Positions 1-46,781 of a stretch of 46,781 nucleotides of DNA are shown piece by piece (the first letter of the stretch is position 1; every line of letters starts with the position of its first letter). The DNA is taken from positions 5,799 to 52,579 of the IMG/VR virus record IMGVR_UViG_3300030085_000843, one strand, 5' to 3'. Made by a program: the position numbers and the translations under genes. Origin of the DNA: a virus. Under the pieces are notes generated by a model. It was not told the DNA's origin and did no database searches. It saw only the letters and a list, made by a program, of their open reading frames with translations.

Positions 1-173
1 TTACAAAAGGAACAAGATATAGTATAGTCGCATGGCTTCAATAAAAAATAAAATTATAAAAAAAATTTTTTTGTGGGAAATTTTTGAGAGCGTGGACCAC
101 ATATTGCAAAGACCCGGTCTATATGTCGGATTTGGGATAGTCCCGTCCATAATTTAATAAAAATGTATATATT
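1..173. other. AT-rich leader before first gene
   Basis: No open frame of note is present. It contains an A-tract/T-tract junction (about 58-72), a GTGGACCAC near-palindrome (about 93-101) and a small GGGATAGTCCC hairpin (134-144). No match to TAnnTTTG is present here, so any promoter for the first gene is either non-canonical or lies to the left of the window. The last 25 bases are A/T-only in character, as seen before most starts in this phage. Confidence 0.4.
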
Positions 174-392
174 ATGAACAAAGTAAAAATCACACATGTT
201 AGAGAAGGTGTCGACAAGAATGGACACGAGTATAAATTAGGACTGTACAATGTCACTCGTACTGTACCTATTGATAAGGACTCAGGTTGTTTAGACTTTC
301 AGAAAGAAAGTAATCCACCTTCTTGTGTTCTCCTATATGATAAGTCTCAATGGGATTTATTAACTGTAGGTTGTGAAGTAATCGTAGACTAG
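174..392 (+). CDS. hypothetical 72-aa protein
   Basis: I do not recognise this protein. It is small, mixed charged and beta-prone, with no membrane segment or signal peptide. The start is ATG after an A/T-rich leader (aaaaatgtatatatt), the usual arrangement in this genome. The stop codon TAG lies in the loop of a terminator-like hairpin (383-399), so the gene appears to be a short separate transcription unit or the end of one. It is the first of a cluster of small genes that precede the replication operon, a position where phages often keep host-takeover genes. That role is only inferred from position. Confidence 0.6.
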   Translation: MNKVKITHVREGVDKNGHEYKLGLYNVTRTVPIDKDSGCLDFQKESNPPSCVLLYDKSQWDLLTVGCEVIVD

Positions 393-412
393 TTCTACGG
401 TTTCTTTTTTTT
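383..412 (+). terminator. Rho-independent terminator after first gene
   Basis: CGTAGA (383-388) pairs perfectly with TCTACG (394-399) around a 5-base loop that includes the stop codon of the upstream gene. It is followed by G and then TTTCTTTTTTTT (401-412). Confidence 0.65.
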
Positions 413-437
413 GTAAGTCAACGTAATACAAAGTTAC

Positions 438-471
438 GGTGTGAGTGTGACAACTACTACACATTCACACC
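438..471. repeat. 12-bp inverted repeat in intergenic gap
   Basis: GGTGTGAGTGTG (438-449) pairs with CACATTCACACC (460-471), 12 bp with two G-U pairs, around a 10-base loop. It is followed by ATTTTG rather than a real T-tract, so it could be an operator, a processing site or a weak terminator. It lies between the first gene and the 32-residue membrane peptide gene. Confidence 0.5.
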
Positions 472-527
472 ATTTTGACTACAATTACAAACTTAGTAGA
501 TTATTATTATTATAAAATATATCACTT

Positions 528-626
528 ATGGGTTTAGAAGAAGATTTACAACCAAACTTTTTTGACATATTACTTATCTTTGTTATGGTAGGTTTAATGT
601 TTTATTTCTTTGGTGATTCAATGTAA
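528..626 (+). CDS. 32-aa single-pass membrane peptide
   Basis: This short frame has an ATG start after an A/T-rich leader and a TAA stop. It encodes an acidic N-terminus (MGLEEDLQPN) followed by one strongly hydrophobic segment, about residues 11-28 (FFDILLIFVMVGLMFYFF), and a GDSM tail. The composition (one clean transmembrane helix with a charged end) supports a real small membrane protein, and it fills an otherwise empty 300-base gap. I cannot assign a function. It could act on the host envelope or on another phage, but nothing in the sequence says so. Confidence 0.5.
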   Translation: MGLEEDLQPNFFDILLIFVMVGLMFYFFGDSM

Positions 627-690
627 TTTTAAAACTCACCTGAACAAGTGTTAAAACTGTTCATAATGTTTAACTTAAATAAATTTAAAA

Positions 691-951
691 ATGTCAAAAG
701 AAAAAACTGATTTATTGTTTCTATTAGAAGAAACACACGAACAAATGATGAAGATGGTTACTTGGTTAGAAAGATTACAACCAGTTAAATTAGATATGTT
801 TGAAGAACCTGTTACAGTTGATGTAACTGATGTAGAAGAAATGATGAAGACTAAACTATTTAGATTAGATAATGAAATGGTTGATGAAGATCAAACTAGT
901 CGTTCAATACTAAAAGATTTAAGAAAGTATATAAATCATCTAAAAGAATAA
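691..951 (+). CDS. hypothetical 86-aa acidic helical protein
   Basis: Not recognised. The product is soluble, strongly acidic and leucine/glutamate-rich, probably mostly alpha-helical, with no cysteines and no membrane segment. The start ATG follows the A/T-only stretch ttaaataaatttaaaa, typical for a Bacteroidetes-type start. The next gene (a lipoprotein) begins 5 bases after its stop, so the two are likely co-transcribed. Confidence 0.6.
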   Translation: MSKEKTDLLFLLEETHEQMMKMVTWLERLQPVKLDMFEEPVTVDVTDVEEMMKTKLFRLDNEMVDEDQTSRSILKDLRKYINHLKE

Positions 952-956
952 CGATT

Positions 957-1157
957 ATGAAAACAAATTATTTATCACGAATAATATACACATTACTTGT
1001 AGTGTGTGTATTATCATCGTGTGGTCTAGGTAGATCACTTAGTTATGAAGAACAACAAGATAAAATTAATTATCATAAACAATTAGACTTATTATGGATT
1101 GATTACATTCATAAAGTTGATTCAATTAGTAATGAATATTATAATAAAAAGAAATAG
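957..1157 (+). CDS. predicted 66-aa lipoprotein
   Basis: The N-terminus has a short basic region, a hydrophobic core (about residues 8-20) and a lipobox LSSC with the acceptor Cys at residue 22, so signal peptidase II processing and lipidation are expected. The mature part is about 45 residues, charged and probably helical. It would sit on the periplasmic or outer face of a host membrane. Small phage lipoproteins of this sort are known in other systems to act in superinfection exclusion (for example T5 Llp), but no sequence resemblance is claimed here. It lies 5 bases after the preceding gene and 2 bases before the next. Confidence 0.65.
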   Translation: MKTNYLSRIIYTLLVVCVLSSCGLGRSLSYEEQQDKINYHKQLDLLWIDYIHKVDSISNEYYNKKK

Positions 1158-1159
1158 TT

Positions 1160-1342
1160 ATGTTAGACTTCAGAAAAAATAGTGACTTAACACTACAACA
1201 AAAGATTATTCGTAGGGATTTAAAGATTCTATCTCTACAGAATAGGATAAAAGAATTAGAATCTAAATTAAAAATGTATCAACATGGAAATGGACAAAAA
1301 AATACTGGAGAAAAATCTTCAGATCACGAAATTACAACGTGA
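1160..1342 (+). CDS. 60-aa coiled-coil protein
   Basis: A small basic protein whose central part (about residues 12-42) shows leucine/isoleucine heptad spacing, so a coiled coil is likely. Function unknown. The start is ATG two bases after the lipoprotein stop. Its 3' end overlaps the next gene by 59 bases in another frame, more than elsewhere in this genome, so either this gene or the assigned start of the next may be slightly wrong. Both have plausible protein-like composition. Confidence 0.45.
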   Translation: MLDFRKNSDLTLQQKIIRRDLKILSLQNRIKELESKLKMYQHGNGQKNTGEKSSDHEITT

Positions 1343-1628
1343 GATAGATTTACTTACTAGTGAAAAAGTAGATCTTAATCAAAAACTTGACGATTACGCT
1401 GATGAGATAATTAGATTAACTCTTCAAGTTGGTAAGACTCATGAAGACTTTAGAAAACATTCAGAACAAATACCTATGTGGCAAATCAATGTTCTTAAAG
1501 AATGTCAAAGGTTTCTTAAGGTTCTAGAACCTACTAGGAAACAACTCTTAACAGATCTTAATCATGTTATTAAATTTTGTGAGAACAAACCAGTTGAAAA
1601 AACAATTGTGGATGGTAGTCCTGAGTAG
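1284..1628 (+). CDS. 114-aa coiled-coil protein
   Basis: Long helical protein with clear heptads in residues 3-55, then a second helical part containing a tryptophan and basic residues. Possible starts are ATG at 1284 or 1290; I keep the first. It is not a recognised family. Together with the preceding gene it forms a pair of small coiled-coil proteins, which could interact, though this is inference only. Confidence 0.55.
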   Translation: MEMDKKILEKNLQITKLQREIDLLTSEKVDLNQKLDDYADEIIRLTLQVGKTHEDFRKHSEQIPMWQINVLKECQRFLKVLEPTRKQLLTDLNHVIKFCENKPVEKTIVDGSPE

Positions 1629-1679
1629 TCGTAAGACGAAAGGGACCATTCACTTTCTTTTAATTTAAAATGTATTATT

Positions 1680-1844
1680 ATGAAAAATTTATTTGAAAAA
1701 TATAGTGCAGAATTAGTTTTTGTAACTATATGTCTAGTAACAATGTTTTGTTTATCTAGTTGCGCAAGTACACAATGTTATAATGTAGGAACAGGGAAAC
1801 CTATGACTAAAACTTGTGGTGGAGGTTGGACTGGAGGACAATAA
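1680..1844 (+). CDS. second small predicted lipoprotein, 54 aa
   Basis: The frame runs from ATG (after an A/T-rich leader ending in gtattatt) to TAA. Residues 11-28 are hydrophobic and end in a lipobox-like LSSC (acceptor Cys about residue 28). The mature peptide is only about 27 residues and is Gly/Cys-rich (CGGGWTGGQ at the end). It is similar in plan to the lipoprotein at 957-1157, but the sequences are not obviously related. A membrane-anchored peptide facing the periplasm or cell surface is the expected product; its role is unknown. Confidence 0.55.
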   Translation: MKNLFEKYSAELVFVTICLVTMFCLSSCASTQCYNVGTGKPMTKTCGGGWTGGQ

Positions 1845-1856
1845 CATTTACAATCT

Positions 1857-1936
1857 AAAACAAGGAGGTTAGTAGTAACTTAATTTTATTAACACTGCGG
1901 TTATACTTTGGGGTATCTACATCTCCTCCTTGTTTT
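1857..1936 (+). promoter_or_regulatory. closed RNA element / possible terminator
   Basis: AAAACAAGGAGG (1857-1868) pairs perfectly with CCTCCTTGTTTT (1925-1936), enclosing 56 bases. Inside are GTAG (1872-1875) with CTAC (1917-1920), TAAC (1876-1879) with GTTA (1900-1903), and a TTAAT/ATTAA hairpin (1880-1892). The 3' arm runs into a T-rich tail, so it can act as a terminator. The large, orderly interior is unusual for one and suggests a structured leader or RNA. Confidence 0.5.
1881..1896. repeat. 16-bp direct repeat, copy 1
   Basis: TAATTTTATTAACACT occurs here and again at 2241-2256, both times in intergenic DNA and both times preceded by a TTAGTA-like stretch. The repeat contains an ATTAA/TTAAT inverted core, so it could bind a dimeric protein. 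Confidence 0.5.
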
Positions 1937-1991
1937 TATTTAAACAAGTATTACACAAATTAACTGAATATTAATCTTAAAAAACAAAACA

Positions 1992-2237
1992 ATGAGTAGT
2001 AAAAAATTGTATGTTGTTACATACACAGCTAATGATGGCAATGATCACGAGATAGATAGTTGTTATCATACAAAAATCTTTGAAAAGAAATTCAATGATT
2101 TAGAACAAGCATCTAGATTCTTATCTGAATGTACCAGTTCACAAAAAAACTTAAGTATTATTTCAAATGAAGACGTAGATATAACTCCTGAGTTAAGATC
2201 ATTCGTTGATGCAGATGGAATAGAACTTTATTATTAG
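1992..2237 (+). CDS. hypothetical 81-aa protein
   Basis: Not recognised. The protein begins with a beta-prone stretch (KKLYVVTYTAN) and continues with a mixed alpha/beta pattern containing DLEQASRFL, acidic overall. There is no signal peptide. The start ATG follows cttaaaaaacaaaaca, the usual A-rich leader. It lies between the closed RNA element at 1857-1936 and the second copy of the 16-bp repeat. Confidence 0.55.
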   Translation: MSSKKLYVVTYTANDGNDHEIDSCYHTKIFEKKFNDLEQASRFLSECTSSQKNLSIISNEDVDITPELRSFVDADGIELYY

Positions 2238-2240
2238 TAC

Positions 2241-2256
2241 TAATTTTATTAACACT
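2241..2256. repeat. 16-bp direct repeat, copy 2
   Basis: Exact copy of TAATTTTATTAACACT from 1881-1896, here 18 bases upstream of the ATG of the 201-residue protein. Its position suggests it could be an operator or leader element. Confidence 0.5.
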
Positions 2257-2273
2257 TTAACACATTTTTAAAA

Positions 2274-2879
2274 ATGACAAATCAATTGAATAGTGGTAGC
2301 CTATCCACTCTAAAACTAGGTGAAGTATTACTAACTAGATTTAGAAAAGTTAGTAATGGTTTTATTTCAGTAGAACTAGCAGAAGTCAAGGAAGGCTCTC
2401 GTGGGTTATCTGCTGCTTATGTATTTAATAAATCTGACAACAGATTCTCTAGAAACTCTGCAAGAAGAGCATGGCAAAATGGTCAACTTACAGATCTAGA
2501 AGAAGCTTTGGGTGTAAAATTGGATGACAATCAAAACTGGACTATTGATGACAATGGTTATGAAGTTCTTGAAGTTAACATTCTTAATCCTGTAGCTGTT
2601 TTTGAAGGAAAAGAGTTTCCAATGAGAGTTCAAATTCAAGAAACTACTACTCCAAATGAGTGGCAATCACAAAATGTTTCTACTGCTGCTAAGAGAAAGG
2701 GAGCTGATGGAGATTATATTATGCATAAAGGTAATTACATCTTTACAAATGCCGAGGTTAAGTTCTCAGCACCAGAAGATGTATTTTTAGAGGCTGATGT
2801 TGAAGCTGTATCTACACCACAGATGGTAGTAGAAGAAAATGTAGCTGTTGACACTAGCACAGGAGAAATATTCTCTTAA
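2274..2879 (+). CDS. hypothetical 201-aa protein
   Basis: Not recognised with certainty. The protein is soluble and acidic, with a beta-rich central part (about residues 95-165) and an acidic C-terminal tail ending GEIFS. The small size, beta-rich core and short acidic tail are compatible with a nucleic-acid-binding accessory protein, but there is no diagnostic motif. It is followed at once by a strong terminator (2893-2927), so it is the last gene of its transcript. Its A/T-only leader (ttaacacatttttaaaa) matches other starts here. Confidence 0.6.
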   Translation: MTNQLNSGSLSTLKLGEVLLTRFRKVSNGFISVELAEVKEGSRGLSAAYVFNKSDNRFSRNSARRAWQNGQLTDLEEALGVKLDDNQNWTIDDNGYEVLEVNILNPVAVFEGKEFPMRVQIQETTTPNEWQSQNVSTAAKRKGADGDYIMHKGNYIFTNAEVKFSAPEDVFLEADVEAVSTPQMVVEENVAVDTSTGEIFS

Positions 2880-2892
2880 TATGTGTAAATAA

Positions 2893-2927
2893 AATGGGTA
2901 TATCATTAGGTTGGTATACCCATTTTT
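2893..2927 (+). terminator. Rho-independent terminator
   Basis: ATGGGTATA (2894-2902) pairs perfectly with TATACCCAT (2915-2923), extendable by one A-T pair, around a 12-base loop. It is followed by TTTTT. It closes the small-gene cluster just before a new promoter. Confidence 0.75.
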
Positions 2928-2929
2928 CT

Positions 2930-2937
2930 TATATTTG
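2930..2937 (+). promoter_or_regulatory. Bacteroidetes-type -7 box TATATTTG
   Basis: TATATTTG followed by C matches the TAnnTTTG(C) -7 consensus of Bacteroidetes sigma factor promoters and lies immediately after a terminator. No good TTTG -33 box is seen at 19-21 bases, so a weaker or activated promoter is possible. Transcription would begin at about 2942-2948 and run through the structured leader. Confidence 0.5.
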
Positions 2938-2964
2938 CATAGTAATTATAAGCAATTTATTTAT

Positions 2965-3051
2965 ATGTATACACAACTGCCTGATTATCAAAGACATAGA
3001 ATAATCACAATTTCAACCACAAAAACTGTTAAAGCCTTGCTTAGGGGCTAA
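2965..3051 (+). CDS. possible 28-aa leader peptide
   Basis: ATG to TAA, starting MYTQLPDYQRHR and ending VKALLRG, basic overall. The start follows an A/T-rich leader (aatttatttat). The frame lies wholly in the region between promoter and terminator, and its last codons form the 5' arm of the 3037-3060 hairpin. That arrangement would let ribosome position alter RNA folding. It may equally be a chance frame; there is no run of one regulatory codon, though threonine (4 of residues 15-21 region) is common. Confidence 0.2.
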   Translation: MYTQLPDYQRHRIITISTTKTVKALLRG

Positions 3052-3080
3052 ACTAAGCAATATATACATTTTTAAATTGT

Positions 3081-3110
3081 AAGGATAGGGGGCTTCGTGC
3101 CCCTTTTCTT
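3081..3110 (+). terminator. terminator or attenuator hairpin
   Basis: GGGGC (3089-3093) pairs with GCCCC (3099-3103) around TTCGT, followed by TTTTCTTT. Flanking AAGGA could extend pairing with the T/C-rich tail. It lies 27 bases upstream of the next ATG (3137), so readthrough would be needed to express the polymerase operon from the 2930 promoter. Confidence 0.6.
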
Positions 3111-3136
3111 TGCTTAACCTTTTAAAAAATAAAGAT

Positions 3137-3340
3137 ATGAGTACATTTGATACGATACAAATTATGCTACAGAATGGAGAAGGACAAGATTTTGTTGATG
3201 CCTATACTATAGCAAAAGAAAATAATTTAGAAACATTTACATATTGCGGAACAAAATATGATACTGAATTTGCAGGTTATATGGTTATGTTTATGCAAGG
3301 ATTTTTAAAACAATTAAAAGATGATCACATTCGTAACTAA
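3137..3340 (+). CDS. hypothetical 67-aa protein
   Basis: Not recognised. I choose the ATG at 3137, preceded by ttttaaaaaataaagat, over an upstream in-frame TTG at 3110, because that TTG lies inside the terminator tail. The protein is acidic and probably helical at both ends (IQIML and MVMFMQGFLKQL). It overlaps the DNA polymerase gene by 20 bases, indicating co-translation, so it may be a polymerase-associated factor. That suggestion rests on position alone. Confidence 0.6.
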   Translation: MSTFDTIQIMLQNGEGQDFVDAYTIAKENNLETFTYCGTKYDTEFAGYMVMFMQGFLKQLKDDHIRN

Positions 3341-5210
3341 CTCTACAAGTCTTAGTAACTCTTATAATCTTGGAACTATACAAGATGTTGTTGACTATTG
3401 TATAACAAAAGAAGTTCTTGGTGTAGACACAGAAACTGAAGGTTTTGATTTCACCTGTAAGAAAATGATTATGTTTCAGATAGGTGATGCAGACAACCAG
3501 TTTGTAATCGATACAAGACATATAAGTATTGAACCGCTAAGAGATGTATTGGAAAGTTTAACTATCACTAAGATATTTCACAATGCTAAGTTTGACTACA
3601 AGTTTATTAAAAAATGGGCAAACATAGATTGTGAAGGTATCTATGATACATTTTTGACAGAAAGAGTTATATCTTGTGGTAGACATATAGGATATGGACT
3701 TAAAGATTTATGTAAAAGATATTTAAATGTAGAACTAAATAAAGAAGTGAGAAATCAATTCATAGGTTTATCTGGTGAACCATTTAGAGATGATCAGATA
3801 GTCTATGGTGCAAAAGATGTAGAGTATTTATGTAAGATTAGAGAACTACAACTACCTAAGATAGAATCATTTAAACTAGAAAAAGTTGTTGAACTAGAAA
3901 ACTTTGCTGTAAAAGCATTTGCTGATATAGAATACAATGGTCTAGATATAGATAGAGACAAATGGGAAGTTATTGCAAAACATAGTGAGAAAGTTGCTTT
4001 AACTATGCGTGATAAACTAGATGAGTTACTTGTAAATGATCCAAGACTTAGTAAGTTTATACCTACACATATTCAAACTGATTTGTTTACAGACAATGAA
4101 GACTTGAGAAAGGTAGATATAAAATGGACTAGTCCTACACAAGTGCTGAAGATATTTAAAACTCTTGTACCAGATTTAGAAGATGTTAATGGTAAAAAGA
4201 TGTATAAATATAGACGTCAACATAATATCATTGATTTGTATGTAAAGTATAAAGAAAAGATGAAACTTGCTACATCATATGGTAAAGACTTTTTTAAGTT
4301 TGTATCTAGTGATAATAAGATTCATACTAATTTTAATCAGATATTGGATACCGGTCGTGTTGCTAGTAAGAAACCTAACATGCAACAGATACCTGCAGAT
4401 AATAAATTTAGAAACTGTTTTATTGCACCTGAAGGCTGGTGCTTTGTGTCATCAGACTATAGTAGTCAAGAGTTGAATGTCATAGCTTTTGGTAGTCAAG
4501 ATCCGGTATGGATAGATGCTCTTCAGAAAGGACAAGATCTTCACAGTGTATGTGCTGATCTAGTTTACGGCAAAGAATGGTTAGAAGGTGCAGAAGATGA
4601 CTGTGCTTTTGTCCGTCGTAAGCAAAAGTGCAGTTGTCCTAAGCACGCTAAGTTACGTACAAATGTTAAGACAATTAACTTTGGACTAGCCTATGGTATG
4701 GGTCCACATAAACTTGCAGATACTTTAGATATATCTACAAAAGATGCAGAAGCTTTAATTAAAAAATACTTTGCTGCATTTCCTGCTATTGGTGGATTCT
4801 TAGATAAGCTTGGAACCTTTGGTAAAAAGTATGGATACATTAAAACATTTCCGCCTTATAACAGACGTCGCTGGTTTCCTACTTGGTCTGCAAGAATGTA
4901 TAAAGAAGGCAGTGATAAGTTTGAACTTGGTAGTATTGAACGAGCATCAAAGAATACACCTATTCAAGGTGCATCTGCAGATATGACTAAGTTAGCTCTA
5001 GTTCTTATTAGAGATTATATTAAAAGAACTAATGCTCCTATTAAAATAGTTATGACTGTTCATGATCAGATTGACACTATTTGTAAAATAGAATATTCAG
5101 AGAAGTGGGTACGTAAAATGACAGAATTAATGGAGCTTGCAGCATTACAAGTAGTAACTAACGGTTTGCTTAAGGCAGACACAAATATTAGTAAAGTATG
5201 GGAAAAGTAA
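3321..5210 (+). CDS. family A DNA polymerase with 3'-5' exonuclease
   Basis: Replicative polymerase of the phage. The N-terminal DnaQ-like 3'-5' exonuclease has exo I D36-T-E38, exo II around N88-A-K-F-D92 and exo III Y162...D166. The polymerase domain has TGR (344-346), motif A D379-YSSQELN, motif B R446-x3-K450-x3-F454-G-x2-Y458-G459 and motif C V580-H581-D582. At 629 residues it is the length expected of a phage Pol I-type enzyme without a 5' nuclease; a separate FEN-type gene is found at 17729. Oddity: a Cys-rich insertion just before motif B, with C428, C437, C439 and H442, could bind zinc. Start: ATG at 3321 gives a complete exonuclease domain and overlaps the preceding gene by 20 bases. 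Confidence 0.95.
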   Translation: MITFVTNSTSLSNSYNLGTIQDVVDYCITKEVLGVDTETEGFDFTCKKMIMFQIGDADNQFVIDTRHISIEPLRDVLESLTITKIFHNAKFDYKFIKKWANIDCEGIYDTFLTERVISCGRHIGYGLKDLCKRYLNVELNKEVRNQFIGLSGEPFRDDQIVYGAKDVEYLCKIRELQLPKIESFKLEKVVELENFAVKAFADIEYNGLDIDRDKWEVIAKHSEKVALTMRDKLDELLVNDPRLSKFIPTHIQTDLFTDNEDLRKVDIKWTSPTQVLKIFKTLVPDLEDVNGKKMYKYRRQHNIIDLYVKYKEKMKLATSYGKDFFKFVSSDNKIHTNFNQILDTGRVASKKPNMQQIPADNKFRNCFIAPEGWCFVSSDYSSQELNVIAFGSQDPVWIDALQKGQDLHSVCADLVYGKEWLEGAEDDCAFVRRKQKCSCPKHAKLRTNVKTINFGLAYGMGPHKLADTLDISTKDAEALIKKYFAAFPAIGGFLDKLGTFGKKYGYIKTFPPYNRRRWFPTWSARMYKEGSDKFELGSIERASKNTPIQGASADMTKLALVLIRDYIKRTNAPIKIVMTVHDQIDTICKIEYSEKWVRKMTELMELAALQVVTNGLLKADTNISKVWEK

Positions 5211-5680
5211 GCCAACAGTTTGCCAATGTGACTGATACGTCGTATTATGATAAACTATCTAAAGTTTTAGAGATGGTGTCTGATATTACAGATGTACCAA
5301 AAGAACATATTAAAGGCAGACACAGACTTAGAGAAGCTGTTGATGCAAGACGTATCTATGCTGTATTGTGTAGATTACATCTTGGATTACAGTTTCAATT
5401 AATAGGTAGGTATGTAAAAAGAAATCACGCAAGTATTTTATATTATGTAGGACAACATGATATACTAATAAAAAGTGATGCTAGATACAGACGTAACTAT
5501 AATTCAGCTGAACAAATTCTATTGTCTAATTTTTCTAGTATGACTAGAACTAAAAGTTTTTTAGATTTATTAGTACAAGAAAATATAGAATTACGTGAAA
5601 AAGTTAAAACACTTAACGATAGAATGGATAAATTGGAAAAGAAGTTAACTAGAAAAGAATTAAAAAAAATATTAAGATGA
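5198..5680 (+). CDS. DnaA domain IV-like DNA-binding protein
   Basis: Residues about 37-90 resemble the C-terminal DNA-binding domain of DnaA: an IKGRHRLREAVDARRIYAVL stretch followed by the signature-like region IGRYVKRNHASILYYVGQHD, comparable to the GGRDHSTVLHA motif of bacterial DnaA. There is no ATPase domain. The C-terminal 40 residues form a basic coiled coil. Such a protein could bind DnaA-box-like sites at the phage origin and recruit replication proteins, or compete with host DnaA; both are inferences. It overlaps the polymerase gene by 13 bases and shares an ATGA start/stop with the next gene, so it is translated as part of the polymerase operon. Confidence 0.75.
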   Translation: MGKVSQQFANVTDTSYYDKLSKVLEMVSDITDVPKEHIKGRHRLREAVDARRIYAVLCRLHLGLQFQLIGRYVKRNHASILYYVGQHDILIKSDARYRRNYNSAEQILLSNFSSMTRTKSFLDLLVQENIELREKVKTLNDRMDKLEKKLTRKELKKILR

Positions 5681-5829
5681 GTACAGTAGGAATATTATTA
5701 ATATCAATATCTGGTGTAATACTAGGTATTTATATTGTTAGTCAGATAGAATGTCATATAGAAAGACGTATATCACGAAAAAACTTAAAGAAAAATTTAG
5801 AAGAGTTTGATAAACAAAGAAAAAAATAA
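5677..5829 (+). CDS. 50-aa small membrane protein
   Basis: Frame from ATG (overlapping the previous TGA stop as ATGA) to TAA. Residues 4-22 are a hydrophobic helix (VGILLISISGVILGIYIVS), followed by a strongly basic cytoplasm-type tail of about 28 residues. The start/stop overlap is good evidence for translational coupling to the DnaA-like gene. A membrane-anchored basic peptide could tether replication complexes or modify the host envelope; nothing decides between these. Confidence 0.6.
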   Translation: MSTVGILLISISGVILGIYIVSQIECHIERRISRKNLKKNLEEFDKQRKK

Positions 5830-5840
5830 CAGATCTGTTT

Positions 5841-5881
5841 AAGAAGGGTGTCCCCGCAGGTGGGGGCATTGCCTTCTTTTT
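5841..5881 (+). terminator. long two-part terminator hairpin
   Basis: AAGAAGG (5841-5847) pairs with CCTTCTT (5872-5878). Inside it, GTGTCCCC (5848-5855) pairs with GGGGGCAT (5862-5869) with G-U pairs, around loop GCAGGT. A T-run follows (5877-5881). It ends the polymerase transcript; the next gene begins 19 bases later. Confidence 0.75.
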
Positions 5882-5899
5882 AACTTAAAATTAAATATT

Positions 5900-6199
5900 A
5901 TGAACTATAAAATGAAAATTATGCCTATACATACAATTGAATGGGATGAGCATTACTACGATGTAGAATATACTTATGAAGCAGGGGAACCCTCGACTTA
6001 TGATCATCCAGGTGCTGATGCTAGTGTTGATATTAAAGCAATATGGCATGTACTAAAAGATAAAAATGGTGTGCCTGTTAATGTAGATATATTACCACTT
6101 CTTGAACAACAAGAAGGATTTGATAGGGACGAACTGCAAGAAGAAATATTAGATGAATTAGATAATAAAGAATATGACTATGAAACATATGAAGATTAA
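5900..6199 (+). CDS. hypothetical 99-aa acidic protein
   Basis: Not recognised. It is very acidic, especially in the last 30 residues (ELQEEILDELDNKEYDYETY), with a beta-prone N-terminal half. A strongly acidic small phage protein could be a DNA mimic or an interaction partner of a basic DNA-binding protein; this is speculation. The leader (taacttaaaattaaatatt) is A/T-only. It overlaps the winged-helix gene downstream by up to 26 bases. Confidence 0.6.
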   Translation: MNYKMKIMPIHTIEWDEHYYDVEYTYEAGEPSTYDHPGADASVDIKAIWHVLKDKNGVPVNVDILPLLEQQEGFDRDELQEEILDELDNKEYDYETYED

Positions 6200-6452
6200 C
6201 GATGCATCTGTAGACTCTTACAAGAAACTACATGATGATAATACGATTTCACTTAGACAAACACAGGTTTTGATTGCAATCAAAAAACTTGGTAAAGCTA
6301 CAAATAGAATGATTGCAAAACAATTAGATTGGGACATTAATAGAGTCACAGGTAGAGTAACAGAACTAAGAGATAAAGGTTTAGTTATGTATGCTGGTGT
6401 ATTTTTTGATGCACAAACAAATAGAACAGTGAATTTATGGACATGCAAGTAA
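6174..6452 (+). CDS. winged-helix DNA-binding protein (MarR-like)
   Basis: Residues about 25-92 fit a winged helix-turn-helix: a helix (LRQTQVLIAIKKLG), a second pair TNRMIAKQLDWDINRVTGRVTELRDKG with the recognition helix, then a beta wing (LVMYAGVFFDAQTNRTVNLW). This is the MarR-like arrangement. Three in-frame ATGs exist (6174, 6180, 6189); the last gives the smallest overlap with the upstream gene. A transcription regulator or DNA-binding accessory of the helicase gene next to it (overlap 16 bases) are both possible. Confidence 0.65.
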   Translation: MTMKHMKINDASVDSYKKLHDDNTISLRQTQVLIAIKKLGKATNRMIAKQLDWDINRVTGRVTELRDKGLVMYAGVFFDAQTNRTVNLWTCK

Positions 6453-7618
6453 GTAAAGTAAATGAAATCAAAGATAAAGAACAAAAGAAAGCTCTTAACA
6501 AGTGGGCTAAGCAAGGTTTTATTGGTAGTATCATTGCTGGGACTGGCTTTGGTAAGTCTCGTTGCGGGGTTATTGCTGTTAGTAAAATTCTTGATAGTGT
6601 AGATGGTAAGGCTTTAGTTATAGTTCCTACAACACAGTTACAAGAACAGTTTAAAGAAGAGTTTATTAAGTGGGGTTACGAAGCTGTACTAGATAATGTA
6701 GAAGTACTATGTTATCAGAGTGCATATAAACTTAAAGACAATCACTATGCTATAGTAGTATGTGATGAAATACATCTTGGTTTATCACCAGAGTATCGTA
6801 AGTTCTTTGAAAATAATACTTATGATAAACTATTGTGTATGACTGCTACATTGCCAGAAGATTTTGAGTATAGATTATTACTTGAAAAGATGGCACCTAT
6901 AGCATATAAAATTACACTAGATAAATGTGTTAGTTTGGGACTTGTATCTCCTTATGAGATTATATGTATGCCTGTCGAGCTGACTACAGAAGAACACGCA
7001 GATTATAAGAAGGCTAATAATACATTTATATATGCTAAGTATATACTTGGACAGTTTGATGCGTTTGATCAAGCTAAATATATTATGGGACCTGGTAAAA
7101 ATACTGCTAGTCAGAAAGAAAAAGCTGCAGCTGCACAGTTTTACAGATCTATTAGACAACGTAAGACTGTAGTAGATCATGCATCTAATAAGATGGCTGA
7201 GTTACAGAAAATTGTAATTGATAATATTGGAGAAAAGATACTAGTATTTGGTGGCAGTAATGAGTTTACTAATAAACTTGCTGATGCTACTGAAACATTC
7301 TCTACTGTATACCATAGTGGTAAAACAAAGAAACAAAGAGAAAAAGCATTAGAAGATTTTAGATCAGGTGACAAGCCTGTGCTATGTTCTACTAAAGCTT
7401 TGAATCAAGGTTTTGATGTTGCTGATGCAACTATGGCTGTTATATGTGGATTAACTAGTAAAGCTTTGACTATGATACAACGTGTGGGTAGAATTATACG
7501 ATTCCAAGAAGATAAAATTGGTAAGATAATTATACTGTATGTTGCTGGTAGTCAAGAAGAAAAGTGGTTAAAAAGTAGTGTAAAAACATTGAAAAATGTT
7601 ACCTGGTTACCTTTGTAG
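6437..7618 (+). CDS. superfamily 2 DNA helicase (UvsW/RadD type)
   Basis: ATP-dependent DNA translocase with two RecA-like domains. Motif I is AGTGFGKS (34-41), Ia VPTTQLQEQF (about 63-72), motif II DEIH (110-113), motif III TATLP (136-140), and near the C-terminus motif V (NQGFDVADA) and motif VI (QRVGRIIR). The 393-residue length fits a minimal two-domain SF2 enzyme. Phage enzymes of this type (T4 UvsW) unwind recombination intermediates and R-loops and help switch from origin- to recombination-dependent replication; that role is inferred by family. The promoter of the next operon begins at its stop codon. Confidence 0.9.
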   Translation: MDMQVSKVNEIKDKEQKKALNKWAKQGFIGSIIAGTGFGKSRCGVIAVSKILDSVDGKALVIVPTTQLQEQFKEEFIKWGYEAVLDNVEVLCYQSAYKLKDNHYAIVVCDEIHLGLSPEYRKFFENNTYDKLLCMTATLPEDFEYRLLLEKMAPIAYKITLDKCVSLGLVSPYEIICMPVELTTEEHADYKKANNTFIYAKYILGQFDAFDQAKYIMGPGKNTASQKEKAAAAQFYRSIRQRKTVVDHASNKMAELQKIVIDNIGEKILVFGGSNEFTNKLADATETFSTVYHSGKTKKQREKALEDFRSGDKPVLCSTKALNQGFDVADATMAVICGLTSKALTMIQRVGRIIRFQEDKIGKIIILYVAGSQEEKWLKSSVKTLKNVTWLPL

Positions 7619-7642
7619 TCAGGTACATTTTTCGTAAATTTG
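7612..7642 (+). promoter_or_regulatory. Bacteroidetes-type promoter, leaderless
   Basis: TTTG (7612-7615), 19 bases, then TAAATTTG (7635-7642): an exact fit to the Bacteroidetes -33/-7 consensus and spacing. The ATG of the next gene is at 7650, eight bases after the -7 box, so the 5' UTR would be a few bases at most. The 18 bases TAAATTTGnnAGCTTATG recur at 11027-11044 before the primase gene. Confidence 0.65.
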
Positions 7643-7649
7643 AAAGCTT

Positions 7650-8198
7650 ATGCAAATAGAAATTGACGTACAATTATTGATAGATTATGGTATTAGTGCT
7701 GATGATTATTTAGCGTTATATACTATTTATAGAAAGGGATTTAAGACCCTAGATAGTTTGTGTATCTCACCTAATTGGGAAGATTTACAAGATAAAGGAT
7801 TTGTTAAATTAGGTAACACACCAAAAGAACATGTGGTTAGACAGAAGTTTATAGATTTATTTTCTACTGACTTTGATCAAATGTTTAACTCTTTGTTACT
7901 AGCATATCCTATGAAAGTTAGAACTAAAAATGGAACGAACAGAATATTAAGAGCACACGACCCAAATTCAAAAGCAAATAGAAAAGCAAAAGAAAGATAC
8001 AGACGCATTGTTGGTAACAAAAAACATATACACGACAGAATATTAAAACTATTAGATGTACAATTGAAAGAAGAAAGATTCAATCTAGAGTACATGCAAA
8101 GCCTAGAAGTGTGGCTCAATAACCATACATGGGAAAAATACCAAAATATAGAAAATGCAGGAGAACAAACCGAAAACAGAATTACCAGAAAGCTATGA
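7650..8198 (+). CDS. hypothetical 182-aa protein of helicase operon
   Basis: Not recognised. The N-terminal half (residues 1-75) is helical and includes YGISADDYLALYTIYRKG and a region reminiscent of a winged-helix/replication-initiation fold (WEDLQDKGFVKLG). The C-terminal half is very basic (NRKAKERYRRIVGNKKHIHDR), suggesting DNA binding. It is the first gene after a good promoter and overlaps the DnaB-type helicase gene by 44 bases. A helicase loader or replication accessory would fit the position, but no motif proves it. Confidence 0.65.
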   Translation: MQIEIDVQLLIDYGISADDYLALYTIYRKGFKTLDSLCISPNWEDLQDKGFVKLGNTPKEHVVRQKFIDLFSTDFDQMFNSLLLAYPMKVRTKNGTNRILRAHDPNSKANRKAKERYRRIVGNKKHIHDRILKLLDVQLKEERFNLEYMQSLEVWLNNHTWEKYQNIENAGEQTENRITRKL

Positions 8199-9108
8199 TG
8201 TATTTAAAACCAGAGGATTTCAAAGAATAGATAAAGCAGTTGGTCAATCAATTGCAATTGTAAAAGATGCTAAGTTAGGTAAACGTGATGTACTACCTAC
8301 ATCTTGGAAACGTCTGAATAGAAATTTATTAGGTGGTTTACAAAAAGCTAAGATGTATGTTATTGCAGGTCGTCCCGGTGTGGGTAAATCAGCATTTAGC
8401 AACCAGCTTATCTTTGATGTATTAGATACAAATAGAGGTAAAAAACTCAAAGTTCTTTATTGGACATTTGAGATGCCCGGTTACCAACAGGTAATGCGGT
8501 CCGCGTCAAAAGACGTAAAGAAACAAATGGGTGATCTACTATCTGTAGACAATCCTTTGTCAGATATAGATTTTAGAACATATGCATCTAAGGTGCAGAA
8601 GTATAAAGATTATCCTATATATTTCAACAATGTTCCTAGATCTATGGAATACATAATGAATACTAACGAAGAGTTATTTCAACAACATCCAGAATATACA
8701 GTCATAAACATATTTGACCATTCACGGCTCATTAGGGGATCAGAAGATACCGAGCTCAAAAGACTAAATACCATCTCAAAAGGTTGTATGTGGATGCAAT
8801 CAAAACTTGGAGTAGTAAACATTTTATTATCACAGCTTAATCGTAACATAGAACAAGAGCATCGTGCAAAGAATCAGTATCAACCATTACTAACAGATTT
8901 ATTTGGTGGTGACAGTATTGGTCAAGATGCACATGTAGTTATGATTCTTAATCGTCCGTATGATTTGTATAATATTACAGATACATACTGTGGTGAGAAT
9001 CCAGAAGGATTACTTGCCTGTCACATCGAGAAGAATCGTGATGGCTTGCTTGGTATGATAGGCTATGAAGCAGACATGAGTACATTTAATATTAAAGAAA
9101 GAAACTAA
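8155..9108 (+). CDS. DnaB-type replicative DNA helicase
   Basis: RecA-fold hexameric helicase domain. Walker A is AGRPGVGKS (71-79), the catalytic-glutamate region FEMP contains E106, Walker B ends at D188 in NIFDHSRL, motif H3-like LSQLNR lies at 225-230 and the DNA-binding loop LFGGDSIGQDAH at 249-260. The usual DnaB N-terminal domain and linker are missing; only about 50 residues precede the ATPase core, so it is a stand-alone C-terminal domain like several phage helicases. It overlaps the preceding gene by 44 bases and the next gene begins 2 bases after its stop. It would unwind the fork with the primase at 11042 as partner. Confidence 0.9.
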   Translation: MQENKPKTELPESYDVFKTRGFQRIDKAVGQSIAIVKDAKLGKRDVLPTSWKRLNRNLLGGLQKAKMYVIAGRPGVGKSAFSNQLIFDVLDTNRGKKLKVLYWTFEMPGYQQVMRSASKDVKKQMGDLLSVDNPLSDIDFRTYASKVQKYKDYPIYFNNVPRSMEYIMNTNEELFQQHPEYTVINIFDHSRLIRGSEDTELKRLNTISKGCMWMQSKLGVVNILLSQLNRNIEQEHRAKNQYQPLLTDLFGGDSIGQDAHVVMILNRPYDLYNITDTYCGENPEGLLACHIEKNRDGLLGMIGYEADMSTFNIKERN

Positions 9109-9110
9109 TT

Positions 9111-9806
9111 ATGGAATTACCAAAAACAGTGGTAAAGGCGAGCCGTAAGTCGCCTAAGAATATGATTATTTATGGTTCACCTAAGATAGGTAAAACCACA
9201 GCATTATCAAAACTAAAAAATTGTTTGATTATTGACTTAGAAGCAGGTTCAGATATGGTTGATGCACTTAAGATTAAAGTGAACAGTCTAAAAGAACTTG
9301 GAGAAGTTGGTAAACAAATTATTAAAGAAGGTAAACCTTACAAATACATTGCTATCGATACTATTACAAAGTTGGAAGAGTGGTGTGAAGACGAAGGTAA
9401 AAAAATCTACATGCAAACTCCTATGGGTAAAAACTTTGAACAAAAGAATCCTGGTGCATCAGTACTATCACTGCCAAACGGCGCTGGCTATTTATATTTA
9501 CGTATAGCCTACAAGAAATGGATAGAAAGACTGAACAAGCTAGCGGATCATGTTATCTTAGTTGGTCACCTAAAAGATAAGATGCTAGAAAAGAAAGGTA
9601 AAGAGGTAGCAGTAAAAGATCTTGACCTTACTGGTAAGATTAAATCTATATCTTGTACTAATGCAGACGCTATTGGTTATATATACAGAGAAGAAGATAA
9701 GACTATGGTCTCTTTTGATACTGTAGATCTAGCAGCTGGTACTAGATGTAAACACTTACAAGGTAAGACCATGCCTTTACAATGGTCAGAAATATTTATA
9801 GATTAA
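9111..9806 (+). CDS. RecA-like ATPase, Sak4/AAA_24 family
   Basis: Walker A is GSPKIGKTT (22-30) and Walker B YIAIDT ends at D83. The later segment LADHVILVGHLKDK is the sensor-like strand seen in AAA_24/Sak4-type phage proteins. These are RecA-related single-strand annealing or recombination ATPases that work with a phage single-strand-binding protein, and a likely SSB is encoded two genes downstream. Length (231 aa) is usual for the family. ATG follows the helicase stop by 2 bases with little leader, suggesting coupling. Confidence 0.8.
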   Translation: MELPKTVVKASRKSPKNMIIYGSPKIGKTTALSKLKNCLIIDLEAGSDMVDALKIKVNSLKELGEVGKQIIKEGKPYKYIAIDTITKLEEWCEDEGKKIYMQTPMGKNFEQKNPGASVLSLPNGAGYLYLRIAYKKWIERLNKLADHVILVGHLKDKMLEKKGKEVAVKDLDLTGKIKSISCTNADAIGYIYREEDKTMVSFDTVDLAAGTRCKHLQGKTMPLQWSEIFID

Positions 9807-9826
9807 CTAATTAAACAAATTAAAAA

Positions 9827-10189
9827 ATGATTGAAGCAAGAGTGCCTGGTGAGGTAGATAATACACAAGACAGTGGTATCACACCAAAACAAATTAGTAC
9901 TACTCAGATCTTAGAAGATCTAGAAAATGGTATTGACAGAAAAGGTATACAAGAAAAGTATAACTTGGAAACTTGGATGGTTGCTGAAATTTTCAAGCAC
10001 CCTAAACTAAAAGGTAAGAAAGCTAAGAAAGTTAGAAAGTTACCATTTGAGTTTATAGATGATACAGAAACTGTAGATCCTAATCAAACTAGTATTCCTG
10101 TAGAAACAGAATATAAAACTACAGAAGTTACTGGTGATGATCATATGGTAGATAGTTTTGATGGGGATGATGATGATTTTGAATATTAA
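9827..10189 (+). CDS. 120-aa protein with HTH-like core and acidic tail
   Basis: Residues about 25-58 (QILEDLENGIDRKGIQEKYN...) look like a helix-turn-helix. A basic patch KGKKAKKVRK (62-71) follows, then a highly acidic C-terminal tail ending in DDDDFEY. The basic core plus acidic aromatic-ended tail suggests a nucleic-acid-associated protein. Its position between the Sak4-like ATPase and the SSB-like protein suggests a recombination or replication accessory. No family is recognised. Confidence 0.55.
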   Translation: MIEARVPGEVDNTQDSGITPKQISTTQILEDLENGIDRKGIQEKYNLETWMVAEIFKHPKLKGKKAKKVRKLPFEFIDDTETVDPNQTSIPVETEYKTTEVTGDDHMVDSFDGDDDDFEY

Positions 10190-10208
10190 TACTAAAAAAT
10201 AATAAATA

Positions 10209-10961
10209 ATGGCAATTAAAATTAATGAAAGTACGAAAGAAGTTGCAGGCGGTGGAGTAAAATTATACTCTGGTCTTGCAAACTTTAAGGTTATTGCAGT
10301 TAACCCAACAATGAATGAACTGCACGAACTAGGTATTATGGTAAAAAGTGAGCCTAATTATTTTGTTGAGTTTAACAATACAGAATATTTTAAGGTAACA
10401 TTTTGGATTAAGAACGACGATCTTACTACTAGATTTGAGATCTTAATGAATAATCAGCCTAGAATGTCACAAAATGGAAAGTATCAATGGATTAACAACA
10501 TAGGTCAGTCTACATGGGCTGATGAAAATGGTCCTGACTATGAGTGGTGGAAATCAGAAGGTCAAAGACATGCTGTAACAGGCGAAGATACTTTGATTGA
10601 CTTTTGTAAAGCTTGGGCTAATGTTGCTAATGGTGACGATGTATACCTAGAAACTATTAAAGCTATTGCGACTGGTGATGTAGCAGAAATTAAGAAACTA
10701 GTTAGTGTTCTTTCTCAGAATGAGGTAAGATTACTAATTGGTGTTAAGGATGGCAAGTACCAGTCTGTGTATACTAAAGTATTTGGTAGAATAAAACCAC
10801 AACGTGACGATTTATTTGCTAAGAAACTTAATGATGACTATGGTGCATTCAACGCAGAGTTTGATACAGACTTGGGTTGGGGTGTATTTAGTCCAGAGCT
10901 TTCTGTAGTTAAGCCTGATGCTGATACAGATACAGTTTCTGAAGATGATGATTGGGTGTAA
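10209..10961 (+). CDS. probable single-stranded DNA-binding protein
   Basis: The 250-residue protein has a beta-rich, aromatic-rich body (for example YFVEFNNTEYFKVTFWI and YEWW) and a C-terminal acidic tail ending SEDDDWV. That layout is shared by functional SSBs (E. coli SSB, T7 gp2.5, T4 gp32), whose acidic aromatic tails recruit partner enzymes. It lies directly after the RecA-like ATPase and ahead of the primase, where a phage SSB is expected. No OB-fold signature can be proven by eye. Its strong terminator (10994-11023) suggests a highly expressed last gene. Alternative: a recombination mediator. Confidence 0.6.
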   Translation: MAIKINESTKEVAGGGVKLYSGLANFKVIAVNPTMNELHELGIMVKSEPNYFVEFNNTEYFKVTFWIKNDDLTTRFEILMNNQPRMSQNGKYQWINNIGQSTWADENGPDYEWWKSEGQRHAVTGEDTLIDFCKAWANVANGDDVYLETIKAIATGDVAEIKKLVSVLSQNEVRLLIGVKDGKYQSVYTKVFGRIKPQRDDLFAKKLNDDYGAFNAEFDTDLGWGVFSPELSVVKPDADTDTVSEDDDWV

Positions 10962-10993
10962 CCTGATTGTTATATGGCCATCATAGTTTTATT

Positions 10994-11023
10994 AATGGGG
11001 AGTGTAAAAGCTCCCCATTTTTT
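10994..11023 (+). terminator. strong Rho-independent terminator
   Basis: AATGGGGAG (10994-11002) pairs perfectly with CTCCCCATT (11011-11019) around TGTAAAAG, followed by a T-run through 11023. It ends the helicase-SSB operon immediately before the primase promoter. Confidence 0.85.
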
Positions 11024-11026
11024 ATT

Positions 11027-11034
11027 TAAATTTG
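11027..11034 (+). promoter_or_regulatory. Bacteroidetes-type -7 box TAAATTTG, leaderless
   Basis: TAAATTTG followed by CGAGCTT and the primase ATG at 11042. The same eight-base spacing and AGCTTATG ending occur at 7635-7652. The 19-base-upstream position is GTAA inside the terminator, so the -33 box is poor or absent. Confidence 0.55.
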
Positions 11035-11041
11035 CGAGCTT

Positions 11042-12040
11042 ATGTCAATACAAATTAGAAACAGCAACGATCATTTGCATACAGACTTGATACTACAAAA
11101 AATTAAAGACTATGATATTTTTAAATACTACTGTCCTAATTTTAAAGAACTAGGTATTAAGTTTTGCAGTGATTTGCGTAAAGATAGTAGACCGTCTGTG
11201 TCTATTGTACGATGGAAGAATGGTTTATTGTATAAAGATTTTGGTTATCCAGATCATACATTTAATTGTTTTTCTTATGTACAGGCAAAGTTTAATTGTG
11301 ATTTTTATTCAGCTTTGAGGATTATTGATTGTGATTTTAGACTTAATCTAGGATCAAAGAATAATAATTCTGTTAAATTTTCTATGGGATACAGAGCACA
11401 TGTGTTCAATAAACGTATAGAAAATAAGAAAGTTACTATAATTAAGAAGAGATCTAGGCCGTGGCAAAAGAAAGATGCAAAATTTTGGTCAAAATATTTG
11501 ATTAGTAAAAAAACTTTGATTAAGTTTGCAGTTACGCCTATCTCTCACTACTGGATAAACAGTAATAGATTCAGTTGTGATCTCAGTTATGCTTATAAGA
11601 TAGGAAGGAAATATAAAATATATTCGCCTTATGACAAACAAAAATGGATTAGCAACACAAATAAAAAACAAATTCAAGGATATGATCAGTTACCTAAGAA
11701 AGGGAATCTCTGTATTATTGCATCTAGTCTCAAAGACGTTATGTGTCTCTTCGAGATGGGTATCGCCTCTGTCGCCATGCAATCAGAAATGCAGTTGCCA
11801 AGCAGGCAAATAATAGAAGAACTTAAAAATCGTTTTGAGAAAGTAGTAATATTTTATGATAATGACTTTACTAACCCTAATAATCCTGGCCAAGCTATGG
11901 CTAGTAAGATATGTAAAGAGTATTATCCTATGAAAAATATTATCATACCTGATCAATACAAAATAAAGGATTTGTCAGACTATGTTGCTCATTTTCAGTC
12001 ATTTGAAGGATTAAAAACATTGATAGACTTACAGTTATAG
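11042..12040 (+). CDS. DnaG-like DNA primase with Toprim domain
   Basis: Makes RNA primers for the phage fork. Residues 24-82 match a CHC2-like N-terminal domain in layout (SDLRKDSRPSVSIVRW...LYKDFG...NCFSYV) but most zinc-binding Cys are absent. The Toprim domain lies at about 222-315, with the first acidic motif position reading ASSLKD (227-232) and the metal-binding YDND at 272-275. A usual Toprim has a Glu where this has Ser-Ser-Leu, so catalysis may use a variant arrangement; Bacteroidetes-type phage primases may share this. Transcribed from its own promoter; its TAG stop overlaps the GTG start of the nuclease gene. Confidence 0.8.
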   Translation: MSIQIRNSNDHLHTDLILQKIKDYDIFKYYCPNFKELGIKFCSDLRKDSRPSVSIVRWKNGLLYKDFGYPDHTFNCFSYVQAKFNCDFYSALRIIDCDFRLNLGSKNNNSVKFSMGYRAHVFNKRIENKKVTIIKKRSRPWQKKDAKFWSKYLISKKTLIKFAVTPISHYWINSNRFSCDLSYAYKIGRKYKIYSPYDKQKWISNTNKKQIQGYDQLPKKGNLCIIASSLKDVMCLFEMGIASVAMQSEMQLPSRQIIEELKNRFEKVVIFYDNDFTNPNNPGQAMASKICKEYYPMKNIIIPDQYKIKDLSDYVAHFQSFEGLKTLIDLQL

Positions 12041-12483
12041 TGAAAAGATATAAACGAAAACCAAAAAATAAGAAAGTAAGAAATGCTACTAGCAAAACAT
12101 ACAAAGGAATAAAGTTCAGGTCAAAGCTTGAACTTTTTACGTATAAGAAGCTAGAAGAAGCAAACATTAAATCTCAGTATGAAGAGAATAGATATGTTTT
12201 GCAAAAAGGTTTTCATTATACTGCAGATTGCTACGAACCACACAAAACAAAAGGCTATACTAATAATACATATAAAGTTAGAGATATTACATATACTCCT
12301 GACTTTGTAGATCCTAATGGTAAATGGATTATTGAAGTTAAAGGTTTTGCTAATGATGTTTTTCCTATAAAATGGAAACTATTTAAAAACTATCTACTTG
12401 AACTGGACAATCCTCCAGTACTATACCTGCCTAAAAATCAAGGACAGGTTTTACAAACAATAGAATTAATTAAACACTTATAA
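12040..12483 (+). CDS. PD-(D/E)XK nuclease, DUF1064-like
   Basis: Small phage endonuclease. The core reads E31 in FRSKLE, then PDF with D88, then IIEVKG with E99 and K101, a complete PD-(D/E)XK active site, followed by a helix (PIKWKLFKNYLL). The N-terminus is very basic (KRYKRKPKNKK), fitting DNA binding. Such proteins (DUF1064, relatives of T7 endonuclease I-like resolvases) cut branched or recombination DNA. The start is GTG at 12040 sharing one base with the primase stop (TAGTG); no ATG is available before the conserved region, and the coupling supports it. Confidence 0.8.
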   Translation: MKRYKRKPKNKKVRNATSKTYKGIKFRSKLELFTYKKLEEANIKSQYEENRYVLQKGFHYTADCYEPHKTKGYTNNTYKVRDITYTPDFVDPNGKWIIEVKGFANDVFPIKWKLFKNYLLELDNPPVLYLPKNQGQVLQTIELIKHL

Positions 12484-12487
12484 TATT

Positions 12488-12838
12488 ATGGAATATTCAG
12501 AAGATTTGGTGATCCAATTGGATGGCCTAGGGATTGATATGTCTAAAGGTCCCGAAATAACTAAGCAAAAAATTACAGGTTTATATGAACAAACTAGAGA
12601 AAATTGTTTTGGTTACATAGAAAAACTAGAATTTTTTAATAAAGAGTTTGAACCCGTATACGGTATTGGATTTTTTATTCTTGTGCGTAATGTATATCAT
12701 AAATTTATGCTTGAGTATGCTACACATGTAGAACAACAAAACATAAAAGCTTTGTGGAATGATTACACAGACACGGATATGACTGTACAAGATGCAGCTA
12801 GAGCTATTAACTATAAAAGAAAAAACAATGAGTATTAA
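12488..12838 (+). CDS. hypothetical 116-aa protein
   Basis: Not recognised. It is acidic at the N-terminus, with an aromatic central helix (FGYIEKLEFFNKEFEPVYGIGFFILVRNVYHKF) and a C-terminal helix. No signal peptide or convincing transmembrane helix. It begins 4 bases after the nuclease stop and overlaps the rIIA-like gene by 11 bases, so it belongs to the primase operon. Confidence 0.6.
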   Translation: MEYSEDLVIQLDGLGIDMSKGPEITKQKITGLYEQTRENCFGYIEKLEFFNKEFEPVYGIGFFILVRNVYHKFMLEYATHVEQQNIKALWNDYTDTDMTVQDAARAINYKRKNNEY

Positions 12839-15584
12839 AACAATTGATAAACCAATGCAAGGTAGCGCCGGCATTGCTAAGAAAATTAACAAAGGCGCTG
12901 AGAAGATGGTGTTTGACATTCTTCAGTCTACACAGTATTCTATGCCTGTTCAGTCTACAGTTAGGGAGTTAGTTACAAATGCGTGTGACTCTCAACGTGA
13001 GAAAGAAGTGGCTATAGAAATACTAAGTGGTAAAAAGAAAGTTGAAGACTATTATATTGAACGTCACGGCGCTCAGTATGAAGACAGTAATTTTGATTCA
13101 AGCTATTACAATATAGCTTCATTAGAACATGTAAAAGATCATATAGATCTGGTATATGAAAAGAATGAAGGTGTAGGTTATTGTGATTTATTTAAAGTTA
13201 CTGACTATGGTGTAGGTATAGGTGGTAGAAGATTGGAAGGTATATTGGAACTAGGTTATTCTACGAAAAGAAATACTAGTGAAAATTTTGGTGCCTTTGG
13301 TCTTGGTGCAAAAGCCGCACTATCAACAGGTGTAGACTTTTATACAATTGAAACTGTATATAATGGTAAAAGGTTTAAATGTAATTGTTATAATTACAAA
13401 ACTGATTTTATTATACCTTCTTTTAATGCGCTAACAGGTCAGCCTAACCCGCATGTTATATTTAGTGATGGTACTAAAGTACATTATGAAGAAGTAGGTG
13501 CTAAGAAAAATGAAACTACTATTTCATTTGGTGTTAAACGACACAATAGAAGAAAGTTTGAAGAAGCTATTGAAGAGCAGCTAATGTATTTTAATAATGT
13601 AAACTTTAAAATTATTGATAATGAAGATGATGGATATGAGAGAAAGGTTAGCTTTCAACCAGAGATTATATACAACTCTGATAATCTTATTATCTCTGAC
13701 TCTTATTATTTTAATAGGCCACATATTGTACTAGTTAAAGATAAAGGTGCAACTACAGGTATTAACTATGGTTATATTGATTTCCGTGAACTAGAAATGG
13801 AACAGATGTATGGTTCTATTGCATTTAAATGTCCTGCTAGACAAGTAATAACTAATGAAGATGGTACAGAAACTGTATTACAAGATGGTGTAGATGTTAC
13901 TCCTTCTCGTGAGAAAGTTATATGGAACGAAGCAACTAAGAAGTATATCAAAGGAGTTATTATGGCAGCTGCACAAGAAGCTAGTGATATGGTTCAAGAA
14001 CAACTTGAAGAAACAGATTTTCTTAAGTGGGTTGACGCTTGTAGATCTGTTATTACTGGTAATAGTACTGAGAATAAAGTCCTAAATAAACTTTCTAAGA
14101 TTATAGATACTAATGATATTAAGCCTAAGTATGGACCTGATCCTAGGATTAAGTATGGTCCTGCAAATAAATTGTTTGAAGGTCTTAGTATTATGCGGCC
14201 TGTAAATTACAATGGTAAAGTAGAGCGTGAGCCTGCTAAAGATTGGAACGGTTTTGATGCTAAGCATTTTTATTCTAAAGAAGGTAAGTGGGATAAGTTT
14301 AAAGATATATATCTTTTATCAGTAGGATTGGAAGAAGAACCTAGTTATGCAAAAAACTATGTTACTTGTTTTGAAGTAGAAGATCTTGATGATAAGTTTA
14401 GTAAAGCTATGAGTAAAGCTATTGGTAATCCTGACGCTATTGCTAAAGTAACAAAAGAGAAGAAAAGAGTTACAGCTAAACGTAATGCTATTCTTAAACT
14501 TATTGAACAATCTGAGTGGTACAAAAACTATGATGATGTAGAAGTGCCTGAAGAGTGGATGGCAGAATACAAAGATCAAATTGCTGAGCAAGAAGAACTT
14601 GCAAAGTTTAGTAATTTGTCAGCTGCAGAAAGGCGTAATATTGAAAAGCGTATGGTTGCTTATACTATTAGGTTTGATAAAAGAAGTGGTAGTTATCATA
14701 CTGTTTGGGATAAGATAGAGCCTAGGACTAAGGATATTATGAATACTACGTACACTACTTATTATTGTACTACAGAAGACGAGAATAAGATGAAAGCAGC
14801 TGCTTGGTTACTTAGATCAATAATGCCTATGCATTGTCACGTATATCCAAAGAGTAATTATGCTAGTTGGGATGATAAGTATACTGAGCCAATATTTTGG
14901 TTTGACGAAGCTCCTGTTAGATTTAAAAAATGGAATAGAGATGAGTATGAAGATTGGGCTAATCCTGTACAAGGTTGGGATGCACCTCAGTTTATACGCG
15001 TTAGTCAGAATAAAGTTAAATTTATTAAACAAAATGCTAACGTTAAACACATCGATGAATTATTTTTACAACTAACAGACAAAGACGGATATACTATGGA
15101 TGATATACTTATTAAATATTATACAGCAGCTAAGCTAGATAAAATAAATGACTTTAAATTTATGCAAGGACTTAGCTGTATACACCCTGAGTTACAAAAA
15201 GATTATTGCGAACTACAAGATCTTAGGGATGACTCTTATAGTGAAATGGATTATAGATTTGTGAGCGATCTAGCGCCAGATATTATTAAGAACATGGATA
15301 AACTATATGAGTTTCAAAAGTTTTGTAGTGAGACTGATGATCTAAGTTTGATTAAACAAAAGTCTAAAGAACTATTTGTTTTATCAGACATTGGAGAAGC
15401 CCGTGCTGCAGATTTAGACATCTTAGCAAAATACGATAATATTGTTGAATTTGCTGAGGAGGTTAAACCCTTACTAGATGAAATTGATTGTCTTAGAGAA
15501 CGCCAGTGCAATATGTCACCTGAGCTAGAGAAAGAAATCAGAGTTTATCTTAGAGCTAAATCACGTGAGGTATGGGACTCGTAA
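12828..15584 (+). CDS. rIIA: rIIA-like GHKL ATPase
   Basis: Large protein with an N-terminal Bergerat-fold ATPase. From the chosen start the N box is E47-LVT-N51-ACD54, the G1 box is D126-YGVG130 and the G2 box is NFGAFGLGAK (153-162). This order and the position near an rIIB-like gene fit phage rIIA proteins, which in T4 protect against prophage-triggered early lysis. Its 918 residues exceed T4 rIIA (about 725). The rest is charged and helical with no recognised domain. I prefer the ATG at 12828, preceded by ctataaaagaaaaaaca, over an upstream ATG at 12792 that lies deep inside the previous gene. Alternatives: a type II topoisomerase or MORC-like relative, but no Toprim or cleavage domain is present. 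Confidence 0.75.
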   Translation: MSIKTIDKPMQGSAGIAKKINKGAEKMVFDILQSTQYSMPVQSTVRELVTNACDSQREKEVAIEILSGKKKVEDYYIERHGAQYEDSNFDSSYYNIASLEHVKDHIDLVYEKNEGVGYCDLFKVTDYGVGIGGRRLEGILELGYSTKRNTSENFGAFGLGAKAALSTGVDFYTIETVYNGKRFKCNCYNYKTDFIIPSFNALTGQPNPHVIFSDGTKVHYEEVGAKKNETTISFGVKRHNRRKFEEAIEEQLMYFNNVNFKIIDNEDDGYERKVSFQPEIIYNSDNLIISDSYYFNRPHIVLVKDKGATTGINYGYIDFRELEMEQMYGSIAFKCPARQVITNEDGTETVLQDGVDVTPSREKVIWNEATKKYIKGVIMAAAQEASDMVQEQLEETDFLKWVDACRSVITGNSTENKVLNKLSKIIDTNDIKPKYGPDPRIKYGPANKLFEGLSIMRPVNYNGKVEREPAKDWNGFDAKHFYSKEGKWDKFKDIYLLSVGLEEEPSYAKNYVTCFEVEDLDDKFSKAMSKAIGNPDAIAKVTKEKKRVTAKRNAILKLIEQSEWYKNYDDVEVPEEWMAEYKDQIAEQEELAKFSNLSAAERRNIEKRMVAYTIRFDKRSGSYHTVWDKIEPRTKDIMNTTYTTYYCTTEDENKMKAAAWLLRSIMPMHCHVYPKSNYASWDDKYTEPIFWFDEAPVRFKKWNRDEYEDWANPVQGWDAPQFIRVSQNKVKFIKQNANVKHIDELFLQLTDKDGYTMDDILIKYYTAAKLDKINDFKFMQGLSCIHPELQKDYCELQDLRDDSYSEMDYRFVSDLAPDIIKNMDKLYEFQKFCSETDDLSLIKQKSKELFVLSDIGEARAADLDILAKYDNIVEFAEEVKPLLDEIDCLRERQCNMSPELEKEIRVYLRAKSREVWDS

Positions 15585-16432
15585 GTAAGGATACTAGGAG
15601 GACGTTTAAGATACGTCCTTCTGGTAGATCTACGGACTTTATATCTCCTAGTTTTGGATATGGTTGTTTGTATAATTGTTCATACTGTTATATGAAACGT
15701 CATAAACCTGATGGTCTGTCTATTGCTGTAAATACAGGTGATATACTAACAGAAGTTAATAATCATGCATACTTTACACCGATAGATAAACCTAATCAAA
15801 CACATGCAGAGTATACTACTTACGACATTAGTTGTAATGAAGACTTTGCTTTGCATGCAAAACACCACCAGTGGGAAAAGATCTTTGAGTTTTTCAGAGA
15901 TCATCCCATTGCGATGGGTAGTTTTGCGACTAAATATGTTAACAACAATCTTTTAACATTTAACCCGCAAGGTAAGATACGTATTAGATTTAGTCTTATG
16001 CCACAACATAAGTCAGATTTACATGAGCCACATACATCTAAGATTATAGATAGAATAAAAGCTATTAATAAATTTGTAGATGCAGGCTATGATGTACATG
16101 TAAACTACAGTCCTATCATAGTATATGATGGTTGGCTAGAAGATTATGAATACCTATTTACTTTGTTAAATAAACATGTAAGTTATAAAGATAAAGTGTT
16201 AGCAGAATGTATATTTTTAACACACAATTTTAAAAAACATATTGTAAATTTGCAGAAACACCCTGATACTGAGGTAGATCTGTGGGTGCTTGATATGCAA
16301 GAGGCTAAGAAGTCACAATATGGTGGGGAAAATGTACGATATAAACTAGAACTAAAATCAAAGTTTATAGATCAATTTAAATTATTACACAATTCGATAG
16401 TACCTTGGAATAAAATAAGGTATATTTTTTAA
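15572..16432 (+). CDS. spore photoproduct lyase-like radical SAM protein
   Basis: C32-LYN-C36-SY-C39 matches the CX3CX2C iron-sulfur motif of radical SAM enzymes, and the surrounding layout (FGYGCLYNCSYCYM; later KIRIRFSLMPQ) resembles spore photoproduct lyase. A Cys in DISCNED (C88) falls where the hydrogen-donor Cys of the B. subtilis enzyme (C141) would be expected. Those enzymes split thymine dimers without light, so a DNA-photodamage repair role is plausible; the phage protein may instead have a new substrate. At 286 residues it is somewhat shorter than bacterial SplB (about 340). The start overlaps the rIIA-like gene by 13 bases. It is placed between the rIIA- and rIIB-like genes. Confidence 0.7.
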   Translation: MGLVSKDTRRTFKIRPSGRSTDFISPSFGYGCLYNCSYCYMKRHKPDGLSIAVNTGDILTEVNNHAYFTPIDKPNQTHAEYTTYDISCNEDFALHAKHHQWEKIFEFFRDHPIAMGSFATKYVNNNLLTFNPQGKIRIRFSLMPQHKSDLHEPHTSKIIDRIKAINKFVDAGYDVHVNYSPIIVYDGWLEDYEYLFTLLNKHVSYKDKVLAECIFLTHNFKKHIVNLQKHPDTEVDLWVLDMQEAKKSQYGGENVRYKLELKSKFIDQFKLLHNSIVPWNKIRYIF

Positions 16433-16450
16433 CTAATTAAACCAAAAATT

Positions 16451-17620
16451 ATGATTACAATTAATGTTATTGATGACAAAATCTGTGGATCTTATGGTGA
16501 TAAACCATTCACAGTTGAGTATAGTAAAGAACTATACGATAGAATGCAACAGCTTAGCCACAAGGCTCAAGGTGTTAGTACAGTAGAAGAATACAATGAA
16601 GTTATGGAGGAGTTTGCTCCTTTATGTGTTGTAGATTATACTAAAACAATTGAAACGCAATGTGAATACATTCATGTTAACAAAGGAACAGGAGAGTTCT
16701 TTCTTAAACACAATGGTGTAGTATCTAGTATACCTATGCCACAAGCGCTTGTAGATAGAATCTTTGAGTCTATAGATAAAGAAGTAGACTTTATGCCTTT
16801 GGTAAAAATGTGGACACGTTGGTTAAGAAACCCGATCTTGTGGAGAAAGATGAAGCAAGGACACGGACAAGATTTCTGTAATAGATTCTTTAACTTTGTT
16901 AACATGCAGTATGTGCATCCAAAACACAAAGAAGATCTTATGGAAAATCATGGATTGACTGAAGAAGCAGCTGAGAAAAGAGCTACAATGTACCAAATGA
17001 AAATCACCCAAGAGGGATTACTAAATGGTTACAAAGTCTCTCAAGAAGTTCTGCATAAGTTTGATCCAGAAACTGGTGAACAAGTTGATCGTTACAAAAG
17101 AACGTTTAACGTAGACACCGGTGAGATAGAAGGCGATGGATTACCAGAGCATGTAGAAGACAGACTATTTGAACCAGCTGTTATGGGTTCAAGTGGTGAT
17201 GCATTTTATTGTGAAGGGCCTAATGGCTATGCTAATCCAGGACATTTTATCAAAGTTGGATGTACACATAGACTAAAAGATTGGAGTCAAGTTAATGTTA
17301 ATGATACAATATCATGCGTTAAGGGACTTCATGTTGGTGGTCTTAAGTATATTGCCTACTACAGTGGTGAGATACACAACATATTTGTAGACCCGATGCA
17401 TATTGGTGCTGTACCATGTGATGTAGACGGTGCTATTAGATGTAAGCAATATTTTGTACATTCGTCACTAGCTGGAGTAAACGGCTCTATTTACCACAGT
17501 TCTACTTACGCTGCTATGACAGATGCAGAGTGGGATGAGATGCGTAAAGCGGCTGTTGAAGAGAAAACAGAGTGTAAAGTACAATGTGACAAGGAAGTTG
17601 CGGAGATTAATGCTCTGTAG
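16451..17620 (+). CDS. rIIB: rIIB-like protein
   Basis: A 389-residue protein whose C-terminal part contains CVKGLHVGGLKYIAYY (about 289-304), a pattern I associate with phage rIIB-like proteins, followed by a second conserved-looking block (DPMHIGAVPCD). The N-terminal half is mixed helical with no known domain. The rIIA-like gene lies two genes upstream, the pairing seen in T4 and many other phages, where both proteins are needed for one phenotype (rapid lysis/exclusion). A/T-only leader (actaattaaaccaaaaatt). The C-terminal tail is acidic with Cys residues. Function in this phage is inferred from family. Confidence 0.65.
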   Translation: MITINVIDDKICGSYGDKPFTVEYSKELYDRMQQLSHKAQGVSTVEEYNEVMEEFAPLCVVDYTKTIETQCEYIHVNKGTGEFFLKHNGVVSSIPMPQALVDRIFESIDKEVDFMPLVKMWTRWLRNPILWRKMKQGHGQDFCNRFFNFVNMQYVHPKHKEDLMENHGLTEEAAEKRATMYQMKITQEGLLNGYKVSQEVLHKFDPETGEQVDRYKRTFNVDTGEIEGDGLPEHVEDRLFEPAVMGSSGDAFYCEGPNGYANPGHFIKVGCTHRLKDWSQVNVNDTISCVKGLHVGGLKYIAYYSGEIHNIFVDPMHIGAVPCDVDGAIRCKQYFVHSSLAGVNGSIYHSSTYAAMTDAEWDEMRKAAVEEKTECKVQCDKEVAEINAL

Positions 17621-17640
17621 CTAGTGTTTAATTAGAATGG

Positions 17641-17709
17641 TATAAGGGGGTTACGCGTTGTTAACTAAAGTGTGAATAACCTAGAACGCATCACAAGGCC
17701 CCCTTTATA
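17641..17709 (+). promoter_or_regulatory. pseudoknot-like closed RNA element
   Basis: TATAAGGGGG (17641-17650) pairs with CCCCCTTTATA (17699-17709, one T bulged). Inside, GCGTT (17655-17659) pairs with AACGC (17685-17689) and GTTA (17660-17663) with TAAC (17677-17680), with CTAG bulged. The hairpin loop contains TGTGA (17671-17675), complementary to TCACA (17691-17695) just outside the inner stem, giving an H-type pseudoknot. It ends 20 bases before the ATG of the exonuclease gene. It could be a riboregulator, a processing or stability element, or a terminator variant; there is no T-tract beyond CCCCCTTTATA. Confidence 0.5.
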
Positions 17710-17728
17710 TCTACTTAAAATTTTTATT

Positions 17729-18505
17729 ATGAAAAAGATAGCATTAATAGATGCAGATAGTCTCCTATACTATGAAATGGGAGCAAATACATTAGAAGAG
17801 GCAATGGTTGGCCTCGACGCTAGAATACGTACAATACTAGAAGAAACAGAAGCTGATGAGTACATGGGGTTTCTAACACTAGGTAAATGTTTTAGATACA
17901 AAGTAGCAGAAACTAGAAAGTACAAAGGTAATAGAAAGGGTGCACAAAAACCACCTATATTCTATGCATTGAAAGCGTATTTACAACAAGAACCTTATCA
18001 TTTTTATTCTGTACCAGGATTAGAAGCTGACGATTGTGTAGCAATATATGCCAATACAGTTAATGATGATGGTAACATGGCTATTATTTGTAGTCCTGAT
18101 AAAGATGTACTAAAACAAGTACCAGGTAAACATTTTAATTATCAAAAAGTAGAATGGATAAATACAACACCGGATGAAGCTGAAGCATTTATGTGGAAGC
18201 AGACTCTTATGGGTGATCCAACTGATGGCATACCAGGTATACCAGGGTTGGGACCAAAAACAGCTGATAAGTTGATAGATGAAATGCCTGAGTTACTAGA
18301 TTATTCAAGTATAGTTGTAGAAAAATATATTGAAAAATTTGGAATTAAACAAGGAATTTGTAAATTTGCAGAGACATTCAATCTTGTTTACTTACTACGA
18401 CACCCTGAAGAGGTACTACTTTACACCGGATCTGCGCTGCCTGAGCTTAAACTAAATCAATGTTTAACTCTAAATAGTTTAGAAAATGACTCCAGTGAAG
18501 ATTAA
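17729..18505 (+). CDS. FEN-type 5'-3' exonuclease
   Basis: Structure-specific 5' nuclease removing primers and flaps (T4 RNase H / Pol I 5' nuclease family). Metal-binding acidic residues are visible: D8 and D10 (ALIDADSLL), E99-A-D101-D102 (GLEADDC), D124 and D126 (SPDKD), D163 and D166 (MGDPTDG). They are followed by the helix-hairpin-helix IPGIPGLGPKTADKL (168-182). 258 residues is normal. I use the ATG at 17729, preceded by ttaaaatttttatt, rather than an in-frame GTG at 17672, because MKKIALIDAD is the expected N-terminus and the upstream part codes through the structured RNA element. It complements the polymerase at 3321, which lacks this domain. Confidence 0.9.
   Translation: MKKIALIDADSLLYYEMGANTLEEAMVGLDARIRTILEETEADEYMGFLTLGKCFRYKVAETRKYKGNRKGAQKPPIFYALKAYLQQEPYHFYSVPGLEADDCVAIYANTVNDDGNMAIICSPDKDVLKQVPGKHFNYQKVEWINTTPDEAEAFMWKQTLMGDPTDGIPGIPGLGPKTADKLIDEMPELLDYSSIVVEKYIEKFGIKQGICKFAETFNLVYLLRHPEEVLLYTGSALPELKLNQCLTLNSLENDSSED
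18338..18368 (+). promoter_or_regulatory. possible internal promoter in exonuclease gene
   Basis: TTTG (18338-18341), 19 bases, TAAATTTG (18361-18368) followed by C: an exact -33/-7 consensus and spacing inside coding DNA, upstream of the hypothetical and ung genes. TAnnTTTG alone is common by chance in this AT-rich DNA, so only the paired boxes make it worth listing. Confidence 0.3.
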
Positions 18506-19238
18506 AGACCAACACTTAATACCAAAAAATGCTAGAACATTTACCATAGGTGGTGATGTAAATAGCATTACATCTACGAAAGTAGGTGATAACATTATAC
18601 AACTTGCTTTGAATACTTATACAATTAGTATTGGTGATGTGATTCCTGTAAAAGGACATCCATACAAAGTAAATCAAATTAAAGAATTTTACATAAATGG
18701 CCGGGTGATATATGAAGTATCATCCGGTTCTCTTTCCAAAACAGCAATGTTTGTTTTTCCTATGCTTAGCGGCAACAGAAAGTTATTTTTATTTGATAAA
18801 CTTTTTGTTAATGCTTACATAAGAACAGAAAAAGAAAAGAACTGTATAGCTTTGTTATACAGATTTTCAGGGTCAACATTATTCCTAAAGTTTGAACAAG
18901 CTCTAAGAAAGTTTAGAAACTTTATACGAGTAGAAGACCCATCGCCGCATTTTGTTTTGTTTGTATTCTCTATACCAGAGGACTACTATGAAGAGTATGC
19001 TAGATTTTTAAAAGGCAAGTACTCTAAGTTTAATAATTCATATAAAATGAAGATACTAGAATTTCATGGATTTAGTTTAGAAGGTCAAATGGCACAGATT
19101 CTTTTTCAAGGTGATAAACTTCGCAAGAAAATGGAAACAAGTCTAGGCTGTTCTATACCTAAAGATTCAGAATTACATAGTATTGTTAACTTAGAAGAAG
19201 AAACGTTTAACATAAATAAATATATTAGAAATGAGTAA
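18486..19238 (+). CDS. hypothetical 250-aa protein
   Basis: Not recognised. The N-terminal third (residues 1-90) is beta-rich with alternating hydrophobics (NIIQLALNTYTISIGDVIPVKG), like a small barrel or OB/SH3-like domain. The remainder is mixed and basic, with KFEQALRKFRNFIRV and a segment HFVLFVFSIPEDYYEEYARFLKG. It overlaps the exonuclease gene by 20 bases and ung by 8 bases, so it is co-translated with DNA repair genes. A DNA-binding accessory protein would fit but is unproven. Confidence 0.65.
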   Translation: MTPVKIKDQHLIPKNARTFTIGGDVNSITSTKVGDNIIQLALNTYTISIGDVIPVKGHPYKVNQIKEFYINGRVIYEVSSGSLSKTAMFVFPMLSGNRKLFLFDKLFVNAYIRTEKEKNCIALLYRFSGSTLFLKFEQALRKFRNFIRVEDPSPHFVLFVFSIPEDYYEEYARFLKGKYSKFNNSYKMKILEFHGFSLEGQMAQILFQGDKLRKKMETSLGCSIPKDSELHSIVNLEEETFNINKYIRNE

Positions 19239-19950
19239 AGCAATTCAAAACCAAGTAGGGGATTGGTATCCACTACTAGAACCAATATTATCCACAAAAG
19301 CATTTAAAAGTATTGCTACCCACATAAAAATGCGTAAAGCTAGAGGGTATAAAATACTTCCAAAAACAACAGATACTTTTAGAGCATTTAAATTATGTCA
19401 ACTAAAAGATACTAAGATTGTAATATTAGGTCAAGATCCTTATCATGATGGTAGCGCAACCGGACTAGCGTTTGCCAACAGGAATGATAGTTTAAGAGTT
19501 AGTCCTAGTTTAAAAAATATAATTACTGCAGTAGAAAAAGATCAAAGAGTAGTTCTTGCTGACTTTGATGTAACTTTAGAGCAGTGGGCAGAACAAGGTG
19601 TGTTATTACTAAACACTGCTTTGACTGTAGAAAAAGGTACAGCTGGAGTTCATACAGAAATATGGCGTCCTTTTACACAATTGTTTCTAGAAGCTATGTC
19701 TAGTCAAAAAGACGGATATGTTTTTATGCTGTGGGGTAAAAAAGCACAAGATTATGAAAGATATATTATTGGAAATCATACGATCCTTAAAGCTGCTCAT
19801 CCTGCTGCCGAGTCTTATAGTGGTGGGCGTGCTGGCTTCTTTGATTGTGGGCATTTTACTGCTGCTAATTCAGTTATTAATGCTCCTATCAATTGGAATA
19901 CGACTAGTGAGTTTGACTTTCTCAAACAGAGAGAAGACTGCCCATTTTAA
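19231..19950 (+). CDS. ung: uracil-DNA glycosylase (family 1)
   Basis: Removes uracil from DNA. The water-activating loop ILGQDPYHDG carries catalytic D69 (GQDPYH, 67-72). The uracil-pocket stretch GLAFANR lies at 78-84, LLLNTALTV at 125-133, and the minor-groove loop begins HPAAES at H190, then GFFDCGHF. These are the family-1 UNG motifs; the second loop is slightly longer than the usual HPSPLS form. 239 residues is normal length. Start overlaps the upstream gene by 8 bases. A phage UNG would keep uracil out of its genome, implying ordinary T-containing DNA. Confidence 0.95.
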   Translation: MSKAIQNQVGDWYPLLEPILSTKAFKSIATHIKMRKARGYKILPKTTDTFRAFKLCQLKDTKIVILGQDPYHDGSATGLAFANRNDSLRVSPSLKNIITAVEKDQRVVLADFDVTLEQWAEQGVLLLNTALTVEKGTAGVHTEIWRPFTQLFLEAMSSQKDGYVFMLWGKKAQDYERYIIGNHTILKAAHPAAESYSGGRAGFFDCGHFTAANSVINAPINWNTTSEFDFLKQREDCPF

Positions 19951-19970
19951 TAACCAAAAAATAATTTATT

Positions 19971-20453
19971 ATGAGACAATTAGTAAGAATTATAAAAGAG
20001 TGTGGCCACCGTGGTAAGGTAGGTCACCTCTATGAAGTAGTAGAAAGTAATCCTAGAGAAGGATTTAGATTAGTTATGCCCGGTGCAACTCAGTATACGT
20101 TTTGGTATCCAATAGAGTGCTGTGAGCCTGCAAAGTTAGGAGACTGTACAGTTCCAACAGATAGTTTATCTTTAGATAGAAAAAGAATGCCTGTATTTAC
20201 AGGTGTACTTAAATATTTTCCTGATGCTATTAAAGAAGTATCTCGTGTATCTCTTGCAGGTAATGAACAACATCATCCTGATGAGCCTTTACACTGGGAC
20301 AGAGACAAATCTAAAGACGAGTTAGATGCACTATCTAGACATTTAATTGATGCTGGGACGTTTGATACAGATGGTATTAGACACTCCGCAAAGGTTGCAT
20401 GGAGAGCACTAGCTAATTTACAAAAAGAATTAGAACTAGCTTCCGAGTCCTAG
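19971..20453 (+). CDS. dATP/dGTP diphosphohydrolase-like protein (DUF5664)
   Basis: Residues about 70-155 resemble the DUF5664 / dATP-dGTP diphosphohydrolase N-terminal family: MPVFTGVLKYFPDAIKEVSRVS, then W-D, then LDALSRHLIDAG, then D-x-GIRHSAKVAWRALANL, with the acidic/His pattern of all-alpha NTP pyrophosphohydrolases. The first 55 residues form an extra small beta-rich domain (RGKVGHLYEVVES...). Hydrolysis of particular dNTPs to monophosphates would shape the nucleotide pool during infection; the specific substrate is unknown. It is the last plus-strand gene; its 3' end overlaps the end of the minus-strand 1297-aa gene by 18 bases. Confidence 0.7.
   Translation: MRQLVRIIKECGHRGKVGHLYEVVESNPREGFRLVMPGATQYTFWYPIECCEPAKLGDCTVPTDSLSLDRKRMPVFTGVLKYFPDAIKEVSRVSLAGNEQHHPDEPLHWDRDKSKDELDALSRHLIDAGTFDTDGIRHSAKVAWRALANLQKELELASES
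20409..20439 (-). terminator. AT-rich hairpin at end of minus operon
   Basis: CTAG-CTAATT (20409-20418) pairs with AATTAG-AA-CTAG (20428-20439; AA bulged) around a 9-base loop that reads CTTTTTGTA on the minus strand. The minus-strand stop (20436-20438) lies in the stem. It is weak and lacks a T-tail, but it is the only hairpin near the end of the minus operon. Confidence 0.3.
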
Positions 20454-23400
20454 GAAATATTTTGCTGCTTCTTCAGGGGTTTGAGATTTTCTTAGACCTC
20501 TGATTATAGGCATTAGATCATCTACATCTTTTCTAATTTTTCTATCACCTTTTTTATATCTACCAGTAGAACGTTGGTAGTAAATATTTTTTTCATCCAT
20601 TGGTACACCTAGTAAATAAGGTATTTCTTTAAAGAATATCTGATCTGTAAGACTAAATACTTTTTCTATTTGTCTTGCGGTAGCTGTTGGTGACTTAGCA
20701 ATACGGAACGCTTCTCTGTATCCATACACAGGAGTCCATTGTTTTATTTCTGCTTGATAACGTAAAGCTTGATACATAACAAAATTAGTTACCCAAGTTT
20801 CTTCGTCATCATCTAGATTTGCTAGTGCTGCAACTAGTACTGATGCTGCTGCTAGAGATCCTAGTTCAACAGCGGTACGTTTAACATTCCTTTGTTCCAT
20901 CTCTGACATAGTTTTATATACAGAAGTTGGCCAAGTTTTTCCCATAAAACTTTCTCGTAACATATTGTAGAATGATATATACATACCCTGTGTAACAGTT
21001 CCTAGCTCTTCATCAGTATGCACAGTTGAACCTGTAAATCCTCCGTGGCCATAACGTCTTCTTAGACCAGGTAATAACCAGCTACGGAATAACATTGCTA
21101 GTTTACCATACCAACGTCTTTGTAGTGTAGCTCTATCAAAACCACCTTTAGTCTGGTTGGTTCTTCTTGATAAGCCTTGTATTAGATTAATGAAATCAGA
21201 CTCACTAAAGTTTGCAACTCTAGGATCGAGTGACATTTTACCTTTGTCATCAATAAGTAACATATCATAAAGATTGGCTGGACTACCATCCTCTTTCGTA
21301 ATAACATTGCCATCTTTATCTTTTAGTTTACCTTCTAGATTTTTCATTAGCGCTAACATACGTGTAGCTGCTACTTCGTGTTCAGCTGCTTGCTGTACAA
21401 TTAAGAAGTTACCAGTTTGCATAGCTTTTCTAAGCCTAGAACCAACTAGTCTATTGCCTTCTTGATCTGTAAACTCTGTAAGAGCATCAAACATTTCTAA
21501 TGCTTTGCCTAACTTTGTATCTGGAGCAAATTTTCCTACGTCAGATAAACCTGCTCCTTCTGACCAGTATTGTGATTTAGCCCAAGCAAGGTCTGCAGTA
21601 CTAAAAAATTCACCTGCTGCTCCTTCAGATACAAGAGCCATATTATCCAGTATACTTTGGTTAGCACCTTGTAAAAAGTTAAATGATAATGTATTGATTG
21701 CAGTAAATGCATTGATGCTATCAGCTATCTTTGTACCAGATAATGTTTTACCACCTAGTGTAAAGTTTGCTTTGAGTTGTCTTTCACCAAACATTATAGT
21801 ATCAATAAATTCATTGACATGTTTAAAGTTATATGATTCACCATCTTTTTTCATTGGTAGTTTTACACCAAGATCAGATGCAACTTTACTTAACATTTCT
21901 ACGCCCGATGAGTTTACTAACAGCGTATCTCTGTTTTGTAGTATTTCTCTAAACAACATAACCTGTCCTAAAATTTTAGACTTAGATTGAAAGTTATGTG
22001 TCATGTGTCTAAATGCATACATAGAACTTGCAATGTCTTTGGATACATCCTTAGACTCAACAAGGTTATTGTAGAACACCGGTACGCTTTTTTGTAATTC
22101 ACCAGTCTTGGCATTGTATCTACCAAACTCTATATCTGTATCTTGTATTGTAAAACTTTCTGCAAGTATATCTTTTGTAGCAGATATTCCGCCTTGTTCT
22201 TTTAATCTATCATATTCTACTTTACGTACAGATGGTAAAATATAAGAGAAGTCTTCCCACTTTTCTTTTTGAAATCTATTTACACCTACCATCTTTTGAC
22301 CTTCTTGAAAAGACTTAAGCATAAAATCATAATATCTTTTCTTTTTTGGATTAGCTTGTAGTTGTTTATATTTACTATTAGCATACTTAGATTCTTTTGG
22401 TTTTACCCATTCATTTCTAGGTTGACCATCTAGTAAATTTTTTCTTAACTTTTCACGTAAAGCTTTTATTTGTTCCTCTGCCATGTGGGCGGAGTCTGAT
22501 CTTCCAGCTGCAATCGCCGCTCGTTTAGTTCTTTCTGCAGATGCAATTTGAGATTTTATTTTTTCTCTTTGTTGTTGCCATCCTTCTACAGGCTCTGTAT
22601 TTTCTTTATGCCAGTCATTTACAGCTTTAGAATATCCAATCCTATCTCTTCTATGTTTATTATCTTTATTCCATCTCTCTATATCAGATTGATACTTAGA
22701 ATCTTGTTTTCCATTTTTATAATCTCTCCAGTTTGGTAAATTATATCTTCTACCTGCTGCTTCATACATTTGTTTCTTAGACTCTTCATATTTTGCTTTG
22801 TCTATAGGACTAACAAAAGCTAAAACTTTTACTTCTTTAGGATTGCCATCCGCATCATACTGCGTCATGGTTACTTCTTCAAGTAAATCATCATTTAATT
22901 TTGCAATATCTGACTCAGACATACCTTCTGTAAATAAATCATACTCTTCTTTTAGATCATACTTATAATCTAATGTCATCCTGTTTGTTTCAAAGGTTGC
23001 TTCTTTTACAGACTTTGTAAACAATTGTATTGCTGGATCAGATGAATAGATAAGAGGGTCAAACAGATAAGAGAATCCTGACTTATCTTTATGTGCTTCT
23101 CTTAGTTCTTTTATCATTGCATCTCTACCAAGTATTTGTTTATTTTTTAGTTGCTCTACATTTAGTTTTAATTCTAAATCTCTAAATTGTTCAGCAGTAA
23201 GATCTCCATTATCTTTTCGTTTTACTAAATCTTTATACTCTGATGTATTTGTATCTAAACCTATTGTTCGCTTGTGTGTTTCTATGTTATCAATAAGCGC
23301 TTGTATTTTTGGGTCCATTGTAGTATTGTGATACCCGACCAGTACTTCAGCCATCATAGGAATTACTTCTTCTTGAAACTGGTTATTTAATCTTTTAGTT

Positions 23401-24329
23401 TGTTTAATAGTATAATCTATATTTTCCATAAGCAAATCAAAAGCTTCTTGATTTACACCTTTAACTTTTCCAAGTGCTTGCTCATTTAATGCTATTTGTT
23501 CTAGTTGTAATATTGTATCCATACTATCAATAGTTTGTTTGATAGAATACATACGATTCATATTCTCTGGTGTAGATCTTAACTCAATTGGCATAGCCAT
23601 TAGTTGGTTAAACTCTTCTATAGCATTGTTTATATTATCTTTTGATGCAGTAACAAACATATTAAAGTCTACAACTCGATCTATTTTTTCTACAGCAGTA
23701 CGTAGTCTTTTTAATCTGTTTTCTTTTTTCTCTCTTTCTGCTTCAGGCAACCTATTTATTTCTTGTAATTCAGATTCTATTATAACTTTTGCATCTAATG
23801 CTAGCTTCTGTAACGCTTCGCTGGATCTTTCAGGAGTAGTGTATACTTTAGTTGTTTCTTCAGATGCCGCTATTTCTGGTCCCTCTTCCTGTTCTGCAGC
23901 TTGTTGTTCTGTTTTTGGAGATAAGGTTTTTATTACTTTTTCTTTTCCATATTGTGTATTAAAAGTACCATCAGAGTTTTGATCTTTTGCTTCAGGTATA
24001 GTCCTTAGAGCTTCTTCATTAATATTTATTTCATATAACTTAGTAGCAGGACTAACAGGTGTTGCTGTCAACTCTAGAAAAAATTCAGTATCTATAAATG
24101 GCTGACCTCCTATTTTTTGTGCTTCATTATTTATAAGCTGTATATCTTTTAGTTGGTCTTCATTTACATATTTTGTACCACGATAGTCTACTACACTTCT
24201 ATTATCATCTAGAATTTGCATAATAGCATCTACATTTCTAGAGTCTGGTTTAGAGTTTTCTATAAAATCATACATTTCTGTAAGCAGTTTATGCTCAACA
24301 CCATTTACTATTCTAGAACACTTTCCCAT
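20436..24329 (-). CDS. large virion-operon protein, 1297 aa
   Basis: Last gene of the virion operon, TAATG-coupled to the virion polymerase gene. I do not recognise a domain. The first 600 residues are charged and helical with long coiled-coil-like stretches (for example around 170-330 and 560-640). The C-terminal 350 residues contain hydrophobic or glycine-containing helices (NAFTAINTLSFNFLQGANQS, about 880-900; AASVLVAALANL, about 1165) and a conserved-looking RRRYGHGGFTG at about 1089-1099. crAss-like phages package several giant proteins with the virion polymerase; this is a likely co-packaged/ejected protein. It could be a polymerase cofactor or part of a DNA-delivery conduit, and the sequence does not decide. 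Confidence 0.65.
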   Translation of the reverse strand: MGKCSRIVNGVEHKLLTEMYDFIENSKPDSRNVDAIMQILDDNRSVVDYRGTKYVNEDQLKDIQLINNEAQKIGGQPFIDTEFFLELTATPVSPATKLYEININEEALRTIPEAKDQNSDGTFNTQYGKEKVIKTLSPKTEQQAAEQEEGPEIAASEETTKVYTTPERSSEALQKLALDAKVIIESELQEINRLPEAEREKKENRLKRLRTAVEKIDRVVDFNMFVTASKDNINNAIEEFNQLMAMPIELRSTPENMNRMYSIKQTIDSMDTILQLEQIALNEQALGKVKGVNQEAFDLLMENIDYTIKQTKRLNNQFQEEVIPMMAEVLVGYHNTTMDPKIQALIDNIETHKRTIGLDTNTSEYKDLVKRKDNGDLTAEQFRDLELKLNVEQLKNKQILGRDAMIKELREAHKDKSGFSYLFDPLIYSSDPAIQLFTKSVKEATFETNRMTLDYKYDLKEEYDLFTEGMSESDIAKLNDDLLEEVTMTQYDADGNPKEVKVLAFVSPIDKAKYEESKKQMYEAAGRRYNLPNWRDYKNGKQDSKYQSDIERWNKDNKHRRDRIGYSKAVNDWHKENTEPVEGWQQQREKIKSQIASAERTKRAAIAAGRSDSAHMAEEQIKALREKLRKNLLDGQPRNEWVKPKESKYANSKYKQLQANPKKKRYYDFMLKSFQEGQKMVGVNRFQKEKWEDFSYILPSVRKVEYDRLKEQGGISATKDILAESFTIQDTDIEFGRYNAKTGELQKSVPVFYNNLVESKDVSKDIASSMYAFRHMTHNFQSKSKILGQVMLFREILQNRDTLLVNSSGVEMLSKVASDLGVKLPMKKDGESYNFKHVNEFIDTIMFGERQLKANFTLGGKTLSGTKIADSINAFTAINTLSFNFLQGANQSILDNMALVSEGAAGEFFSTADLAWAKSQYWSEGAGLSDVGKFAPDTKLGKALEMFDALTEFTDQEGNRLVGSRLRKAMQTGNFLIVQQAAEHEVAATRMLALMKNLEGKLKDKDGNVITKEDGSPANLYDMLLIDDKGKMSLDPRVANFSESDFINLIQGLSRRTNQTKGGFDRATLQRRWYGKLAMLFRSWLLPGLRRRYGHGGFTGSTVHTDEELGTVTQGMYISFYNMLRESFMGKTWPTSVYKTMSEMEQRNVKRTAVELGSLAAASVLVAALANLDDDEETWVTNFVMYQALRYQAEIKQWTPVYGYREAFRIAKSPTATARQIEKVFSLTDQIFFKEIPYLLGVPMDEKNIYYQRSTGRYKKGDRKIRKDVDDLMPIIRGLRKSQTPEEAAKYFLGLGS
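20474..20502 (+). terminator. 13-bp hairpin after plus-strand operon
   Basis: CAGGGGTTTGAGA (20474-20486) pairs with TCTTAGACCTCTG (20490-20502) around TTT: 13 pairs, three of them G-U in plus-strand RNA. On the minus strand those become C-A mismatches, so the hairpin forms well only in the plus transcript, although it lies inside the minus-strand coding region. No T-run follows; it may act as a 3' stability or termination element. Confidence 0.4.
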
Positions 24330-27300
24330 TATATCTTACATATTTTAAACACCTCATCAATTGGTGCAGTTACACTCTCAGGTAAATTTATTTTTTCTTC
24401 TACTTTCATTTTTGTATTAGGTCCTGGTAATGCTGTAGTACCCTGTTTATTTATCATACTTTTACCATCTTTTCTTTTATTTCCTACTTCATTAAACCTA
24501 CCTTTTATACCTAAAGGTTGTAATTCTGTATACGTATTATCAGCTACTCTTACAAATATTTTAGGCGCTTGTCCTTTTGGATACGTTACAAAGTAAGATA
24601 CATAACCAAATGCATCATGTAATATATTAGGATTAGCTTTTGGATTTAAAGTAACCTGTCCTTGATTGTCTAGGTTATTCTGTATGTTTTTAAAGTTAAC
24701 ACCCGGTAATATACTTTGTCCGCCTACAGTAGTTGTACCAAAATTACGTACAAACTTATGGACAAAGTTACTAAAATATTCTGAATCTAAAGTATTTCTT
24801 GATTCTGTTTGGAAAAACTGTATAGGAGTTTGTTTACCAGGATTAAGTAAATCTGTAGTAAATGCTTCTACAGGTATTAGATCCATAAACGTTCCTCTAC
24901 CCGGAGTAAATCCTTTTGTTTGTAGTTGATGTGCTATAAGTTCTTTAGCAAAGTTTTTTATTTCTATATTAGAACTTTGTAGTAATTCTTTAAATGCTTC
25001 AGTCATTGCATTCTTTTCATGCGTTGACATATCAAATGTAGTATTTAGTTCTATAGTAAACAACGTTTGTCCAAGATCGTTATTGTCTTCAGATGGTTGT
25101 AGTTTTTTAAAGAATATATTATCATTTATATTATCTGGATTATTTTCTTGTAAACTTCTTAATCTAGTAGCAATATTATTTTTACCATCTCTGTAAGAAT
25201 AGTCAAACATTCTATCGCTAGCAAAGTTCTGTAGAGGACTTCCTTCTTTTAACATTAGGTCTAAGAATAACTGTCTATCTATAAACTTTTGAGTTGCGGC
25301 ATTAAAACTTGTTTTACCTACAGCTCTTTTTAGTTGTTGTTTAAATCCAAAAAATGCTGGTCTGTTGTTTATAAACCCGGCTTGCTCTGCAGCATTAAGT
25401 ACAGTATCAAATATACCACGGTATGCAGTCATTATAGGATAAGAACTTCTTTCTAAATCAGATGTAATAAACTCTTCAGCTCCTAATATAATGTTAGATG
25501 TACTATCATTTAAGTATTCTGCTTCTGTATCTAACCACCCACGCAGTGCAGACATTTCATTTACATTGTCTAAGTTGTCTGGTGTAATAACTTTGAATGC
25601 AGTTTGTAAAGATCTACCAGCTTTATGTAGCATTAAAAAGTTATTTAAATATGCTGCTTGGGCCACACCAAAACTATCCTCTGTTGTTCTAAGTTCTTTA
25701 TCTTTAAGAGACTGAGTGCTCATGTCTGTAATTGTATTAGATACTCTTCCTTTATAATCTCTTAATATTTTTTTAACAGATCTTTTTAACTGTCCTGGAT
25801 TATATCCGTTGTTCTTTGCATCTTGTATAGATTCTACAATAGAAGGTTGTGTTAAGAAATCTATTACAGTTTCTACTGGTATACCTACACTTAACATTAA
25901 TCCAGCAACAGGTACAGTAAATTTATTATCATTAATATCTATTTGTACCGGTTTCTTTGCAGCATCTACCGCTGCAGATAAGTATGCAGATATAGATGCT
26001 TCATTGTATGCATTTTGGTCTATTGTTATTCCATCTTCTCTTTCAATACCTACTTCTGAATATTCTATACCATCTATGATTGGAGCATATTGATTATCAA
26101 TTACTAATCCTCCGCCTTTTAATTTTGCTGCTGCACTAACGTTATGTCCTGCAAGTATATTAGCCCACAATCCTCTTAATGCAATACCAGCTTTATTTTT
26201 TTGTTCCATGTCTACTTCTGACAGTGGATTGTTATAATCTACACTATTAGATGATGCAGGATTTAGTTCAGCTGCTTTGTTTTCTAGTCTTGGAGAATCA
26301 AGTGGTGTTACTACTTCTTCAAGATGTACAGGATTCATAAGAATTGATTGCATTATATCAAATATTTCTTGATCTCTTATCTGTCTGTCTGTAAGATTAT
26401 CTCCATACTCTCTAAATACTAAGTTTAGTTTATCAATATCAAAGTCACTACCCATTTGCTTAGTAATACCTCCAGGGACCATAATAGCTTTTTGATGAGA
26501 TTCAGGTAAAAAGCCTATTACTTTCATAGGTAAGAAAGAACTTTTACCTTGGTTAGGTATACGGTATCCTATAAACTCTAATCTTTTTTTATCTTTAATT
26601 GTAGATATATCTGTACCTGGTTCAAGACCTAGTGTGCTTGCTTTTATTCTTACTTCAGCTGGGTTTGTACCATCAAACATTTTAAGATCTCCATCTGTTT
26701 CATGTCCTCCAAGCTCTGCTATTTGCGCAACTTCTTGTCCTTTTATTTTTTGTGTAAAGATTCCATTATTAAATAGACTAAAAAATATTTGTTCATACTT
26801 TGATTGATAGTTAGGGAATGCTAGCGGAACTTCAAACCTCCAGTCAAATGGACCATTAGGTACAATGTTTAATCCTTCTAGATATACATTAGGTAATCCT
26901 TTATCTTTTACCTGGTTTTTAAATGTATCTCTCATCTTCTTTAGATGTGCTAGCTTAGCATCACGGTGCTCATCAGATCTAAGTCCGTTTGTTTTGATTG
27001 CATTCTTAACTGCAGTAAGGCCTAGTTCATTTTCTAGTTTTATAGTATCCTCTTTAATATTTTCAACTATATTCTTTTGGTATCTATCATACAACTGTTC
27101 ACCACTTAGATTGTTTCCTTGTACATTGTATGTTGCATCAGGCTGTATTGTAGATATTAGGTTTTTACGTATTTGTCTAGAGAATGTAATCTGATTTTTT
27201 TCAGGCTGATTTAACATTTGTGGTAATCTCAGCTGTCTAGAGTTCATTACTACAGGATTTAAATCAGTAAGTGGATCAGTATATATATCTTTTACATCTT

Positions 27301-30300
27301 GTCTAGCTCCTTTAGTAGCATTTGACTCATTAGCAACATCTATACCATCTCTTTCCATTGCATTTAAAAGCTTCTGCATTACAGGATAGCCTTCTGCTAA
27401 CTCTCGTGTAAGGACCATGTAAGAATTTTTATTCATGTAAAGTACAGACTTTCCATCTTTTACTCGTATCTCTTCATGATATGGTTTTACTGGATATATA
27501 GGCCTATCATAAGGTTGACCTTGCTTGTATCTTTTATATGCATTTTCATCTGGAGTAGACCATTGCCCTAAACCCATTTGTATACGACGATACATATCTA
27601 ATGTAATAACACCTTGTGCATCTGTTTTAGCTACTGATCTGTAATTATCTGCTATATCTTTTGCTTTACTTGTAGGTACTCCAGCTGCTTCTAGATTCTT
27701 TTGCATAGTCGTAGCTACCTCTGCTGCATCCTCTTTATTAAAAAAATCTAACTCATTAAATACTATTTCCTTGTACGTAGGTGTCATACCATAGTCACTA
27801 GTTTTTGTTCCATCTCCAACAATAAATAGTTTTGTACCTGGAGAGTTTATAAGCCCCATACGTTTATAGTAATCATCAGAACTTTTAGCATAGCTGAATC
27901 CTCCTCTAAATAGTTTAGCAGCTTCTATTCTATAAACAAAATCATGGAATACAAAATCTTTTATAAAATTATCTTTTCTTGCATTAGGATGTAAATCTTG
28001 GTTTTTAGAAATATCAAAAGTAGCTATTGCATTTTCTATACCCTCTTCATATCTTTCTAATCTTTTTTCTATTTTATCAATCTCTTCATTTAATAATGTA
28101 TCTACAGAGTTTGCTTCTTTAGTAAGCATATAGTTTGGGTCTGCTGTTACATAGTTTTCAATAACATCAGATAGATTATTTATTTTATCTACTTTTCTAT
28201 CCTGTAAACCAAATAATTGTGTTTGTGTAAATACAGAACCTTTATAATCAGCAAATGTATCTGTAAGTGGATTAGTTCCCGCTCTATAATGGTAACCTTC
28301 TATTAAATTTTTTATACTATTATCATCTTTTGCTTTTTGTATTTCGTCTTTTGCTTGTTTTATTCGTGTTAAGTCTTGTATTATAAAACTTTTTATTATA
28401 TTTCTATTTGACATGTTGGACATACCATCTTTACCTAAAGCTTGCAGTCTACGCACAGTTATAAAATCTAAACGTTTACGATCCGCTTGTGTGCTTAGCG
28501 CCATTTTAGTAAAGTTTTTATTGTCATTATTTGCAAATGCATTTAGTCTAGCAATTAATGATTGTTTGTCAGCAATATCAGAATATCCATCCCCTACACC
28601 TAAATTACCTACGCCTTTTACTGAGTCAAATATTTCACTATTAAATTGTTCTCTTGCTTTTCCGTCTCTGTATAATAAAGATCTTAATAATATAGAATCA
28701 TATTTAGGATCTAGTCCTGGACTAATTAGTTTGTCTTCTTTTAGAGATTCAAGATATGCTAGTCCTTCAGGACTTTGTATTTTATTTATAATATCATCAA
28801 GCGGAGTAGGTTTGTTTATAGGGTAGTATGTTTTACCTGCACCACTAAAAAATGATTCTGCTGCTTTTACATCAAACAGTGGTCCTATTGCAGCCAGATT
28901 TTTTATTAATCCATCTGCTGCTTCATATATATTTTTATTATCTTGTACAAGATTATTTAATCTTTGTAAATCTTTTTGTTTCTTAAATGCAAAGTCTATA
29001 AATAATGGAAAGCCTTGTAGCTGTCCTGTTGGTCCAGGTACTCCTATATTAAAGTACTTTTGTAAATTAGCATTGTGTGCATCTATATTAGAACCATATT
29101 GTATTCCTAACTCGTATAGGTATTCTCCTAGATTATTCACATCTTGCTCACTCAGTTCATACTGTGCAGGATTGTTTCTTCTTATTTTATTTACTTTTTC
29201 CCAAAGAGAGTTTATCTTTTTTTGTTTTGCTTCTGGTATAAATAGTTGTCCCTTCTCATTAGTTTTATATAATGCTTGAGGATTAGGTATTTCATTTTCT
29301 ACTGATTGTGCTTTCCAAGCATTTCTATATCTTTTAGCTATACTAGTAACTCCAGAAGGATACATTCTATGTTGGACTCTTTCTGCAATAACTTCTCCTG
29401 TATTAGGATCTCTAGTTACTATCTTTTTTGCATCAAATTGTAAAAAGTTTTTGTATGCATTTGCAAAGTTTGCAAAGAATGCTGCCTGCGCATCTGTCTT
29501 AAGAGTATTAAGTTTATTTACTACTGGTTCTAAATATGGTTTATATTTTGCCATATTGTTTAGTTGTAACATCATAGCAGCAAATGTAATTTGATCTACA
29601 GATGCTTCATTAATATCAGAGTATATTTGATCTAAAGGTATTGCAGTTATATATCCAAGAGCATTAGGATTATTATTATCTCTAATATCATACAATACAG
29701 ACTTAACTTGACTAGTTAGTTTATCTCTAGGGTTTTCTTCTAGTCTAGATATATCATGTATACGAACTGGTGTATCATCCATGTCTACAATATCACCTAC
29801 ATCATCTCTTAGTTTCATTCCATGCTCAGTAAGTTTATCTTGTATCATGGATCTCCATCCTTTACGTATTGTATTACCAGTGCCAGGATCTACTACATCA
29901 TACCATTTATCATACATACTCATGAATACTGGACCTATCTTTTTGTATGTAACTCCTGCAGGTAATTTACCTAGCATTGCATCTAGGCCATCACTTTTAA
30001 AAGTATCGTATAAATCTACAGCTTGTTTTCTACCTTCCTCTGTATTAGGTATACCTTCAAATGCCTCACTAAGAATTCTTTCTCCTAGAATACCTCTATC
30101 TCCTCGTTCTCTGTTAGCATTAAATAACTGTGATATGTTTATATTATCGTTTTCTTTTCTATGATCATTAATAAAACTTACTGCAGTATCTAGCAGCATA
30201 GTTTCCATTTCGTATGTACCATTAAAAGAACTTTCTCTTTCTCTTATTTTTAAATTTTCTAAAGGTCTTTGGTTTCCGTCTTTATCTATTACATAGTAGT

Positions 30301-30553
30301 ATCCATCGCCTTTCATTAATTTAGGCTCACCGTTTTCATCAGTACGAAAACTAGTTTCATTTTTAGTGTCAGTTTCAAAATCTCCAAAAATGTTTTTAAA
30401 CTCTTGAGAATATATACCTTCATAAAAATCCATAGCACGATCAATATTACCAGTATATTGTACTAGTTCACTAAATAAAACGGAAGGCTCGCCATTTTTA
30501 GCAACCGCTCCTATTATATCTCCTTGTTTGTTTGGTCTAAATTTACATGCCAT
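24329..30553 (-). CDS. giant virion RNA polymerase (phi14:2 gp66-like)
   Basis: Single-chain DNA-dependent RNA polymerase packaged in the virion and expected to transcribe early genes after injection. The key signature KQMGSDFDIDKL places the catalytic aspartates at D1370, D1372 and D1374; in phi14:2 gp66 the DFDID triad lies at nearly the same position in a protein of similar length (about 2180 residues). Just upstream, FLPMKVIGFLPESHQKAIMVPGG has lysines of the kind that contact the nascent RNA end in two-barrel polymerases. The rest is charged and helical with no signal or membrane segment. No other RNA polymerase gene is seen in the window. Start ATG is 2 bases after the upstream stop; stop shares one base with the next start. 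Confidence 0.9.
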   Translation of the reverse strand: MACKFRPNKQGDIIGAVAKNGEPSVLFSELVQYTGNIDRAMDFYEGIYSQEFKNIFGDFETDTKNETSFRTDENGEPKLMKGDGYYYVIDKDGNQRPLENLKIRERESSFNGTYEMETMLLDTAVSFINDHRKENDNINISQLFNANRERGDRGILGERILSEAFEGIPNTEEGRKQAVDLYDTFKSDGLDAMLGKLPAGVTYKKIGPVFMSMYDKWYDVVDPGTGNTIRKGWRSMIQDKLTEHGMKLRDDVGDIVDMDDTPVRIHDISRLEENPRDKLTSQVKSVLYDIRDNNNPNALGYITAIPLDQIYSDINEASVDQITFAAMMLQLNNMAKYKPYLEPVVNKLNTLKTDAQAAFFANFANAYKNFLQFDAKKIVTRDPNTGEVIAERVQHRMYPSGVTSIAKRYRNAWKAQSVENEIPNPQALYKTNEKGQLFIPEAKQKKINSLWEKVNKIRRNNPAQYELSEQDVNNLGEYLYELGIQYGSNIDAHNANLQKYFNIGVPGPTGQLQGFPLFIDFAFKKQKDLQRLNNLVQDNKNIYEAADGLIKNLAAIGPLFDVKAAESFFSGAGKTYYPINKPTPLDDIINKIQSPEGLAYLESLKEDKLISPGLDPKYDSILLRSLLYRDGKAREQFNSEIFDSVKGVGNLGVGDGYSDIADKQSLIARLNAFANNDNKNFTKMALSTQADRKRLDFITVRRLQALGKDGMSNMSNRNIIKSFIIQDLTRIKQAKDEIQKAKDDNSIKNLIEGYHYRAGTNPLTDTFADYKGSVFTQTQLFGLQDRKVDKINNLSDVIENYVTADPNYMLTKEANSVDTLLNEEIDKIEKRLERYEEGIENAIATFDISKNQDLHPNARKDNFIKDFVFHDFVYRIEAAKLFRGGFSYAKSSDDYYKRMGLINSPGTKLFIVGDGTKTSDYGMTPTYKEIVFNELDFFNKEDAAEVATTMQKNLEAAGVPTSKAKDIADNYRSVAKTDAQGVITLDMYRRIQMGLGQWSTPDENAYKRYKQGQPYDRPIYPVKPYHEEIRVKDGKSVLYMNKNSYMVLTRELAEGYPVMQKLLNAMERDGIDVANESNATKGARQDVKDIYTDPLTDLNPVVMNSRQLRLPQMLNQPEKNQITFSRQIRKNLISTIQPDATYNVQGNNLSGEQLYDRYQKNIVENIKEDTIKLENELGLTAVKNAIKTNGLRSDEHRDAKLAHLKKMRDTFKNQVKDKGLPNVYLEGLNIVPNGPFDWRFEVPLAFPNYQSKYEQIFFSLFNNGIFTQKIKGQEVAQIAELGGHETDGDLKMFDGTNPAEVRIKASTLGLEPGTDISTIKDKKRLEFIGYRIPNQGKSSFLPMKVIGFLPESHQKAIMVPGGITKQMGSDFDIDKLNLVFREYGDNLTDRQIRDQEIFDIMQSILMNPVHLEEVVTPLDSPRLENKAAELNPASSNSVDYNNPLSEVDMEQKNKAGIALRGLWANILAGHNVSAAAKLKGGGLVIDNQYAPIIDGIEYSEVGIEREDGITIDQNAYNEASISAYLSAAVDAAKKPVQIDINDNKFTVPVAGLMLSVGIPVETVIDFLTQPSIVESIQDAKNNGYNPGQLKRSVKKILRDYKGRVSNTITDMSTQSLKDKELRTTEDSFGVAQAAYLNNFLMLHKAGRSLQTAFKVITPDNLDNVNEMSALRGWLDTEAEYLNDSTSNIILGAEEFITSDLERSSYPIMTAYRGIFDTVLNAAEQAGFINNRPAFFGFKQQLKRAVGKTSFNAATQKFIDRQLFLDLMLKEGSPLQNFASDRMFDYSYRDGKNNIATRLRSLQENNPDNINDNIFFKKLQPSEDNNDLGQTLFTIELNTTFDMSTHEKNAMTEAFKELLQSSNIEIKNFAKELIAHQLQTKGFTPGRGTFMDLIPVEAFTTDLLNPGKQTPIQFFQTESRNTLDSEYFSNFVHKFVRNFGTTTVGGQSILPGVNFKNIQNNLDNQGQVTLNPKANPNILHDAFGYVSYFVTYPKGQAPKIFVRVADNTYTELQPLGIKGRFNEVGNKRKDGKSMINKQGTTALPGPNTKMKVEEKINLPESVTAPIDEVFKICKI

Positions 30554-30554
30554 A

Positions 30555-33500
30555 TTAGTCGCAATCTTGTTTTTTATCTCTGTTAAGTAGAGATGATTCT
30601 TTTGCTATGAATTGTTCACCACCCATAGCTTTAATTATATCATTAATATTACCAGAAGAATTAGTTGATGCAAAGTTAACATTTTCAGTGACTTCTTGTA
30701 TTGTTTTACCTTTTAATTCTCCTTTAGAGAATTTTATTTCTGGGTTATGATATAGTCCTGTAGACGTTCTCGATACGTCTGTAGATAGTATACTATGATG
30801 ACCTACACCTTCTGTTCTAGCATATTGTTGCATTTCTTTTGTATCAAATAAATATTCTTTATATGATGTGTAAGCAATGTTTGTTACAGGACTAGTGTAT
30901 GCTCCTTCAGTATTTGCAAGCGCTCTGTCTACATGGTATTTTTTACCTTTTAAGAATGTTGCAAAGTCTTCTATAAATCTATCTTTTGCCTCTTCATACA
31001 TTTGTGGCTGCTCTGTTATAGGCACATAAGTTTCTATCTCTCCCTCTTTTTTAACTGGTGCAACAAATCCTAATTTGAATGGTAATCCTTTTGCTGCTTT
31101 AGCTGCATCTGGTTCAGACACTCTGATTAGTTTTCCTGTTGCAGGACTACGATATACTAAGAAATTATCTCCGCCTACTCCAAAAGAATCAAAGTCTAGA
31201 TAGGATGGATTGTTTGCATTAGCTGCTTTATATACCTGATTTGCTACTACTTTACTAGCATTATCAAAACCATTATTTTTTATTTGATCAAGAACATAGT
31301 TTTGAGCTTCTGGTGTTAAATTAGCAGTGCTAAGTGTAGATATACCGTACTCGTCATTAGGATGCTGTAGGTCTGTAACAATTGCCATGACTTGTCCTAG
31401 TCCTATTTGGCCTCCCTGTTTAGCTGCAAGTCCTTGTTCTATTGTCATGTTCTCTGCTTCAGATAAACCCATTCCTGGGGCAATAGTTCTTACTCCATCT
31501 GTAATATATGAAAAAGCTAAGTTTACATCATTTCCAAATATTTCCTTAGGATTGTTAAAATAAACGCTATTATCTCCTTTTACTCTACTATTGTTTAGAT
31601 TACCTGCAACAATATTTGTTATTTTACTAGTAACTTTTTCGCCTGCTTTTAGTTTATTTATTATAGCTACTCTATCAGACATAGTACCTGCTTCTAACAT
31701 ACCTGCAATCTCTCCTCCTATTTTAAAGTATACAGGTAATTGTTCTATCTCAGTATCTTTTCCTTTATGATTATCTACAAAAAAGTCATTCTCTATAATT
31801 TCAAACTCTACATCTTCACCTACTCTTATAAGTTCTCTGTTTACAATTATAGGTTTATCATTAATAGTATTTACATTACCAATATCAACCTTACCATCTT
31901 CTGATACAGGTATTACATTTTTTACTTTTAAATTACCAAAATTGTCTTGCTCTGTCACCCGCATTGTTTGATCAGATGATGCTGCTCTTACATTTAAATC
32001 TAAATCCATTTCATCTGTATCTGTTATTCTACTACTAGGTGAACCACCTTTTTGTTCTTGTACAGCTTCTTTTAAAGCATCTCCAAATGAAATACCACCC
32101 ATAGAAGCGCCTTTAGTCATCTCTGCTATTTCCTTATTAAACTCTTCTTTAGATTGCCCTAGATACTGCCAAACATCATCTCCTGAAACCATTCCGGTAG
32201 GAGCTGCCGGTGTAACATTAGGTTTAGGTTCTTGTTTTCTCTTTTCAAGTTCATTCTTTTCTGCCTGTCTTTCTATACGAAGTTGTGTATTATCTAAACC
32301 TTCTTCATTATCAAATAGGCTAAGCTGTTGTTTACCTTTGGCTAAAGCACGTTCTTCATATTGTAGTGCCTTATTAACAACTGCTTTGCCTACAGTAGAT
32401 GTAACTCCTCCTTGTAATACATTACCAGTTTTATTATTTGTAATAGTACCGGTACTTGTGTCAACTGTATATATATTACCCCTATACTCTACTTCATATA
32501 CTCCTGGTAGGTCATCACCGTACTCGTTTTGAATTTGTACAACACCCTCTACATTAGCTTGCGTTTCTTCAGCGCCTTCTCTATTAATCTGATCTTCTCC
32601 TTCATCGACTTGTCTTTGAGTTTCTTCTGTAATTCCGGACTCAGCTTGCTCTGGAGTGCCTGGAAGTCTATTGCTTTTTTCATTTTCTAATCTTTTTAGT
32701 TTTTTACGTTCTATATCTATTGCGTTTCTTAACACTAATAATTCTTTCTGCCCATCTTTGACCATTTGATTAAAAGTGTCACGATCCTGTTTTGCTTCTC
32801 TGTAAGATTCATAATCATCTTGTTGTTTAAATCTTTCCATTGCTTCTTCTGCAGCTTTAGCATCTTCTCTCATTTGTATAAGCTCGTTTTGCAATATAGC
32901 TTTACGATCTTCTGACTCTTGTATAAACTCTAAGGCTTTACGTTCAGTCTTAAGGATTGCTTCTGGTGTTACAAATGTTTCTACGCCTCTTGCTCTTAGT
33001 ACTCTCTTACGTGCTGCTATTGAACTTCTCAAAGAGTTTACTCTTCTTTTTAGCTCTCTTAGTTCTGGATCTTGTTTAATATCTTCTTTAGTGGCACCAG
33101 CTTCTTGTATGTACAATGTACGTAAATCATCATAGTTGTCTAAAGCTTCGTCTAATAGCCGTTCATGTTCATATATCTCTTGTTGTAAAGACTCTGAAGT
33201 TTTATTACCATGCTTACCAGAGTTAGCAATTCTTTCAGTTGCTTCTCTTAATGCTTCAGCTTTAATCATTTCTGACATTAAGATAGCATAAGCTATACCA
33301 TCTACTCTTGATTCAGGAGCATAGAAAAATACAGTGTTACCTCTACTATCTGTTAATTTAATAGAACTAATTGTTCCATCATCATCTCGTATAATTGCAT
33401 CTAATGCTTCTGCTTCTTTGTTCTCATATACTTCACCTTCTATTTGGAAAGATCTACCATCTTCACTAACAGACTCTATACCCCCAATATTTTCTGGTGC

Positions 33501-36332
33501 AAAAGCTTCTTCAAGTCTTCTTTTTACTTCCTCTCTATTTGCTAGTTCATCTTGCTGTTCTTGTGGTGATACTACTTCAACTTCTCCTAGCGCCTCTTTT
33601 ACAGACAGTGCTTCTAATGTATCTATAGCTGCTTCTAAGCCAGCTCTTTCAACAGGACTAAGACTTTCTTTATCAATAGCATAAAGATTATTTAGTCTTT
33701 CATCAGTTGTAGTACCTTTAGACTTCATATACTTATTAAATGCTTTATCTTCTTCCTTCTTTAAGTCTAAGTATTTTTTTCTTAGTATATCCTTTTCTTC
33801 TTGTGTAGCATCCTCAGGTAGATTATCTACAACTTCTTTAGATGTCTTTGCATTCTCAGCGATTTCTGCAACTTGTTTAGCTCTTGCTATGTTACGTGCT
33901 ATCTCTTCTTGTCTTTCTATTTCTCTACTAAGCGCTTCTTGTGCAAACGGATCAGATGCTAGTTTATTGTACACATTAAGTGATGGTATAATACCTCTAG
34001 CTTGCAACACAATTGGTTTACCATTAGCATCAGTTACTGGATTACCATTATCGTCTCTTTGATAAATAGGTTCAAACATTAGCTTACCATAATCAGCTAT
34101 TTGAGATTTTAGTTGGTCTGCTGCAATAGGATCTGTTTTTCTTAATTCTTTTTCTGCTTTATTTAATTCACTCATTATACCCTCATACTGCTTTCTAGGA
34201 TCATAATCTCTAGCATCCATTTCACCCGGTTCAGTTTTATACTGAGACAAGTCTTGCAATGCATTAGGCACACTTAATATTCCTGGACGCATTAGTTTAT
34301 TGTCTCTTGCTAATGAATCGTCAATTGTTTTTTGCATCTGTTTCTCTACAGAAGCCATTCTTCGTGTTCTATCTTTTACTTCTACTCCTCTTAAAATTAA
34401 CTCTGTACGTAAATTTTCTTGCTTTTTATATGCAGTGTCTTCAGCAGTTCTTTCTTCTTCAGACATTAAAAGTCTATCTAAACCGCTTTTTCTTTGTGGA
34501 ATTGCAAATCTATCATTTACCTTTTCATAGACATTTTTAACTTCATTAAGTTTATTCTTAAGACCTTCTACTATTTGTACTTTAGATTTACCGCCAGCTT
34601 GATCTTCTAAGGTAAGAGCATTACCACTATCATCGTGAGTTCTGTAACCAAAGTGTTCTATAAATTGCTCATCTGTCATATTAGATGAATCATCTAACCT
34701 TTCCATTAATATATCAAAGCCTCCTCTCTCTAAAGCTTCTAATGCATGATAAGTGTATAAGTTTTGTTGTTCATTTTTAAAACCATTTATATCTCCTCTC
34801 TTTAAAAATCCTTGCATTCTTTTTAAAGCAGCAGACTGTGCTTGTGCATTTTGCATCTTAGACTGTGTATTAAATAAATACCCACCATTAATAAACTCTG
34901 CTAGAGAAGCTGCATTTGTTTTTCTTGCGCTATATTCTGTCTGACCTGTTTTAAATTTTTGTACAGCAGTTTGTCCCCCTGACATAATACCACCAGTTAA
35001 AAATCCTACTAGCATAGTTTCTCTACCCTCTTGCGTCCCAAATGTTTTAGATAATGCATCGTTTAATGCTTTTGACATATCTCCATATCCACCATTATGA
35101 TATTTATCTGTATAGTACTGACTAGAAAACTGTCCTGAAAAATACTGATAACCTTCTTGGAATGCCTCTTCAATTCCTTGTGCTCCTGCAATTTTAAGTC
35201 TTCCAGCTACTCCTTTCCAAATACCATCGTTTGCAAATTTACTAACTGCTTTATTTGTAGCAGCATCAAACACTACATCTTTAGTAGCTTGTTTTGCAGC
35301 ATTATAGCCTTGAGCCATATTACCAAACATTAATAAGTTTGTACCCATTAGTACAGGCATTTGTGCCACAAAGTTTGTATTACCTGCTGCATAAGAAGTC
35401 TTCTCTATATCATTTCTTATATCCTCAGGTATTTGATGTTCAAACCTTAAGTTATTATCTTGCATATACTTTTGAGTTAAGTCATTGTATACACTTTTTT
35501 GTGTCTCTCTTGCTTCTACAGACCCTTCAGCTAATGACATCATTGCTCCAACTTCTAACATCTGTAAAGCTCGCATTACATTAGTAGTTGTACCTGCTCC
35601 TTGTGCTAGCGCTGTACCAAGTCTTGTACCATTTACAATTGCTTTTGACGCATTATAAATAGATGTACCTTTTCCTAGTCCTCCTAGTTTTGTTAACCAT
35701 CCTTGACCTCCCATTAAATACATAGATGCAATAGATCCTAAAGAATATCCTAATCCATTAGCTACGGTATCAGCCCAAAAGTTTGCAGTTCCTAGTTTTT
35801 GAAAAGTACTCATAGCCCTCTCTTCTTGAGTATAATAATTAGGCATGTGTTCTTGCATCCACTCGTTCATTCTATCTACGTTTCTACCTATAGCATTATC
35901 GTAGTAGGCGCCACCAGATGCTAGTTCTCCTAATCCAAAGAATAGACCAATTGTATTTTCTGCTACAGCCCCTAAAGCAGTAGTTCCCATCTTAGCTAAA
36001 CCGTTACCCCACTTTTCTGCAGTGCTTTGATTCTGTGCTCTTATTTCTTCCCAGTCTAGATTTTGTCCAAGCGGTACATTATACTTAAGAAAGTTTTCTA
36101 CAGGCTCTCCCCTGTTTAAATGTTTTGTGCTACTGTATATAAGTTGATCAGTAAATCCACTTCCTTGATTACCGCCTAACGTTACCTGTGTAGGAGAAGG
36201 AGTATATGCTGTATTAGTTAACGGGTTCACAAAAGCTGATGGACTGCTAGATTCCATTGTAGGCTTCCCATTCATTGGCATACTAGTCAACGGATTTACC
36301 GCTGTGGTTATGTCTGTATTTTCTTCTGCCAT
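30555..36332 (-). CDS. 1925-aa putative ejected/cargo protein
   Basis: Immediately upstream of the polymerase gene. The N-terminal 450 residues are Gly/Ala-rich with several hydrophobic helices (about 115-142, 185-225, 325-345), suggesting membrane insertion or a tail-lumen conduit. A central part (about 850-1215) is long charged coiled coil (for example residues 1031-1214). The C-terminal third is mixed alpha/beta. Such an arrangement fits crAss-like cargo proteins held in the virion and ejected with the DNA, but no conserved catalytic motif is seen. A lysozyme or other enzyme domain was looked for and not recognised. It is separated from its neighbours by 1 base on either side. Confidence 0.65.
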   Translation of the reverse strand: MAEENTDITTAVNPLTSMPMNGKPTMESSSPSAFVNPLTNTAYTPSPTQVTLGGNQGSGFTDQLIYSSTKHLNRGEPVENFLKYNVPLGQNLDWEEIRAQNQSTAEKWGNGLAKMGTTALGAVAENTIGLFFGLGELASGGAYYDNAIGRNVDRMNEWMQEHMPNYYTQEERAMSTFQKLGTANFWADTVANGLGYSLGSIASMYLMGGQGWLTKLGGLGKGTSIYNASKAIVNGTRLGTALAQGAGTTTNVMRALQMLEVGAMMSLAEGSVEARETQKSVYNDLTQKYMQDNNLRFEHQIPEDIRNDIEKTSYAAGNTNFVAQMPVLMGTNLLMFGNMAQGYNAAKQATKDVVFDAATNKAVSKFANDGIWKGVAGRLKIAGAQGIEEAFQEGYQYFSGQFSSQYYTDKYHNGGYGDMSKALNDALSKTFGTQEGRETMLVGFLTGGIMSGGQTAVQKFKTGQTEYSARKTNAASLAEFINGGYLFNTQSKMQNAQAQSAALKRMQGFLKRGDINGFKNEQQNLYTYHALEALERGGFDILMERLDDSSNMTDEQFIEHFGYRTHDDSGNALTLEDQAGGKSKVQIVEGLKNKLNEVKNVYEKVNDRFAIPQRKSGLDRLLMSEEERTAEDTAYKKQENLRTELILRGVEVKDRTRRMASVEKQMQKTIDDSLARDNKLMRPGILSVPNALQDLSQYKTEPGEMDARDYDPRKQYEGIMSELNKAEKELRKTDPIAADQLKSQIADYGKLMFEPIYQRDDNGNPVTDANGKPIVLQARGIIPSLNVYNKLASDPFAQEALSREIERQEEIARNIARAKQVAEIAENAKTSKEVVDNLPEDATQEEKDILRKKYLDLKKEEDKAFNKYMKSKGTTTDERLNNLYAIDKESLSPVERAGLEAAIDTLEALSVKEALGEVEVVSPQEQQDELANREEVKRRLEEAFAPENIGGIESVSEDGRSFQIEGEVYENKEAEALDAIIRDDDGTISSIKLTDSRGNTVFFYAPESRVDGIAYAILMSEMIKAEALREATERIANSGKHGNKTSESLQQEIYEHERLLDEALDNYDDLRTLYIQEAGATKEDIKQDPELRELKRRVNSLRSSIAARKRVLRARGVETFVTPEAILKTERKALEFIQESEDRKAILQNELIQMREDAKAAEEAMERFKQQDDYESYREAKQDRDTFNQMVKDGQKELLVLRNAIDIERKKLKRLENEKSNRLPGTPEQAESGITEETQRQVDEGEDQINREGAEETQANVEGVVQIQNEYGDDLPGVYEVEYRGNIYTVDTSTGTITNNKTGNVLQGGVTSTVGKAVVNKALQYEERALAKGKQQLSLFDNEEGLDNTQLRIERQAEKNELEKRKQEPKPNVTPAAPTGMVSGDDVWQYLGQSKEEFNKEIAEMTKGASMGGISFGDALKEAVQEQKGGSPSSRITDTDEMDLDLNVRAASSDQTMRVTEQDNFGNLKVKNVIPVSEDGKVDIGNVNTINDKPIIVNRELIRVGEDVEFEIIENDFFVDNHKGKDTEIEQLPVYFKIGGEIAGMLEAGTMSDRVAIINKLKAGEKVTSKITNIVAGNLNNSRVKGDNSVYFNNPKEIFGNDVNLAFSYITDGVRTIAPGMGLSEAENMTIEQGLAAKQGGQIGLGQVMAIVTDLQHPNDEYGISTLSTANLTPEAQNYVLDQIKNNGFDNASKVVANQVYKAANANNPSYLDFDSFGVGGDNFLVYRSPATGKLIRVSEPDAAKAAKGLPFKLGFVAPVKKEGEIETYVPITEQPQMYEEAKDRFIEDFATFLKGKKYHVDRALANTEGAYTSPVTNIAYTSYKEYLFDTKEMQQYARTEGVGHHSILSTDVSRTSTGLYHNPEIKFSKGELKGKTIQEVTENVNFASTNSSGNINDIIKAMGGEQFIAKESSLLNRDKKQDCD

Positions 36333-36333
36333 A

Positions 36334-38868
36334 CTATTTTGTTATAGTTCTAAAACTAAGACCTTGCATAGAAGCATTATTAACTAAATCTGCTAAAGTT
36401 ACTTGAACAGTTTTACCATTTGCATTTGTAATAGTAAATAAACCACCAGCTGTACTAACCTGATTAACAGTTCCGTCTGAGTTTAGTATAGTAACTTTAT
36501 CTCCTCCAGATTTACCAGGAGTAAATGCAAAGTCAATTGCTGTAGCTAGATTACCATCTGGAGTATAAAAACCAATAGACGTTCCATCTAATCCAGATTG
36601 TTTAGCTTTATTAATATCCATTTGTAATCTGTAGCCTGGCTGATTAAAGTACTGATCCATACCTTCCATTTGAATTTCTGAATAAGGCACTTTTATAACC
36701 TCATTTACCTGACGTCCGTCTTTGTCTTTTCCTTGTACTTTCATTTGTAATGAAGGCTCTCCTAGATAAGGCGTAGTATCAAATGTTACTTCTGTAATTT
36801 GATGTTCTACCATTCCTTTCTCTTCCATTAGATTAGCAATAGTAGCTGTTGTTTGCTTCTGACCATCATAGTAAATTTTCATAGTTTCATCTAAAGGCTT
36901 CTTTAAAAAGAACTTATTAATTGCTTTTGTATCCTCTTGCGCTTTCCTTGGATCAACGTTAGGCATTACATTAGATGTTTGTCCTCCTGCATATATAGAA
37001 GAGTTTTTCTCTAAATATCTGTCAAGATCTTTTTGTCTTTTGGTATTGTATTCAGCACTAAACCGTTTAAGCTGCTCAACAGTTACCCATCCCATATTAT
37101 ATTTATCCTCTCCAATCTGTCCAAGACCTCCTACTGTAACATTATAATCATCATACATTATTTTACCAACACCCCTTAAAAATTTAGCTCCTGCTTTCAT
37201 TGTTGCTACCCTTTCATCATAGTCCTCTATAGCACTTGATCTAAATTGCTGGTCTGCAGCTCTATCTAAGAGCTCTATAGCTTCTTTATAGTCTACCTCT
37301 CTTCCTACATATTTACTAACAGCAGCTACTAGTTCCTTTCCTTTGAATGCTTGTTTACCAGGACCCATAGGACCTTTAAATACATTCTCTCCAAATGCTG
37401 TTTCAAAATCTTGATCTGTACCTGTAAGCCCTAAATCATTATAAGCTTTTTGCAACAATGATTCTTGGAAATGAACTTGCTCTTTATGCACTTGAATCTT
37501 ACTCTTAAAAGATTCTGCTAAAGCTTTTATTTCATCAGGAACATTACCATTCATTATGTCCTCTACAGTATAATTACCAAACTCTTTCACTTGACCATCT
37601 GAATCTACATAGGTTCTTTTATTACCGTCATTATCAAGAAGTGCTAAATTAAAATCTCTAGCAGCATTAGTAATTAATTGATTTTGTCCATCTATATAGC
37701 TTTGAATAGACTTTTCATCATCTCCGCCGACATTTTTAATTTCAGTTTCTTCAGTTCCTTTAACAATTACAGGAGTATAATCTTTCATATACCGCTCATA
37801 ATCTTGTAACCATTTTTTATCATAGTCTTGTATATACTCTGACCATACATTTTTGTATGCAAATTTACGTATAGCTGCTCCTAACTCTCTTGTAGTTTCA
37901 CTTCCAATTACACCTTGCTCTGCATATCTTCTACGCATCTCCATTAGCTGGTCATCAGTTTCTACACCAGTTCCCTTAAGTAATGATTCTTTTTCTTTTA
38001 TTACCTCTTCAATAGCTTGCGCTTCTTTTTTCTTACCTTTAGCATTAGCCTCTTGTAATGCACCGTATAAACCATTGTTATTAGGATCATCTTCATTACC
38101 ATATAATTCATTTGATATAGATTTCTGTATATCCTCATCACTTAAATTAAATGTTCTTAGTTTAGACTTTTGTTGTAGATATGCAGTTACATTTGGATCA
38201 GCTATAACATCTTTAAATATAGCTGCTACATCCTCTTGTGGCACCATTTCATACTTAGATCCTTTCTTAATCGTATACATAGCACCAGGTCCTTGTCCAA
38301 CTACCTGTACTATACTACCTCCCTTTTTAACAGCATAGTCTTTCATTGCCTCAGACATTAAAGCACTTATGTCCTGATCTTTTACAAAATTATATCCTGA
38401 AAAATAACTTCCTTCATCTATAGTTCCATCTTCATTTTTATTTAAACCTTTATAACCATGTGCAGACATTGCAAACATTCCCCTATAAGTTTCAGGATCT
38501 ATATCACCTTCTGCATACGCATCATCAAGTTTCTTTTTATAAGCTTGTACTAAATCAAAATTTTGTTTTATAGGAGCATAGTCTTTAGCAAATGTTCTAG
38601 CACTTCTTGCTACATCAAGTCCCATAGTTTCATAGTCTCCACGTGAGGATCTATCTTCAAGAGCTGTTCTTGTAGTATTTTCTAATTCATTCTTAAGAGC
38701 TATATCTCCTTCAAAGTCAGCTGCCTGCATTTGATCTACTGCTCCTGATAATGCATCATCTTTATTAAAAGCGTCTTGGAATCTGTTTCTAAGTAATTCA
38801 TTTATTTGTACAGATCCAGGATCTCTAAATACACTCTTGTAAGGTTTTAAACTATATCTTGTTGCCAT
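36334..38868 (-). CDS. 844-aa putative virion cargo protein
   Basis: Soluble, acidic and mostly helical in residues 1-600, with repeated short charged helices. The C-terminal 150 residues look beta-rich (for example TIGFYTPDGNLATAIDF-like strands and a VTILNSDGTVNQV stretch). No membrane segment and no known motif. Position between the 943-aa and 1925-aa genes, with 1- and 2-base spacers, places it in the same structural/cargo set as in other crAss-like phages. Function unknown. Confidence 0.6.
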   Translation of the reverse strand: MATRYSLKPYKSVFRDPGSVQINELLRNRFQDAFNKDDALSGAVDQMQAADFEGDIALKNELENTTRTALEDRSSRGDYETMGLDVARSARTFAKDYAPIKQNFDLVQAYKKKLDDAYAEGDIDPETYRGMFAMSAHGYKGLNKNEDGTIDEGSYFSGYNFVKDQDISALMSEAMKDYAVKKGGSIVQVVGQGPGAMYTIKKGSKYEMVPQEDVAAIFKDVIADPNVTAYLQQKSKLRTFNLSDEDIQKSISNELYGNEDDPNNNGLYGALQEANAKGKKKEAQAIEEVIKEKESLLKGTGVETDDQLMEMRRRYAEQGVIGSETTRELGAAIRKFAYKNVWSEYIQDYDKKWLQDYERYMKDYTPVIVKGTEETEIKNVGGDDEKSIQSYIDGQNQLITNAARDFNLALLDNDGNKRTYVDSDGQVKEFGNYTVEDIMNGNVPDEIKALAESFKSKIQVHKEQVHFQESLLQKAYNDLGLTGTDQDFETAFGENVFKGPMGPGKQAFKGKELVAAVSKYVGREVDYKEAIELLDRAADQQFRSSAIEDYDERVATMKAGAKFLRGVGKIMYDDYNVTVGGLGQIGEDKYNMGWVTVEQLKRFSAEYNTKRQKDLDRYLEKNSSIYAGGQTSNVMPNVDPRKAQEDTKAINKFFLKKPLDETMKIYYDGQKQTTATIANLMEEKGMVEHQITEVTFDTTPYLGEPSLQMKVQGKDKDGRQVNEVIKVPYSEIQMEGMDQYFNQPGYRLQMDINKAKQSGLDGTSIGFYTPDGNLATAIDFAFTPGKSGGDKVTILNSDGTVNQVSTAGGLFTITNANGKTVQVTLADLVNNASMQGLSFRTITK

Positions 38869-38870
38869 AA

Positions 38871-41702
38871 TTATGTAGTTGTTTCTTCTGTATTAACTTC
38901 TTGTACAACAGGTTCGCTAATATTAATATTAAATAGGTTTGCTATTTCTGCATTTGTATATGGTCTACCTGTACTAGGATTTATTTGTCCTTTCATTAGT
39001 TGACGTAATCTTTGTCTTTCATATATACCCATATCACCAGTTGCTCTAGCTAAGTCTTCTGTAGCTTTATAACTTAAGTAATCACCTGTAAGACCTGCAA
39101 TATTCTGAGATGCAGTATCTAAAGCCGCTAACCTTTGATCAACCTCTCCTAATCTATTTGCTTCTCTAAGCTTAGTATTTACTTGATCAACTGTAAGTTG
39201 ATTAGCTACGTTTCTAGCATCAGTCTGTGCTTTTAGTTGAGCTTCTTGATTTGCTATCGCTGTATTAGCCTTAGCCTCAGCAGAAGCAATCTTCATGTCT
39301 CCTTGTTGTTTTGTTCTATAAGCTGCCATCTTAGCTATGATATTTGCTGGACCACCTCCACTAGTTTCTATAAATCTGTTTAATGCTCTGTTAGCTGATT
39401 CGTTAGCAGCTCTCTCTTGATTTAAACTAACTCTTTCTAAACTAGGAGCTGTTAATCTTCCTGGAGCTTTCATCTGTTCTGCCTCAGATTTACCACGTAA
39501 GAATGCATATGCAGACGGTAGCAGTTGTACAGTACCTCCAATAACAGCAGCATCAGGAATATCTTTATATATTTTACTTAATGCTTTTCTTTCCTCTTCT
39601 GTTAAACCTCTATTTGTTTTTGCCTTTTCGTTAAACTCTGTAGTTATTGTATTATCATCATTATATCCTAGAGTTGGAACCGATACTTTCTTAGGTGGAG
39701 AATCTAAATTACTAGTGCCTACTACCCAATCTGGATGTCCTGGCCCCCATGTTGATTTTAGTACTGGCTCTTTCTCCTCAGTAGGAATAAGTGATATTTC
39801 TTGTGGTTTTAATTTTATACCAGCACCATAAGATTTAGTAAACTCAGCTCCATATTTCTTCCAAGCTTTGTCAACATAGCTATTTAATTTACCTTTTTTA
39901 TCTAACTTAATTTCTTTTGCATAGTCAGGATAATTCTCATTTACCCATGCTCTAAATATATTTCCTTGTGCTTCTGATTTAGGCTTCATACTCATTTGAT
40001 AATTTGTCATAGTTGTATTATCATCCTCTCCTCCTTCTTCAAATTTACGAACTCCTCCACCTTTTGCTTTTACCTTGCTAGCATCTCTACCTGCTTTCTT
40101 TTCTTGTAGTTTAGCTAAATTATCTATCTCACTCTGTAAACCACCCATTGCAAGAATATCTTTATGTCTTTGTGCAAAAGATTTACCATTAAGTTTTAGA
40201 TGATCAGAAAAGAAATAATCTTTTTTAACACCACCTTTTCTTGCCATAGTTACTTTATCCATAGTCTCTCCTCCTTCTACTTCTGTTTGCTCATCTACCA
40301 TAATACCACCTTCTTCATGACTTTGTCCTTTAAACTCTACAGCATCAGATCCTGGTATAGATTTCATAATACCTCCTGGTAATTGTTTTACACCTCCATG
40401 TCCATATCTTAATCCTCCATATCTAGCTATATCAGATCCAAAATCAAAACCAGATACTTCTTTATTTTTTAATTGTTCTGTTCTTAGTTTTGCAAAAGCG
40501 TCTTCTCGTCTTTGATCTTGTTCTTCTTCAGCTTTATCCACCTTCTTTTGTGCTGAACGTGATCCGACTAATCCTTTAATTCCTGAATATAAACCTCCAA
40601 TTGCAGCACCTGCTAATGTACCAACACCAGGTAAAATCATACTACCAATACCTGCACCAGTACCTGCACCAGATAATATAGATCCTGTAGCTTCTCCAGC
40701 ATTAAATGTAGTAGGATCGTCATCATCAGATAGTCTTTTAATACCCATCCCTGCAAGAGAAGCAATCATAGCAGGATTCGCTAACTGTGCTGCCATACTA
40801 CTTCCACCTGTTATACTAGTGGTTAGACCTCTACCTATTTTATCAGCAGTTGTACCTGCAGTCTTTGCTGCAATATTCCCTAGTCCTGTTTTTAGTCCTG
40901 ATGTTGCTTTAGATAAAGCTGTGCTTACACCGCTACCTCCAGAAACACCTTCTACTACAAAACCTTCAGGAATTGGAGAACCAGGTAATAAAGACATACC
41001 TCCACCAGTTGTAGGATTTACAGCAGAGATTACGCCCTTTGGAGCTGCAGCTGTAATTCCAGGAGTAGTTCCTGCACCATATAACTCTTTACCTGTCTTA
41101 ATTAAATCTCTACTAAAGTCACTAACCCCCATACCTGTAGATATAATATTTCCTGCTTCATCAACAATTTCTTCAGGACCTTGTAAATTTTTACCAAGCT
41201 CTTTTAATCCTTTTTGTACGGTACCTTCTGCCATTGCTACTTTTTGACGATTAGCTGCAATCTCTGCTTTTGCTTCATCAACCTCTTCAGTACTTAAGTT
41301 TTGTTTTTCTAAATCCTCTTCTAATTTTTTTAGAGTTTCTGGATCAGCTTCATCGTATGCTAGAAAAGAAGTTTCAGAAGACCCAGGCATTAAATTGTCT
41401 CCATACATTTGTGTAGTAGTACTTAAACCTCCAGCCTCATAATAGCCCATACGTTTCATAAAATCTTTTGGATCACTTTTAGGATAACCTCCTTCTTTCA
41501 TTTTACTAGCTAGCTTACTAATTCTTTCAGATTGTGCTTTATGTAGCTTAGAAGCTTTTGCTAATTGTTTTGATACTTTCTTAAGGGTTTTTACTCCACC
41601 CTTTTTCATTTTATTTCTTTTTCTTAATCTTGTAGGCATATTAGAATATTGTCCTGTAGACATGCCTTGTGATAGTATTGTATTATATGCTTTTTTTGTC
41701 AT
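38871..41702 (-). CDS. 943-aa glycine-rich putative virion cargo/ejection protein
   Basis: The N-terminus is very basic (RLRKRNKMKKGG, then lysine-rich helix). A glycine-zipper segment (GTGAGIGSMILPGVGTLAGA, about 344-363, continuing to 377) is suited to membrane insertion or pore formation. Next comes a Gly-rich beta-like region (about 428-520) with YGHGGVKQLPGG, SHEEGGIMVDEQTEVEGGE and HLKLNGKSFAQRHKD, a pattern that recurs in virion proteins of Bacteroidetes phages. The C-terminal part (about 760-900) is a long Ala/Gln-rich helical region. Best guess is an ejected protein that helps DNA or protein cross the envelope. It lies 2 bases after the tail protein gene. Confidence 0.65.
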   Translation of the reverse strand: MTKKAYNTILSQGMSTGQYSNMPTRLRKRNKMKKGGVKTLKKVSKQLAKASKLHKAQSERISKLASKMKEGGYPKSDPKDFMKRMGYYEAGGLSTTTQMYGDNLMPGSSETSFLAYDEADPETLKKLEEDLEKQNLSTEEVDEAKAEIAANRQKVAMAEGTVQKGLKELGKNLQGPEEIVDEAGNIISTGMGVSDFSRDLIKTGKELYGAGTTPGITAAAPKGVISAVNPTTGGGMSLLPGSPIPEGFVVEGVSGGSGVSTALSKATSGLKTGLGNIAAKTAGTTADKIGRGLTTSITGGSSMAAQLANPAMIASLAGMGIKRLSDDDDPTTFNAGEATGSILSGAGTGAGIGSMILPGVGTLAGAAIGGLYSGIKGLVGSRSAQKKVDKAEEEQDQRREDAFAKLRTEQLKNKEVSGFDFGSDIARYGGLRYGHGGVKQLPGGIMKSIPGSDAVEFKGQSHEEGGIMVDEQTEVEGGETMDKVTMARKGGVKKDYFFSDHLKLNGKSFAQRHKDILAMGGLQSEIDNLAKLQEKKAGRDASKVKAKGGGVRKFEEGGEDDNTTMTNYQMSMKPKSEAQGNIFRAWVNENYPDYAKEIKLDKKGKLNSYVDKAWKKYGAEFTKSYGAGIKLKPQEISLIPTEEKEPVLKSTWGPGHPDWVVGTSNLDSPPKKVSVPTLGYNDDNTITTEFNEKAKTNRGLTEEERKALSKIYKDIPDAAVIGGTVQLLPSAYAFLRGKSEAEQMKAPGRLTAPSLERVSLNQERAANESANRALNRFIETSGGGPANIIAKMAAYRTKQQGDMKIASAEAKANTAIANQEAQLKAQTDARNVANQLTVDQVNTKLREANRLGEVDQRLAALDTASQNIAGLTGDYLSYKATEDLARATGDMGIYERQRLRQLMKGQINPSTGRPYTNAEIANLFNINISEPVVQEVNTEETTT

Positions 41703-41704
41703 AA

Positions 41705-44700
41705 TTATCTATAGAATTTTTTTGCAGCCACATCTGTAGAATGCAAATGTATTAATTTATTTGTAGAATTACTATATTTTAGTCGGATTCCTACCCATTT
41801 ATCTGTAAATTTCCTTCGTTGGTTCCATTGTTTATTCAGATCTATAAACGTATTGTTTATAGTTTCATTCATTCCTGAGATTGTAAACATATTAATAAAC
41901 TGATGAGCTAATACGTTTGTAGTTACAGTTCCAGCAACATTTGCTCCAGGTATTCCAAAGTTGCCTCCAGTATGAGGACCTGTAAAGATAGGTAAATTAT
42001 TATTTTGTAATAGTGCTAAGTCTCTAAATTTATTTATCTTCCACTCATTCCCAACCCTTCTAGTATTTATCATGTATTCTATATCTTGCTCACCTGATAA
42101 TTGATGTGTAGTATAAACATAAAAAGAAGTAAATCCAGGATCGTGTAATAAAGTTTCTTGATTAGCTACGTTAGTTGAATCATGTACATCTATCATATAT
42201 TCAAAACTGTAAAATACTTTATCTAGATTTTTAGAAGCATTATATATAAACTCAAACTCACTTTCAAATACTTCACCATAAAATCTACCCCTATTGTCTT
42301 CATCATCATGTAAATAAAACTGTGGATCAAAAAATAAATTACCTTCACCAAATGATCCTAATACAGTTTTAACTCTAGAATAGTGGTAAGGCACATAGTC
42401 ATGAAATGATACCCACACATTAAACTCAACACTAAAAGATGCAGTCCATCCATCTAGTTTATATGTACTAACATCTAAGTTACCATTTGAATCTCTTACT
42501 GGATAATCTGTTGAGGTTGTAGCAGTGCTTACTGTAAATCCGTTTAGTCTAGTATTCCATGCAGCAGTAGTAAATGGAGTAGTATTTAAAGTTGCACCAA
42601 TTTGTGCTAAAAGAATCCTTTCTATAAAATCACCATTAGCAGTGTCTGTATTAAAATTTATATCCCTTTTAGTTAAAAGAATTCTATCATATTTTTCATC
42701 ATATTCTGCATGAAAACCAAAACCAAAAATAGGATTATCCATTGTAGCTGGCATACCATATTGTTCAAAATTAAAAGGTATATTATCCTGGAACCAGTTT
42801 TCCATACCTGTTTTACCTGCATCTCTCATTTTATCTGTTACCATGAAAACTCTACGGTTTGCATAGTCCATGCAGAAGTATCCATTTCTTGATACTAAAG
42901 ATACCCATTGAGATATAGTACCACCATATCCTAACTCAGTCTGTACCATTTCATCAGGCTCTTGTGCAAATATATCACCACTACCAATAAAAGATTCTGA
43001 TCCATCTGATAGTTTTAATGATTGTTTACCTTTTGTTCTAAATAAACTGTCCTCAGTATGTAAGTATAGTAAATTATTAAATGTAACCAACTTCCATAAA
43101 TCTCCCCTATTACGTGGCAAGTCTTTAAATTGTAATGCTAAGAATACTCTATAATTATCTATAAGACTTGTATTATCTGCCTTTGCAGATCTTTGTACTC
43201 TTGTTTTAAATACAGTAGGATCAGCTTCTCTTAAAGGTAAAGGTATTGGAGGTTTAACATCTGTAACTCCTAAAGAGTATTGTTTATTATATTTCATGTT
43301 ATCAACAGAAGTCAAATCTGTGTTTGCTTCTATGTCCGTTACTTTCTTAGCAGGACTGCCTGGAAAATAAGCAGTTTCTTTAGCTTCCTCATGTCTAAAG
43401 TTAATATTATCACTAGACTCACAAATAGTATATATTAAAGATTTATGATCTTTAGGAGCTTCACCTTCATATTCTGGTCTATGCGTCATACGATACCCAT
43501 GCCTTGTTATATATGTATCTCCCCCATAAATATCACCAGTAGCATAGGTACTAGATGCATTAAGAGAATTTCCATCAAAGATAAAGTTTTCTAAATCCTC
43601 TCCTAAAACCTCAAAACCTGTCCATACAAGCTCTTGCGAGTCAACTGATAAATACATATCTGTTTTAAATGCATGTAGATTGTGTACTTGCACGCTAGGA
43701 AAATCTGTACCTCCATTATAACTTGATGATGTTGCACTAAGTGGAGGCGTATCATGCCAGCTTGGTATAGGTCCATTAGGGTCTCCCCAAGCTCCTTGGT
43801 TAGGCAATCTATTTGGATCATATCCTAAAAGTATACTTGATTCTCCTGCTAAATTATATATTCTTTTACCAAACCCTAGCGATCTTCCATCATATATAGA
43901 ATCTCCTTGTAGATATGTTCTACATTTTTCTCTTAACGGATATATTATAAACTGATCAGTTGGATTAGAGGTCCACTGTGTTGCCATGTGAATAGCTACA
44001 AACGAGTCTGGATCTAAACAAACATCAGTGCTACCAGTACCGTTAAATTCTGCGTCAGGATAAAAATTAGCTGCTCCTACAAATGTATCCATATCAACAC
44101 TATATTCATAAGTAGTGTGAGTAGCTGTTGCTAAACTTTTTCTTTGCCCACTTTGTGCGTGTAATAAATAAAAATCATGAAATACTCCAGTATTTATTTC
44201 CCCATTGTATAACGATCCTGGTGCAACTATAAAGTCTTCATTACCAGTTCCTGCAGTTCCAGCACCACATGATGCTGTATTTATGTTATCTATATTGTTA
44301 GTATTTTTTACTACATCTTGTCCTAGTATTCTTCTATTACCATGATTTCTTTCTGCATAATATATTTTAAATCCTTGAACTTGATCTGCTATTGGTCTAG
44401 GTATTTTTATATCACTAAGTTGTATACCACAAGGTCTAATATCATTATTTAGATTTCCTGATGAAACTAATACATTTGTGCTTTCTGTCCACCATATAAT
44501 TCCATTAGGAGTTTGACTGCATTGAGCCCAAGATAATCCATTTCCACCCCAACCACTAAGATAAACATCACTCCAATCACTACCACTATTGCTACCTACA
44601 CCTGTTATAGTTCCAAACCCTCCTCCTATTGGAAGAGTTGTTACTCCACTTTCTATATAAACATTTACTGTTGCTCCCGAACCCATTGCTTGACTTAGGT

Positions 44701-46582
44701 CATCATTTAAAATAGCGTTTGCTGGTAAACTAGTATTGATATAATTAAAAATAAAACCTGATATAGTACCTTGAAATGTTGTATCTACATCTATAAAAGT
44801 ATGCGATGATGTAGATCCACAATTGTCTATATCAGCAAAATAACAATAATACGTTTGTGTTACTGTTTGTGTATTAGCATTAAGACTTCCTGTGCTAGAT
44901 CCAATAGCTGAGTCAGTAGAATTAGTAGGCATGTGGTGATGTCTTACATTTTCACCTCTAAGATCTCCTATTTGACCTGTTTCATCTTCTACTAAATAAT
45001 CATTTGTGTTTGGATAAAATTCATTTCTATTTTGCCAAAAGTTCATTAATCTAGGCGTAGCCGTAGTAAAATCATAAAAATGAAATAAACTACCTTCTCC
45101 ACCAGTTAAAACATCTAAAGCTGCATCAGTTGTACTTATAGAATCTAACTCGTTCACTGTTGCTGAAAGTGAGGCAGATGCTGTTGTTCCTATATGTGTA
45201 ACATCTTGAGAGCTAACACCTGTTAAAGCTTCTCTTCCTGGAATATGATATGCATAAGACATAGTACCATCGTTAAGAATAAACGCTATATATAATGCAT
45301 ATACCTCATCTCTTGTATAACCTCTACGATTTAAAGATTTAGATGAATTCATATTTACACTTCTAAACCCATTTTCTTTACTTGCATTTAACGGAGTTGA
45401 ATCTAAATATCCAAAATCTAAATTATCTGAACTAAGTTCATAAATATCAAAATCAGTAATTAAAGGTCTTACACTAGTACATTTAATATTATTTGCAAAC
45501 GGCTGGTATCCTATATCTTTAGTTCCAGTAAGATTACCTAGATATAAAATACTATCTAATTGAGTAATGGTTTTAGCAGTATCATAAGATACAGTGTCTA
45601 TAATTACATCATCCACAGAAAAAGATTCAAATCCTTCTAATCCAGAAAATGTTACAGTATCTGTTGTAGATGAAATATCTATGTCATTTAATTTAAAAGC
45701 AAATTCTGCAGGATCTCCAGCATCATTTATACTTTTATATACTACAGCAGGACGTAAAAATTCATAATCAGTATTTAAATTAGTTACATTCCATGTAATT
45801 GATTTACCAGTTTGAGAATCAGCAGGGCATCCATCATATCTTTCTATTGGAAGAACTGACTCTACATCTTCTACAATTGGAACTCCTAAAGAATACGCTA
45901 CAAAATTTGTTTGTACAAAATTTTGATCTACGTATGCTAAGAATAAATAATAAGTTCCTGATTTTAAAGCCCCTCCATTATTAATAGAACTAAAATCTAT
46001 ATTAGGTACAGGACCTGAGTGTGGAAATAAATTTAGTCTATCTATATAATTTTTATTAGGAGAGTTTGCTGGATCAACATTATAGACTTGAAACTGGTTA
46101 CCCCCTAATTGTCTAGTAATATTTATACATCTTGGAGGATTAAAATTATCTGTAAAATATATAATTACATTTTCATCAGGATCAATTTTATATGTACCTT
46201 CTATTGGATATTCTATACTAAATTTAAGATCTACATCATTTTGTAATCCTGTAATATTAGAAGTAACTACTCCTCCGTCTTGTGTTTGAAGTATTAGTAG
46301 TAATGGATTACCTCCTATTTGTGATGAATCAAATAAATATATTCTAGAAAATCCAGGAGTGCCTGCTTCATGAGTAAAAAATACAACATCGTCATCTGTA
46401 AGAACAATAGATCCTATAACACGCTCATTAGTAGTTTTAAAAAAAGCAGCAGCTCTATTTCCTACTTCGTTGCTAATAGCACCTGGAGATTCATCTATAG
46501 TTACGTTCTTAGCGTATCTATATGTACCTTGAGGCTGATCTACAGGAGCAGCATCTTTATTTAATCCTTTTATAAATTTCAT
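41705..46582 (-). CDS. 1625-aa tail (muzzle/stabilisation-type) protein
   Basis: Long beta-rich protein without coiled coils, rich in Asn, Thr, Asp, Gly and Tyr, as expected of a tail structural protein. The N-terminus MKFIKGLNKDAAPVDQPQGT, with the continuation around NVTIDESPGAISNEVGN, is typical of Bacteroidetes-phage tail proteins distantly related to the P22 gp10-type stabilisation/hub protein, which forms the 'muzzle' in crAss001-like virions. Many aromatic/Gly strands suggest beta-propeller or beta-sandwich repeats. It is the first large gene of the minus-strand block and is coupled by TAATG to the 63-aa gene upstream. A receptor-binding role cannot be excluded. Confidence 0.6.
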   Translation of the reverse strand: MKFIKGLNKDAAPVDQPQGTYRYAKNVTIDESPGAISNEVGNRAAAFFKTTNERVIGSIVLTDDDVVFFTHEAGTPGFSRIYLFDSSQIGGNPLLLILQTQDGGVVTSNITGLQNDVDLKFSIEYPIEGTYKIDPDENVIIYFTDNFNPPRCINITRQLGGNQFQVYNVDPANSPNKNYIDRLNLFPHSGPVPNIDFSSINNGGALKSGTYYLFLAYVDQNFVQTNFVAYSLGVPIVEDVESVLPIERYDGCPADSQTGKSITWNVTNLNTDYEFLRPAVVYKSINDAGDPAEFAFKLNDIDISSTTDTVTFSGLEGFESFSVDDVIIDTVSYDTAKTITQLDSILYLGNLTGTKDIGYQPFANNIKCTSVRPLITDFDIYELSSDNLDFGYLDSTPLNASKENGFRSVNMNSSKSLNRRGYTRDEVYALYIAFILNDGTMSYAYHIPGREALTGVSSQDVTHIGTTASASLSATVNELDSISTTDAALDVLTGGEGSLFHFYDFTTATPRLMNFWQNRNEFYPNTNDYLVEDETGQIGDLRGENVRHHHMPTNSTDSAIGSSTGSLNANTQTVTQTYYCYFADIDNCGSTSSHTFIDVDTTFQGTISGFIFNYINTSLPANAILNDDLSQAMGSGATVNVYIESGVTTLPIGGGFGTITGVGSNSGSDWSDVYLSGWGGNGLSWAQCSQTPNGIIWWTESTNVLVSSGNLNNDIRPCGIQLSDIKIPRPIADQVQGFKIYYAERNHGNRRILGQDVVKNTNNIDNINTASCGAGTAGTGNEDFIVAPGSLYNGEINTGVFHDFYLLHAQSGQRKSLATATHTTYEYSVDMDTFVGAANFYPDAEFNGTGSTDVCLDPDSFVAIHMATQWTSNPTDQFIIYPLREKCRTYLQGDSIYDGRSLGFGKRIYNLAGESSILLGYDPNRLPNQGAWGDPNGPIPSWHDTPPLSATSSSYNGGTDFPSVQVHNLHAFKTDMYLSVDSQELVWTGFEVLGEDLENFIFDGNSLNASSTYATGDIYGGDTYITRHGYRMTHRPEYEGEAPKDHKSLIYTICESSDNINFRHEEAKETAYFPGSPAKKVTDIEANTDLTSVDNMKYNKQYSLGVTDVKPPIPLPLREADPTVFKTRVQRSAKADNTSLIDNYRVFLALQFKDLPRNRGDLWKLVTFNNLLYLHTEDSLFRTKGKQSLKLSDGSESFIGSGDIFAQEPDEMVQTELGYGGTISQWVSLVSRNGYFCMDYANRRVFMVTDKMRDAGKTGMENWFQDNIPFNFEQYGMPATMDNPIFGFGFHAEYDEKYDRILLTKRDINFNTDTANGDFIERILLAQIGATLNTTPFTTAAWNTRLNGFTVSTATTSTDYPVRDSNGNLDVSTYKLDGWTASFSVEFNVWVSFHDYVPYHYSRVKTVLGSFGEGNLFFDPQFYLHDDEDNRGRFYGEVFESEFEFIYNASKNLDKVFYSFEYMIDVHDSTNVANQETLLHDPGFTSFYVYTTHQLSGEQDIEYMINTRRVGNEWKINKFRDLALLQNNNLPIFTGPHTGGNFGIPGANVAGTVTTNVLAHQFINMFTISGMNETINNTFIDLNKQWNQRRKFTDKWVGIRLKYSNSTNKLIHLHSTDVAAKKFYR

Positions 46583-46773
46583 TAATAGTCTCTATCTAAT
46601 TGTTCTCTGTCATTAAGTGTTTCAAAAAATGCAGCATGTCTGTTAATATCTGGGACAAGTCTAACCCATTGATTCATGTAAGACTCATACTTATCAATAT
46701 CTGGATAGTTAGCTGCGTTTCTTGCTTGTGTACAGTAGTATTTCCATTTTTGGTCTGCAAAATTATAGTCCAT
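46582..46773 (-). CDS. 63-aa small virion-operon protein
   Basis: Short, soluble, aromatic and Asp/Asn-rich (MDYNFADQKWKYYCTQARNA...), probably two helices. Its TAA stop shares a base with the ATG of the tail protein gene, so the two are translated together. A small tail-associated component (for example a helix bound to the muzzle) is conceivable; the sequence does not show it. Only 8 bases lie upstream in the window (ccaataaa), so the true start could be further out, though the A-rich leader supports this ATG. Confidence 0.6.
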   Translation of the reverse strand: MDYNFADQKWKYYCTQARNAANYPDIDKYESYMNQWVRLVPDINRHAAFFETLNDREQLDRDY

Positions 46774-46781
46774 TTTATTGG

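Follow-up and report, generated by a model that had tools for sequence, protein, structure and literature searches.

A conserved, exchangeable pseudoknot module in terminator-like hairpins at phage operon junctions

We found that the element at positions 17641-17709 of the window (the whole stretch of 46,781 nucleotides analysed here, which lies in a viral record of 52.6 kb from a marine phage) belongs to a real RNA module, which was previously undescribed and is without an Rfam family. We denote it class A. Comparison among phages, unrelated ones included, shows a shared fold, its conservation, its exchange between genomic sites and its presence at one copy per phage. Judged by its homologues, class A is almost certainly a conserved pseudoknot, and its setting is probably a terminator or transcript 3' end. 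Taken as a whole, the best explanation, which we put forward tentatively, is that class A may be a terminator-embedded 3'-UTR RNA module, one of a swapped set, that acts in trans via protein binding.

In the window, the element lies between a gene encoding an RIIB-like protein and a 5'-3' exonuclease gene, and its end is 19 bases from the exonuclease ATG (17729) (Table 1). All the complementary words named by the initial annotation were located at their named positions, and the ordered RNA that it described, a closing stem with an H-type pseudoknot, was confirmed in place and is kept in homologues. In the closing stem, GGGGG (17646-17650) pairs with CCCCC (17699-17703), and the pairing continues outward between TATAA (17641-17645) and TTATA (17705-17709). 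The stem is 10-12 bp long, is G+C-capped and encloses P1. The loop of P1 pairs with bases outside P1, as in an H-type pseudoknot, and both helices carry two-sided changes. A further inner pairing in the same annotation, between GTTA (17660-17663) and TAAC (17677-17680), did not hold up. The complementarity is present in the window, its addition to the fold brought no energy gain, and the pairing is impossible in six homologous loci (L156, L165, L166, L168, L104, and L252), where the first strand is a conserved unpaired motif. The opening six bases of loop 1 (17660-17665 in the window and the same place in L156 and L165) are differing palindromes (GTTAAC, GCTAGC, and ACTAGT), which might form a mini-hairpin with a two-base loop or pair between two RNA copies. 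Between rIIA and rIIB, the window also encodes a spore photoproduct lyase-like radical-SAM protein with a CxxxCxxC motif (15572-16432, + strand; PF20903, E 2e-29).

Table 1 Features of the class A element, its flanking genes, and the structured insert classes. Positions are those of the window.
Feature	Position	Strand	Sequence or remark
Upstream gene, RIIB-like	16451-17620	+	PHROG 609, E 3.6e-8
Closing stem, 5' arm	17641-17650	+	TATAAGGGGG
Closing stem, alternative reading	12 pairs from 17639	+	includes G-U wobbles
P1, 5' strand	17655-17659	+	GCGTT; GTTGC with GCAAC in L252/L269
Loop 1	17660-17670	+	GTTAACTAAAG; conserved unpaired motif, YUAR then A-rich
P2 (pseudoknot), 5' strand	17671-17675	+	TGTGA
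Loop 2	17676-17684	+	ATAACCTAG; AUAA right after P2 common to all members
P1, 3' strand	17685-17689	+	AACGC
P1-P2 junction	17690-17690	+	single base, A here; A or T across all members
P2 (pseudoknot), 3' strand	17691-17695	+	TCACA
Closing stem, 3' arm	17699-17709	+	CCCCCTTTATA, then TCTACTTAAAATTTTTATT
Downstream gene, 5'-3' exonuclease	17729-18505	+	Pfam PF02739; PHROG 107, E 4.9e-54
Class B structured RNA, same phage	1857-1936	+	same design as class A, different RNA
Insert class B			core GCGGTTATACTTTG
Insert class C			tRNA-like; T-arm GGTTTGAACCC
Insert class D			L102/L103/L108
Insert class E			L105/L110

From the window sequence alone, the case for the pseudoknot is moderate. The nested fold of the element gave z = -1.64. 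Standard folding is unable to represent a pseudoknot and favours a different, nested form. Scored separately, both helix sets were favourable (closing stem with P1, -12.7 kcal/mol; closing stem with P2, -11.5 kcal/mol). By chance, an H-type pseudoknot of 5+5 bp enclosed by a stem of 8 bp or more is uncommon, though it can arise: it was counted in 2 of 4000 dinucleotide shuffles and, along the contig, in 7 of 4062 segments of the same size, the element itself being among these seven. The case becomes solid because homologues keep P1, P2, and the closing stem through two-sided changes.

To collect homologues, about 160 viral loci were gathered via proteins related to the RIIB-like protein and to UDG. 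One of these loci (L156) and another found by pattern (L165) have the class A core at the same junction as the window. A pattern scan returned two loci from a different phage group (L166 and L168), where the core is located before a 62-aa ORF. L104, from a hairpin survey, shares the loop motif and has GTCAG/CTGAT instead of TGTGA/TCACA as P2. Three other loci (L189, L192, and L195) have the core in common with L104; of these, L189 has the same P2 and a closing stem altered on both sides. A further scan identified L252 and L269, in which P1 is GTTGC/GCAAC, P2 is TTAGA/TCTAA (7 bp when the flanking G and C are counted), and the closing stem is GTTGGCTAG/CTAGCCAAC. The search key for these two was GTTAACTAA, and there the helices, not the loop motif, count as independent.

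Because MAFFT misaligns L104 and L252, the final alignment was built by structure and verified letter for letter. Its nine distinct rows come from four contexts in phages and include four close pairs (L156/L165, L166/L168, L104/L189, and L252/L269), which leaves about 4-5 independent lineages. Every P1 and P2 cell pairs, with no broken pair. Two-sided changes were found at pairs 2-5 of both P1 (CG/TA, GC/TA, TA/GC, and TA/CG) and P2 (GC/TA, TA/CG/AT, GC/AT, and AT/GC), so that the compensatory changes sought by the initial annotation in the GCGTT/AACGC and TGTGA/TCACA arms are present in both. The closing stem has also been rewritten on both strands in other phages, with pairing kept. Constant across members are the YUAR and A-rich bases of loop 1, an unpaired motif of the UUAACUAA or CUAG..AAAA type, and the AUAA after P2.

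With a structure descriptor run over 2.76 Mb of loci, true members scored 22, 22, 21, 21, and 21, and the best score in three shuffled sets was 19. The L104 type, whose helices are shorter, falls inside the shuffled range, and its support comes from covariation and the motif in common. Among 37 stretches containing GTTAACTAAGG..ATAAA, six are able to fold, of which L252 and L269 were new and the other four were known before; the descriptor detected no member among the remaining ones. The pattern AAAGTGTGAATAAN{6,16}ATCAC gave no new folding member. Two hits of the GCGTTNCTAG pattern scan, L196 and L197, were rejected as false positives in coding sequence. No convincing match emerged when the element was compared by BLAST with annotated phages, or the L252 form with phages and plasmids. 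Two class A patterns, limited to marine-type sequence, had no match in the GTDB genome collection, and a host origin of class A draws no support from that scan.

In Rfam 15, no family reached its gathering threshold in the window, and at a permissive E-value the element matched mir-5 only (16.2 bits vs 75). Seven loci had no family match, and L269 had only weak sub-threshold matches. The literature covered, mostly outside preprints and subscription journals, contains no description of the module or of exchangeable structured terminator loops in these phages.

We then compared the junction between the RIIB-like and exonuclease genes in 59 distinct forms. Of these, 33 have a plain hairpin whose loop is at most 14, 16 have a stem whose loop is at least 20 by an automatic rule, and 5 have no hairpin; five more large-loop stems, A+T-closed or imperfect (L049, L145, L152, L153, and L155), were missed by the rule and classed by eye. 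The large inserts are of several unrelated sequence classes, which we label A to E, plus singletons. A second junction follows an endonuclease-like ORF and lies upstream of rIIA. It can be occupied by plain terminators (L103/L108/L144/L143/L150), class A (L104, behind the endonuclease-like gene), class B (L086/L181/L182), an E-like insert (L111), or other inserts (L087, L101/L102/L096/L114, and L208). Classes A, B, and E are each present at both junctions, and at least eight structured inserts are interchangeable with plain hairpins over the two. The plain-loop terminators of L090, L097, L127, and L103 resemble class A in position, kind of G/C stem, and distance to the ATG, but their loops of 3-14 nt hold no module.

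The class A element has the G+C-rich stem of an intrinsic terminator. It is followed by TTTATATC in the window, without a clean U-run, and by TTCCTTTTTT in L104. The terminator scan, limited to loops of 3-8 and blind to the element, makes no call at the window stem. In L252 and L269, a strong intrinsic terminator comes directly after class A, about 10 bases on, with no gene close behind. Across members, it is tied to no particular preceding gene. L252 and L269 also have many dispersed TTTTTAGATAGAAAAGACAAGCAAGC repeats in intergenic DNA (L286:1600-1900).

The window's phage carries class B in addition to the class A element at the RIIB-exonuclease junction. The class B closing stem in the window is AAAACAAGGAGG/CCTCCTTGTTTT, followed by TATTT, and its core comprises TAAC..GCGGTTATACTTTG and GTAG/CTAC. 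Relatives of class B occupy differing gene junctions in nine or more other phage records. Its closing stem has 28 two-sided covariation cells vs 6.6 in shuffles and is 94.7% paired vs at most 62% when slid. Among 50 records searched, which may be fragments, class A had one strong match per record in 5 and class B one match per record in 10; the L104/L252-type loop pattern had a single match each in 7 of 36 records. A single copy per phage could also be explained by deletion of direct repeats.

Other structured inserts were observed in these phages. Those of L098 (6171-6257) and L161 (6188-6281) are tRNA-like and are located in the same terminator-like stem; they have the T-arm GGTTTGAACCC and a 10-nt loop in the anticodon-loop position, with no ARAGORN call and no Rfam match. 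In class D (L102:6194-6285, L103, and L108), the RIIB-exonuclease stem holds GACGAACGGCGTTTTGCCA... in a loop of 69-70 nt. A recurrent hairpin insert, GCTATGGACSCATAGC..TCTTACGAGGATAAAG, occurs in other phages (L048:3003-3070, L052:4585-4648, and L054:4338-4491), and a conserved intergenic hairpin, GGATAC..CACATAGGTAGGTG..GGTGAATTAACAC..GTATCC, in G005 (around 5743-5884) and G009 (14919-14972). The window itself has a hairpin at 1608-1653 (+ strand), GTGGATGGT..ACCATTCAC, which overlaps an ORF end and whose tip, AGTA-GTC-GTAA-GAC-GAA, matches in sequence a bulged-G (loop E) motif beneath a GNRA tetraloop.

These comparisons suggest the following mechanism. The class A module consists of the closing stem, P1, the H-type P2, the one-base junction, and two conserved unpaired segments that hold it together. 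Its position at the top of a terminator-like hairpin implies that the rIIB transcript would carry it at the 3' end and that any read-through RNA would contain it too. It is one of several unrelated structured modules that are carried in the loops of the same terminator-like hairpins in related phages and exchanged between operon junctions. The product may be a stable small RNA, with the terminator-like stem both setting its end and protecting it, that acts in trans when its fixed pseudoknot core binds a putative protein. For this trans action, a possibility to be held with some reserve, copy number and site exchange are the two pointers. We place a trans-acting 3'-UTR small RNA first, if cautiously, because it would account for the fixed core under changing helices, the indifference to neighbouring genes with the preference for transcript ends, and the one copy per phage.

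Type III antitoxin RNAs (ToxI, CptI, and TenpI) are short H-type pseudoknots able to neutralise a defence protein, and phage TE carries a mimic of such an antitoxin, pseudo-ToxI (PMC5086642). Class A resembles them as a short H-type pseudoknot with A-rich loops near a terminator. In type III systems, tandem repeats are followed by a terminator and a toxin gene, whereas class A is a single unit with no adjacent toxin gene. We found one copy per record instead of tandem pseudoknot repeats, and the gene just downstream in the window encodes a 5'-3' FEN-like exonuclease and not a ToxN-like endoribonuclease.

The strongest of the alternatives, although an unlikely one, is a conditional terminator, in which the pseudoknot is a sensor built into the stem, and the stem would be stabilised or opened on binding of a ligand or protein, setting read-through into the exonuclease gene. 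The architecture has a precedent in the HMP-PP (thiS) riboswitch, a real sensor whose pseudoknot-forming aptamer is embedded in the stem of an intrinsic terminator (PMC6478431). As there, class A is a small conserved pseudoknot domain almost wholly in a stem, here a terminator-like one, and its loop is conserved where drift would be expected, with nucleotides kept that should not matter in a terminator hairpin; its sites are operon junctions. The HMP-PP riboswitch is bacterial and associated with thiamin genes, whereas class A differs in sequence and topology, is found in phages without a consistent gene, and trades places with plain hairpins and other folds. The window has an exonuclease gene downstream and no Rfam match, and not the thiS consensus with a thiamin gene. 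A conditional terminator fits the fixed core under changing helices and only partly fits the indifference to neighbours and the preference for transcript ends. Members differ in neighbouring genes, and the L252/L269 module precedes its own separate strong terminator and not a gene. The weak U-run in L166 and L168 also speaks against it.

We consider it similarly improbable that class A is passive armour, a knot that blocks 3'-5' exoribonucleases at the rIIB transcript end or aids termination. Several unrelated folds would then occur at one site because any compact fold would serve. Class A is always found at junctions or transcript ends and is exchangeable with plain hairpins and unrelated inserts, and the L252/L269 copy precedes a terminator, a place where an additional barrier would be useful. 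However, armour fails because the core is fixed while the helices change: unpaired bases are kept beyond its needs. Most relatives, moreover, manage with plain terminators, and a general device is not expected at one copy per phage.

It is quite improbable that class A is a site of self-cleavage or nuclease processing that splits the rIIB and exonuclease messages. Small ribozymes such as pistol are typically small pseudoknots with a few fixed unpaired bases, and the tRNA-like insert at the same site in L098 and L161 would be a natural processing signal. However, no Rfam ribozyme family matched, and the closing stem would keep both products joined.

Still less probable is translational control of the exonuclease from its leader, which the initial annotation had proposed. 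The ATG is close to the element, the exonuclease follows it in L156 and L165 too, and the autoregulatory mRNA pseudoknot of T4 gene 32 is likewise a phage knot in the gap preceding a DNA-metabolism gene (PMC535899, PMC3014915). The T4 knot controls its own gene, whereas class A is located in a terminator-like stem and is not bound to the exonuclease gene. Leader control fails because neighbours vary and transcript ends are preferred. The element is absent in most of the 59 distinct relatives, with 33 having only a plain hairpin in the exonuclease gap, about 20 other structured inserts and 5 none, and the same pseudoknot has other neighbours in L166/L168, L104, and L252/L269. Chance complementarity within an A+T-rich terminator loop, which would suit the modest single-sequence statistics, is hardly credible given the two-sided changes across phages in P1, P2, and the closing stem and the matches of the class A model in other records, with E-values between 1e-13 and 1e-16 (these same sequences went into building the model).

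The results add a covariation-supported RNA family new to Rfam and reveal a testable pattern, in which plain terminators at fixed operon junctions are swapped for elaborate folds. One speculative, and rather unlikely, extension is that the junctions are hot spots of exchangeable cargo RNAs in terminator stems (class A, class B, a tRNA-like fold, and other unrelated small folds), at most one of each per phage, that bind and neutralise proteins of the host, for example those of RNA-dependent or RNA-targeting defence. If true, this would be an RNA counterpart of the anti-defence gene islands of phages. If class A acts in trans, terminator loops would be a place to seek regulatory or counter-defence RNAs of phages, which searches for protein genes miss. 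If it acts in cis, a set of phage elements would join the one riboswitch class as examples of terminator-embedded sensing.
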